DNA of 64,000 bases, taken from Candidatus Hydrogenedentota bacterium (GTDB taxonomy: Bacteria; Hydrogenedentota; Hydrogenedentia; Hydrogenedentales; JAGMZX01). Where the stretch lies: contig JAKQEQ010000019.1 of NCBI GenBank assembly GCA_029556545.1, positions 62,001-126,000 of the forward strand. The letters are read 5' to 3'. Below, piece after piece: positions 1-64,000 of this stretch (position 1 is its first letter; the number at the start of each line of letters is the position of its first letter). The notes below the pieces were generated by a model, which saw nothing but the letters and a program-made list of their open reading frames with translations, made no database searches and was not told the origin of the DNA. Position numbers and translations under genes: made by a program.

Positions 1-663
1 GTTATCTTGCTGTTGTGCGCTGCGATGGCCTATGTCGCGCCGGCTGCGGCCGAGGAGGCGACGGAGGCGCCGGCGGAAGAGATGGTCGCCGTGGACGACT
101 ACCAGCCTGAGTTGCGCGCGGAAGAGGAAGCGACGGCTGTGGCGCAGGCGGAGGGGGATGTCTGGTGGGGCAACCGGGCGGTCTCTTATCGCAACTATAT
201 CCCCATCGAGGCGCCGGATTGCATCGGGGACTGCACCTACTGCGACAAGAATATGATCTGCTGCCGCACCGGTTGCCCTTGTGAGAACTGCCAATACATC
301 TGTGACGATTGCAGCGACTGCCCGCCCACGAGCTTCGACAAAATATTCTTCGATCTCGACAAAGCGGTGCTGCGGCCCGACGCCATCGTCGAGTGCAATA
401 AGGTGCTGGCGTATCTCCAGGCGAACCCGACGAGGAACATCCTGATCGAGGGTCACTGCTGCGATCTCGCCACCGAAGTCTACAACATCGACCTCGGGCG
501 ACGTCGCGCCGAGGTGGTGAAGCAATTCCTTGTCCAGAATGGAATTGACGCTGGACGCATCGCAACGCAGACCTTCGGCGAGAGCCGCCCCTGGGTCGGG
601 CTCGAGCAGCGCGAACTCAATCGTCGCGCGATTGTGATTGTCCTGCCGGAAGGGGCGCGATAA
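1..663 (+). CDS. OmpA/Pal-family cell-envelope protein with Cys-rich segment (5' partial)
   Basis: The reading frame is open from the first base, so the true start is probably upstream; the first visible residues (hydrophobic, ending APAAA) look like the end of a signal peptide. The C-terminal half is an OmpA-like peptidoglycan-binding domain: it has the FFDLD strand, an IEGH turn followed by YNIDLGRRRAE, and a closing LNRRAI strand, as in Pal. Such proteins tether the outer membrane to peptidoglycan. Between an acidic, Ala/Glu-rich N-terminus and this domain lies a stretch (about bases 217-330) with eleven cysteines in fewer than 40 residues, and the GH turn is followed by two more Cys. That is unusual for the family and suggests disulfides or metal binding. 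It converges with dapF, whose stop begins at the next base. Confidence 0.8.
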   Translation, partial: VILLLCAAMAYVAPAAAEEATEAPAEEMVAVDDYQPELRAEEEATAVAQAEGDVWWGNRAVSYRNYIPIEAPDCIGDCTYCDKNMICCRTGCPCENCQYICDDCSDCPPTSFDKIFFDLDKAVLRPDAIVECNKVLAYLQANPTRNILIEGHCCDLATEVYNIDLGRRRAEVVKQFLVQNGIDAGRIATQTFGESRPWVGLEQRELNRRAIVIVLPEGAR

Positions 664-1503
664 TCACTCCGGCCATTCGCCGGAATACACCTCGGCGGCG
701 GGACCTTCCTGGTAGACGTGTCCGTCGTCGGCCCACGCGATGGTCAGCGCGCCATGAACCAGGTGGACCCGCACCCGGCGGTCCGCGCGCTCGGTAATCA
801 TGGCGGCAAGGGCCGCGCCGCACGAACCGCTGCCACTTGCCATCGTAATTCCGCTGCCGCGTTCCCAAATGCGCATAACGATGTTGCCCCGGTCAATCAC
901 GTTCACGAACTCGACGTTCGTGCGCCTCGGAAAACGGGGATGACGCTCGATCTTCGGGCCGATCGCCGCGAGATCAACCCGCGTTGCGTCCTCGACGAAG
1001 ATCACTGCATGGGGATTCCCGATATTCGCGCACGTGATCTCGACCGTCGCGCCGTCCTCGAGTGTGAGCGGCTCCTCGATCACCCGCCCCGGCGGCCCCT
1101 CCATCGGAATTTCGGTACGGTCGAAGCGCGGTGCGCCCATGTTCGAACGCACGGACGCAACTTTGCCGCCCGCGACTTCGAGGGTCACGCGATTCGGCCC
1201 GCCGAGGGTCTCGATCACGAATTCCGTCTTGTCCGTCATGCCGCGTTCGAAGACGTACTTGGCGAAACAGCGGATGCCGTTGCCGCAGGTCTCGGCCTCG
1301 CTGCCGTCCGCGTTGAAGATGCGCATGCGGAATTCGCCGGTCTCGCCCGGCAGCACGAGGATGATGCCGTCCGCGCCCGCGCCGAGGTGGCGGTGGCTCA
1401 TCCGCCGCGACAGTTCCGGCCAATCGCGCTCGCCGTAGTGCGTCCCCTCGATGAACAGATAGTCGTTGCCGAGGCCGTGCAGTTTCGTGAAAGCGATGGT
1501 CAT
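664..1503 (-). CDS. dapF: Diaminopimelate epimerase, Ser variant at the second catalytic position
   Basis: Converts LL- to meso-diaminopimelate for lysine and peptidoglycan synthesis in the cytoplasm. The 279 residues match the usual length. The N-terminus KLHGLGNDY, ADG loop and CGNGIRC motif (catalytic Cys73) are all present. The second catalytic motif, normally ACGTGAC, reads ASGSGSC here, so the usual active-site Cys (about residue 223) is Ser while the downstream Cys228 is kept. It starts at ATG 1503, four bases after the stop of ddl on the same strand, so the two peptidoglycan-precursor genes probably form one transcript. The family call is firm; epimerase activity with Ser in place of Cys is not assured. 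Confidence 0.9.
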   Translation of the reverse strand: MTIAFTKLHGLGNDYLFIEGTHYGERDWPELSRRMSHRHLGAGADGIILVLPGETGEFRMRIFNADGSEAETCGNGIRCFAKYVFERGMTDKTEFVIETLGGPNRVTLEVAGGKVASVRSNMGAPRFDRTEIPMEGPPGRVIEEPLTLEDGATVEITCANIGNPHAVIFVEDATRVDLAAIGPKIERHPRFPRRTNVEFVNVIDRGNIVMRIWERGSGITMASGSGSCGAALAAMITERADRRVRVHLVHGALTIAWADDGHVYQEGPAAEVYSGEWPE

Positions 1504-1507
1504 GGCG

Positions 1508-2527
1508 TCAATCCTTGCGGCGGCGGTGTTGCTTCAGGGCCGCCTGCACGAATATACCGAGCAATTCCGGATACGAAATACCCGCCGCCGCCGCCGCCTG
1601 CGGGAACAACGACGTTTCGGTAAGACCCGGGATGGTGTTGACCTCGAGCCACACCGGCCCGCGCGCGTCGATGATGAAATCGCTCCGGCTCCAGATGCCG
1701 CAGCCGAGAATCTGGTGCACGTGCGCCGCGGCCTCCTGCACCCGCCCCGTCATTTTATCGTCCAGTTCCGCCGGGGTGATCTCGTCCGTCGCGCCCGGCG
1801 TGTACTTGCAATGGTAATCGAAGTATGCGCCCTCCTTCGGGCGAATCTCTGTGACCGGCAGCGGGCGGATCGCCCCGCCCGGTTCCGCCTCGAGCACTGA
1901 ACACGTCACTTCCGGGCCCCGCACGAATTCCTCGATGAGAACGTCTTCGTCCACCGCCGCCGCGCGACCGACCGCCGCGCGCAGGGCCTCGCGATCTCCC
2001 GGAATATGCACACCCACGCTCGAACCCAGTTTGCCCGGCTTCACCACGCACGGATAGCCCAGGTCCTTCTCGACCGTCGCGATAATGGCGTCCGCCGACG
2101 CCGCCCATGCGTCGCGACCCAAGGCCACGTGGCCCGCCACGCATATTCCCTGGGACGCCGCCACTGCTTTCGACCGCATCTTGTCCATGGCCAGCGCGCT
2201 CGCGGCGCAGCCGGAACTCGTGTACGGCAGGTCGAGCACGTCGAGGAACCCCTGCATCCGCCCGTCCTCGCCGTATTCCCCGTGCAGGGCGAGGAACACG
2301 CAGTCCACCGCGAGCGCCCGCACTTTGGGCATGGCGTCGTAGACGCTCACCGGGGCGGCATCCGGGAATTGCCATTCGCCCGTCCGCGATATCGTAACCG
2401 GCGTCACCTGATAGCGGTCGCGGTCCAGCGCCGCGACCACCTTGTACCCCGACATGATCGACACGTCGTGCTCGGAGCTCATGCCGCCCATCAGCACGAG
2501 CACATGGGTCTTGGTCCCGTCAGTCAT
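1508..2527 (-). CDS. ddl: D-alanine--D-alanine ligase
   Basis: ATP-grasp enzyme joining two D-Ala for the peptidoglycan stem peptide. The start is placed at ATG 2527, giving 339 residues, because VLVLMGGMSSEHDVSIMSG follows directly, as in other Ddl proteins; the frame stays open upstream but that extension is basic and unlike the family. The catalytic Glu of the SSEHDVS motif, the LGSSVGV loop, the YTPG omega-loop tyrosine region and the C-terminal EVNTIPG metal/substrate motif are visible. It lies just upstream of dapF. A weak TATAAC -10 on this strand sits about 80 bases upstream. Confidence 0.93.
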   Translation of the reverse strand: MTDGTKTHVLVLMGGMSSEHDVSIMSGYKVVAALDRDRYQVTPVTISRTGEWQFPDAAPVSVYDAMPKVRALAVDCVFLALHGEYGEDGRMQGFLDVLDLPYTSSGCAASALAMDKMRSKAVAASQGICVAGHVALGRDAWAASADAIIATVEKDLGYPCVVKPGKLGSSVGVHIPGDREALRAAVGRAAAVDEDVLIEEFVRGPEVTCSVLEAEPGGAIRPLPVTEIRPKEGAYFDYHCKYTPGATDEITPAELDDKMTGRVQEAAAHVHQILGCGIWSRSDFIIDARGPVWLEVNTIPGLTETSLFPQAAAAAGISYPELLGIFVQAALKQHRRRKD

Positions 2528-2689
2528 GATGCTGGTAATCCTTGATCGAAGCGTTTTGTTACCGGGCGCGCGGAAGGAACTCGGGGAACGTAGAAGCGGG
2601 TTATACTCCCGCCGGCGCGCGCGCTTCAAGATTCTGGCCGCTCATGCGCCACGGGTGATATCATGCGGTTCGTTCACCGGAGCCACGGC

Positions 2690-2917
2690 ATGCACGACGA
2701 ATTCGTGGTCATAGGCAGATTCTTCGATTCAGGCAAGGCGCACTTACTCAAGACCGTGCTCGAGTCGCACGGCATCGATGCCTTTGTCCAGGGCGAGTTC
2801 ACCGGCACGCTCGAACCCGCGTTCTCGCTTTTCGGCGGCGGCGGCAAGGGCGGCATCCAACTCCTGGTCCGCGAGGAGGACGCCGCCGAGGCGCGCGCCA
2901 TCCTCGAAGATGCCTGA
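2690..2917 (+). CDS. DUF2007-family small protein
   Basis: A 75-residue protein with the DUF2007 pattern: an early FVVIGRF strand, SGKAHLLKTVLESHGIDAFV helix-strand, a GIQLLVREEDAAEARAIL close. The family resembles a small ferredoxin-like fold and has been proposed to take part in signalling; its function is unknown. ATG 2690 is preferred because the domain begins there; an in-frame ATG at 2663 would add nine residues. It is transcribed divergently from ddl and converges on lspA. Confidence 0.75.
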   Translation: MHDEFVVIGRFFDSGKAHLLKTVLESHGIDAFVQGEFTGTLEPAFSLFGGGGKGGIQLLVREEDAAEARAILEDA

Positions 2918-2941
2918 ACGAGACGCACTGCTCCGACGCGC

Positions 2942-3481
2942 CTATGCGCCGCGGGACTTCTCGGCGTCCTGAACGGGCGCGCGATGTGCGTGGAAGAATT
3001 CGAGGAACAGCAGCAGGAACAACCCCGCCATGATCGCGACGTCCGCGACGTTGAACACACCCGTGCGCAAGCCGCGAATGCCCATGTTCATGAAATCCAC
3101 CACGACCCCGTCGCGGAGCACGCGGTCGATGAGGTTGCCCACGCCGCCCGCGAAGATAAGCGTAAGCGCAACCGTGACCCCGGCGTCGAGCACGCGCCGC
3201 AGCGTCAGCACGCCGCCTACTATCGTCAGAATGACCACGTTCAGCACGGTGAGCGCCCAGAATCGCACGCCGTCGCTGAGTTGGCTGCCCAAGCTCAGAA
3301 ACGCCCCCGTATTCTCCGCGTAGCGCAGATGAAACAGGTCGTGCGGATACCACGACGCCGGAAACGCAATCGGCGGGCGACCCTTGAGATGCGCTATGGC
3401 GATCTGCTTCGTAAGCTGGTCCAGGCCGACAAGCACAATAACCAGCCCGGCTATGAGTAGGAGGCGCGGAACTCGCGGCAT
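2942..3481 (-). CDS. lspA: Lipoprotein signal peptidase (signal peptidase II)
   Basis: Integral-membrane aspartyl protease that cleaves prolipoproteins before the lipidated Cys. The 179 residues contain four predicted membrane segments and both catalytic aspartates, D119 in GNLIDR and D147 in FNVAD, plus the YAENTGA motif. The ATG at 3481 is chosen since the first membrane segment follows after a short basic end and a CAGGAG ribosome-binding site lies just upstream; the frame runs on open for another 750 bases but that part overlaps other genes. Lipobox-bearing proteins elsewhere in the window (25861, 33291) would be substrates. Confidence 0.93.
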   Translation of the reverse strand: MPRVPRLLLIAGLVIVLVGLDQLTKQIAIAHLKGRPPIAFPASWYPHDLFHLRYAENTGAFLSLGSQLSDGVRFWALTVLNVVILTIVGGVLTLRRVLDAGVTVALTLIFAGGVGNLIDRVLRDGVVVDFMNMGIRGLRTGVFNVADVAIMAGLFLLLFLEFFHAHRAPVQDAEKSRGA

Positions 3482-3643
3482 GCGTATACTCCTGACGGAT
3501 GCATTTGACAAGCGCCAAAGCATACCATGTACGAACGCATCGAGTCCTATTGCGGCGGCTCGGCCGGTCGCCCCACGCGGATGGCGGCGCACACCGTCCG
3601 CTTGCGCTACGATGAAGCGGTCGCGAGCAGGAGACACGGATTC

Positions 3644-4024
3644 ATGACCCGTATTCGCCTTGGCGAGATAGCCCATGCGCGCAGCGGCGACAAGGGCGGC
3701 GGCGCGAACATCGGCGTTATCGCCTACACCCACACCGGCTACATCGTGATTCGCGAGCGCTTGACAGCCGCCCGCGTGGCCGCATTCTTCGCGCGGTTGG
3801 ACCCCGGCACGGTGGAACGCTATGATTTGCCCAATCTGGGCGCGCTGAATTTCGTGCTGCCCCGCGTGCTGGCCGGCGGCGGCAGCCGCAGTTTGCGCAT
3901 CGACGCCCAAGGCAAGGCCCTCGGCCAGGCGCTGCTTGAAATCCCTATCGAGGTGGACGATGCGCTCTTGCCGAAGTGCCGCAGGCGTGCCAATGAAAAC
4001 GCGGGAGGAACAGACCATGACTGA
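3644..4024 (+). CDS. Stand-alone AtuA C-terminal-like domain protein
   Basis: The 126 residues open with IRLGEIAHARSGDKGGGANIGV, cut short here as LGEIAHARSGDKGGGANIG, the signature of the small C-terminal domain of AtuA-type proteins (acyclic terpene and related branched acyl-CoA degradation). In AtuA this domain follows a large DUF1446 domain, which is absent. The ATG at 3644 has a strong AGGAG site 9-10 bases upstream; an upstream in-frame ATG at 3527 is less likely. The stop overlaps the next gene, a crotonase, by eight bases, so the two are probably translated together and act on one acyl-CoA pathway. The precise role is unknown. Confidence 0.7.
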   Translation: MTRIRLGEIAHARSGDKGGGANIGVIAYTHTGYIVIRERLTAARVAAFFARLDPGTVERYDLPNLGALNFVLPRVLAGGGSRSLRIDAQGKALGQALLEIPIEVDDALLPKCRRRANENAGGTDHD

Positions 4025-4787
4025 ATTGGTTATGCTCCGAAAGGGCCCGGATACGGTCGCCGAAATCACGATAAACCGGCCGCGGAAACGAAACGCGCTG
4101 AGTATCCCTGTGTTGCGCGCCTTGAGCGATGCCTTCGAGGCCGCGAACCACGACGCGGCGCTCCGAGTGATCGTGCTCCGCGGCAGCGGCCCCGTATTCT
4201 GCGCGGGACTCGACCTCGAGGAGGCGATTGATTCCAGCACGGGCCACGAGTCGGCGGAACAACTAGCGCGGCTACTCGAAACGGTGTACTACTCGCCCAA
4301 GGTGACCATTGCCGCGGTGCACGGCGCGGCATTGGCGGGCGGCGCCGGGCTCATGGCCGCCTGCGATTTGGCTGTGGCGACGATCGACAGCGTGTTCGGG
4401 TTCCCGGAAGTCCGGCGCGGCCTGGTCCCCGGGCTGATCATGGTTTTTGTCCGCCGCCTGCTCCATGAGCGGCACCTGCGGGAAATGCTATTGCTCGGGG
4501 AGATCGTCAGCGCCGAGCGCGCGGTCGAAATCGGCCTTGTTTCGCGTTGCGTGCCCACGGACATGTTCGAAGAACAGATTGAGATGCTGGTTCACCTCGC
4601 GCTTCAGGGCGGCCCCGAGGCTGTAAGCAAGACCAAGGCGTGGCTGGACGAGGTCTGGCATCATCCGCTTACCGATGACCTGCAGCGCGCCCTCGAAATC
4701 CATATGGACGCGCGCGGCTCGGACGAAGCGGCGGAAGGGCTTCGGGCTTTCCTCGAAAAGCGCCAGCCATCTTGGAAGAAAGAGTAG
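4017..4787 (+). CDS. Enoyl-CoA hydratase/isomerase (crotonase) family protein
   Basis: A 256-residue crotonase fold protein. It shows the INRPRKRNALS N-terminal strand, the FCAGLDL oxyanion-hole segment, the AAVHGAALAGGAGL second oxyanion helix, and the FGFPEVRRGLVPG motif carrying the usual catalytic Glu region. ATG 4017 follows a GGAGGAA site by six bases. Pairing with the AtuA-like domain suggests hydration of a branched enoyl-CoA such as methylglutaconyl-CoA or a terpenoid-derived one. That substrate is inference; crotonases are too diverse to assign one from sequence alone. Confidence 0.85.
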   Translation: MTELVMLRKGPDTVAEITINRPRKRNALSIPVLRALSDAFEAANHDAALRVIVLRGSGPVFCAGLDLEEAIDSSTGHESAEQLARLLETVYYSPKVTIAAVHGAALAGGAGLMAACDLAVATIDSVFGFPEVRRGLVPGLIMVFVRRLLHERHLREMLLLGEIVSAERAVEIGLVSRCVPTDMFEEQIEMLVHLALQGGPEAVSKTKAWLDEVWHHPLTDDLQRALEIHMDARGSDEAAEGLRAFLEKRQPSWKKE

Positions 4788-4854
4788 GCGATCGTTCGGA
4801 GAGCGGACTCCAGGCCGCATCCTGCACCCTGAAGGGTGCGCTACATTCGAGTTC

Positions 4855-4907
4855 GTAGTTCAGGCTTTAGCCTGTCCTCAAGACAGCCTGAAGGCTGCAC
4901 TACAAAC
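4855..4907. repeat. 53-nt intergenic hairpin repeat, copy 1
   Basis: Starts with GTAGTT and ends with CTACAAAC, with two internal stem-loops (CAGGCTttAGCCTG and CAGCCTgaAGGCTG) around a CTCAAGA centre. A near-identical unit lies at 24300-24352. A further palindrome (GCGGGCTTTAGCCCGC) follows at about 4912-4928, and CACCCTGAAGGGTG lies just upstream. The 173-bp gap between the crotonase and the propeller gene consists mostly of this material. Confidence 0.75.
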
Positions 4908-4960
4908 AGGTGCGGGCTTTAGCCCGCCGCCAATAAGTTGAAACCACGGAGTAGGCGTCA

Positions 4961-5905
4961 GTGTTCTCACAGGTGTTCCCTAACGGCAGTATCCCTGACC
5001 TCCTTAAGGCTTACCACGTCATCCTTGAACCGGATGAAGACACCCCCGAGTGGTGGGCCGGCGCGCCGTCGGTCGCCCGCGCGCAAGACGGGACCTTCTA
5101 CCTGGCCGCGCGCATGCGCGAGGGGAATTCGCCGCGCGGTAAGCGCGGCTACGAGGTGCGCACCCTCAAGAGCGACGACGGCAAACATTTCACTTCCATC
5201 AACAGCCTGAAGCGCGAGGATGCGGGCGTGTCCGGCTTCGAGCGCCCGGCGCTCGTGCGCATGCCGGACTCGGGAAAATTCCGTCTCTATGGCTGCTCCG
5301 GTCTCAAAGAAGGCTGGTCTATCCTGATCTTCGACGACGTGGACAACCCCGCGGAGTTTGACGCGCGCACGGCCCGGGTCGTGCTTGCGCCCGACGCACC
5401 CGACGACCAAACCTGCCGCGTGCGCGGCTACAAGGACCCGGTCCTCCACTGGGATGGTGTGCAATGGCACATGTTCGTCATCGGCAGCGACGCGGTCGAG
5501 CGCATCCACCACTTCACCAGCCCCGACGGCGTCGCGTGGACAAGCGCCAACGACACGCCGGTCTTGCAGAACACCGGTTGGCACGACTTCTACACGCGCC
5601 CGGCGTGCGTCCTGCCCCTGCCGGTGGGAAACCTCTTCATATACGAAGGGTCGCACCACACCTGGTACGACCCCGTGTACAATATAGCCACCGGCCTTGC
5701 CTACTCGCTCGACTTGAGAACCTTCATCGATCTCACGCCCGACAAGCCGCTACTCTACAGCACCACGCCGGGCGCATGTCACACGTGGCGCTACTCGCAC
5801 TGGTTGTGCGTCGGCGATGAGGTCTACGTGTACTTTGAGGCCGCGCGCCCGAACGCCACCAACGAAATCCGCCTCGGCATTTTACCCGCGCCCGTCTGGC
5901 CGTAG
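4961..5905 (+). CDS. Five-bladed beta-propeller glycosidase-like protein (GH43/GH130-type fold)
   Basis: The 314 residues show repeated propeller blades with SPDGVAW- and DDGKHF-type turns, a GYKDPVLHWDG strand and FERPALVRMPDSGKFRLYG, all typical of GH43, GH32 and GH130-like propellers. There is no signal peptide, so it is probably cytoplasmic. The start is GTG 4961, with a GGAG site about ten bases upstream. Acidic residues at the blade starts (E of FERPAL, D of YKDPV) could be catalytic, but the family cannot be fixed. It converges with the DegT aminotransferase gene, twelve bases away. Confidence 0.65.
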   Translation: MFSQVFPNGSIPDLLKAYHVILEPDEDTPEWWAGAPSVARAQDGTFYLAARMREGNSPRGKRGYEVRTLKSDDGKHFTSINSLKREDAGVSGFERPALVRMPDSGKFRLYGCSGLKEGWSILIFDDVDNPAEFDARTARVVLAPDAPDDQTCRVRGYKDPVLHWDGVQWHMFVIGSDAVERIHHFTSPDGVAWTSANDTPVLQNTGWHDFYTRPACVLPLPVGNLFIYEGSHHTWYDPVYNIATGLAYSLDLRTFIDLTPDKPLLYSTTPGACHTWRYSHWLCVGDEVYVYFEAARPNATNEIRLGILPAPVWP

Positions 5906-5917
5906 GCAAGCGCCGCT

Positions 5918-7231
5918 TCAGATGGCCAGCGGACGATACCGGCGGCCCGCGCCGCCCTTCACCCGTTTCAGTTCGTCCTTATGGTCCACCAGTTTTCGGA
6001 CCGCCTCCGCGATCTGGTCCATTTCCTTCTTCGTGTTCATGAGCATAACGTGATGCACGCACACGCCCGACTGGAAGTGGGCGTCCTCGCACACCGGCAG
6101 CCGGAACCGCTTCGGGTCGATTGCCTTCACGTATTGCTTGCTAAGGTTGTACCGCGCCTTGGTCAGCGGTTGGTACAAGCCGCATTTGTTCAGCGGCTCG
6201 TAGGGCGGCTCGAAGGCGTCGCCCGTGCTCAATTCCGCGTTGAGCGCGGCGCAGAACGCGCGGTTGTCCACGCCCAGTTCCTTCGGGTCGATCTTGAACG
6301 CGAAATTGAAGTAACTCTGCTGCGTAATCTGCGGCCGGCGGCCCATGGGCGACACGCCGGGAGTCTCCGCGAGCAGGCCGTTCAGATAGATGGCGTTCTT
6401 GTCCCGCAGCTTGACCTGCCGGTCCATCCGCCGCAGTCCGCCGAGCAAGAGCGCCGCCTGCCACTCCGTGAGCCGGTAGTTGCCCGAATGCAAGGCCGTT
6501 TCCATCGCGGACGGCTTCTTCATTCCGAACACGGGCGGACACGCGGGATAGGGCCGCCCGCAATTCCGCAGCGCGTACAACTTCTCGAACAGGTCCTTCG
6601 TCTTGCACATATTGAAGCCGCCTTCGCCCGACGGCAGCACCTTCGACTCCTGGAAACTCCACGAACTCACGTCGCCGAACGAGCCCACGCCCTTGCCCTT
6701 CCAGAAGGTCCCGTGCTGATGCGCGCAATCCTCGATCAGATAGAGGTTGTGCTGCTTGCACAGTCGCACGAGCGCGTCGATATCGCACGTGCTCCCGTAC
6801 AGGTGCACCACGACGACCGCTTTCGTGCGCGGCGTGATGTTCGCTTGGACCTGATCGAGGTCGAGGCACCACGTCTCCGGCTCGACGTCCGTCAATACCG
6901 CGACAGCGTTTACATCGAGGCACGCCGACGCCGTGGCCTGCCACGTGATCCCCGGCACGATTACCTCGTCATACGCGCCGATACCGAGGGCCTCGAGCGC
7001 GAGCTGGATGCCGACCGTGCCGTTCGCGCAGCATAGCCCGTACTTCGCCGTCTGGTACTTCGTGAACTTCTCCGCGAACTCCCACTCGTACTTCCCGTCG
7101 AACGACCACCGGTTCGACTTCGTAATACGCGCCACCAGCGCCGCGTCCACCGGATCGCTGACCGGCCACGTGGCAAGTTTGCCGCCCGGCGCGCGCACGG
7201 GCTTTCCACCGTTAATGGCGAGCTTGGCCAT
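5918..7231 (-). CDS. DegT/DnrJ/EryC1/StrS-family PLP aminotransferase
   Basis: A 437-residue fold-type-I sugar aminotransferase-family protein. The PLP-binding lysine is K197 in the motif FQESKVLPSGEGG, with ANGTVGIQLAL and VHLYGSTCDID cofactor-phosphate segments upstream and the EDCAHQHG aspartate region before it. Such enzymes transaminate keto-sugars or AHBA-like cyclitols. The ATG at 7231 follows an AGGAGG site and gives the family's INGGKPV start; the frame extends 16 codons further. It has no obvious operon partner. The substrate is unknown, though the sugar genes at 12.7-17.3 kb could use the product. Confidence 0.88.
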   Translation of the reverse strand: MAKLAINGGKPVRAPGGKLATWPVSDPVDAALVARITKSNRWSFDGKYEWEFAEKFTKYQTAKYGLCCANGTVGIQLALEALGIGAYDEVIVPGITWQATASACLDVNAVAVLTDVEPETWCLDLDQVQANITPRTKAVVVVHLYGSTCDIDALVRLCKQHNLYLIEDCAHQHGTFWKGKGVGSFGDVSSWSFQESKVLPSGEGGFNMCKTKDLFEKLYALRNCGRPYPACPPVFGMKKPSAMETALHSGNYRLTEWQAALLLGGLRRMDRQVKLRDKNAIYLNGLLAETPGVSPMGRRPQITQQSYFNFAFKIDPKELGVDNRAFCAALNAELSTGDAFEPPYEPLNKCGLYQPLTKARYNLSKQYVKAIDPKRFRLPVCEDAHFQSGVCVHHVMLMNTKKEMDQIAEAVRKLVDHKDELKRVKGGAGRRYRPLAI

Positions 7232-7457
7232 CGGATGCTTCCTCCTGGTTGTGCCGATTCCGAAACGTCCCCCGACCAACGCGAGACGCTTGATTCTACC
7301 GAGACTTGCGTCGAGGCTTCAATAATTCGGTCCGAGGTTGAACCGGCCGCGCTGGACGACGAGAAGTCGTGTGAATCCTGAAAGACGCCGGGACAGTCCA
7401 ATCCGCCGAGTGTTGCCGGAGTCGAGTTCTGAAAACAACAGACGGAGGTTCAATTAC

Positions 7458-8024
7458 ATGATTACACGCACATTGACTGGCATCGCACTGGTTGCGGCGG
7501 CGGGGTTCTTGGGGAGTTGGTTCGTGGTGTGTGGCGGCACGGCGGATGCCGCGGATAAGGACGATGTGGGCCCGAAGCTGCATGCGCTGGTCGACCAATT
7601 GACCCCGGAGCAGCAGGCGGCGCTCTTACTGTTGCTCTCGGACCTGACCGCCAAGTCCGGTCAAGCGGAAGCTGCGGCGCAAGACCCGCTGGGGATTGCG
7701 AAGGAAGGCATGGCGGCTTTTGTCGAGGCGGCGAAGAAGGGCGACATCGACGCCATGATGGCCAATATATCGAGCGATTTTGAGCATTATCAGTTGGGCG
7801 ACAAGGAGGGCCTTCGCGGCTTTCTCCAGAATGCGGCCGCGATGGGATACCTGGATGAGCTTAAGATCAGTCTGGAAGATACGGAAGCCGAGAAGGACGG
7901 CGATCTGGTCATCCTCTATCCCGTCGAGGTTGAAGGCGCTTTCGGGACCGCCGTCTTCGAGTTCGAGGCGAAGCAAGAAGGCGGGAAGTGGGTGATATCG
8001 GGCCTGGACGCCAGCGGTATCTAA
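7458..8024 (+). CDS. Secreted protein with possible NTF2-like domain
   Basis: A 188-residue protein that starts at ATG 7458 after a GGAGG site. A signal peptide (TLTGIALVAAAGFLGSW..., cleavage likely near ADA) precedes a short helical region and then a C-terminal part (about residues 75-188) with the layout of a SnoaL/NTF2-like cone: a helix FVEAAKKGDIDAMMA, then strands including VILYPVEVEGAFGTAVFEFEA and a final KWVISGLDAS. These folds often bind small ligands without catalysis. I do not recognise a closer family. It stands alone between two reverse-strand genes. Confidence 0.6.
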   Translation: MITRTLTGIALVAAAGFLGSWFVVCGGTADAADKDDVGPKLHALVDQLTPEQQAALLLLLSDLTAKSGQAEAAAQDPLGIAKEGMAAFVEAAKKGDIDAMMANISSDFEHYQLGDKEGLRGFLQNAAAMGYLDELKISLEDTEAEKDGDLVILYPVEVEGAFGTAVFEFEAKQEGGKWVISGLDASGI

Positions 8025-8091
8025 AGCACGCATTTACGGCTTTGCGGCACACGGAGGCGTGCGGGAATCGCATTCGTAAAGAAGGCGTCCC

Positions 8092-9717
8092 TCACGCCTC
8101 CGGTTCGCCAAGGCCGATATCGCGGTAGGTCCAGCGTGGTTGCTCGCGGCCGCGGTCGAGGATCAGACTCAAGCCGTAGCCGATCACAAGGGTCGCGATG
8201 AGTCCGACGGCGCTGGTCCAGAGGAACCCGATATCGAGCGCCGCAAAGAATCGGCTCAGGGCGGAGGACTGCCCGCCGTTCCAGGCGAGGCTCCACGCGG
8301 CGAGGTTTCTCGCAAGCACGACTAAGGCCGTGATCACGCCGCCAATCACGCCGCCCCAGAAGACGCCGCGCGCGCCCGCGCGCCGCGTGAACAGCCCGAG
8401 CAGGAACAGCGCGAACAGTTCGCCGAGGAAACAGTTGACGACCTTGAGGGCGAGTTCGAAGACAGTGCCCAGCGATCCGACGACGCTGCCGCACGCGATC
8501 ACGAGCGCGCCGAGTCCGACGCAACTGTACCGCGCGAGCCGCACACGCGCGCGGACGGCCTCCGCGTCGTTCGCCGCGCTTTCCATGTTGTGTTCGCCGC
8601 GCCAGGCGCGATAGTAGAAGTCGTTCGTGATCGCGCCGATGCAGGCGTTGACCCCGGAATCCATGCTCGACATGGCCGCCGCCATGATCGCGCTCAGCAT
8701 CAGGCCCGCCGCGCCCACGGGCATGTAATTCGCGATGAAGTGGGGGAATACGGCGTCCGCCTTGAGCCCCTCCGGCAGGGGCGTGTGCGCGCGGAACGCA
8801 AACAACGCCAAACCGACGCAAATCATCAACGTGAAGTAAGAGGCGAAGGTGACGCAATTCAGCAGGAAGCCGCGCCGGGCCGTCTCGATCGAACGGGCGC
8901 TCAGGTATCGCTGAATCATCGTCTGGTCCACGCAGTAATTGCCGAACTTGTCCAGGGTGAAGCTGACGATGATGGCGAGCACCGTAAAGTCCGTGTACAG
9001 ATACAGTTTGAACTTCTCGCCGAATGTGGCGCCGTCCCAACCCGGCACGGACGCCGCGATCGCGGTCTTGCCGGCGCTGGCGGCCGTTTCGATCACGCCC
9101 GCCACGCCGCCGGGGACGTGGGCCGTCACGGTGTACAAGGCCACGCCGACGCCGCTGAACATGACGATGAACTGGGCGATATCGGTCCAGATGACCGCGC
9201 GCAGACCGCCGAACGTGGTATAGACTGTGGCCGCGGCCCCCAGCACAATGACCGCCGCCGCGATGGGCACGGCGCCGTCGCTGGCCACGTGCAACACCAT
9301 CGCCGGCACGTAGAGCGTGACTGCCATCCACGTTACGCGCCAGAGAATGAACAGCGCGCTTGCGAGCAGGCGTACGCGCAGGCTGAACCGGTGTTCGAGG
9401 TATTCGTAAGCCGTGTAGACGCGCAGGTTGCGAAACAGCGGCATGAAGAGGCGCGTCACCAGCGGGTACGACACCGGCAGCGCCACCAGGCTCCACAGCA
9501 TGATCGTTCCCGCGCCGAGGGCGGCAGTCGGAGCGCCGATGAACCCGATGCTGCTCGCCATCGTGGCCATCAGCGACACGCCGACCACGACCCAGCCCAG
9601 GCCGCGCCCCGCCAGGAAGTATTCGCGTGAGGATTTCTGACTGCGGAAGAAGAACGCGCCGATGGCCAGCACCGCGACCAGATACCCCCCGCACAGACTA
9701 TAATCGAGCGCCGTCAT
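8092..9717 (-). CDS. Sodium:solute symporter (SSS family)
   Basis: A 541-residue membrane protein with about 13-14 hydrophobic segments. The N-terminus carries the SSS pattern YFLAGRGLGWVVVG followed by the GAPTAALGAG region, and the AIMAAAMSSMDSGVNA motif carries the Na2-site Ser/Asp cluster of the LeuT fold. The start lies four bases after the stop of lysS, so the two are probably cotranscribed. SSS carriers import sugars, amino acids, vitamins or organic acids with sodium; the glycan-degrading context favours a sugar but the substrate cannot be read. Confidence 0.88.
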   Translation of the reverse strand: MTALDYSLCGGYLVAVLAIGAFFFRSQKSSREYFLAGRGLGWVVVGVSLMATMASSIGFIGAPTAALGAGTIMLWSLVALPVSYPLVTRLFMPLFRNLRVYTAYEYLEHRFSLRVRLLASALFILWRVTWMAVTLYVPAMVLHVASDGAVPIAAAVIVLGAAATVYTTFGGLRAVIWTDIAQFIVMFSGVGVALYTVTAHVPGGVAGVIETAASAGKTAIAASVPGWDGATFGEKFKLYLYTDFTVLAIIVSFTLDKFGNYCVDQTMIQRYLSARSIETARRGFLLNCVTFASYFTLMICVGLALFAFRAHTPLPEGLKADAVFPHFIANYMPVGAAGLMLSAIMAAAMSSMDSGVNACIGAITNDFYYRAWRGEHNMESAANDAEAVRARVRLARYSCVGLGALVIACGSVVGSLGTVFELALKVVNCFLGELFALFLLGLFTRRAGARGVFWGGVIGGVITALVVLARNLAAWSLAWNGGQSSALSRFFAALDIGFLWTSAVGLIATLVIGYGLSLILDRGREQPRWTYRDIGLGEPEA

Positions 9718-9721
9718 CGCG

Positions 9722-11227
9722 TTACTTGAGGGGCCGCAACTGCGGGAACAGAATCACCTCGCGGATCGACGCCGAGTCCGTCAGCAGCATCGTCAACCGG
9801 TCGATGCCGATCCCGAGGCCCGCCGTGGGCGGCATGCCGACCTCGAGCGCGGTAATGTAATCCTCGTCGAGGTATTGCGCCTCGTCGTCGCCCGCCTCGC
9901 GCAGCCGCACCTGCTCGACGAAGCGCTCCCGCTGGTCCATCGGGTCGTTCAACTCGGAGAAGGCGTTGCCGATTTCGAGCCGCGCTACAAACGGCTGGAA
10001 CCGCTCTGTCAGCGCTGGATTTCCGCGCTTCTTCTTCGCGAGGGGCGACAACTCGATGGGGTAATCGTACAGAAACGTCGGCTGCACAAGCTGCGGACGC
10101 ACCTTCGCCGCCATCACCTCGTCCACAATAGCGCCGTAGCCCATCTCGGGCGCAACCTCGACGCCTGCGCTTTGCGCCAGCCGCCCCGCGCCGTCCCGCT
10201 CGCGAGTCGCTTCGAGATCGATGCCCGCGTGTTCGCGGATGGCCTCGAAGAGCGTCATCCGCTTCCACGGGCGCGCGGCGTCGATGGTTTCGCCCTGGTA
10301 CGTGAACGCCGCGCCGCCCGCCACGTTCTCGATGATATGCACGAGCAGTTCTTCCGTCTCGTCCATGAGGCCGAGATAGTCCTGGTACGCCTCGTACAAC
10401 TCCATCATCGTGAACTCGGGATTGTGCCGCGTGTCCACGCCCTCGTTGCGGAAACACCGGTTGATCTCGAAGACCTTCTCGAAGCCGCCCACGATCAGCC
10501 GCTTCAGATACAGTTCCGGCGCGATGCGGAGATACAGATCGGTGTCATAGGTGTTGTGATGCGTGATAAACGGACGCGCCGTCGCCCCGCCGGGGATCGG
10601 ATGCAGCATCGGCGTCTCGACTTCGAGAAACCCGCGATCGGCGAGCCAACGCCGCATCAGGTCGATGACCCGCGCCCGCGCGCGGAAACGGTCGAGCGTC
10701 TCCGGGTTCGCCACGAGATCCAGATAGCGCTGCCGATACCGCGTCTCTACGTCCGTCAGACCGTGGTACTTTTCGGGCAGCGCGCGCAACGACTTGGTGA
10801 GAATCTCATAGCGGTCCGCGAAAAGGGTGATCTCGCCCGCGCGCGTCCGGCGCACCATGCCGTGCGCGCCGATGAAATCGCCGATATCGACGTCCTTCAG
10901 AGCCGTATACGCCTCCTCGCCCACCTGCCGCTGGCCGAAGAACACCTGTATCTTGCCCGTCTCGTCGCGGAGGTCCGCGAACGTGCTCTTGCCCTGCCCC
11001 CGCCGCGACACGAGCCGTCCCGCCAGCGCCGCGGCGGTCTCGGCGGGCGCGTCCGGCGTCGCCGCCGTTTCAGCCTTCTCAAACGATGCGCGCGCCTCGG
11101 CAATCGCGTGCGTGCGCGCGAACGTGTACTTGAACGGCTCGTCGCCGCGCGCGCGAATCCGCTCGAGTTTCGCGATGCGGTGCTGCCGCAGTTCTTCTTC
11201 CGTCGAATGATGCAGTTCGTCGGTCAT
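9722..11227 (-). CDS. lysS: Lysyl-tRNA synthetase, class II
   Basis: Charges tRNA-Lys in the cytoplasm. The 501 residues show an N-terminal OB-fold anticodon-binding domain (about 60-165) and a class II catalytic core: motif 2 around FRNEGVDTRHNPEFT (about 257-271) and motif 3 GLGIGIDRLTMLLT near the C-terminus, ending with the characteristic REVILFPQLRP. Length and motifs match bacterial LysS. It is followed at four bases by the SSS transporter gene. Confidence 0.97.
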   Translation of the reverse strand: MTDELHHSTEEELRQHRIAKLERIRARGDEPFKYTFARTHAIAEARASFEKAETAATPDAPAETAAALAGRLVSRRGQGKSTFADLRDETGKIQVFFGQRQVGEEAYTALKDVDIGDFIGAHGMVRRTRAGEITLFADRYEILTKSLRALPEKYHGLTDVETRYRQRYLDLVANPETLDRFRARARVIDLMRRWLADRGFLEVETPMLHPIPGGATARPFITHHNTYDTDLYLRIAPELYLKRLIVGGFEKVFEINRCFRNEGVDTRHNPEFTMMELYEAYQDYLGLMDETEELLVHIIENVAGGAAFTYQGETIDAARPWKRMTLFEAIREHAGIDLEATRERDGAGRLAQSAGVEVAPEMGYGAIVDEVMAAKVRPQLVQPTFLYDYPIELSPLAKKKRGNPALTERFQPFVARLEIGNAFSELNDPMDQRERFVEQVRLREAGDDEAQYLDEDYITALEVGMPPTAGLGIGIDRLTMLLTDSASIREVILFPQLRPLK

Positions 11228-11327
11228 AGGATTGTCTTTCCGCCGTGTTATTGAAGACGCCGCCTATAGGAGTGGCGTAATGCATACCTCGAACGCCTGA
11301 GATCGTGGGCGAAGCATAGCATAAGCG

Positions 11328-11346
11328 CCGCGCGGCCGGCACGCGG
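11328..11346. repeat. 19-bp direct repeat, left copy, flanking a toxin-antitoxin pair
   Basis: CCGCGCGGCCGGCACGCGG occurs here and again, identically, at 12126-12144. The two copies bracket the DUF433/DUF5615 pair. They may be a footprint of insertion or recombination, or two copies of a short dispersed GC-rich repeat. Confidence 0.6.
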
Positions 11347-11412
11347 CATATTGACTCAGCGGAATGATGACCTGACGGTGATACTGTTAGTGCGCCGTGA
11401 TGGTGTGCGGGT

Positions 11413-11778
11413 TCAGACCTCCCCGCTGAGTAGCCGACGCACACGAAGGGCGCCGTTGGTGACCGTAACGAAGTGATTCGGCGCCGCGTTGGCTATTGCG
11501 GGAAAGTGCTGTTGCACGAGATCAATGAATTCCCGGCGCGATGCTGTGTGCAGGCGTAGCAGTATGACGCCCGCCGCGCTACGCCGTTGGCGAAAGACGA
11601 GTTCTCCGAAGTCCTTATCCGCGGTAAGAAGCACCCGCTTTGTATCCAATGCCAGCCGAAGGACCTCCGAATCACCAGATCCGCGATTCGTTTCCCGAAC
11701 ACTGAGTACAGCGTGGCCTGCTGTGCGTAACCATGTCACCAAGAACGGCTCGATGTTTTCATCGGCGAGGATTCTCAC
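11413..11778 (-). CDS. DUF5615 PIN-like toxin
   Basis: A 121-residue protein starting RILADENIEP with conserved acidic residues in ADENI and in TADKDFGEL, the pattern of the DUF5615 PIN-like family. These are predicted ribonuclease-type toxins of type II modules. The start is GTG 11778, overlapping the stop of the upstream DUF433 gene by four bases (GTGA), so translation is probably coupled. No toxicity can be shown from sequence; the pairing with DUF433 is the usual one for this family. Confidence 0.82.
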   Translation of the reverse strand: MRILADENIEPFLVTWLRTAGHAVLSVRETNRGSGDSEVLRLALDTKRVLLTADKDFGELVFRQRRSAAGVILLRLHTASRREFIDLVQQHFPAIANAAPNHFVTVTNGALRVRRLLSGEV

Positions 11779-12014
11779 CGCGTGCCTTCGGTGAGAAACA
11801 CCGCCTCCTCGCGGGCAAGATAACACGCGGCGTAACTTTGCGCTGCCCGGATGTGTTCCGCGCTCAGATCAGGATAGGCTTCCAACAACTCCGTTACGGA
11901 CCAGCCGTCGCCCAAGCGTTCGAGAACAAGCTCGACGGTGATGCGCGTGCCCATGAACACGGGTTTGCCAAGCATGACTTCCGGACGCTGTTCGATGTAC
12001 TCTTGCCAATTCAT
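11775..12014 (-). CDS. DUF433-family antitoxin
   Basis: A 79-residue protein with the DUF433 signature: KPVFMGTRITVELVLERLGDGWS and the helix segment LLEAYPDLSAEHIRAA, a winged-helix-like DNA-binding fold. DUF433 proteins are the antitoxin partners of DUF5615 toxins and probably repress their own operon. ATG 12014 has a GGAGAC site upstream. The frame continues upstream but overlaps intergenic sequence with no family similarity. Confidence 0.85.
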   Translation of the reverse strand: MNWQEYIEQRPEVMLGKPVFMGTRITVELVLERLGDGWSVTELLEAYPDLSAEHIRAAQSYAACYLAREEAVFLTEGTR

Positions 12015-12125
12015 GCGGCTATGTCTCCATGACCGAAGAATACCAGAGGATGAGGTCCTGGGAAAAGAACAAACCGAGGAAGTCGCCTCGAAGGTGGGGC
12101 TCGCCCGAGCAGGATGCCCACGAAC

Positions 12126-12144
12126 CCGCGCGGCCGGCACGCGG
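12126..12144. repeat. 19-bp direct repeat, right copy
   Basis: Identical to 11328-11346. Located between the DUF433 and HicA genes in a 193-bp gap (12015-12207) that otherwise shows nothing recognisable. Confidence 0.6.
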
Positions 12145-12207
12145 GGGCACGCGGGAAAGTGCGGATTTGCGTAGTGAGAGGCAACAAGGGTGTTGTTTCG
12201 TGCCTGC

Positions 12208-12408
12208 TTACTGGGGATTGTGCTCGGGTTTGCATGTAGTGAGCGTGCGGAGAATCCTCCTGGCCAAGCGTTCAGAAATCTCCGCATGGCGTGGCACCGC
12301 CTCAACGCGCCCAGTGTCCGGATTGTACCACAGCGAATGCGACGCGCCTTCTCGCTTCAGGCAGCAACCCGACCTGCGCAGGACCTTGAGAAGCGCTTCC
12401 CGCTTCAT
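12208..12408 (-). CDS. hicA: HicA-family toxin (mRNA interferase)
   Basis: A 66-residue dsRBD-fold protein with the HicA signature: helix REALLKVLRRSGC, then REGASHSLWYNP carrying the catalytic His (about residue 24), and VPRHAEISERLARRILR. HicA cleaves mRNA. The start overlaps the stop of hicB by the ATGA tetranucleotide. The antitoxin gene comes first, an order known for a subset of hic loci. Confidence 0.88.
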   Translation of the reverse strand: MKREALLKVLRRSGCCLKREGASHSLWYNPDTGRVEAVPRHAEISERLARRILRTLTTCKPEHNPQ

Positions 12409-12620
12409 TCAAGCGTGACCACTTCCCGTCGGGAATCCGGGGGGACGCCGCGGAGCATGTCCTCGCGCCGGTCTTCAAGGATTAGCGCAATGGCTTCGGC
12501 AAGGTTCTTCTTGCATTCCTCGACCGTGCGGCCTTGTCCATTTGCTCCGGGTACTTCCAGGCAATAGGCGACGTACCAGTCACCATCCTGCTCTACAATC
12601 GCGGTGAATTCGTTGTGCAT
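12405..12620 (-). CDS. hicB: HicB-family antitoxin
   Basis: A 71-residue protein: FTAIVEQDGDWYVAYCLEVPGANGQG is the partial RNase H fold strand set of HicB, followed by TVEECKKNLAEAIALILEDR. The typical C-terminal DNA-binding extension is missing, so this is the short HicB type. ATG 12620 is chosen because the domain starts there; no strong ribosome-binding site is seen. It forms a module with hicA. Confidence 0.87.
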   Translation of the reverse strand: MHNEFTAIVEQDGDWYVAYCLEVPGANGQGRTVEECKKNLAEAIALILEDRREDMLRGVPPDSRREVVTLE

Positions 12621-12738
12621 ATCCCATATCTCCGGCCACCGCATTATAGCATGTATTCCGCGCGGTGGTTTCTTTGCGCAGGTGGACAAACACGGACACA
12701 CATGGACCGAGACGGACGCCGCGCCGTGCGCTTTCCAA

Positions 12739-13491
12739 TTAGGACGCCCAGAGGTCCGCGTGGGCCGCGGCGCGGATGCGACAGCCCCATTCGAGGCGGA
12801 GCGAGGATTCGAGGTCCACGTGGCCGCCCGCCGCGCGGACCAACGCCGCGCCCGCCGCAACGTCCCAGAACATGATGTCGTCCTCGGCGTAGGCCTCGTA
12901 GCGGCCGCAGGCGACGTAAGCGAGCATGATCGCGGCGCTCCCCAGCAGCCGCAGTTTCTTGAACCTCTGCGCGTGTCGCACGAATTCCAGCAACGACTCC
13001 TCCGAGTACGAGCGGTTCGTGGGAAACCCCGTGCTAAGAATCGACCGCGAACGCTCGCGAACCGCGGAAACGCGCATCGGCGCGCCGTTCAGCCACGCCC
13101 CTTCACTCACGACGCCGGTGAACAACTCGTCACGGTTGAAATCGTAGATGACACCGAGCAGCGGCTCGTTACCGCGCGCAAGCGCAATCGACACCGCGCA
13201 GACCGGCGCGCCGCGTTGGAAATTCAGCGTGCCGTCGAGCGGGTCCACGATCCACGCGTCCACGTCCGCGCCGTAAGCGCCGTGCGTCCCGCTTTCCTCG
13301 GTCAGCACGGGGTGGGGGAGATCGCGCAGGACCTCGAGTATCCGCGCCTCGGCCTCGCGGTCCGCCTGCAGTTTGATGTCGCGGCCCTCTTCCTTGAGCA
13401 CGACGCGCGGTTGCTGTATCGCATCGGCAAGGAACGCGCCCGCGTTCCGCGCCGCCGTTATCGCAAGGTCCAATTCGGCTTGATACCGCAT
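12739..13491 (-). CDS. Inositol monophosphatase-family phosphatase
   Basis: A 250-residue magnesium-dependent phosphatase. It has the metal-site motif EESG (about 65-68), WIVDPLDGTLNF (about 80-91) and the second aspartate in FWDVAAGAALVRAAGG. Family members act on inositol phosphates, histidinol phosphate, PAP or fructose bisphosphate. The start overlaps the stop of the upstream dehydrogenase by one base (TGATG), so they are translationally coupled. The neighbouring SIS isomerase, Gfo/Idh/MocA and 2-hydroxyacid dehydrogenase genes suggest a sugar- or cyclitol-phosphate substrate, which is inference. Confidence 0.88.
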   Translation of the reverse strand: MRYQAELDLAITAARNAGAFLADAIQQPRVVLKEEGRDIKLQADREAEARILEVLRDLPHPVLTEESGTHGAYGADVDAWIVDPLDGTLNFQRGAPVCAVSIALARGNEPLLGVIYDFNRDELFTGVVSEGAWLNGAPMRVSAVRERSRSILSTGFPTNRSYSEESLLEFVRHAQRFKKLRLLGSAAIMLAYVACGRYEAYAEDDIMFWDVAAGAALVRAAGGHVDLESSLRLEWGCRIRAAAHADLWAS

Positions 13492-14420
13492 CAGGCGATT
13501 TCCAGGTCGCGCAACAGGTTCCGCACCGCCTGTATTTCCATGTCGCGTCGGCATTGGCGCGTGTACGTCCCCGCGTGCGGCGTGAGCAGCACCTGCGGAT
13601 AGCGCGTGAGCGGACCTTCGTAGGGCTCGCTCCAGAAGGCGTCGAACCACGCCGCGCCCACTTTGCCCATATCGAGCGCCGCAACAAGCGCCGCCTCGTC
13701 CACAAGCTCGCCCCGCGCCGCATTGAGCAGCACGACGCCGTCGCGCATCCCCGCGAATTGGTCCGAACCCAGGATGCAGTCGGTTCCCGCGGCGTGCAAC
13801 GACACAACGGCGGCTTCCGCCAGGCCGTTCTCGAGACGCGCCACGCGCGCGCCGATATCCGCCGCCGTCGCCTCCACATGCGGGTCGTACCACAGGACCC
13901 GCGCGCCGAACGCCTCGATCAGCCGCGCAACGCGCCGCCCGATGTGCCCATAGCCGATCAGCAGCACCGACGTGCCCTCGAGGCCGAACCCGATCATTTT
14001 CTTCCAGACGCCGCCGTGCAGCGCCTCGTTCATCGGGATCAGGTTGCGCGCCAGCGCCAACAGCGCCCCGACCGTCATCTCGGCGACCGCGCTTGCCGGG
14101 CCGTCCGGCGTACTCGACACGCGAATGCCCAGTTCCCGCGCGGCCTCGATGTCCACGTTGGTCATGCCGACGCCGACGCGCGCAATGGCTTTCAGGCGCG
14201 GCGCGGCGGACTCGAGCACCGCCCGGTTCAACGGTTCGAGACCTGCGAGCAACCCGTCCACACCTTGAAGATGCGCGATGGTTTCCCCTTCCGTGAGCCG
14301 CCGCCCGACCGGATTCGGCTTTACGGTTGCGCCCGTCTCCGCTAGCATGCACAGCGGGGTCGCGTCTTCTTTCGCAAAGGAAGACGGGCCTATCGCGATA
14401 CACAAGGGCGCATTGCGCAT
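13491..14420 (-). CDS. D-2-hydroxyacid dehydrogenase (SerA-like)
   Basis: A 309-residue NAD-dependent dehydrogenase of the phosphoglycerate dehydrogenase type without a regulatory ACT domain. The Rossmann motif is LLIGYGHIGRRVARL; the catalytic Arg sits in LLNAARGELVDEAAL, the Glu in FWSEPYEGPL and the His in TPHAGTYT. The N-terminal AIARVGVGMTNVDIEAA is the usual substrate-domain segment. ATG 14420 is used; ATG 14438 is an alternative. It could make 3-phosphohydroxypyruvate or act on a related sugar acid. Tight coupling to the phosphatase gene suggests consecutive steps. Confidence 0.88.
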   Translation of the reverse strand: MRNAPLCIAIGPSSFAKEDATPLCMLAETGATVKPNPVGRRLTEGETIAHLQGVDGLLAGLEPLNRAVLESAAPRLKAIARVGVGMTNVDIEAARELGIRVSSTPDGPASAVAEMTVGALLALARNLIPMNEALHGGVWKKMIGFGLEGTSVLLIGYGHIGRRVARLIEAFGARVLWYDPHVEATAADIGARVARLENGLAEAAVVSLHAAGTDCILGSDQFAGMRDGVVLLNAARGELVDEAALVAALDMGKVGAAWFDAFWSEPYEGPLTRYPQVLLTPHAGTYTRQCRRDMEIQAVRNLLRDLEIA

Positions 14421-14530
14421 GTCTCGCCGCCTCTCCATCGTTCCTGTTGTTCTGGCCACTCTCCTGCTCTTGTTCTGGCCGGTCTCCTGACCGAGCCAGT
14501 TACCGACCGCAGGTCTCCAACTATCAACCC

Positions 14531-15598
14531 TCAACTCGCGCCTCTCCCTCGGGGAGAGGGAGCACCAGGCGCCGAGGGCGACGCCATGAACGCGAGGTCA
14601 TTCTCGTATATCGCAAACACCAATCGCATAGCCTTGAGCGCCTGTTCGCTGTTTCCCGTCGCAACCGGCGTGTCTTCGATCACGTGGCGGAGAAACTCAT
14701 CCACTTCGCGTTCCCACGAAGGATCGGCGTCGAAGTAGATGACTTCCTCGCGCGGTGTGCCTTGCGCGAAACCGCTGTCGAACTGCCGCCGCGCCACGGA
14801 AATAGTCTCATCCCCGTAACTACGCGTCGAGGAGAGGATGCCGTTCACCGTCAGATAGCCCTCGCTGAGAAAGACCTCGAGACTGAAGCGATGCCGCCAA
14901 TGGGTGCTCGAACTGTGCAGCATGGCGATACGGCCCGCCGCATCGCGGAGCAGGGCGAAAGCGTTGTCTTCGACCGCGATGTTCCAGTACGCGGTCGTCA
15001 CCATGCTCTTCACCTCGACAAAGTCGCCGCAGAACATGCGCAGCAGATCGAGCATGTGAATGCCCTGGTCCAGGAGAATGCCCGCGCCGCTCAGTGCCTT
15101 GTCGCTCCGCCACTCTTGCTCGAACGCGGTCCCGCCCGACTTGCCGTAAACGCCGCGTAGCCAGAGGATGCGCCCGAGGCGGCCGCTGTCGACGATGCGC
15201 TTTGCTTCTTGAATGCCCGCGTGGTAGCGGTGGTTGAATCCAAACTTGAGCTTGAGGCCGGGGGCGCGTCGTTCCGCGGCGATGATGTTCTCGATGTCTT
15301 GGAGATTGCGACCCGGCGGCTTCTCCGAGAACACGTGCTTGCCCGCCTCGAGCGCGGCGATGACCACCTCCGGCGTATACCGGTTTGGCGTGCAGACACA
15401 TACGGCGTCCACGTCCGCGTCCAATACCGCGCGATAGTCGCTCATGACGCGGACATGCGGAAACTCCCGAGAGAAGGCGTCCGGCCGCGGGTCCGCCCCG
15501 CAGACGAGCCGCGCCGCCGGGTGCTGTGCAAGCACGCGGGCGCGAATTCCGCCCATCTTCCCGAGGCCGATAATGCCGACTTTGATCACCTGACTCAC
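14531..15598 (-). CDS. Gfo/Idh/MocA-family NAD(P) oxidoreductase
   Basis: A 355-residue dehydrogenase with the Rossmann motif VGIIGLGKMG, CTPNRYTPEVV, and the catalytic lysine in SEKPPGRNL. A C-terminal alpha/beta domain follows with DQGIHMLDLLRMF. Substrates are usually sugars, inositols or nucleotide sugars. The last 15 or so residues (SPSAPGAPSPRGRGAS) are encoded by a palindromic CCTCTCCCTCGGGGAGAGG repeat (14541-14559) and look like an acquired tail. It is downstream of the SIS and methyltransferase-like genes on the same strand. Confidence 0.88.
   Translation of the reverse strand: MSQVIKVGIIGLGKMGGIRARVLAQHPAARLVCGADPRPDAFSREFPHVRVMSDYRAVLDADVDAVCVCTPNRYTPEVVIAALEAGKHVFSEKPPGRNLQDIENIIAAERRAPGLKLKFGFNHRYHAGIQEAKRIVDSGRLGRILWLRGVYGKSGGTAFEQEWRSDKALSGAGILLDQGIHMLDLLRMFCGDFVEVKSMVTTAYWNIAVEDNAFALLRDAAGRIAMLHSSSTHWRHRFSLEVFLSEGYLTVNGILSSTRSYGDETISVARRQFDSGFAQGTPREEVIYFDADPSWEREVDEFLRHVIEDTPVATGNSEQALKAMRLVFAIYENDLAFMASPSAPGAPSPRGRGAS
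14541..14559. repeat. Palindrome forming the C-terminal codons of a dehydrogenase
   Basis: CCTCTCCCTCGGGGAGAGG lies inside the 3' end of the Gfo/Idh/MocA gene and encodes part of its low-complexity tail. It may double as a transcript-end hairpin. Confidence 0.5.
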
Positions 15599-15608
15599 GT
15601 TCTCTTTC

Positions 15609-15665
15609 GTGGCATGGGCGTCTCTCCCATCGTTTCGAAATCACGGGCGATACGCCCGCGCCGTG
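15609..15665. repeat. Double-hairpin intergenic repeat, copy 1
   Basis: Begins GTGGCATGGGCGTC and continues to a second stem CACGGGCGATACGCCCG, ending GCCGTG. It fills the gap between two same-strand genes (SIS and Gfo/Idh/MocA). Matching units are at 19751 and 39088. Confidence 0.75.
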
Positions 15666-15666
15666 C

Positions 15667-16287
15667 TCAGTGGTGCAGCATCTTCCCGTGCCGCATGGTG
15701 AGGAAGCCGCAGAGGATATGCCCAAGCACTGAAAAGGCGTCCTCGACCGGGCCGTATTCATCCTTCGTCGTGGGCACGTGCGCCACGAGGTCGCATGCCT
15801 CCGCCAGACGTCCCCCCTCGAAACCGCACCAGCCAAGCGTGGTCGCGCCGCGCTCGCGCGCGAACACTATCGCGCGGACCACGTTTTCGCTGTTCCCGCT
15901 GACGGACATGGCCAGCACCACGTCGCCGGGTTCGAGGTGGACGCGCAACTGCCGCTCGAACACGTTGTCATAGCCCGCGTCGTTGGCTAGCGCCGTGACC
16001 GAAGGCACGTTGTCGCTCAGGCAAAGCGCCCGAAACGGTGGCGTGCCTTCCGCGTAGCCGCCAGCCACCAGATCATTCACGATGTGCGCCGCCACGCCCG
16101 CGCTGCCGCCGTTCGCGACGAGATACAGTCTGTGCCCCGCGCGTGACGCTTGGTCGATGCAGTCCACCATGCTGTCGAGGATGCCTACGTCGATACCGCC
16201 CAGCACCTCGTGCAGCCGTTCTACGTATTTCGGCGCATAGTCGGCCACCGAAGCCGACGACGCATACAATTCCGCGAGTTTGTACAA
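15667..16287 (-). CDS. SIS-domain sugar isomerase (GmhA-like)
   Basis: A 206-residue protein with a single SIS fold: LYLVANGGSAGVAAHIVNDL near residue 60 is the phosphate-binding loop, and MSVSGNSENVVRA is the second SIS signature. The arrangement resembles sedoheptulose-7-phosphate isomerase. Several active-site details of true GmhA cannot be confirmed, so a related phosphosugar isomerase is possible. The gene starts three bases after the methyltransferase-like gene ends, pointing to one operon with the downstream dehydrogenases and phosphatase. Confidence 0.8.
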   Translation of the reverse strand: MYKLAELYASSASVADYAPKYVERLHEVLGGIDVGILDSMVDCIDQASRAGHRLYLVANGGSAGVAAHIVNDLVAGGYAEGTPPFRALCLSDNVPSVTALANDAGYDNVFERQLRVHLEPGDVVLAMSVSGNSENVVRAIVFARERGATTLGWCGFEGGRLAEACDLVAHVPTTKDEYGPVEDAFSVLGHILCGFLTMRHGKMLHH

Positions 16288-16290
16288 CGG

Positions 16291-17331
16291 TCACTCCTTG
16301 GTCTTGCGCGCGGCAACCCGCACGTGCGAACTGAGACGGTGCTTCTGCAGGAACGCCTGAAAGTCCTCGTGCGCGAGCGCATCGCGCTCCTCGATCAGGT
16401 ATCGGACAAAGGCCGGCAACTCGATAGACGGGTCCTGTCGCGCGGCATGCTCGACCAGTTGAAGGTCCAGTTGGCCCGGTGTACTCAACTCGATCAGCTC
16501 CATGCCGCAGCGCGCCACCAATTGGCCGAGCCCTTCGATGGACATGAGGTTCAGATGCTCCGGCGCGAAGATGTACGGCGTCTTGTCCCACAGCACCTGC
16601 AAGTCGAACCCGCTGATCGTGCGCGTCGTGAAGAAGAACAGTCCGCCCGGCGCGAGCATCGCCGCCGCCGCACGCAAGAACGCCGCGGGCGCGAACTGGT
16701 GCTCCATCTTCTCGAAGGCGCTCACCGCGCCCAAGCCCCGCGCCGCGCTCTCCGCGACCACCCGCACGGGCGCCTGGGTCTCGCCTTGCGGCGACAAGAT
16801 TGGATCGACGCTGTAGAGCGTGTCGAAGACGCCGAGCGCGTGGACCTCATCGAAGATAAGCGGCGAATGGGTGTACAGGTCGGCGTAGACGCGCGCCTCG
16901 CGGTTGCCCGCCTCGTCATAGGCCTGGCACATCCAACTGGCGTGGGAACTCAAGAGGTGGTAGCGCCGCGCCTTCGCCGTGTCCCGCGAAAAGTGCTCGA
17001 CGCGGAACCGACTCGCGTTCGAATGGGTGTAATAGTTCTCAAGCGCCTCCGCGGTGGGTCGGGGGGACACAAAGACACTACCGCAGGCACGGCATCGGTT
17101 GTACTGGAAACCGTACTTGTCAAACGCGGGGTCCCGGTCCGCGCCGTCGCAGGCGGGGCACGCCGTCTCGACGCGTGAGGCCGGATCGCGGAAATACTCC
17201 GCTGCGTCGTGGACCGAAAGTCGCTTGAATTCGGACATGAGCGCGGGGGGACGGATGTCCGCCTCGCGCAGGCCGCTCGAAACGACGACGCGCTTCATAA
17301 GCCGCGGGGAGTTCGGTGTTTGTTGCTGCAT
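16291..17331 (-). CDS. Zinc-ribbon plus degenerate methyltransferase-fold protein
   Basis: A 346-residue protein. An N-terminal zinc ribbon (CPACDG ... CRACGS, about residues 58-83) is followed by SPRPTAEALENYY and then a methyltransferase-type C-terminal half with APGGLFFFTTRTISGFD and YIFAPEHLNLMS, as seen in sugar C-methyltransferase-like and glycan-cluster methyltransferases. The SAM-binding motif I (a Gly-rich DxGxGxG loop) is not visible where expected; that region reads FDEVHALGVFDTLYS. It may be inactive or use another mode. In-frame ATG codons at 17298 and 17238 are alternative starts; none has a clear ribosome-binding site. Confidence 0.7.
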   Translation of the reverse strand: MQQQTPNSPRLMKRVVVSSGLREADIRPPALMSEFKRLSVHDAAEYFRDPASRVETACPACDGADRDPAFDKYGFQYNRCRACGSVFVSPRPTAEALENYYTHSNASRFRVEHFSRDTAKARRYHLLSSHASWMCQAYDEAGNREARVYADLYTHSPLIFDEVHALGVFDTLYSVDPILSPQGETQAPVRVVAESAARGLGAVSAFEKMEHQFAPAAFLRAAAAMLAPGGLFFFTTRTISGFDLQVLWDKTPYIFAPEHLNLMSIEGLGQLVARCGMELIELSTPGQLDLQLVEHAARQDPSIELPAFVRYLIEERDALAHEDFQAFLQKHRLSSHVRVAARKTKE

Positions 17332-17415
17332 GGGTGTTTCTCGACGTCGCGCCGCTCCTGAAAGAGCGATTACAGCAGAACACTTTCAGGCAAGTCAATC
17401 GGCGAACCACTCCGA

Positions 17416-18648
17416 TCAGGGCCGCGCGCGGACCACGCTCAGCTCGAATACCCTGCCGCGCCGCACCCGCCGAACCGTGAATTCGAGGCCCTGCGCCGTG
17501 TGGGTATCGCCCGGTCTCGGGGCCCGATCAAGACGACGCAACAGCCAATCCGAGAGCACGCCGTGAATGTCCTCAAGCGAAACCCCCAAGTGTCGTGCCG
17601 CCTCGGCCACCGGCAGTCCGCCGCCGAGTATCCACACCCCGCCGCTGAGCGCGTGGCACATCCGCGGAAGCCGGTCGAACTCGTCCTCGATCTCGCCGAC
17701 CAATTCCTCGACGATGTCCTCCAACGTGACCATCCCTAGCGCCGTCCCGTCTGCGCCTCGCACCATGGCCAAGTGGATATGCTGATCGACAAAACGCGCG
17801 AGAAGCTCCGCGGCCGTGTCCTCCCGGTCCACAAAGGCTATCGGGCGGATGATCCCGCCGAAGTTCGGCTCGTTCGGATTGGTGCGCATGAAGTACACCA
17901 TCTCCTTGAAATTCACGTAACCGACAACGCGTCCGCGATCCTCCCCTTCGCACACGGGAAAGCGCGTGTGCGCGTCCATGTGCGCCGCGACGATCGCGTC
18001 CATGATCGTTTGCGACGTCGACAAGAAGGAGACCTGATCGAGCGGAATCATGACCTGGCGCACGCGCACCCGCGAAAGCCGCATCGCGCGCGTGATGATC
18101 CGTTCCTGGTACGCCCCCAGTTCATTCGAAAGCCGCGCCAAGCCGACAAGCGCGGCGATCTCCTCGACCGTCGCGTGCTCGGTGCGCGCCGCGGCGCGCC
18201 CCTCGAAGGGCCGGTTCATGAAACGAATGAATCGGAGCACAGGCGACAGCACGGTAATGGCGGCGCTGAGTGGATTCGCGAACAGCCCCGCGAAGAACAC
18301 GTTGAATCGCACCCCCAATGTCTTCGGCAGTATCTCCGTGAATTGCAGCATCAGGAACGTGAACACGAGCGAAAAGACCCAAATCCACCGGTCCCCGAAC
18401 AGGTCGTCGAATTCCGATCCGGCGATGGACGCGCCGATGGTGTGCGCCGCCGTGTTCAGGATCAGAATCACGGCGATCGGGCGCTGAATGTCGCTCTTGA
18501 ACGCCCGCCAGATGCCGCCCAGACGCGGGTGCCGCGTCGAAATAGCCGCTAGCTGCGCGGGCGTCAGACTCAGCAGGGTTGCCTCCATCAGCGAACATAG
18601 GGCCGAGACCCCGAGCGCCAGGAAAACGCTTGCCAAAAACAACGCCAT
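17416..18648 (-). CDS. CNNM/CorC-type membrane protein with CBS domains
   Basis: A 410-residue protein. The first 190 residues hold a CNNM transmembrane (DUF21) domain with about four helices, SLMEATLLSLTPAQ and the TEILPKTLG motif; a CBS pair follows (about 205-325, with MIPLDQVSFLSTSQTIMDA and LGMVTLEDIVEELVGEI), and a CorC_HlyC transporter-associated domain ends the chain. These proteins are linked to magnesium or cobalt efflux. The architecture is complete. It is a single gene between the sugar group and an EEP phosphatase. Confidence 0.9.
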   Translation of the reverse strand: MALFLASVFLALGVSALCSLMEATLLSLTPAQLAAISTRHPRLGGIWRAFKSDIQRPIAVILILNTAAHTIGASIAGSEFDDLFGDRWIWVFSLVFTFLMLQFTEILPKTLGVRFNVFFAGLFANPLSAAITVLSPVLRFIRFMNRPFEGRAAARTEHATVEEIAALVGLARLSNELGAYQERIITRAMRLSRVRVRQVMIPLDQVSFLSTSQTIMDAIVAAHMDAHTRFPVCEGEDRGRVVGYVNFKEMVYFMRTNPNEPNFGGIIRPIAFVDREDTAAELLARFVDQHIHLAMVRGADGTALGMVTLEDIVEELVGEIEDEFDRLPRMCHALSGGVWILGGGLPVAEAARHLGVSLEDIHGVLSDWLLRRLDRAPRPGDTHTAQGLEFTVRRVRRGRVFELSVVRARP

Positions 18649-18773
18649 GACTCAAGCTCCTTGGGCGGCGCGTCGGCGGCGCCTTGAAGCCGCTAACCGT
18701 TACGCCATTGCAGGAAAGGAAGTCACGAAATACACCCGTCGCCCCGGCTGGACATCCGCATGGGCGCGTGCGG

Positions 18774-19586
18774 TCATCCGGAGGCACGCCTCGGAGCCCG
18801 CGCGGCCGAGCGCTCGTTGCGTCGCCGGTCGGCTGCCTTCGCGGATGCGGTCCCGGCAACCTCGAAGTCGCACACAATCGGCAAGTGGTCGGAAAACCGC
18901 ACATGGGGCACGGAAAAGCGCCTGATCTTGATTTGGGGACTGTGCAGAATGAAGTCGATCTCGCGCTTCGGCGACCAACTGGGGAACGTGGGCGCGCCCT
19001 CGTGATTCGCGTTGATCAGCCCCGACGCCGCAAGGAACAGATGGAGTTCCCGATCGCCCCAAAGCACGTTGAAATCCCCGGCAACCAGCATCGGCTTATT
19101 TATCGCCGCGAACATGCTGTACAAATCGCTCAGTTGATACTGCCGGTGTCGATATTTCAGGGACAAGTGGACGAGGAAGATGACGAAATCCGAGAATTCG
19201 AGTTCGATTACGAGCCGTTTAATGCCTCTGTCGAAGTAGTGAAAGCCTTGGGTCTCGATGCGCTGATTAGTCAGGAAAGCGTTGCCCTGTTCTTTGAGCA
19301 CGGGCACCCGCCGCGCGATGGAAGTCTGGGGATACTTGGACTCGTAAACGTGCGAAAAGCCCAGATCGCCCGCAATTGCCTCGGCTTGGCTCACCTTCTC
19401 GGCAAGGTATGAGCCGTTATCCACCTCGACCAAACCGACGATGTCCGGGTCCAGCGAGCGCAGGAACCCGCTCAAGGCCCGCAGATTATCCTGGGGGCGA
19501 CGAAAATACCCGCTGAACGGTACGGGAAGATGAAAGTGCCATCCCGACCCCGTACCATAGCGAATGTTGTAAAGCACAAACCGCAT
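18774..19586 (-). CDS. Endonuclease/exonuclease/phosphatase (EEP) family protein
   Basis: A 270-residue EEP-fold hydrolase. Catalytic landmarks are N8 in FVLYNIRYGTG, the Glu in DIVGLVEVDNG, DFNVLWGD, and the final Asp-His pair in VRFSDHLPIVCDFEV. EEP members cleave phosphodiesters in nucleic acids, inositol phosphates or sphingolipids; the substrate is unreadable. No signal peptide is seen, so it is probably cytoplasmic. The C-terminal 25 residues are Arg/Ala-rich low-complexity sequence. Confidence 0.85.
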   Translation of the reverse strand: MRFVLYNIRYGTGSGWHFHLPVPFSGYFRRPQDNLRALSGFLRSLDPDIVGLVEVDNGSYLAEKVSQAEAIAGDLGFSHVYESKYPQTSIARRVPVLKEQGNAFLTNQRIETQGFHYFDRGIKRLVIELEFSDFVIFLVHLSLKYRHRQYQLSDLYSMFAAINKPMLVAGDFNVLWGDRELHLFLAASGLINANHEGAPTFPSWSPKREIDFILHSPQIKIRRFSVPHVRFSDHLPIVCDFEVAGTASAKAADRRRNERSAARAPRRASG

Positions 19587-19616
19587 CAGCTTATCCGCGG
19601 TACTCCAACAAAACTG

Positions 19617-19675
19617 CCCATGGCGTGGTCCGCCGCCGCCGGACTTGAATCACGGGCCAAACGCCCGCGTCACCG
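19617..19675. repeat. Double-hairpin intergenic repeat, decayed copy
   Basis: Same general plan as the copies at 15609, 19751 and 39088 (CATGGCGTGGTC ... TCACGGGCCAAACGCCCGCG) but with many changes. It lies 75 bases before the intact copy, in the 259-bp gap between the EEP gene and the EamA transporter. Confidence 0.5.
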
Positions 19676-19750
19676 CAGCCGGCCCGCCAGCCGCGCCAGC
19701 CACCACATATTATGCCACCAGACCGCAGGAAAGCGCATTCGGGCTTGTTC

Positions 19751-19806
19751 GTGGCATGGGCGTCTTGCCTATGGACTCGAAATCACGGGCAAGATGCCCG
19801 TGCCAC
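19751..19806. repeat. Double-hairpin intergenic repeat, copy 2
   Basis: GTGGCATGGGCGTCTTGCC ... ATCACGGGCAAGATGCCCG TGCCAC; the ends GTGGCA and TGCCAC are inverted repeats. It ends just before the candidate promoter of the EamA transporter gene. Confidence 0.8.
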
Positions 19807-19809
19807 CGC

Positions 19810-19838
19810 TTGCATCCCCCGGAACCGCCTCGTATAGT
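19810..19838 (+). promoter_or_regulatory. Candidate promoter, possibly giving a leaderless mRNA
   Basis: TTGCAT, a 17-base spacer, then TATAGT. The expected transcription start would fall at about 19845, at or next to the ATG at 19846, and no ribosome-binding site precedes that ATG, consistent with leaderless translation. Confidence 0.4.
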
Positions 19839-19845
19839 GCCCGCC

Positions 19846-20775
19846 ATGTCGGCCCCGCCTCCTTCCCTCGTACAGGTGTCCGCCGCCGCGAATCGGCGCG
19901 CCGCGCGCGACATGCTGCTGGCATCGTTCGGATTCGCGACGATGTCGTGCATCGCCCATGGATTCCGCGGCCAGGCCCCGTGGCCGGCGGTGGCGCTCGC
20001 GCGGATGGCCGTCACGCCCCTCCTGATGTACGCGTTGCTTGCGATGCACGGCATCCCGATGGTCTGGTTCGGCTCGCGGGCGCTCTGGTGGCGCAGCCTC
20101 AGCGGCACGATTGGGCTGCTCTGTAACTTCTACGCGCTGACTCGCCTGCCGATCACGGACGTGGTGACCGTGCTGTCCACGAGCCCCGTCTGGGTCGCCG
20201 TGATTCTCGCGACCGTCTTCCGGTGGCCCATGCCGCGCGGCGTGTGGATTCATGCCGCCCTGGCCGTCGTCGGCGTCTATATCATGCACCGGCCCTCCTT
20301 CAACGCCGACGCTCTGCCGCTCCTGGTCATCCTGTTGGGCGCGATGGTCATTGCCACCACGAAGGTAAGCCTGAGTTTCTGCGGCCATCTGCATCCCTAC
20401 GCCGTCGTCGCGCACTACTCGACCTGCGCCACCTTGATTTCGCTGGTCCTCTGCTTCGTGGTGACCGACCCACGCGTCGGCCACGTGAACACGTCGCTCG
20501 GGCTGTGGTGGTGGCTTGTGCCGATGGGACTCGCCGGCACCGGCGCGCAAATTTTCATGACCCGCGCCTACGCGCGCGGCGCGACCGCGATGGTGGCGCT
20601 CGTCAGCATCAGTCAGATTGCCTTCGCCGCAGCCTATGATCTCGTCGTTTGGGGACATGGCTTTGACCTGTGGAAGGCTGCGGGCGTGTCGGTCATCGCG
20701 GGCGCCATCGCTTTGAGCGTGCGCGCCAACGCGGCCCTACGTTCGGAGCAGGCGGCGCTCACAGCTTTAGAATGA
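19846..20775 (+). CDS. EamA/DMT-family transporter
   Basis: A 309-residue membrane protein with ten predicted helices in two EamA repeats; AITDVVTVLSTSPVWVAV-type and ATAMVALVSISQIAFAA segments are the repeat-end helices typical of drug/metabolite exporters of the S-adenosylmethionine/riboflavin type. ATG 19846 is preferred because the frame upstream runs through the intergenic repeats. The stop overlaps the 3' end of the convergent acyltransferase-like gene by 17 bases. The substrate is unknown. Confidence 0.85.
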   Translation: MSAPPPSLVQVSAAANRRAARDMLLASFGFATMSCIAHGFRGQAPWPAVALARMAVTPLLMYALLAMHGIPMVWFGSRALWWRSLSGTIGLLCNFYALTRLPITDVVTVLSTSPVWVAVILATVFRWPMPRGVWIHAALAVVGVYIMHRPSFNADALPLLVILLGAMVIATTKVSLSFCGHLHPYAVVAHYSTCATLISLVLCFVVTDPRVGHVNTSLGLWWWLVPMGLAGTGAQIFMTRAYARGATAMVALVSISQIAFAAAYDLVVWGHGFDLWKAAGVSVIAGAIALSVRANAALRSEQAALTALE

Positions 20776-21727
20776 TCCCGCGCCGGTCCAGCGCACGTCC
20801 AACGGTGTACACCACGCCGTAATTCATGAGAAACGCCGCGAAGGCGATGAACATGGGCGCGTCTTGGCGGACCACCACCTCGATCAGGATGCAGAGACCC
20901 GCCTGAATCAGGTAAAGGACCAGCGGGTTCTTCCCAAGTACACCAAGATGAGGCAAGCGGACGCGCGCGATATCGCAGAGGAGATAGAACGCGGCGAGCG
21001 TCAGGAAACACAAGCCTGTGGAATATAGAACGTAGGGCGAGGTCATCGCGTACTGCGAAAAGGGCCAGAACGGCTTGAATTCTCCCCAGGCCGCGCCGAA
21101 GAGCCACCCCATCCCGACTAGAACGGCGCCGAGCCCCAAGGTCGCGGTCAGGATGCGCCGCCGCTCGCCCGTGGCAACGATGTCCCACGCGACTGTGCCG
21201 AGCAGGATCACCAGTGTGTAGCTCAGCGTCCCGAGGGGCCCGCCGTTGATCGTGTTCGCCAGCGCCCACGCGCCGTAGCCCGTGAGACGGAATACGGCCT
21301 CGTACAAAACGAGATACACGCACCCGGCCAGCACGCGGACGCACATGGACCGCTCCAGGAACGGCAAGGCCAGAAACCCCGCGCAGCCGATGTCCATGAG
21401 CGCATCCCAAATACCTACCTTGAGATCAAACCCGCCGTAGAGGAGTCCGAGCACCATGAGCAGGCCGTAGCGGCGCGCGGCGTGCAGATAGGCCGCCTTG
21501 CGCCCGTCCGCCGCGACCCGACGCGGCAGCGAGATGCGAAAGCCCATGCCCACGACGAAGACGAACAGCGGCGCGATGGTATCCGCATAGGAATAGCCCT
21601 CGCGGTGATGCTTGAACACCCACGGCATCGCGTCGAAGATGCCGAGCGAGTTCACGAGCACCATGCCGAAGATGGCGTAACCGCGCAGTTGGTCAATGGC
21701 GATGACGCGCGTGGTCGTGGAGATCAT
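20759..21727 (-). CDS. HGSNAT/YeiB-like membrane acyltransferase-family protein
   Basis: A 322-residue protein with eight or more hydrophobic segments. The start RVIAIDQLRGYAIFGMVLVN, followed by DTIAPLFVFVVGMGFRISLPRR, matches the heparan-alpha-glucosaminide acetyltransferase/DUF5009 type, membrane enzymes that move acetyl groups to glycans; YeiB/DUF418 proteins are a related alternative. The ATG overlaps the stop of the upstream glycosidase-like gene by four bases (ATGA), so the two are coupled, which supports a role in modifying or tolerating an acetylated glycan. Function is inferred only. Confidence 0.65.
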   Translation of the reverse strand: MISTTTRVIAIDQLRGYAIFGMVLVNSLGIFDAMPWVFKHHREGYSYADTIAPLFVFVVGMGFRISLPRRVAADGRKAAYLHAARRYGLLMVLGLLYGGFDLKVGIWDALMDIGCAGFLALPFLERSMCVRVLAGCVYLVLYEAVFRLTGYGAWALANTINGGPLGTLSYTLVILLGTVAWDIVATGERRRILTATLGLGAVLVGMGWLFGAAWGEFKPFWPFSQYAMTSPYVLYSTGLCFLTLAAFYLLCDIARVRLPHLGVLGKNPLVLYLIQAGLCILIEVVVRQDAPMFIAFAAFLMNYGVVYTVGRALDRRGIILKL

Positions 21728-24249
21728 GGCGTCCAGAACGGCTGCACCTCGACAAAATTGAAGGCGGTCTTGTGTCCGACCGAGCCGCCGGGCGCGCCCT
21801 CGGGCCAGTCCGTGATGCTGAGCATGGCCGTCTCCCCGTGCGCGCGGAACACGATACGATGGAAATTGAACCATGCCGGGTTTGCGCTGTTGTACGGCCC
21901 GAGTTCATGGGAGTAGCAACTGGGATAGGCGTATTGGAACCCATATTCGTCCAGCGATTCGCTGCCTTCGACCGTGATCGCGATCCCAAGCGTCTGGCGC
22001 GCATCGAGATTATCCCGATCGGCGCTGATGAGCTTCACCGAATACAGCCGCCCCGGTTCGAGTTCGCGCAGCGTTTGGCGCACGGTATTCGGGCCTTTTG
22101 CCGACCGGGTCATCACACAGTAGTGGTCGCCCTGGCGTGTGCGCGGATACCGCCCTTGAAGCCAACTGAACCCCTCGAACGATTCGCTATGGATGGCCGT
22201 CTCTTCCGCCTTGTGGACCTCCCAGTCATCAAAACCGTAGGCGAAGTCGCCATTCTTGAGGTGTGGCAGCATGTAAGGGTCCCGCGAAAAGCGCGTGCGA
22301 TTTCCCTCGATGCAGTAATGGCGCAGCAGCTTGTGCGCGAAACGCAGCGATTCCTCGTCCGCGTAGGCGGCCATGTACTCCATGATGCCGTAGAGCCCCT
22401 CGAACGTCGGGTCCGTCGCCAGCGTGTGGAATTGCATGTCGAGAAAAACGTGGTAGTCCACGCCGGGGTTGACGTTCAGCGTCTCGGGCGGCGCGGACAG
22501 GTAGCCGAGGCAAACGACAAGACGTTCATTCACGTCTGTTTGTCGCTCGCGCCATTGAGTGAGTGCGCGCGTGATCTCGCGCTGGATGTCCAGTCGCGCC
22601 CGCTGTTCGGACGGCTCTTCCGACAAGTATTTCTCCCACGAGAACTTGCCGCCCGAGGCCGCGACCAGATTCAAGAAATCCAGGCCCGTCCGGTCTCGGA
22701 AAATATCCGTGCACCAGGCGTAGAAGGTCTTGCCCGCGAATTTGGGGCTGTCGCAAAGCCGCCGCAACGCCTCGCTCCATGCTGCGTAATGCGCCTCGCT
22801 CGCGTACAGAAACTCGTCCACCATAATGCCGCTGAACCCCGGTTGCGTCACCGCCGGATTTGCGGCCCACGCCTCGTAGACCGCATCCGCCGTGGGCGCG
22901 TCCGCCGCGCCGAGTCCCGGCAGCGAGGCATTGCCGATCCAGCGCCTGCCCTCGCGCAGCCACTGCTCGAACTCCTCCGGCGGCACGTCGCTCCGCGTGA
23001 TCAACACGTTCACGTGCGGCAGCACGTGGCGCTCCATATAGGCCCAGTCGTATTCCGGGTACGCCTCGATGTGCCGCGTGGAAGGGTAGTAACAGAACAG
23101 GATTTCCGGAATCGCGCGGACGATCACCCGCGCACCCGCGCCGTTCTCGATGCGCAGGCGGTGCGCGGCCGCATCAAGGAACCGCATGGCCTCCGACGCG
23201 CCCGTCTCCGGATTCACGCGCCACACGATCGGCGTGGCCTCCTCATCAAGCGTCACAGGCGCGGGGGCATCTTGCCCCCCATTGCACGCGAAAAACACCC
23301 AACCCTCGCGCGGATTCTCGAAAGACAACGTCGTGGATGCCGCGTCTCCGACCGCCACATCGAGAAGTTCCGTGACGAAGTTGTTAAGGACCTTGCCGTT
23401 TGTTCGCGCGGGCGGGTCTTCATCGGGCCAAGTGTAGGTAATTGTACCGGGAATCTCGGCAATTAGCGCGTCGTCCTTGTCCCGCGCGCGCGCGACAAGT
23501 TCGATACGCGCAATCTCCCCGGGCTGGATGTTGCCCATGCCCGCCACGATGGGCGTCGTGGTCCACGCCCTCGGTTCCTTGTTGTTGTGTTCGATCCAAC
23601 CGCTCTTGTGGCCGTCGCGGAAATGCTCGGCGCGAACTTCCTTCCTTGCGTCATCCATTCCCAGTATCTTCAGGTCTATTTCAAAGATGAGCGTGCTGTT
23701 CTTGAAGTCCGGCGCATGAGCAAGGTAATGCGCCGTCGGCAGGTCCTCGGCCCGCGTCGTCAACAGGCACGGCGCGCGCCACAGCCCCCCGTTCCCGCCC
23801 CAGTCATACACGGATACCGCGATCAGATTGCGCGCGCCGAAGCGAAGAAACGCGGTCAAGTCCACAATAATCGGTGTATCGGCGCAGGTGATCTCCGTCG
23901 CGTCCCCGTAGGCGTTAACCCGCGCGCCGTTGCAGTAGACGACGCAGGCGTCGTTTACCGCGCCGATCACGAACCAGACGCGACGCCCTTCCCATTCGGC
24001 GGGAAGGTCCGCCGTTCGCCGGTACCACGCATGGCCGTCCACCGCCGGATAACCCTGCGTCTCCCAGGACCGCCCCGCGCTCATCACGGCCCACGCCGCG
24101 TCGTCGAATTCCGGCGCATGCCAACCCGCCTGCTCGCCCGTGCCCTCCGGGTCCGGCGCGAAGCGCCAGTCCGCAATCAGATCGAGGGACGCCGGCTCGA
24201 CGGCGCCGGCAAGCCCCAGCACGATGAGGGATGCTGCTGATAAGAACAT
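21724..24249 (-). CDS. Large secreted glycosidase-like protein with jelly-roll modules
   Basis: An 841-residue protein with an N-terminal signal peptide (MFLSAASLIVLGLAGAVEPA). Residues about 25-170 form a GH2-type sugar-binding jelly roll (WYRRTADLPAEWEGRRVWF, DWGGNGGLWRAP). A middle region (about 390-660) reads like a TIM-barrel hydrolase, with GFSGIMVDEFLYASEAHYAAW and FYAWCTDIFRDRTGLDF; the C-terminal 150 residues look like a carbohydrate-binding module (NGDFAYGFDDWEV). No listed GH family could be assigned. A palindrome from the repeat pool (23261-23280) encodes GGQDAPAP in the inter-domain region. It heads a two-gene unit with the acyltransferase-like gene. Confidence 0.65.
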   Translation of the reverse strand: MFLSAASLIVLGLAGAVEPASLDLIADWRFAPDPEGTGEQAGWHAPEFDDAAWAVMSAGRSWETQGYPAVDGHAWYRRTADLPAEWEGRRVWFVIGAVNDACVVYCNGARVNAYGDATEITCADTPIIVDLTAFLRFGARNLIAVSVYDWGGNGGLWRAPCLLTTRAEDLPTAHYLAHAPDFKNSTLIFEIDLKILGMDDARKEVRAEHFRDGHKSGWIEHNNKEPRAWTTTPIVAGMGNIQPGEIARIELVARARDKDDALIAEIPGTITYTWPDEDPPARTNGKVLNNFVTELLDVAVGDAASTTLSFENPREGWVFFACNGGQDAPAPVTLDEEATPIVWRVNPETGASEAMRFLDAAAHRLRIENGAGARVIVRAIPEILFCYYPSTRHIEAYPEYDWAYMERHVLPHVNVLITRSDVPPEEFEQWLREGRRWIGNASLPGLGAADAPTADAVYEAWAANPAVTQPGFSGIMVDEFLYASEAHYAAWSEALRRLCDSPKFAGKTFYAWCTDIFRDRTGLDFLNLVAASGGKFSWEKYLSEEPSEQRARLDIQREITRALTQWRERQTDVNERLVVCLGYLSAPPETLNVNPGVDYHVFLDMQFHTLATDPTFEGLYGIMEYMAAYADEESLRFAHKLLRHYCIEGNRTRFSRDPYMLPHLKNGDFAYGFDDWEVHKAEETAIHSESFEGFSWLQGRYPRTRQGDHYCVMTRSAKGPNTVRQTLRELEPGRLYSVKLISADRDNLDARQTLGIAITVEGSESLDEYGFQYAYPSCYSHELGPYNSANPAWFNFHRIVFRAHGETAMLSITDWPEGAPGGSVGHKTAFNFVEVQPFWTP
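23261..23280. repeat. Palindromic repeat unit inside a coding sequence
   Basis: GCGGGGGCATCTTGCCCCCC resembles the inner stem (CACGGGCAAGATGCCCGTG) of the double-hairpin repeat family. It sits in frame in the 841-residue glycosidase-like gene, in the linker after the second beta domain. Confidence 0.55.
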
Positions 24250-24299
24250 GGTTCAAGCCTCCACTCGTTCGCAGTTCACGCTTCAGGGTGCTCTTGTTC

Positions 24300-24352
24300 G
24301 TAGTTCACACTTTAGTGTGTCTTCAAGACAGCCTGAAGGCTGTACTACAAAC
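24300..24352. repeat. 53-nt intergenic hairpin repeat, copy 2
   Basis: GTAGTTCACACTTTAGTGTG ... CAGCCTGAAGGCTG ... CTACAAAC; same length and right half as the unit at 4855, with compensating changes in the left stem (CACACT/AGTGTG for CAGGCT/AGCCTG). Additional CAGTTCACGC-like fragments flank it. It fills the gap between two reverse-strand genes. Confidence 0.8.
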
Positions 24353-24370
24353 CCGTTCGCAGTGCACGCT

Positions 24371-25663
24371 CTACGCGCGAAACTCCGCGGGCAACTCATA
24401 TCCCTCGCGATACGTGCGCCCCAGCAGCGCGGTCGCCTCGGCGTCGCCGACGCATTCGCACCGGTCCTCGTCAAACACAACGCGCCGCTGTACCCGCGTC
24501 GCGATATTCCCCAGATGACAAAGCGCGGACGACACGACGCCTTCCCTTATCGGCGCTTGCAGTTTCGTCGGGTCGTTCGCCTTGACGCAATCAAGGAAGT
24601 TGCGCACGTGCGCGTCCTTGTCCGCGCCTCCGCCGAGGGGTTTCTTCTCCTCGCCGATCAACGTGACTTCACAGCCGCCTCGCCCGATATCGAGCGTGCC
24701 CTTGTCGCCATAGAAAATCACGCCGTTGTCGTGGCCGTCCATCGGGTAATCCGTCCACAGGCGCATCTCGAAGACCAGATAGGCGTCGTCATACTCGTAA
24801 GTGACCAATTGCGTGTCCGGCGTCTCGTGGTCGTCATCGTAGTAAAGCTGCCCGCCCGCCGCCGTCACCGCCTTCGGCAATCCCGCGCCCAGTCCCCAGC
24901 GCGCCTGGTCAATCTGATGAATGCCGTCATTCGCGATGTCGCCGCAGCCGTAGTCCCAGAACCAGTGCCACTGGTAGTGCCAGCGGTTCTTCGTGAAGGG
25001 CCGCTTCGGCGCGGGGCCCAGCCACATGTCGTAGTTGACGTTCGGCGGCGGGTCGGTCTCCGGCTCGCGCCCGATGGCCCCGCGCAATTGATGATTTATC
25101 GCCTTCGCGAGGCGCACCTTGCCCAGGCCGCCGTCCCGCAAGAACGCCACGGCCTCCCGGATGCCGCCGCTGCTTCTGCCCTGCGTGCCGTGTTGTACGC
25201 ACTTGCCGTGCTTCTTCGCCGCCGCCTCGATCGCGTAGCCCTCGCGGATGTTGTGCGAACACGGCTTCTCGACATACACGTGCTTGCCCGCCTGCAACGC
25301 GAGAATGGCCAGCAGCGTGTGCCAGTGGTCGGGCGTCGCGATGCTGACGCTGTCCACCTCCGGGTCGTCGAGTATCACGCGAAAATCGTCGAGCAATCGC
25401 GTCCGCGCCGGCTCGCGCAGTTCCCGCGTGATGCGCACCCGGCGCTCCGGGTCCACGTCGCAGATGGCGACAATTTCGCAGTCCGAGAATGCGCCAAAGG
25501 CTTGCGTGTGTCGTTTCCCCTGATTGCCCGCGCCGATGATGGCATGACGCACCCGTTCGCTGGGCGCAGCCTTTGCCCCGCGCGCCCCCGCCGCCAACAG
25601 CCCCGAGGCGACAAGCGCCTTGCCCGTGCTTCGCAGAAACTCCTTGCGCGATAACCCGCTCAT
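24371..25663 (-). CDS. Tat-type exported Gfo/Idh/MocA oxidoreductase
   Basis: A 430-residue dehydrogenase starting with a Tat-like leader, SRKEFLRSTG, then a hydrophobic stretch to about residue 33 (RK instead of RR). The Rossmann motif is HAIIGAGNQGKRH, the catalytic lysine is in YVEKPCSHN, and WHWFWDYGCGDIANDGIHQID is the C-terminal-domain motif typical of exported Gfo/Idh/MocA proteins of planctomycete-like bacteria. Some such enzymes oxidise glycosides. ATG 25663 is used. It is divergent from the isomerase-like gene at 25861 across a 197-bp gap that probably holds both promoters. Confidence 0.85.
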   Translation of the reverse strand: MSGLSRKEFLRSTGKALVASGLLAAGARGAKAAPSERVRHAIIGAGNQGKRHTQAFGAFSDCEIVAICDVDPERRVRITRELREPARTRLLDDFRVILDDPEVDSVSIATPDHWHTLLAILALQAGKHVYVEKPCSHNIREGYAIEAAAKKHGKCVQHGTQGRSSGGIREAVAFLRDGGLGKVRLAKAINHQLRGAIGREPETDPPPNVNYDMWLGPAPKRPFTKNRWHYQWHWFWDYGCGDIANDGIHQIDQARWGLGAGLPKAVTAAGGQLYYDDDHETPDTQLVTYEYDDAYLVFEMRLWTDYPMDGHDNGVIFYGDKGTLDIGRGGCEVTLIGEEKKPLGGGADKDAHVRNFLDCVKANDPTKLQAPIREGVVSSALCHLGNIATRVQRRVVFDEDRCECVGDAEATALLGRTYREGYELPAEFRA

Positions 25664-25860
25664 GACGCCTTCCTTTCGGTTAAACCCACCTGCCGTATGA
25701 TAAGCCAACGCGCGCCGAATACGAAATTCACTGTGACGTGTTTTTCCCGTGCCGGAGATGTGCTATCGTAGCCGCGAGTCCCGTCTCCGCGCACCGGGCG
25801 CGCCGACGGTGCTCATGGGAACCGGTACGCAGCCGCGCACGGCGCGGGGGAGTAGTCGTC

Positions 25861-27441
25861 ATGCACGATCACAAGCATCATTTGGGGTGTTGCGGGTGTC
25901 ACTTGGAGCCGATGAAGCGGCGCACGTTTCTGGCCGCGCTCGGTGGAACCGCCGCGAGCGCCGCCGCGGTAAGCGGCTGCGCCACGACGGGCGCGCGGCG
26001 CGCTCCCGTCGCCGCGGCGCGCGGCGAAGCCCGTATACGCCCCACGCGCCCGCGCAAGACCCTGGTGGTGCAGCCCGCGCTGGCGTATCACCTGTTCCAC
26101 CGCCACGAACAGACGAGTTGGCGGCCCTGGGGCGGCCTGCACACCGAGGACGACGTGCAACAGGAGATCGCGCGCATCGACGGGGAGTTGAAAGCCCTGA
26201 AAGCACGCACGGAATTCCCCGTCGAGTTCCGGTCCGTCGCGCGCGTGACGAATAAGGCGGAAGCCGTGGTCCTGCGCGACGGCGACGCGGACGTGATGCT
26301 GGTCTACGCCGCGACCGGCGGTCTCGACGAAATCGAGACGCTGCTTTCGCCGGACCGGCGCAACCTGGTCTTCGTGCGCCACGAATCCGGCCCCGTGTAT
26401 CTGTGGTACGAGATTGCCCATCCCCGTCTCCTGCGGAAAACCGTGGACGAGTACGGCCAGCCCGGCCTCGAACCCGCCGACGTCGTCGTGGACGAACCCG
26501 CTGACCTGCTCTGGCGGTTACGGTCTTTTTACGCGCTGAAAAACACCGTCGGCTCTCGGATCGTCTGTATCGGCGGCGCAAGCGGTTGGGGCGAGGGCGG
26601 CCAGGTCGCGCCGCAAGTAGCCGCCGAACTCTGGAAGATGGAACTGATCGACGAGCCTTACGAAGACCTGGGAAAGCGCATTGTCGCCGCGCGCAACGAC
26701 CCCGATCGCGTGGCTCGCGCCGAGGCTGCGACCGACGCCTACCTGGACCTGCCCGGGACCAAACTCGAAACGGACCGCGGCTTCATCGCGCGCGCGTTCC
26801 TGCTCACCGAGATTTTCGAGGACCTCATGGAGGAGATGAACGCTCCGGCCATCACCGTCAACCATTGCATGGGCACCATCATGCCGCTGTCCGAGACAAC
26901 GGCCTGCATGCCCCTCACCTTCATCAACGACGATGGCGGCATGGCCTTCTGCGAGTCGGATTTCGCCGTGATCCCGTCCGGCATCCTCTTACACCACATC
27001 GCGCAGACGCCCGTGTTCCTGCAAGACCCGACCTATCCGCATCACGGCATAGTCACGGTCGCCCACTGCACCGCGCCGCGCAAGATGGACGGAAAAACCC
27101 TCGAAAAAGTGCGGATTCTTACCCATTTCGAGTCCGATTATGGCGCGGCCCCGAAAGTCGATATGCGACTCGGCCAGACCATCACCATGATCGACCCGGA
27201 CTTCGCGGACAAACGGTGGATCGGCTTTCGCGGCACGATCAAGGCCAACCCGTTCCTCGATATCTGCCGCTCCCAGATTGACGTGGCCATCGAGGGCGAC
27301 TGCCATCGACTCGCCGAGGAAATGCGCGGTTTCCACTGGATGCTCGCCTATGGCGACCACCTGAAGGAAACGGGCTACGCCCTGCGCAAACTCGGCATCG
27401 GCTGGTACAACCTCTCCGACGACCGCACCATCGAGGCGTAG
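25861..27441 (+). CDS. Tat/lipobox-bearing FucI/AraA-like sugar isomerase-family protein
   Basis: A 526-residue protein. After a His/Cys-rich leader (MHDHKHHLGCCGCH) comes a Tat motif KRRTFLAALGG and a lipobox-like VSGC, suggesting a membrane-anchored lipoprotein. The C-terminal half fits the L-fucose/L-arabinose isomerase fold: CESDFAVIPSGILLHHI, VFLQDPTYPHHG and VAHCTAPRKM supply the Glu, Asp and His expected at the metal site. ATG 25861 follows GGGGGAG; ATG 25912, just before the Tat motif, is an alternative without the His/Cys leader. The gene opens a three-gene unit (stop 27441, next start 27447). Isomerases of this fold are normally cytoplasmic, so export is remarkable. The substrate is unknown. 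Confidence 0.7.
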   Translation: MHDHKHHLGCCGCHLEPMKRRTFLAALGGTAASAAAVSGCATTGARRAPVAAARGEARIRPTRPRKTLVVQPALAYHLFHRHEQTSWRPWGGLHTEDDVQQEIARIDGELKALKARTEFPVEFRSVARVTNKAEAVVLRDGDADVMLVYAATGGLDEIETLLSPDRRNLVFVRHESGPVYLWYEIAHPRLLRKTVDEYGQPGLEPADVVVDEPADLLWRLRSFYALKNTVGSRIVCIGGASGWGEGGQVAPQVAAELWKMELIDEPYEDLGKRIVAARNDPDRVARAEAATDAYLDLPGTKLETDRGFIARAFLLTEIFEDLMEEMNAPAITVNHCMGTIMPLSETTACMPLTFINDDGGMAFCESDFAVIPSGILLHHIAQTPVFLQDPTYPHHGIVTVAHCTAPRKMDGKTLEKVRILTHFESDYGAAPKVDMRLGQTITMIDPDFADKRWIGFRGTIKANPFLDICRSQIDVAIEGDCHRLAEEMRGFHWMLAYGDHLKETGYALRKLGIGWYNLSDDRTIEA

Positions 27442-27446
27442 CGGCC

Positions 27447-28934
27447 ATGCTCAACGTGGGGTTCATTGGCTGCGGCAGGATCGCGGACCTGCATGCGCGG
27501 GGCTACGAAAACAACCCGGACGCGCGCATCTACGCGCTATGCGACAACGACGCGGACCGGCTCGCCGCCCGCGTGAGCGCGTGGGGCGCGGATCGCGCCT
27601 ATCGCGACTACCGCGAGTTGCTGGCGGACCCGAACGTGGACGCCGTCGAGGTACTGGTTCCCTACGATCTGCACGAGGAGGTCGTCGTCGCGGCACTGCG
27701 CGCGGGCAAGCACGTCGCCTGTCAGAAGCCGATGACGACCAGCCTCGCCAGCGCGGACCGCATGATCGCCGCCGCGCGCCGGGCCGGGGTGCTCTTCAAG
27801 GTGACGGAAATCTACGTCACCTATCCGCCCATCGCGTTTGCGAAGAAACTCATCGACGACGGCGCCATCGGCGAACCCGTCGGCATGCGCATCAACTACA
27901 TTGCCAGTCCCAAGGGCGGCTGGAGAGTCGAGGCGCATACCTACGAGCAGCAGGTCCGCATCGCCGCACAAGGGTTCGGCCTCGAAACCTTCGACCACGG
28001 CCACCACGAGTGGGCCGCGGCCTGGTATCTGCTCGGTGAGGCGGAACGGGTTGCCGCGTGGATCGACTCGCTCAACGGCGTGGTCGACGGCCCAGCCACA
28101 GCCATGTGGAAGTGCCGCGGTAATAAGCGCTACGGCGTCATCGACTTTATGTTCGCGCCAGACCTGCACATTCCGACCAAATACTACTCGAACGACGAGT
28201 TGTACCAGATTGTCGGGTCGAAGGGCGTCATCTTCATCCATCGCGGCACGGGCGAAATGATGGACCGGCCCCCGGTCAGCCTTTTCGACGGTCACAAATG
28301 GACGCATTTCGAAGACGTCGCCGGCGACTGGGGCTTGGGCTTCGTCCACTCCACGCACAACTTCATCCGCGCGGTCCGGGGCGTCGAGAGACCGCTGCTC
28401 ACGGCGGACGAGGGCCGGGAAGTGCTGCGTTTCGCCCTGGCGGTGATGAAGGCGGCCCGTTTGCGCCGGGAAGTCTACCTGGACGAGTTGGAGCGCCCCC
28501 TGCCGTGGTTGTACTACCAGTGGCGCCGCCTGCGCGAACGTCGCGACTGCGTTGTCCGCCCGAAGCGGAAGTCCCGCTGGGGCGCGCGGCTCGCGAAGTA
28601 CGCCCCGCAAGCGCACGATCTCACCCTCGGCCTGAAGGACCGCTTCGACGGCGCGGCGGCGGGCGACTGGGCTTGCCTCATCGCACTGCATCTGGTGGGG
28701 GAGGGCGGTGTCGCGGACGAACACTTCGCGTTCGACATCAAGGACGGTCACCTTGACGTACGGCCCGGCGAGTTTCCGTTGAGCGCCGACCTGACCCTGC
28801 ACATTCCCGCCGGCGTGTGGGCCGCGATGATCCTCGGCAAGAAGCGCATCGAGGCGGCGGTATTACAGGGCTTGATCAAGTACGACGGCGTCGTCGAGAA
28901 GGCGCTGCCGCTGCGCGACGCCTTCAAACTGTGA
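27447..28934 (+). CDS. Gfo/Idh/MocA oxidoreductase fused to an SCP2-like domain
   Basis: A 495-residue protein. Residues 1-340 are a complete Gfo/Idh/MocA dehydrogenase: VGFIGCGRIADLHARGY Rossmann loop, VLVPYDLHEEVVV, catalytic lysine in ACQKPMTTS, and GLETFDHGHHEWAAAWYLLG in the substrate domain. After a basic linker (about 350-395) the last 100 residues resemble an SCP2 sterol-carrier fold: VADEHFAFDIKDGHLDVRPG, then DLTLHIPAGVWAAMILGKK and a closing helix. I know of no such pairing as standard. It starts five bases after the isomerase-like gene and overlaps the transporter start (GTGA), so all three are one transcript. Confidence 0.78.
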   Translation: MLNVGFIGCGRIADLHARGYENNPDARIYALCDNDADRLAARVSAWGADRAYRDYRELLADPNVDAVEVLVPYDLHEEVVVAALRAGKHVACQKPMTTSLASADRMIAAARRAGVLFKVTEIYVTYPPIAFAKKLIDDGAIGEPVGMRINYIASPKGGWRVEAHTYEQQVRIAAQGFGLETFDHGHHEWAAAWYLLGEAERVAAWIDSLNGVVDGPATAMWKCRGNKRYGVIDFMFAPDLHIPTKYYSNDELYQIVGSKGVIFIHRGTGEMMDRPPVSLFDGHKWTHFEDVAGDWGLGFVHSTHNFIRAVRGVERPLLTADEGREVLRFALAVMKAARLRREVYLDELERPLPWLYYQWRRLRERRDCVVRPKRKSRWGARLAKYAPQAHDLTLGLKDRFDGAAAGDWACLIALHLVGEGGVADEHFAFDIKDGHLDVRPGEFPLSADLTLHIPAGVWAAMILGKKRIEAAVLQGLIKYDGVVEKALPLRDAFKL

Positions 28935-30220
28935 GCGCGCCCGCCGTGCCGCCGCGCCAGCGGGTCTTCTACGGAATGGGGGGCCTGACGGTCGTACTCC
29001 CCGACCTTGTCATCATGCAGTGGCTCCTGGTGCGCTACCTTCCCGCCGACGGACCGCCCCTCGTTACCCCCGCCGTCTTCGGGACGCTGGTGTTGCTCGG
29101 GCGGCTTGTCGAGGGCGTAGCCAACCCGCTGGTCGGGCATTGGAGCGACGTGTGCCGGCACCGCTGGGGGAGGCGCATGCCCTTTCTGCGACTCGGCATC
29201 CTCCCGTTCGTCCTTGCGTTCTTCCTGCTGTTTCATCCGCCGGTGGGGGAGACGCATTGGCTGAACGCGGTCTACGCGGCAGGGCTGCTCGTCGCCTACT
29301 TCACGCTGTTCGCCGCCGTCGGCACACCCTATCTGGCGCTCATGCCCGAGATCAGCGCCAGTTCCCGCGAACGCGTCGACCTCATGACCATTCAATCTGT
29401 CTTCATGATGCTGGGCACCTTCGTATTCGCCGGCGCGGGCGCGCTGCGCGACTATTGCGGCTGGACCGCCATGGCCGGGATGATCGCCCTCCTGGCGGCC
29501 GTGTTCCTCCTGCCTACGATCGCGACCACCAAGGAACGATCCGGATCCGCCGCCGCAAGTACCCCTTTCGGCCTGCGGCGATCCGTCGGCCTCACCCTGC
29601 GCAATCGCCCGTTTCGCTATGTCGTGGCCGCCACGTCCGTCTACTGGTTCGGACTCAGCGGGATGCTGGCGCTGATCCCCATGTGGGTCCGCGTCGGGCT
29701 TTCCGGACGAGACTCCGATGTCACCCTGCTCATGATTCCCTACCTGCTGATGAACCTCGCGTTCTTCTTCGTGTTCAACGCCCTGTCCCGCCGTTTCGGC
29801 AAGTATCCGCTCATGCTGGCCGCCTTTCTCGGGACGGCGCTCGTGGTCGCGCTGTTCCCCTTCGTGGGCCGGTTCCCGCTGGGAAGCCCCTTCCTGCAAA
29901 CCGCGATCCTCTTGACCGCCGCGGGCGCGCCCGTGGCCGGATTCGTGGTCTTGCCCTACGTTGTGCTGGCTGACGTCGTGGACGACGACGCGCGGACCAC
30001 CGGCAGACGACGCGAGGCCGTCTTCTTCGGCACGCAAGGCATCTTTCAGAAAGTCGGCATCGGTCTAGCCACTATGGCGTTTGCGGTCGTGCCCTACCTC
30101 GGCGGCGACGGTCACGCAATGACGCCGGCCGGCCTGAAGGTCATGGCGCTCTTCTGCGCGCTGGCCGGCCTCGTTGCGTTCTTGATATTCCTCGGTTATC
30201 CTCTGCGCGAAACCGAGTAG
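28931..30220 (+). CDS. GPH-type MFS sugar:cation symporter
   Basis: A 429-residue transporter with about twelve helices. The N-terminal half shows LVEGVANPLVGHWSDVCRHRWGRRMPFL, cut here as GHWSDVCRHRWGRRMPF, the MelB/GPH signature between helices 2 and 3, and a second-half ADVVDDDARTTGRRREAVFFG loop. GPH carriers bring glycosides, pentosides or hexuronides into the cell with Na+ or H+. The GTG at 28931 overlaps the previous stop by four bases. Its position suggests import of the sugar handled by the two upstream enzymes. Confidence 0.88.
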   Translation: MSAPAVPPRQRVFYGMGGLTVVLPDLVIMQWLLVRYLPADGPPLVTPAVFGTLVLLGRLVEGVANPLVGHWSDVCRHRWGRRMPFLRLGILPFVLAFFLLFHPPVGETHWLNAVYAAGLLVAYFTLFAAVGTPYLALMPEISASSRERVDLMTIQSVFMMLGTFVFAGAGALRDYCGWTAMAGMIALLAAVFLLPTIATTKERSGSAAASTPFGLRRSVGLTLRNRPFRYVVAATSVYWFGLSGMLALIPMWVRVGLSGRDSDVTLLMIPYLLMNLAFFFVFNALSRRFGKYPLMLAAFLGTALVVALFPFVGRFPLGSPFLQTAILLTAAGAPVAGFVVLPYVVLADVVDDDARTTGRRREAVFFGTQGIFQKVGIGLATMAFAVVPYLGGDGHAMTPAGLKVMALFCALAGLVAFLIFLGYPLRETE

Positions 30221-30319
30221 GTGCTCATACATGGTGCTCCCACCGGGACGCTAGGTCGGGTATTCGCGTCTTTAGTAGCGGCTTGGTATGCGCCGTTCCC
30301 ATAGTCTGGAAGGATACAC

Positions 30320-30670
30320 ATGAACGACTTCGCTCACGGTCGGCTCGAGCGCGAGTTCAAGACTATCCGTTGCATGATTCGCCTGTATTGCCGCGCCCAC
30401 CACGGGGGACACGGCGAGTTCTGCGCCTCCTGCGCGGACCTCCTCGAATACGCACGGGTGCGTCTGGGCAGGTGTCCGTACCAGGAGGGCAAGACCACCT
30501 GTGCCAAGTGCCCCATCCACTGCTACAAACCGGTAATGCGCGAACAGACCCGCGCCGTCATGCGCTACGCCGGCCCCCGCATGTTGTTCCGGCATCCATG
30601 GCTTACCGTGATGCACTACGTCGACGGCCTGCGGCGGGCCCCCCTGGGGCGCGCCCCTCGGCGCGAGTAA
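30320..30670 (+). CDS. YgbA-like (nitrous oxide-stimulated promoter family) protein
   Basis: A 116-residue Cys-rich protein. The layout EFKTIRCMIRLYCRAHHG ... CASCADLLEYARVRLGRCPYQEGKTTC, then CAKCPIHCYKP and REQTRAVMRYAGPRML, matches YgbA, a small protein linked in enterobacteria to nitric oxide stress. The cysteines could bind iron or an Fe-S cluster. ATG 30320 follows a GGAAGGA site. The last ten residues (LGRAPRRE) are low-complexity. It is a single gene downstream of the sugar locus. Confidence 0.82.
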   Translation: MNDFAHGRLEREFKTIRCMIRLYCRAHHGGHGEFCASCADLLEYARVRLGRCPYQEGKTTCAKCPIHCYKPVMREQTRAVMRYAGPRMLFRHPWLTVMHYVDGLRRAPLGRAPRRE

Positions 30671-30824
30671 CACAAAAACGGGCGCGTCTTGGCTCCGAAA
30701 GTGTTTCCCGCGCCGCGCCACCGTTTGACTTTGCCGCCGCCGCTTTGGTCCAATGCAGTTTCTCCCGATTGGGGGGCGGCGCGCCGACTGTCCGTGCGGC
30801 GCGCTGTCGGAACTGAGTGACGCA

Positions 30825-31475
30825 ATGAATCGTTTCAGCGGAGCCGTGCATTTGAGAGAAGCCCCCTCGAATCCTGACTTGTGGCGGGTTCCCGCGTTTC
30901 TCCTGTGGCTTCTGCTGTTTCTGGGCGGTCTCGCGCCGGACCGCGTGTTTCTGCTCCTGCGGGAATGGGGCCACGTCAAGACGCAGTCGGCTCTGATTAA
31001 TTCCCACTATCTCATTACGCTGGCACTGGCCGGGTTCTACGGCTACTTCACGTATCAGCGCTGCATTGACGCCGGTTGCAGCGAACTCCTCGCGCGCGGC
31101 AAGGCGTTGCAGGCCACGGTCATCGGCCTCGTCGCATTTCTGGCCGTTCCGTGGTCCCTGTTGCGCGTACTGTCCGAACTTCCCAGGCTGGAACTGCGCC
31201 TCGTTGTCGTGCTGGCCTGCTCGCTCAAGGCGGGCGCGTGGATTTACCTTATGACGGTTCTCGTGCGTTATTACTTCTGGAGCGGCCAAGCCGTGTACCA
31301 CGGTATGCCGTCGCTGTTGCCAAGCACCCATGTGGAAACCGACGCAACTGGGGGACTTCGGTCACAGCGAAATGCAGATCTCGTGCAGCCTCGGGACGAA
31401 CACGCTGCGCACAATATTTGTGGTGAATTGCGGGCCGGGCCCGTTGAATCCAGTGACGACGACGGAGCTTGCTAG
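30825..31475 (+). CDS. Membrane protein of unknown function
   Basis: A 216-residue protein with four hydrophobic segments: around residues 24-42 (PAFLLWLLLFLGGL), 62-80, 98-118 and 130-152. A soluble, polar C-terminal tail of about 50 residues (THVETDATGGLRSQRN...) follows and looks unlike a membrane domain. I do not recognise the family. ATG 30825 is chosen as the upstream frame has a poor composition. No ribosome-binding site is strong, so the start is uncertain. Confidence 0.5.
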   Translation: MNRFSGAVHLREAPSNPDLWRVPAFLLWLLLFLGGLAPDRVFLLLREWGHVKTQSALINSHYLITLALAGFYGYFTYQRCIDAGCSELLARGKALQATVIGLVAFLAVPWSLLRVLSELPRLELRLVVVLACSLKAGAWIYLMTVLVRYYFWSGQAVYHGMPSLLPSTHVETDATGGLRSQRNADLVQPRDEHAAHNICGELRAGPVESSDDDGAC

Positions 31476-31657
31476 CGCTTCGGGTTTTACCGGGTGGCGA
31501 CCCTCTATTTGTAATATAGATTACATAATCATCGCGACGCCACGTGTGCGAATGTTGTGACGCTCCAACGACCTCGGGTTGTTCTAAGAGTTTGTACCAA
31601 TTTGTAAGTCTCTGAAAGGAAATAACTTGCAGATATCGCTACAGGATGCGCGAAAAG

Positions 31658-31685
31658 GTGTTACAGGGGTCTTGCACTGTAACAC
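31658..31685 (+). promoter_or_regulatory. Perfect 9-bp inverted repeat, candidate operator
   Basis: GTGTTACAG, a ten-base spacer, CTGTAACAC. The right arm overlaps a weak -35 (TTGCAC, 31672) with a TAGACT at 31695 seventeen bases on. It is about 85 bases upstream of the cohesin-like gene, so a regulator may act on that gene. The 295-bp gap (31476-31770) also holds an AT-rich GTAATatagATTAC palindrome near 31511. Confidence 0.45.
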
Positions 31686-31770
31686 ATTCTCGCGTAGACT
31701 GGCTTCGGAATCAGTTGATCGGGTGTGTGACTTCCGCTGGCACTGGGGTGTAAGGGGGTCACAAACACTA

Positions 31771-32754
31771 GTGACGCTGTACTGCGTATGGATTTCGAGC
31801 ATTGCCATGGCGGGCGTCCTCGAAATCGGCGCGCCGAGAGTTGAAGATGCGCGGTACTTGATACCGGTAATTCTGGCTGGCGGCATTGAAAATGTTGCGG
31901 CGTTGAATTTTCGAATGACCTATGACCCGCAAGTTTTCGAACCCGTCAACGTCATCACCGGCCCTGCGGCCGCTGCGGCGCAAAAGCACGTCGCCGGTAA
32001 CGTTGCCGGTCCCGGCGAGTATATTGTGGTAATGCTGGGCCTGAACCAGAACACCGTATCGCAGGGAGAAGTCGCCCGAATCGTGTTTCGCCAAGTGGGC
32101 GAAGCCGAAGACGGCATGTCCCGGTTGACGGTGCTGGATACGGCGTGCGCGACGTGGGAGGGACAAGAGATTCCCTCCGAAGGTGGAACGCGCGTGGTGC
32201 GCTTTGGGGAGTCTTCCGAAGAGAATCCAGCAGCGGATCAGGATCGCGACACCGAGGAAGCAGCGCCGGCGCTTGAAGAGGAAGCGGATGCCGGGATCGG
32301 CGACCGTGAAGGACGGCGGATACTCGGTAGTTTACTGGCGGCAGCGGGCGGCGATCGGGCGGACGCGCGGCGAGCGACGGATGATGAAGTGCCGACCGTG
32401 CGCGCGGAAGCGGGAACCAGTGCCCCGAAGGTCGCCGAGGCGGATGCAGCGGCGGCGGCCGCGCGAGAAAGAGAAGCAGCGCTTACCGTGGCGCCTGTAC
32501 CGGCAAGCGCGGGCCGCGATGACAGCGGCCCACGCGAGGGACAGCGCGACGGTTACGATAGAGTAAGCGACTCGTCGTCAGTAACGGCGACGCGGACAGT
32601 TGAAAGTGGCATAGGGGACGAAGTTCCCGGGGCAAGGACGCACCACGAGATCGGACGTCACAGTGATGCAACGTGGTGGGTGTGGACGGCGGTGGCGGTG
32701 GTGCTCGTAGTGTGCGGTCTGCTCTTTATAGCACGCGGAAGATTCTTCCCCTGA
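31771..32754 (+). CDS. Cohesin-like surface protein with C-terminal membrane anchor
   Basis: From GTG 31771 the 327 residues start with a signal-like stretch (TLYCVWISSIAMAG). Residues about 18-150 resemble a cohesin beta-sandwich: YLIPVILAGGIENVAALNFRM is the usual opening, then MTYDPQVFEPVNV and GEVARIVFRQV. A charged, Ala/Glu/Arg-rich disordered linker of about 130 residues follows, ending in one transmembrane helix (WWVWTAVAVVLVVCGLLFIA) and a short basic tail. Cohesins bind dockerins, though single cohesins occur in many bacteria with unknown partners. The frame is open from 31627; GTG 31771 is preferred for the signal peptide but is not certain. Confidence 0.6.
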   Translation: MTLYCVWISSIAMAGVLEIGAPRVEDARYLIPVILAGGIENVAALNFRMTYDPQVFEPVNVITGPAAAAAQKHVAGNVAGPGEYIVVMLGLNQNTVSQGEVARIVFRQVGEAEDGMSRLTVLDTACATWEGQEIPSEGGTRVVRFGESSEENPAADQDRDTEEAAPALEEEADAGIGDREGRRILGSLLAAAGGDRADARRATDDEVPTVRAEAGTSAPKVAEADAAAAAAREREAALTVAPVPASAGRDDSGPREGQRDGYDRVSDSSSVTATRTVESGIGDEVPGARTHHEIGRHSDATWWVWTAVAVVLVVCGLLFIARGRFFP

Positions 32755-32840
32755 AGCCAAGACAAGACTAAATCCTCTCTGTTCCGGGCAGGCTCCCAAA
32801 TGGCCGGCCCGTCAGGAAGAGAGGTAAGAGCCTCAGCGGA

Positions 32841-32861
32841 GCTCTAGCGCCCTGCTAGAGC
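32841..32861 (+). other. Perfect hairpin upstream of a terminator, possible RNA element
   Basis: GCTCTAGC, a GCCCT loop, GCTAGAGC. Together with the terminator that follows it looks like a structured transcript end or small RNA. It matches no riboswitch class I could recall. Confidence 0.4.
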
Positions 32862-32874
32862 AACGCACCTCACC

Positions 32875-32917
32875 GGAGATGCCGGCCGCCCCCTACCGGC
32901 ATCTCCCCTCCTTTTTT
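32875..32917 (+). terminator. Intrinsic terminator after the cohesin-like gene
   Basis: Stem GGAGATGCCGG pairing with CCGGCATCTCC around a ten-base loop, followed by CCTC and six T. It ends the transcript of the cohesin-like gene. Confidence 0.8.
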
Positions 32918-33168
32918 AGGGCGGATTGCCAACGTATTCTCAAGCGGTTTTTTCCCGCTCCGGCATGGTGCGCCGCCGACTTCCCGCTAGCTGTGTACGC
33001 CTTGGTATCCTCGCCTCGCGCAGAAATACGAACGTGCGAAGTCCCTTACGTCCTTTGTGTCGTTTAGGTCCTTCGAGTTCCCCGGCTATGCCCGGCTCTC
33101 GGTGCGCGCCCCGCCCCCGTTTGCCGCCTGAAAGGGAATGGACCCGCCCGGGGACATGTTTACTTGAC

Positions 33169-33198
33169 TTGCAATCTGTAATCTGTTGCAGGTACTAT
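33169..33198 (+). promoter_or_regulatory. Candidate sigma-70 promoter of the BACON-like lipoprotein gene
   Basis: TTGCAA, an 18-base spacer, TACTAT. Four of six bases match in each box. It lies about 90 bases upstream of the ATG at 33291. Confidence 0.35.
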
Positions 33199-33290
33199 TA
33201 ACGCAGACGAGGGAATCGTCGCCGCAACGTGAGGCAGCGGCGAGACATTGTCGGAGTGCGTTGCTCAACCGAATCGAAAGGGTTTGAGAG

Positions 33291-34325
33291 ATGAGGCAAG
33301 TGTATCTGGTTCTAACTGTACTTCTGGCGGTTGCCAGCCTGTCGCTGACGGGCTGCCCGAAGCGCCCGGCGCTCGGGGTCACCGCCACCGTTCATCATTT
33401 CGGCGTGGACGGCCTTGGAAATTACGAGACTACCTGGCAATTTGACGTCTTCAACGATGGCGCCAAGGGCACCACGCTCGTGTTCAACGTCACGGCGGAC
33501 CGCGGGTGGATTCAGGTCAGTCCGGCTTCCGGCCAAAGCACCGGCAAGACGGATCCGGTGACCGTGACCGTGACCATTGACCGCGACTACGCCGAGGCGG
33601 CCAAACTGATCCCGCCGTTCGCGATGGGCAATGTGAATGTCGGCTCAAGCGTGGGAAACAAGCGCATCGCCATCACGACCGCTCCGAACTACTTTACGGA
33701 GGAATTCGACGAGAACGTGGACCTCGAAGGCCGTTCGATTACCTTCTCGCCAAACGGCAGCCTGAGTTTCTACGGTGCCACGCAGGAAGAAGGCATCACG
33801 GACTTTCCGACGGATCCCACCGGCGGGCTAATCCTCAACTTCAATAACGTCTACGGCGACCCTGTCCGGGCGGTGCCCCTGGGCGGCAAGAAGATTCCCT
33901 ACTACGAAGGGAATTTCGAGTCGATCTACATCTCGAGTCAGGGCCATGTCGGCATGGGCAATCCCGGCTCCTCCGCTGCGGCGCCGGAAGACCACTTCGC
34001 GCAGCCGCAAATCTCGGTATTCCCCTTGAACGCCAAGGATGGCGGCCAGGTCAGCCTTCTGCAGGACGCGCAGAAGGTCATCATTACCTATGAAGGCGTG
34101 CCTACCCGCGACCAACTCAAGCAGGGACCGCCCGTAACCAACGACATCCAACTCGAGCTGTTCTTCAACGGCGACATCCGCGTCAGCTATCTCGAAGTTG
34201 ATCCGGCGGCCGTCGGCGTCGTCGGACTCTCGTCGGGCGCGGGCGAGAACGGACAGTTGCCCCCGGGCTTCGTCGGCACGGATTTCTCGAACGTGAACAC
34301 CGGGCCCGCGAAGGTCGCTCTGTAA
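33291..34325 (+). CDS. BACON-like domain lipoprotein
   Basis: A 344-residue lipoprotein with a lipobox LTGC (Cys22) after a hydrophobic signal. Residues about 30-115 have the BACON-type Ig pattern (FDVFNDGAKGTTLVFNV, WIQVSPASGQST, VTVTVTIDRD). Residues about 130-344 carry strand-rich repeats with SPNGSLSFYG and YYEGNFESIYISSQGHVGMG, a layout seen in extracellular sensor or adhesin modules. BACON domains are often linked to carbohydrate or mucin binding. A strong terminator follows. The second half is unrecognised. Confidence 0.65.
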   Translation: MRQVYLVLTVLLAVASLSLTGCPKRPALGVTATVHHFGVDGLGNYETTWQFDVFNDGAKGTTLVFNVTADRGWIQVSPASGQSTGKTDPVTVTVTIDRDYAEAAKLIPPFAMGNVNVGSSVGNKRIAITTAPNYFTEEFDENVDLEGRSITFSPNGSLSFYGATQEEGITDFPTDPTGGLILNFNNVYGDPVRAVPLGGKKIPYYEGNFESIYISSQGHVGMGNPGSSAAAPEDHFAQPQISVFPLNAKDGGQVSLLQDAQKVIITYEGVPTRDQLKQGPPVTNDIQLELFFNGDIRVSYLEVDPAAVGVVGLSSGAGENGQLPPGFVGTDFSNVNTGPAKVAL

Positions 34326-34356
34326 GAAGACCGCATCAAAGACATCAGTATTCACG

Positions 34357-34390
34357 GGGCCCTTTCCCGCACGCGGGAAAGGGCCCTTTT
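34357..34390 (+). terminator. Intrinsic terminator after the lipoprotein gene
   Basis: A perfect 14-base stem: GGGCCCTTTCCCGC pairing with GCGGGAAAGGGCCC around a minimal loop, followed by four T (34387-34390). Confidence 0.85.
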
Positions 34391-34477
34391 CTGCTGTGCG
34401 CCGGGCCTTGAATTGATCCCCCGAGGTCGGCGACCATGTTCTTACTGCCCGGAGGGACAGATGAACGGGAGAACGCC

Positions 34478-35473
34478 ATGAGCCTCTTGCTTCTTGCGGC
34501 GACCCTATCATTGGGCGCGGATCCAGCGGCGACTGCGCTGGACATCGAGGCGCAACGGCGGGCGCCTCTGGCCGGGATGCAGGCGGTCATGGGGTCCCTG
34601 CCCCAGGCCGCGCGCACAGTCGCGCCTGAAATCGAGGTGATCGAGGAACTGGATTTCCCGAAGTACCTCCGGCGCAAGATTACGTTTGCCGTCGAAGACT
34701 GGGACCGCCTGCCCGCCTACCTGCTCATCCCAAAGAATCTGGTCGCGCCCGCGCCCGCCGTGCTATGCCTGCATCCCACGTCGCCGCTGGGAAAGGGCGT
34801 GGTCGTCGGCTACGGCGAGAAGCCGAACCGCAATTACGCCATGGAACTGGCGGAACAAGGCTACATTGCCCTAGCGCCGGATTATCCGGGTTTCGGCGAC
34901 TACGTCGCGACGCGCAAGGAACTCTATGCGCGGGGCTACGTCAGTTGCTCCATGAAAGGCGTCTGGAACCACATGCGCTGCGTGGACCTGCTCCAGGAAA
35001 TGCCGGAAGTGGACCCGAATCGCATCGGGTGCATCGGTCACTCGCTCGGCGGGCACAACACGCTCTTCGTCGGCGCGTTCGATCCGCGCATCAAGGCGTT
35101 GGTCACCAGTTGCGGGTTCACAAGCTTCGCGAAGTACAAGGGCGGCGACCTCACCGGTTGGACCCATGACGGATACATGCCGCGCATCGCCGCGGACTAC
35201 AACAAGGACCCTGCGCGCATGCCCTTCGACTTCCCCGCGCTGCTCTGCGCGCTTGCGCCGCGCGCCGTCTTCATCAACGCGCCGATGCACGACGACAATT
35301 TCGACGTCTCCGGCGTCGAGGACTGCGTTCGCGCGGCGCGGCCCTGTTTCGCGCAAACGAACACGGAAGAACATCTGGTCGTCGTGTATCCGGACGCCGA
35401 CCACGATTTTCCGGACGCGGCCCGCGAGGCGGCCTACGCGTTCCTCGACCGCCATCTCCGTTCGGCCCCTTGA
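34478..35473 (+). CDS. Alpha/beta-hydrolase (acetyl xylan esterase/dienelactone-hydrolase type)
   Basis: A 331-residue hydrolase. The N-terminal 15 residues (SLLLLAATLSLGAD) look like a signal peptide. The nucleophile is in GHSLGGHN (Ser near residue 188), the acid may be in the PMHDDNFDVSG region, and the His is in YPDADHDFPD. PAVLCLHPTSPLGKG gives the oxyanion region. Family members de-esterify carbohydrates or lactones, in line with the glycosidase genes around it. ATG 34478 follows a GGGAG site; an upstream ATG at 34436 would put residues before the signal. Confidence 0.78.
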   Translation: MSLLLLAATLSLGADPAATALDIEAQRRAPLAGMQAVMGSLPQAARTVAPEIEVIEELDFPKYLRRKITFAVEDWDRLPAYLLIPKNLVAPAPAVLCLHPTSPLGKGVVVGYGEKPNRNYAMELAEQGYIALAPDYPGFGDYVATRKELYARGYVSCSMKGVWNHMRCVDLLQEMPEVDPNRIGCIGHSLGGHNTLFVGAFDPRIKALVTSCGFTSFAKYKGGDLTGWTHDGYMPRIAADYNKDPARMPFDFPALLCALAPRAVFINAPMHDDNFDVSGVEDCVRAARPCFAQTNTEEHLVVVYPDADHDFPDAAREAAYAFLDRHLRSAP

Positions 35474-35594
35474 CGCTTCGTTCAGAAACTCCGCGCCCCG
35501 CCCGCGTAACGTTTCGCGCGCGTCGCGGTAGAGTGGGGGAAGCGCCAAGGCGGCGCGCAATCACGAACAGCAAGAGTAACCGAGGAGAATCTTC

Positions 35595-35711
35595 ATGAAC
35601 GTGGATGTCAGCAACTTCTTTCAGGGACTTGTCGAGACTGTAATGGTCTACTTGCAGACCTTCCTTCAGAGCCTGCTCACGGGCCTGGTCGAAAACATTC
35701 TCCCCTTCTGA
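35595..35711 (+). CDS. 38-residue amphipathic small protein
   Basis: A short frame MNVDVSNFFQGLVETVMVYL... ending in NILPF with no similarity recalled. It starts at ATG 35595 after a strong GAGGAG site eight bases upstream and is followed by a hairpin with a T-rich tail, so it has all the marks of an expressed small gene. The sequence is strongly hydrophobic with few charges and predicts one amphipathic or membrane helix (VETVMVYLQTFLQSLL). No frame shadow explains it, since the gap between the esterase and pheA is otherwise empty. Confidence 0.5.
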   Translation: MNVDVSNFFQGLVETVMVYLQTFLQSLLTGLVENILPF

Positions 35712-35729
35712 CCGGAAGGGTTCCCCTTG

Positions 35730-35776
35730 GCGCCGCCGCGGGACCGCGCTCCGGTCGCGCGGCGGCGCTCCCTCTT
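35730..35776 (+). terminator. Candidate terminator after the 38-residue gene
   Basis: GCGCCGCCGCG (35730-35740) pairs with CGCGGCGGCGC (35758-35768), then TCCCTCTTT. An inner GACC/GGTC stem lies inside the loop. Confidence 0.55.
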
Positions 35777-35785
35777 TCCGCCGTT

Positions 35786-36856
35786 CTACTCCTCGAGTTC
35801 ACCGCAGGGAAACGACCCGAGAATCTTCACGTCCACCGCAAGTTCCGCCACCTCGTCGAGAACTGCTCGGATGCGCGGTTCGTCCGCGTGCCCAAGCAGG
35901 TCGATGAAGAACACGTACTCCCACGCCTTTCTCCGTGACGGCCGCGATTCGATGCGCGTGAGATTGATGCCCGCATCGGAGAACGGCAGCAGCAGCTTGT
36001 AGAGCGCCCCCGGACGGTCCCGCACGAAGATAATCACCGATGTCTTGTCGTTGCCCGTCTGCTGAACCATCTGCCTGCCGATGACAAAGAACCGCGTGTA
36101 ATTGTGCGGCTCGTCCTCGATGCGCTCGGCGACAAGCGGGAGGTTGTACGTCTCCGCCGCCATACGGCTCGCGATGGCCGCCGCGCCCGCTTCATTCGCG
36201 GCCCGCTGCGCCGCCTCCGCCGTGCTGGAAGTCTCGATGAGTTCCGCGCGCGGCAGGTTCGCGCGCAGCCAGTTTCGGCACTGGAGCAGCGCGTTATCCT
36301 TCGAATACACCTTGGTGATGTCGGCAAGGGCGTGCCTCGACAGCAGGTTTTGGCTGATGTGCAGCAACACCTCGTTCACCACCTTCAACTCGGAAGTAAC
36401 GAACCGGTCCAGAATCTCGCCGACGCTGCCGCCCACGGAACTCTCGACCGGTACCACCCCGTAGTCGATGCGCTTGCGCTCGACCTCGGTGAAGATGTCC
36501 GCGAACGACGGCAGCGGGTGGTACTCCGCCGACGCGCCGAACACGCGGAACGCCGCCATGTGGCTGAACGTGTCGCGCGGGCCTAAGAACGCGACGCCCG
36601 TCGGCTTTTCGAGTGCGCGGACGGCGCTGATGATCTCGCGGTAGATGGCGCGGACGCTCGCGTGGCTTAGCGGACCCGCGTTAATCTCACGCAGCTTGTC
36701 GAATACAGCCTTCTCGCGCTCCGGCACGTAGAACGGAGCGCTCGTGTCGCGCTTGAGCTTGCCGATCTCGCGCGCGCACGCCGCGCGCTCGTTCAGCAGC
36801 CGCACAATCTGCGTGTCCAGGCGGTCGATGCATTCGCGCAGTTCGTCCAGGTTCAC
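35786..36856 (-). CDS. pheA: Bifunctional chorismate mutase/prephenate dehydratase
   Basis: A 356-residue P-protein for phenylalanine synthesis. It shows an AroQ chorismate mutase domain (about 1-85: LDELRECIDRLDTQIVRLL), a prephenate dehydratase domain (about 88-270; VAFLGPRDTFSH, VPVESSVGGSVGE, and the catalytic NYTRFFVIG), and a C-terminal ACT domain with the phenylalanine-binding IESRPSRRKAWEYVFFIDL pattern, so feedback inhibition is likely. The start is GTG 36856, overlapping the stop of pcrA by four bases. Confidence 0.95.
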   Translation of the reverse strand: MNLDELRECIDRLDTQIVRLLNERAACAREIGKLKRDTSAPFYVPEREKAVFDKLREINAGPLSHASVRAIYREIISAVRALEKPTGVAFLGPRDTFSHMAAFRVFGASAEYHPLPSFADIFTEVERKRIDYGVVPVESSVGGSVGEILDRFVTSELKVVNEVLLHISQNLLSRHALADITKVYSKDNALLQCRNWLRANLPRAELIETSSTAEAAQRAANEAGAAAIASRMAAETYNLPLVAERIEDEPHNYTRFFVIGRQMVQQTGNDKTSVIIFVRDRPGALYKLLLPFSDAGINLTRIESRPSRRKAWEYVFFIDLLGHADEPRIRAVLDEVAELAVDVKILGSFPCGELEE

Positions 36857-38979
36857 GATTTGCCTCCCTCCAGAATCTCGATGGGCGCCTGACTTATCAT
36901 CAGCGTCGCTACGCGGCCCGTCTTGAACCGGATGCGCGCCTTAGTCTTGCTGCCGCTGCCCGTGGTGAATAGCACGGTGCCCGGACCGAAACGGGCGTGC
37001 CGCACTTGTGTTCCGTATCGCAGAACAATCCCCGCTCCGGACGCCGCCGACGCGGCGCTTCGACTCTTTGCCTCGGCCCCGTCATCCTCCCTGGCAAGTC
37101 GCGTCCGCCCGATCTCGCGGACAAACCGCGACACCGGCCGATCGTCGTGCGTGCGTCCGTAGAGCATGCGCGATTCCGCCGCGGTCAACGTGAGTGTCTT
37201 GCGCGCGCGCGTCATCGCCACGTAGCAGAGTCGGCGCTCCTCCTCGATGTCACGGCTGTCGTCGAACTCGCTCACGAATGGGAACAAGCCGTCCTCGAGG
37301 CCCGCGACGTACACGTGGTCGAATTCGAGGCCCTTCGCGTTGTGGCACGTAATCAACGCAAGGGCCGGAAGCCGCTTGTCCCACTCGTCCACGTCGGAGA
37401 CCAGCGCGCGCTCCTGGAGGAATTCCGCCAGCTTCTTATCGCCGTGCGCGTCAAACTGCCGGCAGCTTACGACGAATTCGTCCACGATTTCGAGACGCGC
37501 CCGAAAATCCTTCTCATCGCTGTGCTCGACGTAGTCCCGGTACCCGATGGCTTTAACCAGCTTCTCGACCAGCGGCGCCACCGCCGAGTTCGCAGCCGCA
37601 GCCGCGAATTCATCAATCAGATGGGCAAAGCCGGCGAGGGACTCCCGCGCCCGCGTCGAGAAAGTGGTGTCGCCGCCGATCTCGCGCAGCACCTGGAAGA
37701 GGGCGGTGTTCCGCGCCGCCGCGTACTCCTCGATATGCTCGAGCGTCGCCGCGCCGACGCCGCGGGGCGGAACGTTGATCACGCGCCGAAGCGACACGTC
37801 GTCCGCCGGGTTCACGACCAGGCGCAGATACGCCAGCAGGTCCTTGATCTCCTTGCGGCTGTAAAAGCGGATGCCGCCAAGAACGACGCAGCGCAGCCCC
37901 CGCAGGCTGCATGCCTCCTCGAAAAGCCGGGACTGCGCGTTCGTGCGGAAGAGCACGGCCACTTCGTTGAGCGGCGCGCCGCGCCGCACGATGTCGTCCA
38001 CTACCCAGCGCGCCTCTTCCTCGCCGTCCTCCGCTTGGTGAAAGCGCGGCTTCTCACCCTCCGTCGTCGCGGTCCACAGCCGCTTGCCGAGGCGCGCCCG
38101 GTTGTTCGCGACCACCGCATTGGCCGCATCGAGGATGGGCGCGGTGCTGCGGTAGTTCTGTTCGAGGCGATAGACGCGCGCATTCGGGAAGTCGCGCTCG
38201 AAATCGAGGATATTCCGAATGTCCGCCCCGCGCCAGGCGTAGATACTCTGGTCCTCGTCGCCGACCACGAATACGTTGCCGTGACCTTTGCAGAGCGCGC
38301 GGACAATGCGGTACTGCGCGTGGTTCGTGTCCTGGTATTCATCGACGTGAACGTGCGGAAACCGGTGCTCGTACTTCACGCGGACCGCTTCATGTTCTTC
38401 GAACAAACGGACCACCAGCACGAGCAGGTCGTCGAAGTCCACCACGTTCGCCCGCGACAGCGCCTCGTGATACTGGTTCCAGAGCGCCTGAAGCGTGAAC
38501 TCCTCCGTGCCGTCCGGCGCATCCGCGTCGGGCCGCCCGACGCGCTGTTTCAGGCCGCTGATGTAATCGAGCGCGCCGCGCGGCGTTACCCGCGCATACG
38601 AGCCCGGCAGCCCCTTTACCAGCTTCTTCATTAACGACAACTGGTCCGCGTCGTCGAAAACCGTGAAATGACCCGACCGCCCCAGTTGCTCGATCTCGCG
38701 TCGCAGCACGTACAAGCCGAAGGAATGAAACGTCCCCATCCAGCACGGAACCCGCTCGACCTCCAACCGCTCCGCGATCCGCTGCCGCATCTCGTCCGCC
38801 GCCTTGTTCGTGAACGTCATGGCCAGCAAGCGCCGCGGGTCGACGCCACGCTCCTCGATCAACCAGAGCATCCGCTCGATAATCACCCGCGTCTTGCCCG
38901 ATCCCGCGCCCGCAAGCACGAGCGCGGGACCGTCCGGCGCGGTGACGGCGGCGGTCTGGTCTGGGTTCAAGGAAGTCAT
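36853..38979 (-). CDS. pcrA: UvrD/PcrA-type DNA helicase
   Basis: A 708-residue superfamily 1A helicase for repair and replication restart. Motif I is GAGSGKTRVI (about 24-33), motif Ia TFTNKAADEM, motif II DEYQDTN, motif III DEDQSIYAWRGADIR, motif IV LEQNYRS, motif V TCHNAKGLEFDHVYV and motif VI VAMTRARKTL. The C-terminal part (about 655-700) carries the RYGTQVRHARFGPGTVL segment, a small Tudor-like module also seen at the PcrA C-terminus. It overlaps pheA by the GTGA tetranucleotide, an unusual partner for a helicase. Confidence 0.95.
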   Translation of the reverse strand: MTSLNPDQTAAVTAPDGPALVLAGAGSGKTRVIIERMLWLIEERGVDPRRLLAMTFTNKAADEMRQRIAERLEVERVPCWMGTFHSFGLYVLRREIEQLGRSGHFTVFDDADQLSLMKKLVKGLPGSYARVTPRGALDYISGLKQRVGRPDADAPDGTEEFTLQALWNQYHEALSRANVVDFDDLLVLVVRLFEEHEAVRVKYEHRFPHVHVDEYQDTNHAQYRIVRALCKGHGNVFVVGDEDQSIYAWRGADIRNILDFERDFPNARVYRLEQNYRSTAPILDAANAVVANNRARLGKRLWTATTEGEKPRFHQAEDGEEEARWVVDDIVRRGAPLNEVAVLFRTNAQSRLFEEACSLRGLRCVVLGGIRFYSRKEIKDLLAYLRLVVNPADDVSLRRVINVPPRGVGAATLEHIEEYAAARNTALFQVLREIGGDTTFSTRARESLAGFAHLIDEFAAAAANSAVAPLVEKLVKAIGYRDYVEHSDEKDFRARLEIVDEFVVSCRQFDAHGDKKLAEFLQERALVSDVDEWDKRLPALALITCHNAKGLEFDHVYVAGLEDGLFPFVSEFDDSRDIEEERRLCYVAMTRARKTLTLTAAESRMLYGRTHDDRPVSRFVREIGRTRLAREDDGAEAKSRSAASAASGAGIVLRYGTQVRHARFGPGTVLFTTGSGSKTKARIRFKTGRVATLMISQAPIEILEGGKS

Positions 38980-39050
38980 ACAATCATCCGTTCCGAGTGG
39001 GGCGCATGGAAAGGCTAATCCTATGCAAGCAGGCGCGTGATTTCAAGGCT

Positions 39051-39080
39051 TTGGGAATCGCGCGGCGTACCCGCTATAAT
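39051..39080 (+). promoter_or_regulatory. Candidate sigma-70 promoter of dapB
   Basis: TTGGGA, 18 bases, TATAAT. It lies about 88 bases upstream of the dapB start; the double-hairpin repeat begins seven bases after the -10 box and so lies in the leader. Confidence 0.5.
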
Positions 39081-39087
39081 CCGCGCC

Positions 39088-39140
39088 GTGGCATGGGCGT
39101 CCCGCCCATGTACGAACCACGGGCAAGATGCCCGTGCCAC
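39088..39140. repeat. Double-hairpin intergenic repeat, copy 3, in the dapB leader
   Basis: GTGGCATGGGCGTCCCGCCC ... ACCACGGGCAAGATGCCCGT GCCAC. The intact 19-base stem CACGGGCAAGATGCCCGTG is also in copy 2. It ends 28 bases before the dapB ATG. Confidence 0.8.
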
Positions 39141-39167
39141 GCGAAGGCAAACCGGGGAGCATCGTAC

Positions 39168-39965
39168 ATGAAAATCTGTATGGCGGGCGCATGCGGGCGC
39201 ATGGGCCGCCGCATTCTTGATATCGCGGCGGCCACGGACGACGTCGTCCCGGCGGGCGTGTTCGATCTGCCACAGTGGGCGGGTACGGAACTCACGGTGG
39301 GCGCGGAGACGGGGCAGCCGCGGAAGCTCGTGGTCGGCGTGGACCGCGACGCCGAGGTAGCGAAGGCGGACGTGCTCATCGATTTTACGCACGCGGACGC
39401 CGCGCTCCAGAACGCACGCGCCGCCGCCGCGCTCGCGAAACCCGCCGTTGTCGGCACGACCGGTCTCAACAACGAGCAGGTCGCCGAACTGCGCGCACTG
39501 GCGAAGAAGATTGCCATCGTGTACGCCCCGAACATGAGCGTGGGCGTTAACCTGCTCTTCAAGCTAACCGGCGAAGTGGCGCGGGTGCTCGGGCTCGACT
39601 ACAACGTCGAGATAGTGGAAATCCACCACAACCAGAAAAAAGACAGCCCCAGCGGGACGGCGAAGCGCCTCGCGGAGTGCGCTGCCGAGGCGCTGGGCCT
39701 CGACTACGATAAAGAGACGCGCCACGGGCGTATCGGCGACGTGGGCAAGCGCCCCCGCAGTGAAATCGGGTTGCACGCCGTCCGCGGCGGCGACGTGGTG
39801 GGCGAGCACACCGTGAGCTTTATCGGCCAGGGCGAGCGTATTGAACTGACGCACAAGGCCCACAGCCGCGACAATTTCGCGCGCGGCGCCCTTCTTGCCG
39901 CGCGATTCGCCCTCACCGCGGCCCCGGGCCTCTACGATATGCAGGACGTCCTCGGGCTCCGGTAG
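39168..39965 (+). CDS. dapB: 4-hydroxy-tetrahydrodipicolinate reductase
   Basis: A 265-residue NAD(P)H enzyme of the lysine/diaminopimelate pathway. The Rossmann loop is MAGACGRMGRRIL, VVGTTGLN and YAPNMSVGVNLL follow, then the signature VEIHHNQKKDSPSGTAKRL with the catalytic His-His and Lys. The C-terminal AHSRDNFARGALLAARF is intact. ATG 39168 follows a CGGGGAG site. dapF is found 37 kb away in the window, so the pathway is not clustered here. Confidence 0.95.
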   Translation: MKICMAGACGRMGRRILDIAAATDDVVPAGVFDLPQWAGTELTVGAETGQPRKLVVGVDRDAEVAKADVLIDFTHADAALQNARAAAALAKPAVVGTTGLNNEQVAELRALAKKIAIVYAPNMSVGVNLLFKLTGEVARVLGLDYNVEIVEIHHNQKKDSPSGTAKRLAECAAEALGLDYDKETRHGRIGDVGKRPRSEIGLHAVRGGDVVGEHTVSFIGQGERIELTHKAHSRDNFARGALLAARFALTAAPGLYDMQDVLGLR

Positions 39966-40028
39966 CGCGCGCACCGCGCCGCTTTCGACCCGTATCCGTC
40001 GCGCATCGAGAACCAAGGAGTTGCCGTC

Positions 40029-42422
40029 ATGTTGCTGTCATCATCCTGTATCGTGCTGTGCGCATTCCTGGCCTCGCCGCCTGGAGCGGAGTTCTTCGCG
40101 GCGCGGCCCGTATGGGCGCCGGGCCGCGAATCGGAAAAGAACCTGACGCTGGGCTTCCGCGCCGTCCTTGATGCGCCCGGCAACGGCCCCGTAACGTTGC
40201 GCCTGGCCGCGTCCACGCTGTATCGCGCCTTTGTAAATGGCGAATTCATCGCTCACGGGCCCGCGCGCGCCGCGCACGGTTTCTATCGTGTGGATGAATG
40301 GGACCTGACGCCGCATTTGAAGCCCGGCGAGAACGTCCTGGCCGTCGAGGTCGCCGGCTACAACGCCAATAGCTACTACGTGCTCGACCAACCCGCTTTC
40401 CTTCAGGCCGAAGTCGTCGCCGGAACGCAGGTACTTGCCGCTACGAACGCCGACGCCGCCGGGTTCGACGCCTGCATCGTCGAGGAGCGTCTACAGAAGG
40501 TGCAGCGATACAGTTTCCAGCGCCCCTTCATCGAGGTGTATCGCCTTGGGCCGGGCGCTGACCGGTGGCGGGTCGATTCAGAGCATCCTATGCAGTCTGT
40601 TGCGCTGGCGGAGACGGAGCCGAAGGCGCTGCTGCCTCGTGGCGTGCCGTACCCGCGCTTTGACGTTCTCGCGCCGGTCGCGCACACGGCCTGCGGCGCA
40701 CTCGAACGCCTCGACCCCGCTCCGAAGTTCTGGAAAGACCGCAGCCTGACCGGTGTCGGTCCGAAACTCGGCGGTTATCCCGAGTCGGAACTTGATGTCG
40801 TTCCTTCGATCGAGATGCAGCAATACCGCAACAAGGCACTGCACGCCATTGACGCCCCGTATCTTTCAGAACGCCCGTTGCCCCTGTCCGCAATGGATTT
40901 CCACATCCTTGATTTCGGACGCAACTTGAGCGGCTTCCTCCGTTGCCGCGTATCCTGCGCCGTTCCAACGCGGCTCTACGTCCTGTTCGACGAAATGCTC
41001 CTCGATAACGACGTCAACTTCCGGCGTCTCGGCACGGTAAGCGTTCTGACCTATGACCTTGTCGCCGGGGACTACGGCCTGGAAAGCTTCGAACCGTACA
41101 CGCTGCGCTACGCCAAGTTTGTCGTCCTGGAAGGGGCGTGCGAGATCGACCACGTTGGCCTGCGGACCTATGAGAACCCGGATTCCGCCCGCGCCTACTT
41201 CGCGTGTTCCGACCCGCGGCTCAACCGCATCTTCGAGGCCGCCCGTGCCACCTTCGCGCAGAACGCCGTCGATGTATTCATGGACTGTCCGTCGCGCGAA
41301 CGCGCCGGTTGGCTCTGCGACTCGTATTTCACCGCGGAGAGCGCGCTGGTCCTGTGCGGAGATACGAAGGTCGAGCGCAACTTCCTCGAAAACTTCGCGC
41401 TGCCCGAGCGGTTTGCACACCTGCCCGACGGCATGCTGCCTATGTGCTATCCCTCGGACCACTACGACGGCGTCTTCATCCCGAACTGGGCGCTGTGGTG
41501 CGTCGTGCAGGCGGCAGCCTACCTCGATCGCAGCGGAGATCGCGCCACCATAGACGCGCTGCGTCCGAAAGTCCTCGGCCTTTTCGACTACTTCAAGCGC
41601 TTCGAGAACGAAGACGGCCTACTCGAAAAGCTTGAAAGCTGGGTCTTCGTCGAGTGGTCGCGAGCCAATGATTTCACCCAGGACGTAAATTACCCCTCGA
41701 ACATGCTCTACGCCGCCGCGCTCGCCGCCGCCGCCCGCCTCTATGATCTGCCGGAACTCGAGAGCAAGGCGGCCCGCCTCCGCGACACCCTCCGCGCGCA
41801 CGCCTTCGACGGCGCGTTCTTCGTGGATAACGCTGTGCGCAAGGACGGCGTCCTGCGGCGCACCGACAACAAATCCGAAGTCTGCCAGTACTTCGCCCTC
41901 TTCTTCGACGTGGCCTCGCCCGAGTCGCATCCCGAGTTGTGGCGCGTGCTTCGCGATGAGTTCGGTCCGAATCGAAAGGAGACCAAGGCCCACCCCGACG
42001 TCCATTTCGCGAACATGTTCGTCGGCAACATATTGCGCCTCGAACTGCTCTCGCGCTACGGCGCGCACCGCCGACTCGTCGAGGAACTATGTGGTTACTT
42101 CTACCACATGGCGGAAATCACGGGCACGCTTTGGGAGAACGACGGCGACTACGCGAGTCTGAACCACGGGTTCGCCTCGCACGCCGCCGTCTCACTGTTC
42201 CGTGACGTCCTGGGCGTGCAAGTGGATCCCGTGAAGCGCGGGGTGCGCGTGCAATTTCCCGACACCGGGATTACGTGGTGCGAAGGCGTCATTCCTGTGG
42301 GCGAAGGCGCGGTCCGGCTGCGTTGGGAACGCGACGGCGACCGGGTCCGCTACCGGTTGCGCGTGCCCGAAGGCTATGCGGAGTTCCTGGACGAGAATCG
42401 AGGGGCCATCCGCGAGGAATAG
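40029..42422 (+). CDS. Alpha-L-rhamnosidase-like protein (GH78 type)
   Basis: A 797-residue protein with a signal peptide (LLSSSCIVLCAFLASPPGA). The first 200 residues contain a GH78-type N-terminal jelly roll (YRAFVNGEFIAHGPAR, NVLAVEVAGY). The catalytic (alpha/alpha)6 barrel begins about residue 390 with the signature VFMDCPSRERAGWLCDSYF, matching the GH78 DCPxRxExxGW pattern with the general acid region, and WVFVEWSRANDF, GTLWEN and LNHGFASHAAVSL follow. A C-terminal beta module ends the chain. It would release terminal L-rhamnose outside the cytoplasm. GH78 relatives with other specificities exist. Confidence 0.85.
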   Translation: MLLSSSCIVLCAFLASPPGAEFFAARPVWAPGRESEKNLTLGFRAVLDAPGNGPVTLRLAASTLYRAFVNGEFIAHGPARAAHGFYRVDEWDLTPHLKPGENVLAVEVAGYNANSYYVLDQPAFLQAEVVAGTQVLAATNADAAGFDACIVEERLQKVQRYSFQRPFIEVYRLGPGADRWRVDSEHPMQSVALAETEPKALLPRGVPYPRFDVLAPVAHTACGALERLDPAPKFWKDRSLTGVGPKLGGYPESELDVVPSIEMQQYRNKALHAIDAPYLSERPLPLSAMDFHILDFGRNLSGFLRCRVSCAVPTRLYVLFDEMLLDNDVNFRRLGTVSVLTYDLVAGDYGLESFEPYTLRYAKFVVLEGACEIDHVGLRTYENPDSARAYFACSDPRLNRIFEAARATFAQNAVDVFMDCPSRERAGWLCDSYFTAESALVLCGDTKVERNFLENFALPERFAHLPDGMLPMCYPSDHYDGVFIPNWALWCVVQAAAYLDRSGDRATIDALRPKVLGLFDYFKRFENEDGLLEKLESWVFVEWSRANDFTQDVNYPSNMLYAAALAAAARLYDLPELESKAARLRDTLRAHAFDGAFFVDNAVRKDGVLRRTDNKSEVCQYFALFFDVASPESHPELWRVLRDEFGPNRKETKAHPDVHFANMFVGNILRLELLSRYGAHRRLVEELCGYFYHMAEITGTLWENDGDYASLNHGFASHAAVSLFRDVLGVQVDPVKRGVRVQFPDTGITWCEGVIPVGEGAVRLRWERDGDRVRYRLRVPEGYAEFLDENRGAIREE

Positions 42423-42437
42423 CGACGGGGAAGAGGC

Positions 42438-43343
42438 CTATTCGTCTTGGAATTCTTCTTCGGGGGAGATCAGCGGGACCAGCGCGTCCAACGTAAGGGC
42501 CTTGCCAACCGTCGCGGCTTGGCGCGTCCAGAGGGCGCACCATTCTTCGTGTCCTTCCAGCTTCGAGTCTCCGATCTCGGCGGCCCACAGCGTGCGCAAC
42601 GCTTCGAGACTCGCGTTACGCATACCACGGTCCGCGCCGCCCAGGAGACTGATAAGCGCGGGGCTCGCAGCTTTGGCGTCCAGGTGTGCCAGCGCGTATA
42701 CCGTCCGGAGTTGCACCTCGGGCATGGGGTCCACCAACCCGCGCGTGACAAGGGCCGCGCTGGCCTTGTCCTCGAGAATGCCCAACAGTTCGATGGCCTT
42801 CGCCCGCGTCCCGAAAAATGGGTGTGTCACAGCCTGCCGGATGGTCCCGAGGACGCGGGGCGCGTCAAGGTAGGCAAGCGTCTCGAGAACCCACGGCGAA
42901 AGACGGTGCGAGACTTCCTCGAAGCGAAAACTAACATACGGGACTACGTCCAGGTTCGTTTGCATGGCGATGATCTGTTCGCGCACCTGTATCCGATCCT
43001 CCTCGCGCTGCAATTGCTGTATCAACGCATCGACCTTGCGCCGTTGCTCGGCATTCAGGCCAAAGCGCGCCGTGAGCGTCTTATCCTGTTCCGCCCAGCG
43101 GCGAAGTGCCGCCTCACGATCGATACGACCGATGCGGTTGTTCCGCTCGAGGCGCAGGACCTCCGCCTCACGGTACACGACTCGGCGGTGGCCTATCTCG
43201 ACTTGGTACGTGCCGTTCGGCAACATCGAGATGGCGCCGTCAATCCGAACGCCGTTCTTCAGATAGAGCGTATCCGCCGGCGCCAGCCCGCCGCCGAGCG
43301 CGCACGCCATCAGCAAGGTTGTGCCCAAACCACGCATAATCAT
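42438..43343 (-). CDS. Exported HEAT-repeat-like protein
   Basis: A 301-residue protein with a signal peptide (GLGTTLLMACALGGGLAPA). A short beta segment (DTLYLKNGVRIDGAISML) resembles an SH3-like barrel; a coiled-coil-like helix (about 100-130) and two or three HEAT-like helical repeats (ETLAYLDAPRVLGTIRQAV, ALVTRGLVDPMPEVQLRTVYAL) follow. Such repeats bind proteins. ATG 43343 has AGGAGG five bases upstream; ATG 43337 is an alternative. It is the last gene of the pseudopilin operon, about 50 bases downstream of the PilX-like gene. Confidence 0.65.
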   Translation of the reverse strand: MIMRGLGTTLLMACALGGGLAPADTLYLKNGVRIDGAISMLPNGTYQVEIGHRRVVYREAEVLRLERNNRIGRIDREAALRRWAEQDKTLTARFGLNAEQRRKVDALIQQLQREEDRIQVREQIIAMQTNLDVVPYVSFRFEEVSHRLSPWVLETLAYLDAPRVLGTIRQAVTHPFFGTRAKAIELLGILEDKASAALVTRGLVDPMPEVQLRTVYALAHLDAKAASPALISLLGGADRGMRNASLEALRTLWAAEIGDSKLEGHEEWCALWTRQAATVGKALTLDALVPLISPEEEFQDE

Positions 43344-43394
43344 CCACACCTCCTATTCCTGTCATTCCGTGTTTGCTTGCGTCCGGGGGCCTGC

Positions 43395-45716
43395 TCATCC
43401 TTCGGTCTGCACGGCGTCCGCCCGGGCGTAGTAGAACGCCCCCCGCTCGATGGTTACCATCGTCGCGTCTTGTACCCCGAGGAACCGCTGGACTCTCGGG
43501 TCGTAATCCAGCCGGAACCCCTCGGGCGCGAACACGCCGAGGTCCGCCGCGATGACGCCGCCCCGGATGTGCATTTTCCCGAGCGTGTTCGAGTAGTGGC
43601 GGGTCTTGCTCCGCACAAGCTGGAAAATCGCGTTGTTGCTGTAGAGCAGCCCGTCGAATTTCCAAGGCCGCCCGCTCGAAGGGCGCGTCATCTCATCGGC
43701 GTGCCAGATTCTCCGCAACGTGTCTTCGGATATCCAGTTACCCTGCGGATTCACATAATGGTATGCCGCGCGGTCCAGGATCGAGAGGTCGTAGCCCTTC
43801 TCGATCATGTAGTCCACAAGCAGCTTCACGCCGCTTTCGTTGTACTTCACCGCGTGCTCGTCGCCGGCGTCATACACGTAGAGCAGGTCCGGCTGACTCT
43901 CGCGCAGGCCATAAAAACGCGGCGTATGGCTCGGGTCGGCGAGCGCCCGCTCGAGTTCCATCATGTTGAAAAGTTTCAGCTCGGAGGTCGTGAAACTGAA
44001 TTGCTGGCCCTGCCGCCCCGCCACGATCTCGCCGGAGTCAACGGACCACTGGTCGAAATAGCCCCAATTCAGCGTCTCCGTCTTGCCGCTGATGGTGACA
44101 TTGTTCGAGCGGTTCGCGTCCCGCGCGTGAATGCTGTACTTCGTCCAGTCCGGAAACTTATCATTGTTCCGCTTGCTGTGGTTGACGCCGCGCACGGTCA
44201 GGTAATCGCCCATCAACACGCTGCCGCCCGCCACAACGGCGAACAGGTTCTCGTTGCCGTGTTCGTCCTGCCCGAATTCGCCGGGCGCGTCCGCATACGT
44301 GACATCGCCCATGACGTACACATTCCCGCGCACGAGCAATTGTCCCCGGCCCTTGATCGGCCCCTTGATGACCAAGTCCCCGTTCACCGCCACCTTGTCG
44401 CGGATGACAATCGGGTCGTAGTCCGTGCCTACGAGGAACAGGTTGCCGTCGTAAGCGCCCGTGGACTCCAACTGCCCCAGCGCGCCGTTCGACGCCGTCG
44501 GCAGGCCGTCGCCGGTGTAAGCGTCGCCCGCAGGCACGCCATAGGCGATGCCCGCCGTGATCGCGCCGCCCGCCTCTTCCGGCGGCAGCTCGAAAGTGAT
44601 AGCGCCGTTCGCGCTGTTGACGACCACCTCGAACTCGGCCTCGTCCACGTAGCGGTCGTTGTTCTCATCCGGGAAAGGCGCGGGGAACGACTGAGGGAGC
44701 GGCCCGTCCGTCTGCTGCTGCGGATCAAGCGGATAGTCCATATACAGGTTTGCGAAGGGGAGGAGGTCGCCGCTATCATCTGTCGCGCCGTTTACCAGCG
44801 GCGTCGTAACCATCGCGCCGCTGCCGGTCTGGGTGAGTTTGCCGTCCGTGCCGCTGAATTGGTATCCCTTGAAACGGGTGTCCGACGCGAGTCCGGCGGG
44901 CGAATACAGGCTGCCGTTTTCCTTGTAGACCTTGCCGCGCGTGTAGAGGGTGCCCGCCACGTTTGAATAGGCTTCGTTTTGCCGCACCAGCATGGACTCG
45001 AGCGAGGCCACCTTGATCCGGTCGAAGCTGCCGTACAAGCCGGGATCCGTATTGCGCTCGAGCAGAAGCGAACGGATTTCGGCGTGGCACAACAGACAGC
45101 TGATGTTATTTGCGAGCACGGCGAACTGGCTGCCTTCAAAAGGTTGCCCGCCGATGAACAAGCCCTGCACGGCCGCTTTGCGCTTGCCGCCGACCTCGGC
45201 GGTGGCGCGGATGGTGACGTCGGTCGCTGCGAGGTGGTCGTTCCGCACCACGTGAAGCGACTCGATTCGCGCGATTTCACGCTGTGTGTTCGGGTCGATC
45301 AACGCGACCGGCTCGTTCAGCAGGGAAAAACCGTGGGCTTCATAGGAGGTTGGCCACGACTCCCAACCGTCGCGCCCGTTGTTGTTCGATTCCCCGGGGT
45401 CCTGGACCCCGTTACCGTTCAGGTCCTCCGTGTTTGGTATTCCGCGTTGGGAATCCAAGTAGTAGCGATACGATGCCCAGTTCCCCGTGGTGTTCCCATT
45501 CGTCACAATATACTGATGCCACAATTCCTCGATGGCCAAGTCGATCCCCGCCTTCACCGCCTCATCGAGCACGATGTTGCTGTAAGCGTGGTCCGCCTCG
45601 CGCTTCTCGGTGGTCACGCGGGCCATCATGAGCCCGAGTGCCCCCAGAATGACGATGATGGTGAACATCGCAAAAATCAGGGCCATGCCCTCTTGGCGTT
45701 GTCGATTTGTACTCAT
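43395..45716 (-). CDS. Large PilX-like exported protein with CXXCH motif
   Basis: A 773-residue protein. The N-terminus RQRQEGMALIFAMFTIIVIL is a prepilin-type sequence (cleavage after G10) but lacks the usual Glu5, as in PilX. A calcium-loop-like DLNGNGVQDPGE sits near residue 98-109 and DENNDRYVDEAEFE further on. A CLLCH motif (about residues 207-211) has the c-type haem pattern. Further on, long beta-strand repeats (DKVAVNGDLVIKGPIKGRGQ) resemble beta-helix or bactofilin-like surfaces. It lies between the minor pseudopilin genes and the HEAT-repeat gene. ATG 45716 follows GGAGGT. Confidence 0.7.
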   Translation of the reverse strand: MSTNRQRQEGMALIFAMFTIIVILGALGLMMARVTTEKREADHAYSNIVLDEAVKAGIDLAIEELWHQYIVTNGNTTGNWASYRYYLDSQRGIPNTEDLNGNGVQDPGESNNNGRDGWESWPTSYEAHGFSLLNEPVALIDPNTQREIARIESLHVVRNDHLAATDVTIRATAEVGGKRKAAVQGLFIGGQPFEGSQFAVLANNISCLLCHAEIRSLLLERNTDPGLYGSFDRIKVASLESMLVRQNEAYSNVAGTLYTRGKVYKENGSLYSPAGLASDTRFKGYQFSGTDGKLTQTGSGAMVTTPLVNGATDDSGDLLPFANLYMDYPLDPQQQTDGPLPQSFPAPFPDENNDRYVDEAEFEVVVNSANGAITFELPPEEAGGAITAGIAYGVPAGDAYTGDGLPTASNGALGQLESTGAYDGNLFLVGTDYDPIVIRDKVAVNGDLVIKGPIKGRGQLLVRGNVYVMGDVTYADAPGEFGQDEHGNENLFAVVAGGSVLMGDYLTVRGVNHSKRNNDKFPDWTKYSIHARDANRSNNVTISGKTETLNWGYFDQWSVDSGEIVAGRQGQQFSFTTSELKLFNMMELERALADPSHTPRFYGLRESQPDLLYVYDAGDEHAVKYNESGVKLLVDYMIEKGYDLSILDRAAYHYVNPQGNWISEDTLRRIWHADEMTRPSSGRPWKFDGLLYSNNAIFQLVRSKTRHYSNTLGKMHIRGGVIAADLGVFAPEGFRLDYDPRVQRFLGVQDATMVTIERGAFYYARADAVQTEG

Positions 45717-45748
45717 ACGCGTAACCTCCACTATACTCGCGGCGGGTC

Positions 45749-46378
45749 TCAGTTCAGGAACTGTATCTCGCTCTCGAGCTCCTGCCGTGCAATCAGCCCA
45801 TTGCCCGGTCCGTAGCGCACGGTCGCCTCCAGGCGAATCCGTAATCGCGTTGTGCGGTTGTCGTTTGATGCGGCGTTCTCGAGCAGCTCGAATTCCACCG
45901 CGCTCAGATTGTTTGCGCCGCCTACCGGCGTCGCGACGTCGCCTATCTGGCGAACGATCCGCCGGGTCAGCATCCCGTCGCTATTCGCGTCCTCGCCCGG
46001 GTCCAGAAGAGCGTTGTCATCCGTGTCTTCATGTTCGAACAGAAACGTGATCGGCCCCGTCCACGTAAAGCCCTGTATGGAGGCGTCCGGAATTGGGCGA
46101 TAGAACCGCACCGAGCGCCCGTCAGGCGCCAAGGAAATGGGCTCGACGCCTTCGGGGTTTATCACGGACTGTGCCTTGGGGGGGGCGTAGGCCAGTTCGA
46201 GGTCCGTGGTGAGCGTGCTCATCACGTCGCGTAATTCCCGCTGCGCCTCGCTTTGCGCCGCGATCAGGGATTGCGACTCGTAAGTCGAACGAATGGCGAT
46301 GAAGCCCAACAACGACACGATGCTGAATACCCCCATCGCTACCATGACCTCGATCAATGTAAAGCCGTGCTTGCGCAT
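45749..46378 (-). CDS. Pseudopilin, PilW-like
   Basis: A 209-residue type IV pilin-like protein. The prepilin leader HGFTLIEVMVAMGVFSIVSL has the G/F cleavage site and Glu5; the body carries the calcium-loop-like DTDDNALLDPGEDANSDGM. It would be a minor pseudopilin of a type IV pilus or type II secretion system. It lies 12 bases after the PilV-like gene and 32 bases before the PilX-like one, all in one operon. The rest of the machinery is not in this window. Confidence 0.8.
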   Translation of the reverse strand: MRKHGFTLIEVMVAMGVFSIVSLLGFIAIRSTYESQSLIAAQSEAQRELRDVMSTLTTDLELAYAPPKAQSVINPEGVEPISLAPDGRSVRFYRPIPDASIQGFTWTGPITFLFEHEDTDDNALLDPGEDANSDGMLTRRIVRQIGDVATPVGGANNLSAVEFELLENAASNDNRTTRLRIRLEATVRYGPGNGLIARQELESEIQFLN

Positions 46379-46390
46379 AACCGGTCCCTC

Positions 46391-46852
46391 CTATTGGTCC
46401 GTGAGCAGGGTCGCCAATTGCGCTTGCATCGCCCGCCCGCGACGGTCCAGCCACGTGCCGGTTACCAGCACGCGGATGGGGTTATCGTTCGCGGCGGCGG
46501 GACTGCCCTCGGCGTTGAAACACGCGACCGTCAATCGGTGCTCGCGCAACATCGTGCCCCCCTGCTCCAGCTTCAGAAACGCCGGCCACCCCGCGCTCTC
46601 GTGCTCCGCGACCCAGCCGAGGAGAGATTCGGGGAAGTCCGCCGCGTATTCGTGTCGCTTCTCGCGCAGGACGCCCAGAACCGCCCGACACGAATTCAGC
46701 GCCTCGATGCGCTGCTTTTGTATGTCTATCGACACATAGAAAGATACGAGCGATTGGGCCGTCACCGCCATCACGCCCGCAAGAACCGCCACTGCCAGCG
46801 TGACCTCCATGAGCGACATGCCCCCCTCTGCTCGCACCCGTTCCAGCGACAT
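46391..46852 (-). CDS. Pseudopilin, PilV-like
   Basis: A 153-residue protein with a prepilin leader (GGMSLMEVTLAVAVLAGVMA; G11/M12 cleavage, Glu at position 5) and a short helix plus beta-rich body. It is the first gene of the pseudopilin operon and probably initiates pseudopilus assembly. A candidate promoter lies about 215 bases upstream. Confidence 0.78.
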   Translation of the reverse strand: MSLERVRAEGGMSLMEVTLAVAVLAGVMAVTAQSLVSFYVSIDIQKQRIEALNSCRAVLGVLREKRHEYAADFPESLLGWVAEHESAGWPAFLKLEQGGTMLREHRLTVACFNAEGSPAAANDNPIRVLVTGTWLDRRGRAMQAQLATLLTDQ

Positions 46853-47212
46853 GGCCTATCCTCCGTTCGATATTGTCGCGAGGCGGACGTCGGGGAGCCT
46901 TTAGCCGCCGCCGCACGTATCAAACCACCTCACGACAAACCTACAACCACTGCACCACACCGCTGCCACACATCTATTGGACCCGCCTACATAGGCCTCG
47001 CCGACTCGTCCCCAGTAGCGCATCACTCGCCAATCACTCAACCCTTGATTCGGGTTCCGTAGCGAATTATACCCCTAAGACGCCGGATTATGCAAGTGCC
47101 GCCGCCGCCCGCGGCCGCGTCGCCCGCCACACGGGCTCCCGTCATCGCGCACCCCCGCCCCGCCTCGCCGGGCGCTTCGCCAGGCCGCTATTCCCGAGCC
47201 CCGCCGCCATGC
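46853..47212. other. 360-bp intergenic region with long pseudopilin leader
   Basis: No gene is seen. It lies upstream of the pseudopilin operon and downstream of the GntR-type regulator, both on the reverse strand. A promoter at 47066-47095 would give the operon an untranslated leader of about 200 bases, rich in G and T on the coding strand. Confidence 0.5.
47066..47095 (-). promoter_or_regulatory. Candidate promoter of the pseudopilin operon
   Basis: On the reverse strand, TTGCAT, 18 bases, TATAAT. The -10 box is perfect and the -35 box weak. It reads toward the PilV-like gene. Confidence 0.5.
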
Positions 47213-48310
47213 TCAGCAACCGACCGTAAAGCTGACATCATGTTCAAGCCGTATCTGTTGCGGAACTGCGGTCGGGTGCTCGATGCGCGCTTCGAGCAAC
47301 TGCGCCGCGGTCCGGCCCATTTCGTAGGATCGATGCCGCGCACACAGAAGCGGCACATCCACGCGGTCGGCAAGCCTATTATCATCGACAAGCGCCACCT
47401 CGATGTCGCTCGGGATGCCGTAGCCCAACCGCTCCAATTCCTCGATGAGCACCTCCGCGTGCCGCGCGGACGCGCACAGGATGGCCGTCGGGCGCTGCCG
47501 CAACCCGAGCAACGCGAGTATCTGCATGCGCAGCGGTTCGAGATCGTAGAGCGTTTCCGCCACGAGGAAGTCCGGGTTCAACGCCAAATCACTCGCAGCC
47601 AACCCGCGACGGAATCCCGTAAGCAGGTCCTCGTCTACCGTGCTCTCCGGCGGGAAACCGAGGAAGGCAACATCGTCGTGCCCGCGCCGCAGAAGCTCCC
47701 GTGTCAACGCAAACGCCATCTCGTCGTTCCGCGTTACCACGAAATCGGCATCAAAATGGTGCGCATAGCGGTCCACCAACACCAGCGCCCCGCCGTTCGC
47801 CCGGAAATGGCGCAGGAGGCCGATATTCTTCTCCGTGGCTCCGGTCAGCCAGAGTGCCCATCCATCTATACTCCCGCGACACATGTGCACCAAATGCTCG
47901 AATTCGTCCAGGCCATCGCCCCAATAAGGGGGCACCAACGCCTGATACCCGGATGCGATGGCTTGATGGATGAATCCCTGCATCAGTTTGTCCGCATGGT
48001 CCGATCCCGCCAGTGCACACACGCTGGCAGCAAGTGTGCCGCGCGAGAACGCCTGTGACTCCCCGCTCCGCGGACGCCGTGCCTTCACGAAGGACCCCCG
48101 GCCCGCCGTCCGAGAAAGATACCCCTCCATCTCCAGCCCTTGCAAGGCCTTACGTGCCGTGGACCGGCTCACGCCCATCTGCTTCGCGAGTTCAATTTCC
48201 GGCAAGATGCGCGCGCCCACCGGGAGTTCGCCTGTCTCGATACGTTCCTGCAGGGCGCGCTTCAATGACTCATAGAGCGGCAAGTCCGTCGACAGTTTCA
48301 CTGCCTGCAA
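47213..48310 (-). CDS. GntR-type regulator with LacI-like sensor domain
   Basis: A 365-residue transcription factor. The N-terminal winged helix (about 10-75, YESLKRALQERIETGELPVG ... LAKQMGVSRSTARKALQGLE) is of GntR type, and residues about 90-365 are a periplasmic-binding-protein-like sensor (DKLMQGFIHQAIASGYQALV, GHDDVAFLGFPPEST, PSDIEVALVDD). This AraR-like combination typically senses a sugar. Two near-identical 13-base elements lie upstream, so self-regulation and control of the divergent PHP gene are possible. Its ligand and other targets are unknown. Confidence 0.88.
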   Translation of the reverse strand: MQAVKLSTDLPLYESLKRALQERIETGELPVGARILPEIELAKQMGVSRSTARKALQGLEMEGYLSRTAGRGSFVKARRPRSGESQAFSRGTLAASVCALAGSDHADKLMQGFIHQAIASGYQALVPPYWGDGLDEFEHLVHMCRGSIDGWALWLTGATEKNIGLLRHFRANGGALVLVDRYAHHFDADFVVTRNDEMAFALTRELLRRGHDDVAFLGFPPESTVDEDLLTGFRRGLAASDLALNPDFLVAETLYDLEPLRMQILALLGLRQRPTAILCASARHAEVLIEELERLGYGIPSDIEVALVDDNRLADRVDVPLLCARHRSYEMGRTAAQLLEARIEHPTAVPQQIRLEHDVSFTVGC

Positions 48311-48378
48311 TTGCTCCGTTCCGGCGGTATAACGCCGTCTTGCATTACGCTTTCACTCCCCCCATAATAGCGTCCACC

Positions 48379-48476
48379 CGCGAGCGATTGTAACAAGCGC
48401 GCGGTCGCCGATACAACTCAAAAGGCCAACCAATAAGCCAAGAGCGGCGATTTGCGCTGTAATCGCGAGCGGTTGT
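48379..48476. promoter_or_regulatory. Pair of 13-base elements, candidate operators of the GntR-type regulator
   Basis: CGCGAGCGATTGT (48379-48391) and CGCGAGCGGTTGT (48464-48476) differ at one base and sit 85 bases apart in the divergent gap. Each continues into a small palindrome (TTGTAACAA and GGTTGTCGCAACC), as expected of a dimer site. Confidence 0.45.
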
Positions 48477-48521
48477 CGCAACCTTTTCCCAGTTCAACGG
48501 TACAGGCGCGGGCAAATTCCT

Positions 48522-49421
48522 ATGTCTTCTGATTGTCTCTCCCCGTGGCGGGTCTCGCTTCATGGCGGTCATTCGGGCGAATTCTGCGACCACGGCGACG
48601 GCACGCTCGAGGACGTCGTTCGCGCCGCAGTCGCGGTGGGATGCCCGGTCTACGGTCTCACCGAACACGCCCCGCGCGTCGAATCGCGATTTCTCTTTGC
48701 CGAGGAACGGGAAATGGGCTGGGACGTGCCGTATCTCGAAGACCTATTCGCGCGGTACGCCCGCCGCATGGACGCGCTCGCCGCGGAATACGCCGACCGC
48801 ATCGTGCTGCTCAAGGGTTTTGAGGTCGAGGTGGTGCCGAAAAGCCGATACGTCGAGATAATGACTGGTCTGCGCCGAGAACACAATTTCGAGTACATCG
48901 TCGGCTCGGTGCATTACGTCGATGAGGTCATCATCGACTATACCCAGGCGGAATTTGACCGCGCGGTCGCGCGTTGCGGCGGCCTCGAGGCGCTCGCCGT
49001 GCGCTACTACGAAACAGTCGCCGAGATGGTCGTCGCCCTGCGCCCCGAGATCGTCGGCCATTTCGACCTGGTCCGTAAGCAAGCGCCGGATGAAGCCTCG
49101 GTAAGCACCCCGCGCGTCCGCGTCGCGGCCTGTGCGGCCCTGGACACCGTGCGGGACTGTGGCGGCATACTCGATGTCAACACCTCGGGCTACCGGCGCG
49201 GCCTCGGGCGTCCATATCCTGCCCCCTGGATCGTCGAGGCCGCCCGCGCGCGCGGCATCCCGTTCGCCTTCGGCGACGACAGCCATCGCCCTTCCGAGGT
49301 AGGCGCGGGCATTAACGACGTCCGGGAGTACCTGCTAAGTCTCGGCGTCACGGAAATCGCCGTTCTTGCGCGGGGTCGGGCGGGTTTGGAACACCGTGCC
49401 GTCTCCTTGCTTGACGATTAA
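48522..49421 (+). CDS. PHP-domain histidinol-phosphatase-like hydrolase
   Basis: A 299-residue PHP phosphoesterase. Metal-site motifs are SLHGGHSGEFCDHGDGT near the start, GLTEHAPR, KGFEVEV, FEYIVGSVHYVDE, VGHFDLVRK and FAFGDDSHRPSEVG, as in HisK/HisJ histidinol phosphatases. The final step of histidine synthesis is the likely role. ATG 48522 is used. The gene is divergent from the GntR-type regulator. Confidence 0.82.
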   Translation: MSSDCLSPWRVSLHGGHSGEFCDHGDGTLEDVVRAAVAVGCPVYGLTEHAPRVESRFLFAEEREMGWDVPYLEDLFARYARRMDALAAEYADRIVLLKGFEVEVVPKSRYVEIMTGLRREHNFEYIVGSVHYVDEVIIDYTQAEFDRAVARCGGLEALAVRYYETVAEMVVALRPEIVGHFDLVRKQAPDEASVSTPRVRVAACAALDTVRDCGGILDVNTSGYRRGLGRPYPAPWIVEAARARGIPFAFGDDSHRPSEVGAGINDVREYLLSLGVTEIAVLARGRAGLEHRAVSLLDD

Positions 49422-49523
49422 GTCTGCGTCGGCTACCATCAGGATCGAGCGTGGGGGAGAGGCGGGCGTCCGCCGTGCCCGGGAGGCGGCGGCGCGGCAT
49501 CGCGGGCAATGGGAGGACGCAGC

Positions 49524-49634
49524 ATGGGCAAAGGCTTTTTCGACAGTTGCGACATCAGTGACACGGGCAGTATCTGTTTCTGGCTGTTCCTGCCCATTGC
49601 GTTCGTGGTGTATCTTGTCGAAGCGATTACGTGA
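49524..49634 (+). CDS. 36-residue single-helix membrane protein
   Basis: MGKGFFDSCDISDTGSIC followed by a hydrophobic helix (FWLFLPIAFVVYLVEAIT). The GGGAGGA ribosome-binding site is strong, seven bases before ATG 49524, and the frame has no overlap with another gene. It looks like a small membrane protein. The two cysteines lie just outside the helix. I do not recognise it. Confidence 0.5.
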   Translation: MGKGFFDSCDISDTGSICFWLFLPIAFVVYLVEAIT

Positions 49635-49663
49635 CCCCCGGGACGCGCGGATTCTTGGGGTGC

Positions 49664-49699
49664 TTGACGGTTGCTTTACGGAACGAAATATGCTAACAT
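49664..49699 (+). promoter_or_regulatory. Candidate promoter of the RRM protein gene
   Basis: TTGACG (49664-49669) and, 19 bases on, TATGCT; TTGCTT with TAACAT at 17 bases is a second reading. Either gives a leader of about 170 bases before the ATG at 49878. Confidence 0.35.
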
Positions 49700-49877
49700 T
49701 CTGCTGCTAAAGTGAGGAGTGGTGCCAGCGGACGCGTAGGTTTCGTGACGATCGAAGACGGACAGATTGGTTCTAGCCGCGTGTCAGTTCCTGCCGAATT
49801 GATGCAATCCTTCGTTGTTCACTCCCGGATTCCGTACGGGCGCCCACTCGCGGACACACGGAAAGGATCGTCTGGAC

Positions 49878-50150
49878 ATGAACATCTACGTCGGTAACCT
49901 GTCGTACAACACCACGGACGCCTCGCTGCGCCAAGCCTTCGAACAGTTCGGCGCCGTCGACTCGGCCAATGTCGTCATGGACCGCGCCACGAACCGTTCG
50001 CGCGGCTTTGGCTTCGTCGAGATGTCGGATGACAACGCGGCGCGCGCGGCCATCGAGGCTTTGAACGGCAGTGACCTGGACGGGCGCAGCCTCCGCGTCA
50101 ACGAGGCGCGGCCTCGTGAAGACCGCCCGCCGCGGCGGGATTACCGCTAG
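49878..50150 (+). CDS. RRM-domain RNA-binding protein
   Basis: A 90-residue protein with one RNA recognition motif: RNP2 IYVGNL (3-8) and RNP1 RGFGFVEM (42-49), plus a short Arg-rich tail (RPREDRPPRRDYR). Such proteins bind single-stranded RNA and are often cold-induced in bacteria that have them. The roughly 170-base leader would suit post-transcriptional control. ATG 49878 follows a GGAAAGGA site. Confidence 0.9.
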   Translation: MNIYVGNLSYNTTDASLRQAFEQFGAVDSANVVMDRATNRSRGFGFVEMSDDNAARAAIEALNGSDLDGRSLRVNEARPREDRPPRRDYR

Positions 50151-50252
50151 GCCGGTAGCCGGCGTTCCAACGTCATCGCCAGGTTAGCGGCTGCGTGACA
50201 GCGGCGGGAAGGGTGTTGTCGTGCGCCCGCCCGCCGAAGAGGGGTCGGTTGT

Positions 50253-51116
50253 ATGACATCATCCGCCCAAACCGCCACCTTGCGTCTGAATTGCAGAGAC
50301 GCAAAGGGCATTGTCTACAATGTCTCGAAGTTCATCTTCGAGCGCGGCGGCAACATCATCGACGCGCAGCAGCACACCGAGGAACTGCACAATCGCTTCT
50401 TCATGCGCGTTTACTTCGACCGCGCCTCCATGGCCGTCACCAAGAAGGAACTGCGCGACGACCTCGAAAAACTCGCCGTGGAGTTCGACATGCAGGCCGA
50501 ATGGTCGTTTTCCGACGAACGCCGCCGCATGGCCGTCATGGTCTCGAAATACGACCATTGTCTTTACGACCTCCTTCTGCGCCATCAATACGGCGAAATC
50601 AACGCCGACATCGCCCTCATCGTCTCGAATCACCCCGACCTCGAGGACGTGGCCGCCCAGTTTCGCGTGCCCTTCGTCCATGTCCTCGTGGACGCCGCCC
50701 GCAGGGAGGAAGCCGAAAAGCGCACCCTCGAACTGTTGCGGCAACACTACATCGACTTTGTCGTCCTGGCCCGGTACATGCAGGTCCTGTCGCCGCTCAT
50801 GGTCGAATCCTTCCGGAACCGCATCATCAACGTGCACCACGGCTTCCTGCCTGCCTTCAAAGGGGCCAAACCTTATCACCAGGCCTATGAGCGCGGCGTA
50901 AAACTCATCGGCGCCACCAGCCACTACGTTACGGAAGAGCTGGACGCCGGGCCTATCATCGCCCAGGAAACCGTGCCGGTCAAACACACCCACAGCGTCG
51001 CCGAACTCATCGCCATGGGCCGCGATATCGAGAAAAAAGTCCTTGCTGCCGCCGTAAAGGCCCACGCGGAAGACCGAATCATGGTCTACCACCGGCGCAC
51101 CATTGTCTTCGAGTAA
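50253..51116 (+). CDS. purU: Formyltetrahydrofolate deformylase
   Basis: A 287-residue enzyme with an N-terminal ACT domain (TLRLNCRDAKGIVYNVSKF) and a C-terminal formyltransferase fold: INVHHGFLPAFKGAKPY holds the Asn/His active-site pair and TEELDAGPIIAQE the Asp. It frees formate from 10-formyl-THF and balances one-carbon pools. ATG 50253 follows GAGGGG. It is a single gene between the RRM gene and hemolysin III. Confidence 0.93.
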   Translation: MTSSAQTATLRLNCRDAKGIVYNVSKFIFERGGNIIDAQQHTEELHNRFFMRVYFDRASMAVTKKELRDDLEKLAVEFDMQAEWSFSDERRRMAVMVSKYDHCLYDLLLRHQYGEINADIALIVSNHPDLEDVAAQFRVPFVHVLVDAARREEAEKRTLELLRQHYIDFVVLARYMQVLSPLMVESFRNRIINVHHGFLPAFKGAKPYHQAYERGVKLIGATSHYVTEELDAGPIIAQETVPVKHTHSVAELIAMGRDIEKKVLAAAVKAHAEDRIMVYHRRTIVFE

Positions 51117-51137
51117 GGGGGTGCGCTCATTATCGCC

Positions 51138-51166
51138 TTGCGACGAAACGGCTTTCCGAGTATAAT
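51138..51166 (+). promoter_or_regulatory. Sigma-70-like promoter of the hemolysin III-family gene
   Basis: TTGCGA, 17 bases, TATAAT, the best promoter match noted in the window. It lies in the gap between purU and the next gene, about 45 bases before its ATG. Confidence 0.6.
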
Positions 51167-51210
51167 ATTCTTGACAAGAGTAAGACGATAAATCGACTAA
51201 GGATTCACTC

Positions 51211-51855
51211 ATGGCGGAGCGACGGGAAAAGCATTACACCTTGGCGGAGGAGATCGCCAACGCCGTTACCCACGGCGTCGGCGTGGTGTTTGCCGTAGTG
51301 GCCTTGGTGCTGCTGGTCGTGTACGCCAGTTTCGGCGGGGATGCCTGGCGCATCGTCAGCGCGAGTATCTTCGGCTCCGCGCTGGTTCTGCTCTATCTCG
51401 CCTCGACGCTCTATCACGCGCTGCCCCAGCCGTCCATCAAGCGAATCATGCGCGTTTTCGACCACGGCGCAATCTACGTGCTTATCGCGGGCACGTACAC
51501 GCCCTTCCTGTTGGGCGATATGCGGGGACCCTGGGGGTGGGTGCTCTTCGGTGTGCTGTGGGGCGCCGCTGTGGCCGGGATCATTTTCAAGTTCTTCTGT
51601 ATCGGCCGCTTCGATTTCGTTGCCACGCTGCTTTACGTCGCGATGGGGTGGACCGCAATCGTCGCGATCAAGCCCGCCCTCACCATGTTGCCCCCCGGCG
51701 CCCTCGTGCTCCTGCTCATCGGCGGCCTTCTCTATACTTCGGGCGTGGTCTTCTACCTGTGGGATCGGCTTCCCTACAACCACGCCATCTGGCACCTCTT
51801 CGTGCTCGGCGGCAGCGCGCTTCACTTCGCCGCCGTGCTCGCCTTCGCGGTGTGA
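51211..51855 (+). CDS. Hemolysin III/PAQR-family membrane protein
   Basis: A 214-residue protein with seven predicted helices. PAQR landmarks are EEIANAVTHGVGVVFAV, ASTLYHALPQPSIKRIMRVFDHG (the Ser-His-Asp metal site region) and a final AIWHLFVLGGSALHF with the last His pair. PAQR proteins are zinc-dependent membrane hydrolases of unclear substrate in bacteria. It converges with the response-regulator gene, whose stop is four bases away. Confidence 0.9.
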   Translation: MAERREKHYTLAEEIANAVTHGVGVVFAVVALVLLVVYASFGGDAWRIVSASIFGSALVLLYLASTLYHALPQPSIKRIMRVFDHGAIYVLIAGTYTPFLLGDMRGPWGWVLFGVLWGAAVAGIIFKFFCIGRFDFVATLLYVAMGWTAIVAIKPALTMLPPGALVLLLIGGLLYTSGVVFYLWDRLPYNHAIWHLFVLGGSALHFAAVLAFAV

Positions 51856-51858
51856 CCG

Positions 51859-52794
51859 CTACCGATCGCTGCGGCGCCGATCCACGAATACGACGCTCTG
51901 GCTGCCCTTCGGCTGCGCCATCTGGCGAACCTGCGCAAGGACCTCGAACATCTTCTTGGCGCTCTTGAATTGCCGGTACTGCGTGTGGGCGACCCCGATC
52001 GAGAGGCACATGATCGGGCACCGCACCTCCTGGCCGCGCCGATCCAGCGCGGTGAGATAGCCTTGGTCCAGTTCCTGCCGCGAATACAACTCCGCGACGC
52101 GCTGCGAGAAATTCGCGATCAGCGTCGAGCAGAAACGCTCGTAGTCCTCCAACTGCGTCAGCACCACGAAGTGCTCGCCGCCCATGTGCGCCAGAAAGCT
52201 TTCATAGATGCCCATCTGCCGCGTCAGGTTCACGAGCAGCTTGGACATGAACTCGAGGCCGACCCGCTGCCCTTCCTGCCCCCGCGACGCGCAGTACCCC
52301 TTGAATCCCACCATGTCAATATAGATTGCCGCAATCGCCGCGCCTCGCGCCAGCCGGTGGTTGATCTCACGCTTAATCGCATCGGTGCCGGGAAGATTGG
52401 TGATGCGGTTGCGGCTCTCAATGGCCTGAAGCAGCGCGTTCAGCGACGCTATCTTGTCCATCAGGCGGTCGAGCTTGAACGGTTTTGCGAGGTAATCGTC
52501 CGCGCCCTGCTCCAATCCGTGCAACACCTCCGGCTCCTCCCCGAGCGCGGTCAGGATCATGATCGCCATGCGATACAACTCCGGGTCCTTGCGCAGTCGG
52601 CGGCAAATCTGGTACCCCGTAATCCCCGGCAGCATGATGTCGAGTATCGCGATGTCCGGCTTCACCTGCTTGGCGAGTTCGAAGGCCCCTTCCCCCGTGT
52701 TGATGACGTGAGTGGTATGCCCCTCGGCGTTCAACTTCGTCTTGATTAGGTCGGCAAGGTCGATATCGTCATCGACCAGCAATATCTTGCTCAT
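51859..52794 (-). CDS. Response regulator with degenerate GGDEF domain
   Basis: A 311-residue protein. The receiver domain (1-120) has the acidic pair D9/D10, phospho-acceptor D52 in ILDIMLPG, and K104 in LAKPFK. The GGDEF-like domain follows; its active-site loop reads GGEHF (205-209), which keeps the two Gly and Glu but has His where the family has Asp or Glu. It may be an inactive or altered diguanylate cyclase. It is a single gene and no partner kinase is nearby. Confidence 0.85.
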   Translation of the reverse strand: MSKILLVDDDIDLADLIKTKLNAEGHTTHVINTGEGAFELAKQVKPDIAILDIMLPGITGYQICRRLRKDPELYRMAIMILTALGEEPEVLHGLEQGADDYLAKPFKLDRLMDKIASLNALLQAIESRNRITNLPGTDAIKREINHRLARGAAIAAIYIDMVGFKGYCASRGQEGQRVGLEFMSKLLVNLTRQMGIYESFLAHMGGEHFVVLTQLEDYERFCSTLIANFSQRVAELYSRQELDQGYLTALDRRGQEVRCPIMCLSIGVAHTQYRQFKSAKKMFEVLAQVRQMAQPKGSQSVVFVDRRRSDR

Positions 52795-52931
52795 CCCCGC
52801 TACCTCACGGATTAGCGCTGTTCCCTGCGGCGCGACATTCGCGCCGTCAAGCGATTATAGCCGTCCGTCCCTCAGTTCCTCAAACGGCGCGTTGCGGTGG
52901 CATAATAACGCCGCGTATTACGGGAGTCGTC

Positions 52932-54638
52932 ATGGACAAGAAAGCGGTTGCTGCCGTTCTCGAAGAAATAGCCGTCTTGCTCGAACTGACGGGCGAGAAC
53001 CCGTTCAAAGTGCGTTCCTACGAAAACGGCGCGCGTGTCATCGCCCAACTGGACGAGGACCTCGAAACGCTGGTCCGCGAGGGTCGGCTCCGGGCGCTCA
53101 AGGGCGTGGGGGAGGCCCTCGAAAAGAAGATCGCCGAACTGGTCACGACCGGACGCCTCGAATTTCACGAAAAACTCAAGGCGCGGTTCCCCGAGTCCAT
53201 CTTCGAGTTGTTCGGCATCCAGGGCCTCGGCCCGAAGCGCATCAAGGCGGTTTACGACGAGCTGGGCGTCGACTCCCTCGATAAGCTCGAAGCCGCCTGC
53301 CGCGACGGACGGCTCGCCGCCTTTAAAGGGTTCAGTGACACGCTGCAGCAAAAGATTCTGGACGGGATCGCCTTCGCGCGGCGGCATCAGGGCTCACACC
53401 TCGTGCGGAAAGCCCTCGAAGCCGCGCTCACGGTGCGCGCCCATCTCGCCACGGACAAGTCCGTCCAGCGGATCGAGGTCGCCGGCAGTCTGCGGAGATG
53501 CAAGGAGGTGATCAAGGACATCGACCTGCTCGTCTCCAGCAAGCAACCCGACCACGTGATGCGGCGGTTCGTCGAAGGCCCCGGGGTCGCGCAAGTCGTC
53601 GCGCACGGCGACACGAAGTCGAGTGTCATGCTCGACAGCGGCCTCGCGGCAGACCTCCGGGTCGTCGAGGATGCGCAGTTCCCCTATGCGCTCGCCTATT
53701 TCACCGGAAGCAAGGAGCACAACGTGGTCATGCGGCAGCGCGCCAAGGACCGCGGCCTCAAACTCAACGAATACGGCTTGTTCCGGGAGGATGGCAGCTT
53801 GGTCGCCTGCCGCGACGAGAAGGCTATCTTCGCGGCGCTCGACCTGCCTTACATTCCCCCGGAGTTGCGCGAAGACCGCGGCGAATTCGACCTCGAACGG
53901 ACGCCCGAGCTCATCGAGGAAAAGGACCTGCGCGGCATTATTCACGTTCACACGCCGTACAGCGACGGACGCGATACACTTCCGCAAATGGTCGAGGCGA
54001 CACGGCGGCTCGGCTACAAGTACCTCGTGGTCTGCGATCACAGCCAGTCCGCGGCCTACGCCAACGGGATGAAACCGGAGACGGTCCTGCGGCAGCACGA
54101 GGAAATCGACGCGCTCAACAAGATACTGCGCGGCTTTCGCGTACTCAAGGGCATCGAATCGGACATACGGGCCAACGGCGCCCTCGATTACGACGACGAC
54201 ATCCTGCGGCGCTTCGATTTCATCATCGCCAGCGTCCACAGCAAGCTCGAAATGAGCGAAGACGAGGCCACCGCGCGCATTGTCAAGGCCGTCGAACACC
54301 CGCGCACCGACGCCATCGGCCACCCGACGGGGCGCCTGCTGCTCTCGCGGACCGGATACTCCCTGAATTACGAAAAGGTTTTCGACGCCTGCGCCGCGAA
54401 CCGGGTTGCCCTCGAAATAAACTGTAACGAGCACCGGCTCGACGTCGACTGGCGGCATCTGCGCTGCGGCAAGGACAAGGGCGTGAAGTTCGTTATCGGC
54501 CCCGACGCCCACGATGCTGCGGGTCTCGACTGCATCCGGCTCGGCGTCGGCATCGCGCGCAAGGGCTGGCTCGAACCCGGCGACGTCTTGAACACGCTGG
54601 ACGCGAAGGAATTGCTGGCATGGCGAAAACCGCGTTGA
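52932..54638 (+). CDS. polX: PolX-type DNA polymerase/3'-5' exonuclease with PHP domain
   Basis: A 568-residue two-domain repair enzyme. The family X polymerase part (about 1-315) has HhH motifs (GIQGLGPKRIKAVYDEL) and GSLRRCKEVIKDIDLLV with the catalytic Asp pair. The PHP part (about 335-568) shows HVHTPYSDGRDT, LKGIESDI, RFDFIIASVHSKL and GPDAHDAAGL metal motifs. It works in base-excision repair, as does endonuclease III, whose gene overlaps by 19 bases. Confidence 0.94.
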   Translation: MDKKAVAAVLEEIAVLLELTGENPFKVRSYENGARVIAQLDEDLETLVREGRLRALKGVGEALEKKIAELVTTGRLEFHEKLKARFPESIFELFGIQGLGPKRIKAVYDELGVDSLDKLEAACRDGRLAAFKGFSDTLQQKILDGIAFARRHQGSHLVRKALEAALTVRAHLATDKSVQRIEVAGSLRRCKEVIKDIDLLVSSKQPDHVMRRFVEGPGVAQVVAHGDTKSSVMLDSGLAADLRVVEDAQFPYALAYFTGSKEHNVVMRQRAKDRGLKLNEYGLFREDGSLVACRDEKAIFAALDLPYIPPELREDRGEFDLERTPELIEEKDLRGIIHVHTPYSDGRDTLPQMVEATRRLGYKYLVVCDHSQSAAYANGMKPETVLRQHEEIDALNKILRGFRVLKGIESDIRANGALDYDDDILRRFDFIIASVHSKLEMSEDEATARIVKAVEHPRTDAIGHPTGRLLLSRTGYSLNYEKVFDACAANRVALEINCNEHRLDVDWRHLRCGKDKGVKFVIGPDAHDAAGLDCIRLGVGIARKGWLEPGDVLNTLDAKELLAWRKPR

Positions 54639-55297
54639 CCCTCGAAGCCCAACGCGGCCGCGCGCGACAAGTCTTCGAGCGCCTGCGCGCGGCCTACCCT
54701 GATCTGCGCTGTACCCTTGACTTCAACGGTCCCCTCGAACTACTCATCGCCACCATACTTGCCGCGCAATGCACTGACGCGCGCGTGAACATCGTTACGA
54801 AGAATCTGTTTCGCAAATATCGCAAGCCTGCGGACTACGTGAACGCGCCCATCGAGGAATTGCAGGAGGACATCCGGCCGTGCGGCTTCTACCGTAGCAA
54901 GGCCCGCAGCATCGTCAACACGTGTGCGAAACTCATTGATCGCTTCGACGGCGTCGTGCCCGGCACGATCGAGGAACTCCTCAGCCTCGACGGCGTCGGG
55001 CGCAAGACCGCCAACGTGATCCTCGGCGAATGTTTCGGCATGCAGGGGATCATCGTGGATACCCATTGCACGCGCATCAACCGCCGCCTCGGTTTCACGA
55101 AGCACGCGGACCCCGTCAAGATCGAGCGCGACCTCATGAAGGTCTGGCCCGAGGATCATTGGACCCTGTTCTCGCACGCGATGGTGTTTCATGGCCGCGC
55201 CGTGTGCACCGCCCGCGCGCCGCGATGCTCCCAATGTCCCGTGGCGGACCTCTGCCCGTTCCCGAGTTCCAAGGAAGGAAAACGCATTGCGAAATGA
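54620..55297 (+). CDS. nth: Endonuclease III
   Basis: A 225-residue DNA glycosylase/AP lyase for oxidised pyrimidines. Helix-hairpin-helix LSLDGVGRKTANVIL carries the catalytic Lys (near 128), and VDTHCTRINRRLG the Asp. The C-terminal Cys set C-X6-C-X2-C-X5-C (CTARAPRCSQCPVADLC) binds a [4Fe-4S] cluster. It is coupled to polX. Confidence 0.95.
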   Translation: MAKTALTLEAQRGRARQVFERLRAAYPDLRCTLDFNGPLELLIATILAAQCTDARVNIVTKNLFRKYRKPADYVNAPIEELQEDIRPCGFYRSKARSIVNTCAKLIDRFDGVVPGTIEELLSLDGVGRKTANVILGECFGMQGIIVDTHCTRINRRLGFTKHADPVKIERDLMKVWPEDHWTLFSHAMVFHGRAVCTARAPRCSQCPVADLCPFPSSKEGKRIAK

Positions 55298-55997
55298 TCC
55301 CGGAGATCACCGGCGGCGGGAGGAACGTCCTCAGCGACCGGCAACGCACCTACCACTCGCAACCGTGGTTGTGGCCTACGTCATCGTAGTCCTTGGCGTA
55401 GATACCCTCGCGGCCCTCGGCCTCGACTGGCCCCTTCGCTGGTCCTGGTTTCAATGGCAAGGACGCAACGGCTTCGACCTGTTCAAGTTCATCTTCTGGT
55501 TTGTTGTCCCGTTCCTCTGTTGCGTGCCGCGTATGGACTGGGACTGGTTCGGCATAAAACGATGGAAGCGTATAGATGCGATATTGCTCGCGCTGCTCGT
55601 GGCGTGCTGCGTCGGCGCGGTCCTGCTGGTCCCGTACCTCCCCGGCGTCCGCGACTACTACCGCCAATTCGGCGGCGCGCTATCCGCCGCACAGAAGTGG
55701 AACTTCTTCATTTTCCACCTGGTATGGACCTTCTCCTGGCTAATCGGCTGGGAGTTCCTGCACCGCTACGCGCTGCTGCGTCGCGCCGACGCCGCGTGGC
55801 CCCGCTTCGGCTGGCTCCTGGTGCCCCTCTCCGAAACGCTCTACCACCTGCAAAAGCCGCCCATCGAGGCCGCCGGCATGGCGCTGTTCGCCCTCGTCGC
55901 CACTGCCTGGACCCGCAACCGCCGCAATATGCTCGCCCCCTTCATCGCGCATCTCGCCATCGAAATCGCGCTCGGCCTCTTCCTCCTACTCGGCTGA
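55287..55997 (+). CDS. CPBP-type membrane protease-like protein
   Basis: A 236-residue protein with about seven helices. GWEFLHRYALL resembles CPBP motif 1 (E-x-x-x-R), ETLYHLQKP motif 2 and FIAHLAIEIALG motif 3. CPBP members are membrane metalloproteases or scaffold proteins. The TTG at 55287 follows an AAGGAAGG site and overlaps nth by eleven bases; the only ATG (55191) would overlap nth by more than 100 bases. Motif 1 has one Glu rather than two, so activity is uncertain. Confidence 0.6.
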   Translation: MRNDPGDHRRREERPQRPATHLPLATVVVAYVIVVLGVDTLAALGLDWPLRWSWFQWQGRNGFDLFKFIFWFVVPFLCCVPRMDWDWFGIKRWKRIDAILLALLVACCVGAVLLVPYLPGVRDYYRQFGGALSAAQKWNFFIFHLVWTFSWLIGWEFLHRYALLRRADAAWPRFGWLLVPLSETLYHLQKPPIEAAGMALFALVATAWTRNRRNMLAPFIAHLAIEIALGLFLLLG

Positions 55998-56078
55998 CGC
56001 TTCCGTATCAATCGGCTGCGGCGACATGTAGATGTCGTCCCCCTCGACCGAGGAAGACAACGCGCTGGCGTCCGACAT
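55986..56078 (-). pseudogene. Rieske-gene tail fragment
   Basis: A 30-codon frame whose sequence VEGDDIYMSPQPIDTEASAE nearly repeats the last residues of the Rieske protein encoded at 56669-57004 (VEGDDIYVSLRPIDTEASAD). Nucleotides match over about 55 bases. No ribosome-binding site precedes the ATG, so it is best read as a remnant copy. It overlaps the CPBP gene end by 12 bases. Confidence 0.7.
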
Positions 56079-56091
56079 TGTATTCGCCCTA

Positions 56092-56100
56092 TGTTATACT
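56092..56100 (+). promoter_or_regulatory. Candidate extended -10 promoter of the two-gene module
   Basis: TGTTATACT, a TGn element joined to TATACT, 68 bases before the first ATG of the pair. No good -35 was found. Confidence 0.35.
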
Positions 56101-56167
56101 TGGTTCGCTGAAGCGCAGCGGCTGCTTTCCGGCCCTCGACAGCGCAAGAATAAAGGGATAGTCATGC

Positions 56168-56401
56168 ATGGATTTCAAGATAGTCGGGAGGATTGAATCT
56201 GTCGAAACGTTCGCTGTGGGGAAAGGGATACGAGAGATTCGGCGGCTCCAAAGAGCCTACGGCAACGGAAGGTGGCGGAAGCGAAAAGGTATCGCGTGGG
56301 TGAAGTTGGCGGACAATTCAGCTCGGCTGGCCGAGTTACATTGGTACGAAGCATCTGGAATTGGCAAGAAGGAATTCAAAATAAAGCGGTACCTGGAGTA
56401 A
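56168..56401 (+). CDS. Conserved hypothetical protein, first of a pair
   Basis: A 77-residue basic protein. It has the pattern VGKGIREIRRLQRAYGNGRWRKRKG, then AELHWYEASGIGKKEFKIKRYL, which I recall from small pairs in cyanobacteria and planctomycetes (memory only, not checked). An AAAGGGA site precedes ATG 56168. The stop and the next start share one base (TAATG). It could be part of a toxin-antitoxin-type or regulatory pair; there is no direct evidence of function. Confidence 0.6.
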   Translation: MDFKIVGRIESVETFAVGKGIREIRRLQRAYGNGRWRKRKGIAWVKLADNSARLAELHWYEASGIGKKEFKIKRYLE

Positions 56402-56640
56402 TGGCGATGACGCATTCAAGCGAGCACCGATTCGTGATCTGCATTCGTAACGAGGATTACCCGGCTTCGCTCGAGAAGCGAAAGATATATGTGGCGTTGC
56501 CTGACGCGGACGCGGAGAAGCACCATCAAGTGAGGGTGATAGACGAGTCCGGGGAGGATTACCTCTACCCGAACGAATGTTTTCTCCCGGTGGACTTGCC
56601 GGAAGCCACGGAGCGAGCGTTGGTGGGCGTCGAGACATAG
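56401..56640 (+). CDS. Conserved hypothetical protein, second of a pair
   Basis: A 79-residue acidic protein: FVICIRNEDYPASLEKRKIYVALPD, then HHQVRVIDESGEDYLYPNECF. Homologues that I recall always come with the first member. The start overlaps the previous stop (TAATG), so the proteins are made together. A basic-acidic pair with such coupling suggests that they bind each other. ATG 56407 is an alternative start. Confidence 0.6.
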   Translation: MAMTHSSEHRFVICIRNEDYPASLEKRKIYVALPDADAEKHHQVRVIDESGEDYLYPNECFLPVDLPEATERALVGVET

Positions 56641-56668
56641 CCGCGCGTCATTTGCGGCGCGCCTACAC

Positions 56669-57004
56669 TTAATCCGCTGACGCTTCCGTATCGATCGGAC
56701 GCAGCGACACGTAGATGTCGTCCCCCTCGACTTTCACGGCATATCGCCGCAGCGGCGCGTCGCCGCCGCGAAGACAATCCCCGGTGCGCAGATCGTATTG
56801 CCAGCCGTGGCGCGGGCACGTCACCACATCCCCCTGACGGCTGCCCGTGCTCAGGTCCGCCCCCTGGTGCCGGCAGCCAATCTCCATCGCCCGAAAAGAC
56901 CCGTCGGCCTCGCGAAACACCGCCACTGGCCGCGTCAACACGCGATAGACCCGCATCGGTTTACCCTCGAAGTCCTTCCGCGACGCTAACTTCACATAGT
57001 CCAT
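56669..57004 (-). CDS. Rieske [2Fe-2S] ferredoxin-like protein
   Basis: A 111-residue protein with the full Rieske binding set: CRH (C44, H46) and CPRHGW (C63, H66) separated by 16 residues. It resembles the ferredoxin component of aromatic-ring dioxygenases or the small subunit of nitrite reductase. ATG 57004 is preferred since the frame upstream is poor. It is divergent from the DUF1858/ErpA/YgfZ genes, so it may share regulation with them. A tail copy of this gene lies at 55986. Confidence 0.85.
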   Translation of the reverse strand: MDYVKLASRKDFEGKPMRVYRVLTRPVAVFREADGSFRAMEIGCRHQGADLSTGSRQGDVVTCPRHGWQYDLRTGDCLRGGDAPLRRYAVKVEGDDIYVSLRPIDTEASAD

Positions 57005-57118
57005 GCACGGCTCCCGCAAGGCGCGCCCGCCGCGGTACGGTCCAGGAATGGTTTCGGACCCGCGAATGTTAAGCATACAGAACGCATTGTGCGCGTACTT
57101 CCTTGATTTCGCGGGGAT

Positions 57119-57124
57119 TATACT
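57119..57124. promoter_or_regulatory. Overlapping divergent -10 elements between the Rieske and DUF1858 genes
   Basis: TATACT on the + strand is the complement of a sequence whose reverse strand reads AGTATAATCC, with the perfect TATAAT one base over (57118-57123). One AT-rich site could serve both directions; no -35 is strong on either strand. Confidence 0.35.
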
Positions 57125-57164
57125 TCATGCTAGCCCCCACGAGAACAAGGAGCTTTGGATACCC

Positions 57165-57407
57165 ATGTTGGAAGCAGAAAACCGCTATTTTCGTCCCGAT
57201 ATGACCGTCGGCAACGCGATGGAACTTCACCCCCGCGTAGCCGAGGTCTTTGCCGCGTTCCATCTCGGCGGCTGCTCGCACTGCGGCATCCGTCAGTACG
57301 AGACCATCGAGCAGGTCTGCATGGCCTATGGCGTCGACCTCGAAACGCTGCTCGAAGTGCTCGAAAGCCTGATGGAACAACCGGAGGACGAGGCGGCCAA
57401 GGAATAG
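57165..57407 (+). CDS. DUF1858-family small protein
   Basis: An 80-residue protein with the DUF1858 pattern: [28 protein letters not shown] with C37 and C40, then [23 protein letters not shown]. Members often occur with iron-sulfur or hybrid-cluster proteins and hold a CXXC pair. ATG 57165 has an AAGGAG site. It begins the ErpA/YgfZ unit; the next gene is eight bases away. Confidence 0.82.
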
Positions 57408-57414
57408 GCGCCCC

Positions 57415-57768
57415 ATGTCCCACACCGAGACGTCCCCGACGAAGGCCCTAATCACCGCGACCCCCGAAGCCGTCGCGGAACTGAAAAGGCTTGCCGAAAC
57501 TGAAGGCAGAGGAAAAGACGGCGTGCGCCTCGGCGTGAAAGGGGGCGGGTGTTCCGGCTTTTCTTACGTGCTCGACTTCGACGCCCGCCGCGACGGCGAC
57601 AACGTCGTCGAGCAGGACGGCGTCGCATTCCTCATCGACCGAAAATCGGCCATCTACCTCAAGGGAATCGAGCTCGACTTCCGCAGCGGGTTGCGCGGCA
57701 AGGGCTTCGTGTTCCAGAACCCGAACGCCTCAAGCACCTGCGGCTGCGGAGAGTCCTTCGCCGTCTGA
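57415..57768 (+). CDS. erpA: Iron-sulfur cluster insertion protein (ErpA/IscA/HesB family)
   Basis: A 117-residue A-type carrier. Three Fe-S ligands are seen: C46 in GGGCSGF, and C109 and C111 in STCGCGES. A-type proteins receive clusters from the ISC scaffold and pass them to client enzymes. The symbol follows the general family; IscA or HesB are equally possible. Four bases separate it from the YgfZ-TPR gene. Confidence 0.9.
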
Positions 57769-57772
57769 TTCC

Positions 57773-59557
57773 ATGGGTATCCTCCAGGAAATCGAAGCCG
57801 TTCGCCGCGGCGTTGGGCTGTGGCGGCGCGTAGACCACACGGTGCTTCGTGTCACGGGCAACGACGCCGGTCCGTGGCTCCAGTCCCAGACGACCAACGA
57901 CGTGCTCGCGCTCCGCGACGGCGAAGGGTTGCGCAACGCGCTGCTGGACCGGCAGGGCCGCGTTCTGGCCCATTTCACCACCCATCGCTTCGAAGATGAG
58001 TTCTGGCTGATCATCGAGAAGGCATGTGTCACCGCCGTCCTCGATCGCGTCGCAACCCACGTGTTTCTCGAAGATGTTCACGTCGAGGACGTCGGCGGCG
58101 ACGCGCCCCAGTTGCTCGTGGAGGGGCCGCGCAGCTTGCTTTTCCTCAACACGCTGTCCGCCCCCTCCGTCAGACCGCCCGAAGAAGCGACGGCCCTGCT
58201 CCCGACCGCGCCGTTCGCCTTCGCGCCCGCGATCCTGCTGGGATACGAGGCGCTGGTCTTCCGCATGAGCGAGTCCGGCGAAGATGGCTTTCTGATTGTG
58301 ACCGCGACGGAGCAAGCCGAAACGCTGTTCAGCGCCATCGAGGCGCGGGGCCCCGAGTTCACCGCCGAAGTCGTGGGCGAGGCCGCGCGCGACGTGCTGC
58401 GCATTGAGGCGGCCACCCCGCGTTACGGCCTCGATCTAGATGTCCATTCCGTAATCGCCGAAACACCCCTCGCGCAGGACGCCGTGAGCTACACGAAAGG
58501 TTGCTATCTCGGCCAAGAGGTCGTAGCCCGCCTCAAAGCCTACGGCGCGCCCAAGTTTGCCCTCATGGGACTCATCGTCGAGGACCGGAACGTGTCGTTG
58601 CCGGGACCCGGCGCGACGCTGGTAGTTGGGGGCAAACGCGTTGGCGTGCTGCGCAGCGCGGCCTTCTCGCCCGCGCGCGACCGCTGGATCGCCTTGGCTT
58701 CCCTTGATCGCGACCATCGCGCGCCCGGCGCGTCGCTGGATCTGGCGGCGCGGGAGCGGGGGCGTCCCGCCCCCGAAACAACAGCCCTGCGCGCGCGCGT
58801 CGTCGCGCTTCCCTTCCACACCCCCCCGTCGCGCGTCGAATACGCCCAGAGCCTGTACGAACAGGCGCTCGAACGCTTTCAGCAGGACCCCGAAGACCGG
58901 GACCAGACGGCCATCCATCTATTGCAGAACGCCGTGTCGTTGCACCCGACCTACGAGGACGCGTACGAGGCGCTGGGCGTCATCCTGCACCGCCAGTGCC
59001 GCACCGAAGAAGCCATCCGGCACATGCGCACGCTCGCGAAGCTGAATCCGAATGCCGTCATGGCCCACACGAACCTCTCCGTCTTCTACGTGGCCAAGGG
59101 CATGATCCGCGAAGCCGAGGAGGAGAAGGCCCTCGCGCGGCAACTCGAAATGAAATCGCAACTCGATGCCCGTGCCGCGCGACAAACCGCGGACCGGGAG
59201 CGCGCGCGTATTCGCCGGGAAGCCGAGGATCGCGTCGCTATGTTTCTCGAGGTGCTCGACATCGACCCCGAGGACCCCGTCGCCACCCTCGGCCTTGGCG
59301 GCGCATACATGCAATTGGAGCAATACGCCGAAGCCGCGCCGTTCCTCGAAACAGCCGTCCGCGTCAAGAAAGACTATAGCGCGGCCTACCTCAAGCTGGG
59401 CGAATGCCGCGAACGTCTCGGCGACCTGGCTGCCGCCGCGCGTGTCTATCGCCGCGGCATCGAGGCGGCAAGCCGGAAGGGAGACCTCATGCCCCTGCGG
59501 GAGATGGAGCGCCGCCTCGCGGCAATCGAGGCAACGTCGGAAACAGCCGGTCTTTAG
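57773..59557 (+). CDS. YgfZ-type folate-binding protein fused to TPR repeats
   Basis: A 594-residue protein. Residues 1-345 form a GcvT-like/YgfZ domain: FLNTL-type core, and the diagnostic KGCYLGQEVVARLKAYG (about 242-258) with the Cys of the K-G-C-Y-x-G-Q motif needed for Fe-S protein repair. The C-terminal part (about 375-590) has four to six TPR repeats (ALERFQQDPEDRDQTAIHLLQ, AYEALGVILHRQCRTEEAIRH, AAYLKLGECRERLGDLAAAARV) with a charged coiled-coil between. YgfZ helps assemble and repair Fe-S clusters in some enzymes. The fusion suggests docking to a partner. A short palindrome (58756-58775) encodes GRPAPE between the domains. Confidence 0.8.
   Translation: MGILQEIEAVRRGVGLWRRVDHTVLRVTGNDAGPWLQSQTTNDVLALRDGEGLRNALLDRQGRVLAHFTTHRFEDEFWLIIEKACVTAVLDRVATHVFLEDVHVEDVGGDAPQLLVEGPRSLLFLNTLSAPSVRPPEEATALLPTAPFAFAPAILLGYEALVFRMSESGEDGFLIVTATEQAETLFSAIEARGPEFTAEVVGEAARDVLRIEAATPRYGLDLDVHSVIAETPLAQDAVSYTKGCYLGQEVVARLKAYGAPKFALMGLIVEDRNVSLPGPGATLVVGGKRVGVLRSAAFSPARDRWIALASLDRDHRAPGASLDLAARERGRPAPETTALRARVVALPFHTPPSRVEYAQSLYEQALERFQQDPEDRDQTAIHLLQNAVSLHPTYEDAYEALGVILHRQCRTEEAIRHMRTLAKLNPNAVMAHTNLSVFYVAKGMIREAEEEKALARQLEMKSQLDARAARQTADRERARIRREAEDRVAMFLEVLDIDPEDPVATLGLGGAYMQLEQYAEAAPFLETAVRVKKDYSAAYLKLGECRERLGDLAAAARVYRRGIEAASRKGDLMPLREMERRLAAIEATSETAGL
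58756..58775. repeat. Palindromic repeat unit inside a coding sequence
   Basis: GCGGGGGCGTCCCGCCCCCG lies in frame between the YgfZ and TPR parts and encodes RGRPAP. It is like the palindrome at 23261. Confidence 0.5.
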
Positions 59558-59560
59558 AAT

Positions 59561-59887
59561 CTATCCCCGCCGCAGGCGTTTCAGAATCGCGTAGGCTTCG
59601 TTCAAAGCGCGCATGGCGTCCTCATCGCCGCCGAGATCGGGATGATGTATCTTCGCCTTGCGCCGGTACGCGCGCTCGACCTCTTCCCACGGCGCGGACG
59701 GTGAAACTCCCAGCAGGCGACAGCAGACTTCGACGTCGTGCTTGCTTGGCGGCGGAGGATCCTCGACCGCTTCGCCGCGCAACTGTCGCAACGCGCGCAA
59801 CACCACGGGCCACAGACCCGACCAACTCAGCACGATGATGATGAGCAGCAGGAACATGAACTCGTTGAAACCGGTCGTGGGCAACAT
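59561..59887 (-). CDS. Membrane-anchored J-domain protein
   Basis: A 108-residue protein with one N-terminal helix (FMFLLLIIIVLSWSGLWPVVL) and a C-terminal J domain (about 55-108: CRLLGVSPSAPWEEVERAYRRKAKIHHPDLGG) that keeps the HPD tripeptide. Such proteins stimulate Hsp70. ATG 59887 is chosen (five bases past the rhomboid stop); GTG 59902 would overlap that gene. It lies downstream of the rhomboid gene and probably acts in membrane-protein quality control. Confidence 0.8.
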   Translation of the reverse strand: MLPTTGFNEFMFLLLIIIVLSWSGLWPVVLRALRQLRGEAVEDPPPPSKHDVEVCCRLLGVSPSAPWEEVERAYRRKAKIHHPDLGGDEDAMRALNEAYAILKRLRRG

Positions 59888-59892
59888 GTCCC

Positions 59893-60720
59893 TTACTTCC
59901 ACTCCTTGTCCTTGAACTTCAGGATATTGTCGATGATCTTGCCCAGTTCCTCATCCTCTTCGCCCGGCGGCGCGGGCGGCGCGGGCCGGGCGCGCACCCG
60001 CCGTTCGCGCGCCCACCGATTGTACGCCGGCAACAGCCGCATATAGACGTAGCCGAAAGCCATCCCCCCGAAATGCGTCGCCACGGACACATTCGTCTGC
60101 ATCAAGGCGTAGAGCACGTTAATCACCACGAGGATCAGCAGCAGCGCGCGCCCGTTCACCGGAACGGGAAACGGAAACAGGAGATACTCCCGGTCCAGGT
60201 CAATCAACACAAACGCGACGACTACCCCCATCACCGCGCCGCTTGCCCCCGTCACCGACGGAAACCGGTGCAGCGCGCCGACCGACAGAAAATCGGGGAT
60301 CAGGTTCGCCAGCACGGCCACGGCCCCGCACACCACGTAGAAACGGAGAAAGCGCCGCGACCCGACGGTCCGCTCCAGGCCGGGACCGAAAAAGAACAGC
60401 AGCAGCATGTTCCAGAACAGGTGAGAAAGCCCCCCGTGCAGAAACTGGTACGTTAGCGGCTTCCAGACATGGCCCCGAACGAACAAGTCGGACTGAAAGC
60501 CCAGCCAGGTGTTCACCACGTCGCCGCCCGGCGCATGTTGCGGATAGAACCCGGTGAACCGCCCCGCAAGCGCCCCGTCAATCCACAGGCTTGACGGAAT
60601 ATCCAGCACAAGCTGCCACGCGAAGACAACGGTATTCAGCAGAATAAGCCGCTGCACCGCCCACGTGATGGGCGGCCTTAGAAAACGAATCGGCTCGTGA
60701 TACTCGTATGGTCGGGTCAT
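59893..60720 (-). CDS. Rhomboid-family intramembrane protease
   Basis: A 275-residue protein with six to seven helices. The catalytic Ser160 is in VTGASGAVMG and His216 in VATHFGGMAFG; HGGLSHLFWNM (95-105) is the conserved helix-2 motif. A cytoplasmic C-terminal tail (ARPAPPAPPGEEDEELG) follows. ATG 60720 is used; ATG 60738 adds six residues. Its position next to a J-domain gene and lepB suggests a role in membrane-protein processing. Confidence 0.88.
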   Translation of the reverse strand: MTRPYEYHEPIRFLRPPITWAVQRLILLNTVVFAWQLVLDIPSSLWIDGALAGRFTGFYPQHAPGGDVVNTWLGFQSDLFVRGHVWKPLTYQFLHGGLSHLFWNMLLLFFFGPGLERTVGSRRFLRFYVVCGAVAVLANLIPDFLSVGALHRFPSVTGASGAVMGVVVAFVLIDLDREYLLFPFPVPVNGRALLLILVVINVLYALMQTNVSVATHFGGMAFGYVYMRLLPAYNRWARERRVRARPAPPAPPGEEDEELGKIIDNILKFKDKEWK

Positions 60721-60752
60721 CGCACGCTGCTTCGCCACTCGATTGCGCGGAC

Positions 60753-60758
60753 ATTATA
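60753..60758 (-). promoter_or_regulatory. Candidate -10 box of the rhomboid gene
   Basis: TATAAT on the reverse strand, 33 bases upstream of the start; no clear -35. Confidence 0.3.
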
Positions 60759-60794
60759 GAACACGGAAACCGCCCAATGCCCCATGAGTCACTG

Positions 60795-61361
60795 TTACTC
60801 GCCCCGCATATTCGTCAGCAGGTAGGACGGCGCCCGACCCCAGCGGTCGTAAGGGTAATAGCGGAAACACACCCGCCCCACAATGCCGTGTTGCGGCTGC
60901 GCCTGCCGCGTCAGATGGTCGTCGTCGCTGGCGTTGCGGTTGTCGCCGAGTAGAAAGACGAAGCCTTCCGGTACGCGCACTTTGTTCAGTACGTACGCCA
61001 TCGGCTCGCGAATATACGGCTCCGACGCATACGCGCCGTTGAGGAACAGCGCCCCGTCCACCACCGCGATATCGTCGCCCGGCACGCCGATGATGCGCTT
61101 GACTGCGTAGCCATCGGCGTCCTCAAACACCACAATGTCCCCGCGCCCGTATTCCGTTGCGTTCAACGTGACCAAGTGGTCGCCTGGCAGCAGCGTCGGC
61201 TCCATCGACCGGCTCGGCACCTCGAAAAAACGCATTCCGCGAAATCCAAAGAAATAGATGCCGACCAGACACAAAGCCAGAATAACGATCAGCCCCACCT
61301 GGTGACTGGTGAGGAAGCTCCACAAGGCCCCCCTCAGACGCCGCATCCTTGGCGCACTCAT
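60795..61361 (-). CDS. lepB: Signal peptidase I
   Basis: A 188-residue membrane protease that cuts signal peptides of exported proteins. One N-terminal helix, then the catalytic PSRSMEPTL (Ser52), YAVKRIIGVPGD (Lys88) and LGDNRNASDD motifs. Length fits the single-helix Gram-positive/plastid-like type. The start overlaps the stop of the TPR gene by four bases (ATGA). Confidence 0.92.
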   Translation of the reverse strand: MSAPRMRRLRGALWSFLTSHQVGLIVILALCLVGIYFFGFRGMRFFEVPSRSMEPTLLPGDHLVTLNATEYGRGDIVVFEDADGYAVKRIIGVPGDDIAVVDGALFLNGAYASEPYIREPMAYVLNKVRVPEGFVFLLGDNRNASDDDHLTRQAQPQHGIVGRVCFRYYPYDRWGRAPSYLLTNMRGE

Positions 61362-62278
61362 CGGATGGGCTCGCCCCGACGAAGCCCCTCGAGCAGCGTC
61401 CGCGCCGAATCGTTCCCCGGATGCCGCCGCAGGCTCTCCGCAAGCGTCCGTTCAGCCCGTGCGTCCTGCCCCGCCCAAATCCAGGCCCGGCCCTCGTTCA
61501 GCCACGTGAAAAACACCTCGTTCCGGTCGCGCGCACAGGGCCGCGCCTGCCGCCATGCCGCCGCCGCGCGCGTCCAGTCCGGCGTTACGCCGAACTGTTC
61601 CGCCGCGAAAAAATTGACCGCGTAATCCTGAAGGAGTTCGAAGTCGCCCGGCGCCAGTCGCACGGCGCGCTCCAGGAGTTTCATGGCTTCCTTATATACG
61701 CGGTCCTTCTTCCATTCCCGCGCGCCGCCCACGGCTTCTGGGATGTTTAGGTATATTTGCGATAGGTTACAGATGAATTCGGCGCTTTTCGGCGCCAATT
61801 CGACCGCGCGATCCATATAATCCAGCCCCAGGCGCACCTGACCCGTTCGGCACAGGTGCATCCCGAAATTGTTGTAGGCCGCCGCATTCCCCCCGTCCAG
61901 CGAAATGGCCTTGGTCCAGGATGCCACCGCCCCCGCCGCGTCGCCGTAGCGGTCGTACAGCAACTCGCCGTAGTAAGTCCGCAGCCGTGCGTTCGCCCCG
62001 TATCGATGGAGGCCGAATTCATACGCCTGTCGCAGCGCGTCGAAAGACTCACGGGCCTCCCGCCGCAGCGTCTCCGCAGCCGTTGCGTTGCCCGCCCGCT
62101 CCTCGATATCGGCCCGGGCGTTCGCCAGGCGCGCGCGTTGTTGGCACAGCTTGTCCGCCGCGCGCAAGGCGTCCACGAAGGCCGATTCCTGCCCGACGAC
62201 CGGCGCCAGATGTTCGAGGGTCGGCGGCAACGCCGGGCCTTGGGCGCAAAGCATCAAGAGCAAGAGTTCGGTAAGCAT
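61358..62278 (-). CDS. TPR-repeat protein with N-terminal signal-like segment
   Basis: A 306-residue protein. LTELLLLMLCAQG at the start looks like a signal peptide. TPR-like helices are seen at about 120-200 (AAYNNFGMHLCRTGQVRLGL, AELAPKSAEFICNLSQIYL) and 225-290. It is coupled to lepB and may scaffold an export-related complex. ATG 62278 is preferred to GTG 62281. Confidence 0.7.
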   Translation of the reverse strand: MLTELLLLMLCAQGPALPPTLEHLAPVVGQESAFVDALRAADKLCQQRARLANARADIEERAGNATAAETLRREARESFDALRQAYEFGLHRYGANARLRTYYGELLYDRYGDAAGAVASWTKAISLDGGNAAAYNNFGMHLCRTGQVRLGLDYMDRAVELAPKSAEFICNLSQIYLNIPEAVGGAREWKKDRVYKEAMKLLERAVRLAPGDFELLQDYAVNFFAAEQFGVTPDWTRAAAAWRQARPCARDRNEVFFTWLNEGRAWIWAGQDARAERTLAESLRRHPGNDSARTLLEGLRRGEPIR

Positions 62279-62360
62279 CACGTCATTCCCGTTGGCTGAG
62301 GAGCGTCCCCCGCATGGTATCAGAACCGTGCTGTGCCGCCCAAGCGATGACCGTGTGCTC

Positions 62361-63605
62361 TCAAGCGGGCTCGTAAACGGGATGCGGGTTAATCAGTCGG
62401 CCGTCGCGCGGCTCGACCACAACGATGCCGTTCGGCGTGATTCGGAAGTCGCGCGCGTCTTTATCGAGATCGTAGCCGATGATGGCGTTCTCGGGAATGC
62501 GCACGTTCTTCTCGATGATGGCGCGTCGGATGCGAGCATGCCGCCCCACGCGGACCCCGTGGAGAAGGATGGATTCCTCGACGTGCGAGTAGCTGTTTAC
62601 GCGCACCTCCGGTGAAAGAACGCATCGCCGAACCATGCCGCCGCTGACGATGCAGCCCGGGCTCACGATGGAATCCACCGCGACCCCGAAGCGCTGACCT
62701 TCGTCCGCGAACACGAACTTCGCCGGCGGCAATTGAGGCATGTGCGTGCGCAATGGCCAATCCCTGTCGTAGAGATTGAACAACGGGTCCACCTCAACCA
62801 AGTCCATGTTAGATTCCCAGTAGGCGTCGATGGTCCCAACGTCGCGCCAGTACTGAGCCTGCTTCTTGTTCTCGTCCAGGAAGTTGTAAGCGAATACCAT
62901 ATGCGTATCGACGAGCTTCGGAATGACATCCTTCCCGAAATCGTGCGACGTGAGATCCGCGTCCGCGTCCGCGAGTACCGACCGCTTCAGCACCTCGGTC
63001 TCGAATACATAGATGCCCATTGAGGCCAGCGCCGTATCCGGTCGGCCCGGCATCGGCTTCGGGTCGTCCGGCTTCTCCTCGAAGCCCAACACCCGTCCGT
63101 CGGAGTCCGTCTCCATGATCCCGAATCGGCCGCCCTCGGCGATGGGCACCTCGATGGTCGCGATCGTCAGGTCGGCCTCGTGCTCCTTATGAAACGCGAG
63201 CATCTTGCCGTAGTCCATCTTGTAAATATGGTCCCCTGAGAGGATAAGCACGTATTTCGGGTCTTCCTGGTCTATCGAGTAGAGGTTCTGGTAAATGGCG
63301 TCCGCCGTGCCCAGGTACCAGTGGTGGTTCACGCGCATTTGCGGCGGGATGATGTCGATGTATTCCCCGTATTCCGGGCGCAAGACGTCCCAGGCGGAGC
63401 GAATGTGGCGGACCAGCGAATTCGACTTGTACTGCACCAGCACGTGGACGCGGCGCACACCCGAATTCATGCAGTTCGACAGGGTGAAGTCGATAATTCG
63501 ATAGGTGCCGCCGAAAGGCACCGCAGGCTTCGCGCGGTTCTTCGTCAGCGGATACAGCCGCTCCCCGGCCCCCCCGGCCAGCAGTACGGCAAGCACATCC
63601 TTCAT
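62361..63605 (-). CDS. glgC: Glucose-1-phosphate adenylyltransferase
   Basis: A 414-residue enzyme making ADP-glucose for glycogen. LLAGGAGERLYPLT is the nucleotide loop; KPAVPFGG, SGDHIYKMDYGKML, GFEEKP and SMGIYVF follow in the expected order, with a left-handed beta-helix at the C-terminus (SGGMVRRCVLSPEVRVNSYS). ATG 63605 begins the family N-terminus; the frame extends upstream without similarity. Glycogen synthesis is the only pathway step seen here. Confidence 0.95.
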   Translation of the reverse strand: MKDVLAVLLAGGAGERLYPLTKNRAKPAVPFGGTYRIIDFTLSNCMNSGVRRVHVLVQYKSNSLVRHIRSAWDVLRPEYGEYIDIIPPQMRVNHHWYLGTADAIYQNLYSIDQEDPKYVLILSGDHIYKMDYGKMLAFHKEHEADLTIATIEVPIAEGGRFGIMETDSDGRVLGFEEKPDDPKPMPGRPDTALASMGIYVFETEVLKRSVLADADADLTSHDFGKDVIPKLVDTHMVFAYNFLDENKKQAQYWRDVGTIDAYWESNMDLVEVDPLFNLYDRDWPLRTHMPQLPPAKFVFADEGQRFGVAVDSIVSPGCIVSGGMVRRCVLSPEVRVNSYSHVEESILLHGVRVGRHARIRRAIIEKNVRIPENAIIGYDLDKDARDFRITPNGIVVVEPRDGRLINPHPVYEPA

Positions 63606-63717
63606 CGCGTACCACCCTCCCCGCCGTCGTACAGGCACGGCGTTATTTCCACTGCGCCTCTGCCCTGCCGTCACAACGTGCCGCGCCCGTCCGGGCGCAT
63701 TCCGACCCCACCCATTA

Positions 63718-63723
63718 ATTATA
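63718..63723 (-). promoter_or_regulatory. Candidate -10 box of glgC
   Basis: TATAAT on the reverse strand, 113 bases before the glgC start; no clear -35. The 254-bp gap 63606-63859 shows nothing else. Confidence 0.3.
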
Positions 63724-63859
63724 ACATCAATTCCGGCAATTTGTCTTCCGAGCCCTGGTCCACGCAAGCGACCTCAGAACGGGAGCCTTCCCCGCCCACG
63801 TCCCGTTCCATGTCGGAACAGCGTCGAGTGCTCTGCAACGCCGTGGCGAGACGAGGCGG

Positions 63860-64000
63860 CTAGCGACGGGACTTTGGGGCAGGTGGGCGATTTTCCAAGC
63901 CCAACACCTTCTTGGCGCGACGGAGGGGAACCGTCGGTGCGTCGGCCTCTTCGGCTTTCGCGATACGCAGTTGCTTAATGTCTTCGTACTCTTGAAGATG
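63860..64000 (-). CDS. C-terminus of a RelB/Phd-like antitoxin (partial)
   Basis: The frame is open from the window edge to a TAG at 63860. The visible residues (LQEYEDIKQLRIAKAEE ... PTVPLRRAKKVLGLE) match the C-terminal pattern of RelB-type antitoxins, where LxxVKxxLG closes the toxin-wrapping helix. The N-terminal DNA-binding part and any toxin gene lie outside the window. Confidence 0.5.
   Translation of the reverse strand, partial: HLQEYEDIKQLRIAKAEEADAPTVPLRRAKKVLGLENRPPAPKSRR

Follow-up and report, generated by a model that had tools for sequence, protein, structure and literature searches.

A Gfo/Idh/MocA dehydrogenase fused to an SCP2 domain in Hydrogenedentota, and the transporter gene that adjoins it

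Characterised enzymes of the Gfo/Idh/MocA class work for the most part on small polar molecules such as soluble sugars and cyclitols. In a contig of a Candidatus Hydrogenedentota bacterium (JAKQEQ010000019.1), within the 64,000-nucleotide stretch analysed here (the window), one open reading frame joins an enzyme of this class to a sterol carrier protein 2 (SCP2) domain. We asked how well this architecture is supported, how widely it occurs, and on what kind of substrate a dehydrogenase built in this way might act.

Domain structure of the fusion protein

The fusion gene (27447–28934, plus strand) comprises 495 codons, with an ATG at 27447 and a TGA at 28932–28934, so that the coordinates of the 495-aa protein include the stop. 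From the open reading frame, Pfam matches and an AlphaFold model, the layout of the protein is a complete Gfo/Idh/MocA oxidoreductase (residues 1–349), a basic linker (350–384) and an SCP2 domain (385–495). The Rossmann NAD-binding domain (residues 1–119; 27447–27803) matches PF01408 over residues 2–119 (5.5e-28, 98.5 bits vs. a cut-off of 24) and contains a GCGRIA motif, an Asp33 that ends strand 2, and a QKP motif with Lys94; Asp33 suggests a preference for NAD. The C-terminal alpha/beta substrate domain (residues 131–343; 27837–28475), which carries Asp183 and His187, matches PF02894 over residues 133–343 (1.7e-8, 35 bits vs. a cut-off of 22.9) and PF22725 (7.2e-8). Lys94, Asp183 and His187 are invariant in all 14 members aligned, and in 14 of 14 members compared QKP replaces the EKP usual in Gfo/Idh/MocA proteins (Glu to Gln). 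The protein is predicted to be an NAD(P)-dependent dehydrogenase.

The SCP2 domain (28599–28931) matches PF02036 over residues 411–493 with 25.4 bits, above the gathering score of 21.3, and the C-terminal 115 aa taken alone reach 29.4 bits. A profile built from the linker and SCP2 part of fused proteins only aligned to stand-alone bacterial SCP2 proteins with an hhalign probability of 98.5%, and its best match among PDB sequences was mammalian SCP2 (E = 1e-4). An AlphaFold run with eight close rows modelled the middle part poorly, and a 64-row alignment was used instead (mean pLDDT 93.2, pTM 0.79); in the SCP2 part of this model pLDDT ranges from 81 to 97 per ten-residue block, and the predicted order of strands and helices is that expected of SCP2. 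The best 50 Foldseek matches of the model all fall on the Gfo/Idh/MocA part, led by TM_0414 (3ezy; target TM-score 0.86), and no solved structure among them spans both domains. An earlier note, made from the window sequence, had assigned the protein to Gfo/Idh/MocA plus SCP2, and this assignment is borne out: PF01408, PF02894 and PF02036 all exceed their curated cut-offs, PF02036 also does so in all five other fused homologues scanned (23.6, 44.5, 36.2, 47.2 and 28.8 bits), and the C-terminal region is confidently modelled with an SCP2-like topology. The boundary it gave, residue 395, lies about ten residues too far downstream, the domain starting nearer to residue 385.

The linker (28494–28598) has a net charge of +11 and several aromatic residues. 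Its basic character is conserved: the segment carries +4 to +11 in 14 of 14 fused proteins, vs. −9 to +8 for the total proteins, and in 13 of the 14 the most basic stretch of 30 residues lies within it. The hydrophobic moment gave no support for an amphipathic helix here, and that reading was set aside; charge is the supported feature. With its basic and aromatic composition, the linker would fit a role in contacting the surface of an anionic membrane.

Distribution and history of the fusion

With the linker and SCP2 part as query, the fusion was found in 12 of 68 Hydrogenedentota genomes; among the first eight fused Hydrogenedentota proteins aligned, identity to the window protein was 57–83%. 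The closest named matches come nearly all from Hydrogenedentota MAGs. Beyond Hydrogenedentota, samples of other bacteria contained it in G195, G331 and G388, in G322 and in G418, and it is also present on a short contig (L023) of a MAG labelled Deltaproteobacteria. No match turned up in phage records; those in plasmid records were partial, covered the Gfo part alone and so represent unfused relatives. Two further candidates, L043 and L195, were rejected: each is a seemingly stand-alone SCP2 gene with an open frame running in from upstream. Large open frames around SCP2 matches also occur in G444, G282, G255, G294 and others, and the check covered L043 and L195.

Four of the 12 genomes (G001, G015, G021 and G060) encode an unfused paralogue in addition to the fusion (52–56% identical). 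The unfused paralogues of Hydrogenedentota stop where the linker would start, and a Pfam scan found no SCP2 domain in an unfused paralogue. When the catalytic parts were placed in a tree with 29 other Gfo proteins, the fused and unfused sequences grouped in a single clade (100/100) that includes none of the 29, and the unfused Hydrogenedentota paralogues (99/99) are placed among the fused proteins. Given this nesting, the simplest reading of the tree is an old fusion followed by loss of the SCP2 domain in the unfused paralogues; a single fused clade was not rejected by the AU test (p = 0.133). Genomes that contain both forms offer a natural control for the contribution of the SCP2 domain.

Neighbouring genes and the putative transporter substrate

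Directly downstream of the fusion gene lies a GPH/MFS_2 transporter gene (28931–30220, plus strand; PF13347, 7.6e-47). It starts with GTG, and its first 4 nt (GTGA, 28931–28934) are also the last 4 nt of the fusion gene, TGA stop included; the two genes likewise overlap by 4 nt in G001. This linkage is recurrent. The transporter gene adjoins the fusion in four Hydrogenedentota genomes, with adjacent orthologues in G015 and G042, and in another lineage (G195 and G331) an orthologue with 37% identity adjoins it on the upstream side; the next-best transporter paralogues in the genomes of the orthologue comparison are at most 32% identical. A different MFS_2 gene lies near the fusion on L023 and near an unfused Desulfobacterales relative (L029). 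The orthologue is present and unlinked to the fusion in G009, G021, G056, G060 and G388, and missing from four fused genomes (G038, G051, G053 and G057). Within Hydrogenedentota, 8 of the 12 genomes that encode the fusion have the orthologue, vs. 10 of the 56 that do not (p = 0.0015, a value that ignores relatedness). In the four genomes that lack the orthologue mnmG lies directly downstream of the fusion; we took this as lineage synteny.

Upstream, a gene for a Tat-like secreted protein (25912–27441, plus strand) ends 5 nt before the fusion gene. Searches of Pfam, NCBIfam and PDB sequences gave no match for this protein, and the gene was not found as a neighbour at other fusion loci. Further upstream, on the minus strand (24371–25708), the window encodes another Gfo/Idh/MocA protein, whose N-terminus is Tat-like; its top NCBIfam match is glycoside 3-dehydrogenase BT_2158 (159.9 bits vs. 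a cut-off of 750). In all, 59 stretches of the genome are related to the catalytic part of the fusion.

The unfused relatives have neighbours of their own. A divergent Gfo-like protein (L029:11095–12381) directly follows the unfused Desulfobacterales relative, and a second Gfo-like gene adjoins the unfused paralogue on L088 and L089, so that unfused members may work in pairs. The closest unfused relatives whose genes carry named annotation, in the alphaproteobacterium Labrenzia (~40% identity), belong to an apparently ordinary sugar/polyol operon; its other genes encode a sugar ABC transporter, a TPP enzyme, a semialdehyde dehydrogenase and a dihydroxy-acid dehydratase.

The GPH/MFS_2 family includes sugar importers as well as the lysolipid importer MFSD2A, a lysophosphatidylcholine symporter. 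The single window transporter sequence matches MelB only. A profile of the seven gene-adjacent transporters scored 130 bits against MFSD2A and 120 bits against MelB over their length, a small margin of 10 bits; a profile of 14 transporter orthologues gave 106.5 bits for MFSD2A and 79 bits for MelB, whereas a control of five unlinked paralogues of the GPH family, drawn from some of the same genomes, gave 95 and 101 bits, respectively. In MelB the sugar is bound by Asp19 and Asp124 (PMC8329300). The equivalent residues are Val and Gly in the window transporter, and none of the 14 orthologues has an Asp at either position. Since the sugar-site residues are conserved only within MelB orthologues (PMC8329300), their absence excludes a MelB-type site but not sugars in general.

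Gene context around the transporter orthologues is mixed. In G388 the gene that comes directly after the orthologue (L184:7927–10212) encodes a serine-palmitoyltransferase-like/SDR fusion, the SDR part of which resembles 3-ketodihydrosphingosine reductase; this protein could be a one-chain start of sphingoid-base synthesis. The copies in G009 and G021 lie near SIS_2, GH127 or FG-GAP genes. Three genomes have related aldehyde dehydrogenase genes (56–69% identity) next to the transporter orthologue or close to it (L082:17642–19001, L186:8078–9670 and L187:4729–6288). With a GPH/MFS_2 transporter adjoining a fusion that has a basic linker, the balance leans somewhat towards an amphipathic substrate.

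Possible function and closest known systems

Our best reading, which we hold tentatively and at somewhat less than even confidence, is that the fusion protein is an NAD(H) dehydrogenase associated with the membrane, and that it acts on the sugar moiety of an amphipathic glycoside brought into the cell. The transporter would import such a glycoside or a glycolipid, perhaps a lysoglycolipid, the SCP2 domain would take up the hydrophobic part of the substrate, and the basic aromatic linker would rest on the anionic membrane. The enzyme would be cytoplasmic and work at the inner membrane face, where its Lys94/Asp183/His187 site may oxidise a sugar or polyol hydroxyl, or reduce the matching ketone. 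Besides the domains, the invariant residues, the linker and the recurrent transporter linkage, the sphingoid-base-type genes next to the G388 transporter orthologue and the precedent of HSDL2 speak for this reading. The earlier proposal of a lipid-linked or hydrophobic glycoside as substrate is a candidate reading that gains support here from the coupled transporter with its profile slightly nearer to MFSD2A, the absent MelB aspartates and the linker; the unfused relatives in a sugar/polyol-type operon count against it. The same alphaproteobacterial operon weighs against our best reading, as do the four fused genomes without a transporter orthologue, the narrow MFSD2A margin together with the MelB-only match of the window transporter, and the SIS_2 and GH127 genes near other transporter copies.

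Much of this counter-evidence, namely the Labrenzia operon, the MelB-only match and the sugar-type genes near some transporter copies, would fit an ordinary soluble sugar or cyclitol dehydrogenase fed by a GPH sugar importer, with an SCP2 domain that no longer binds lipid and serves oligomerisation, stability or regulation. However, the SCP2 domain and linker have been retained across lineages while unfused paralogues exist alongside, and the sugar aspartates of MelB are missing from the transporter; we regard such an enzyme as rather unlikely, though it is the main rival. It appears improbable to us that the fusion is a dehydrogenase for non-sugar lipid alcohols or ketones (sterols, long-chain bases or similar), resembling HSDL2 on a Gfo/Idh/MocA core. 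The SCP2 domain, the precedent of HSDL2 (PMC11141617) and the sphingoid-type gene beside the G388 transporter orthologue would suit such an enzyme, but the nearest relatives of its catalytic part with solved structures use sugars, cyclitols and similar small polar compounds as substrates, and the G388 fusion gene itself lies away from those lipid genes. There is a negligible chance that an artefact of assembly or frame has joined two separate genes: the single-sequence Pfam score for SCP2 is modestly above its cut-off, but the same continuous frame in many separate assemblies and several lineages rules out a chance join, the model is confident, other fused homologues give independent SCP2 matches, and the fusion architecture as such is well supported.

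If the enzyme does act on the sugar part of an amphipathic glycoside, the locus might encode an uptake-and-oxidation route for glycolipids or lysoglycolipids that has not been described, in which an MFSD2A-like importer passes its cargo on to the Gfo/Idh/MocA-SCP2 enzyme resting on the membrane, and SCP2 grips the tail during oxidation of the headgroup sugar; we consider this full route unlikely. The conserved pair of fusion and GPH transporter makes glycolipid oxidation by the Gfo/Idh/MocA class directly testable.

The earlier note knew of no described example of the architecture. This still holds for the papers searched: a search on Gfo/Idh/MocA with SCP2 or sterol carrier protein returned nothing relevant and no paper on the combination, although domain databases may list the pairing. 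The closest known enzymes share one part or the other. Gfo/Idh/MocA enzymes such as TM_0414 (3ezy), levoglucosan dehydrogenase, scyllo-inositol dehydrogenase and DgpA have the same fold, Rossmann motif and Lys/Asp/His site; the fusion differs from them in having QKP for EKP, the basic linker and the SCP2 domain, and its scores fall well short of all NCBIfam equivalog cut-offs. In peroxisomal multifunctional enzyme type 2 and in SCPx, SCP2 is carried by an enzyme of lipid metabolism, and their SCP2 domains are among the PDB matches of a mixed SCP2 profile, but their catalytic parts, a dehydrogenase/hydratase and a thiolase, are unrelated to that of the fusion. Alkyl sulfatases of the SdsA1/Pisa1 type have an SCP2-like C-terminal domain and appear through PDB matches and a weak PF14864 match that is below cut-off in the fusion; their catalytic part is a metallo-beta-lactamase. 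HSDL2 pairs NAD(P) dehydrogenase activity with SCP2 at the C-terminus, as the fusion is predicted to do, and it binds sterol derivatives and fatty acids (PMC11141617); its catalytic part, however, is an SDR, whereas Pfam found no SDR family in the catalytic part of the fusion and PF01408 and PF02894 instead. The window transporter has PF13347 in common with MelB and MFSD2A, and the gene-adjacent profile aligns over the lengths of both; it differs from MelB in lacking Asp at positions 19 and 124, and it scores below the NCBIfam gph cut-off (121 vs. 231 bits). Taken together, the recurrence of the Gfo/Idh/MocA-SCP2 pairing in several bacterial lineages, with an importer gene adjoining it, suggests an undescribed uptake and oxidation of a fatty or lipid-linked sugar.
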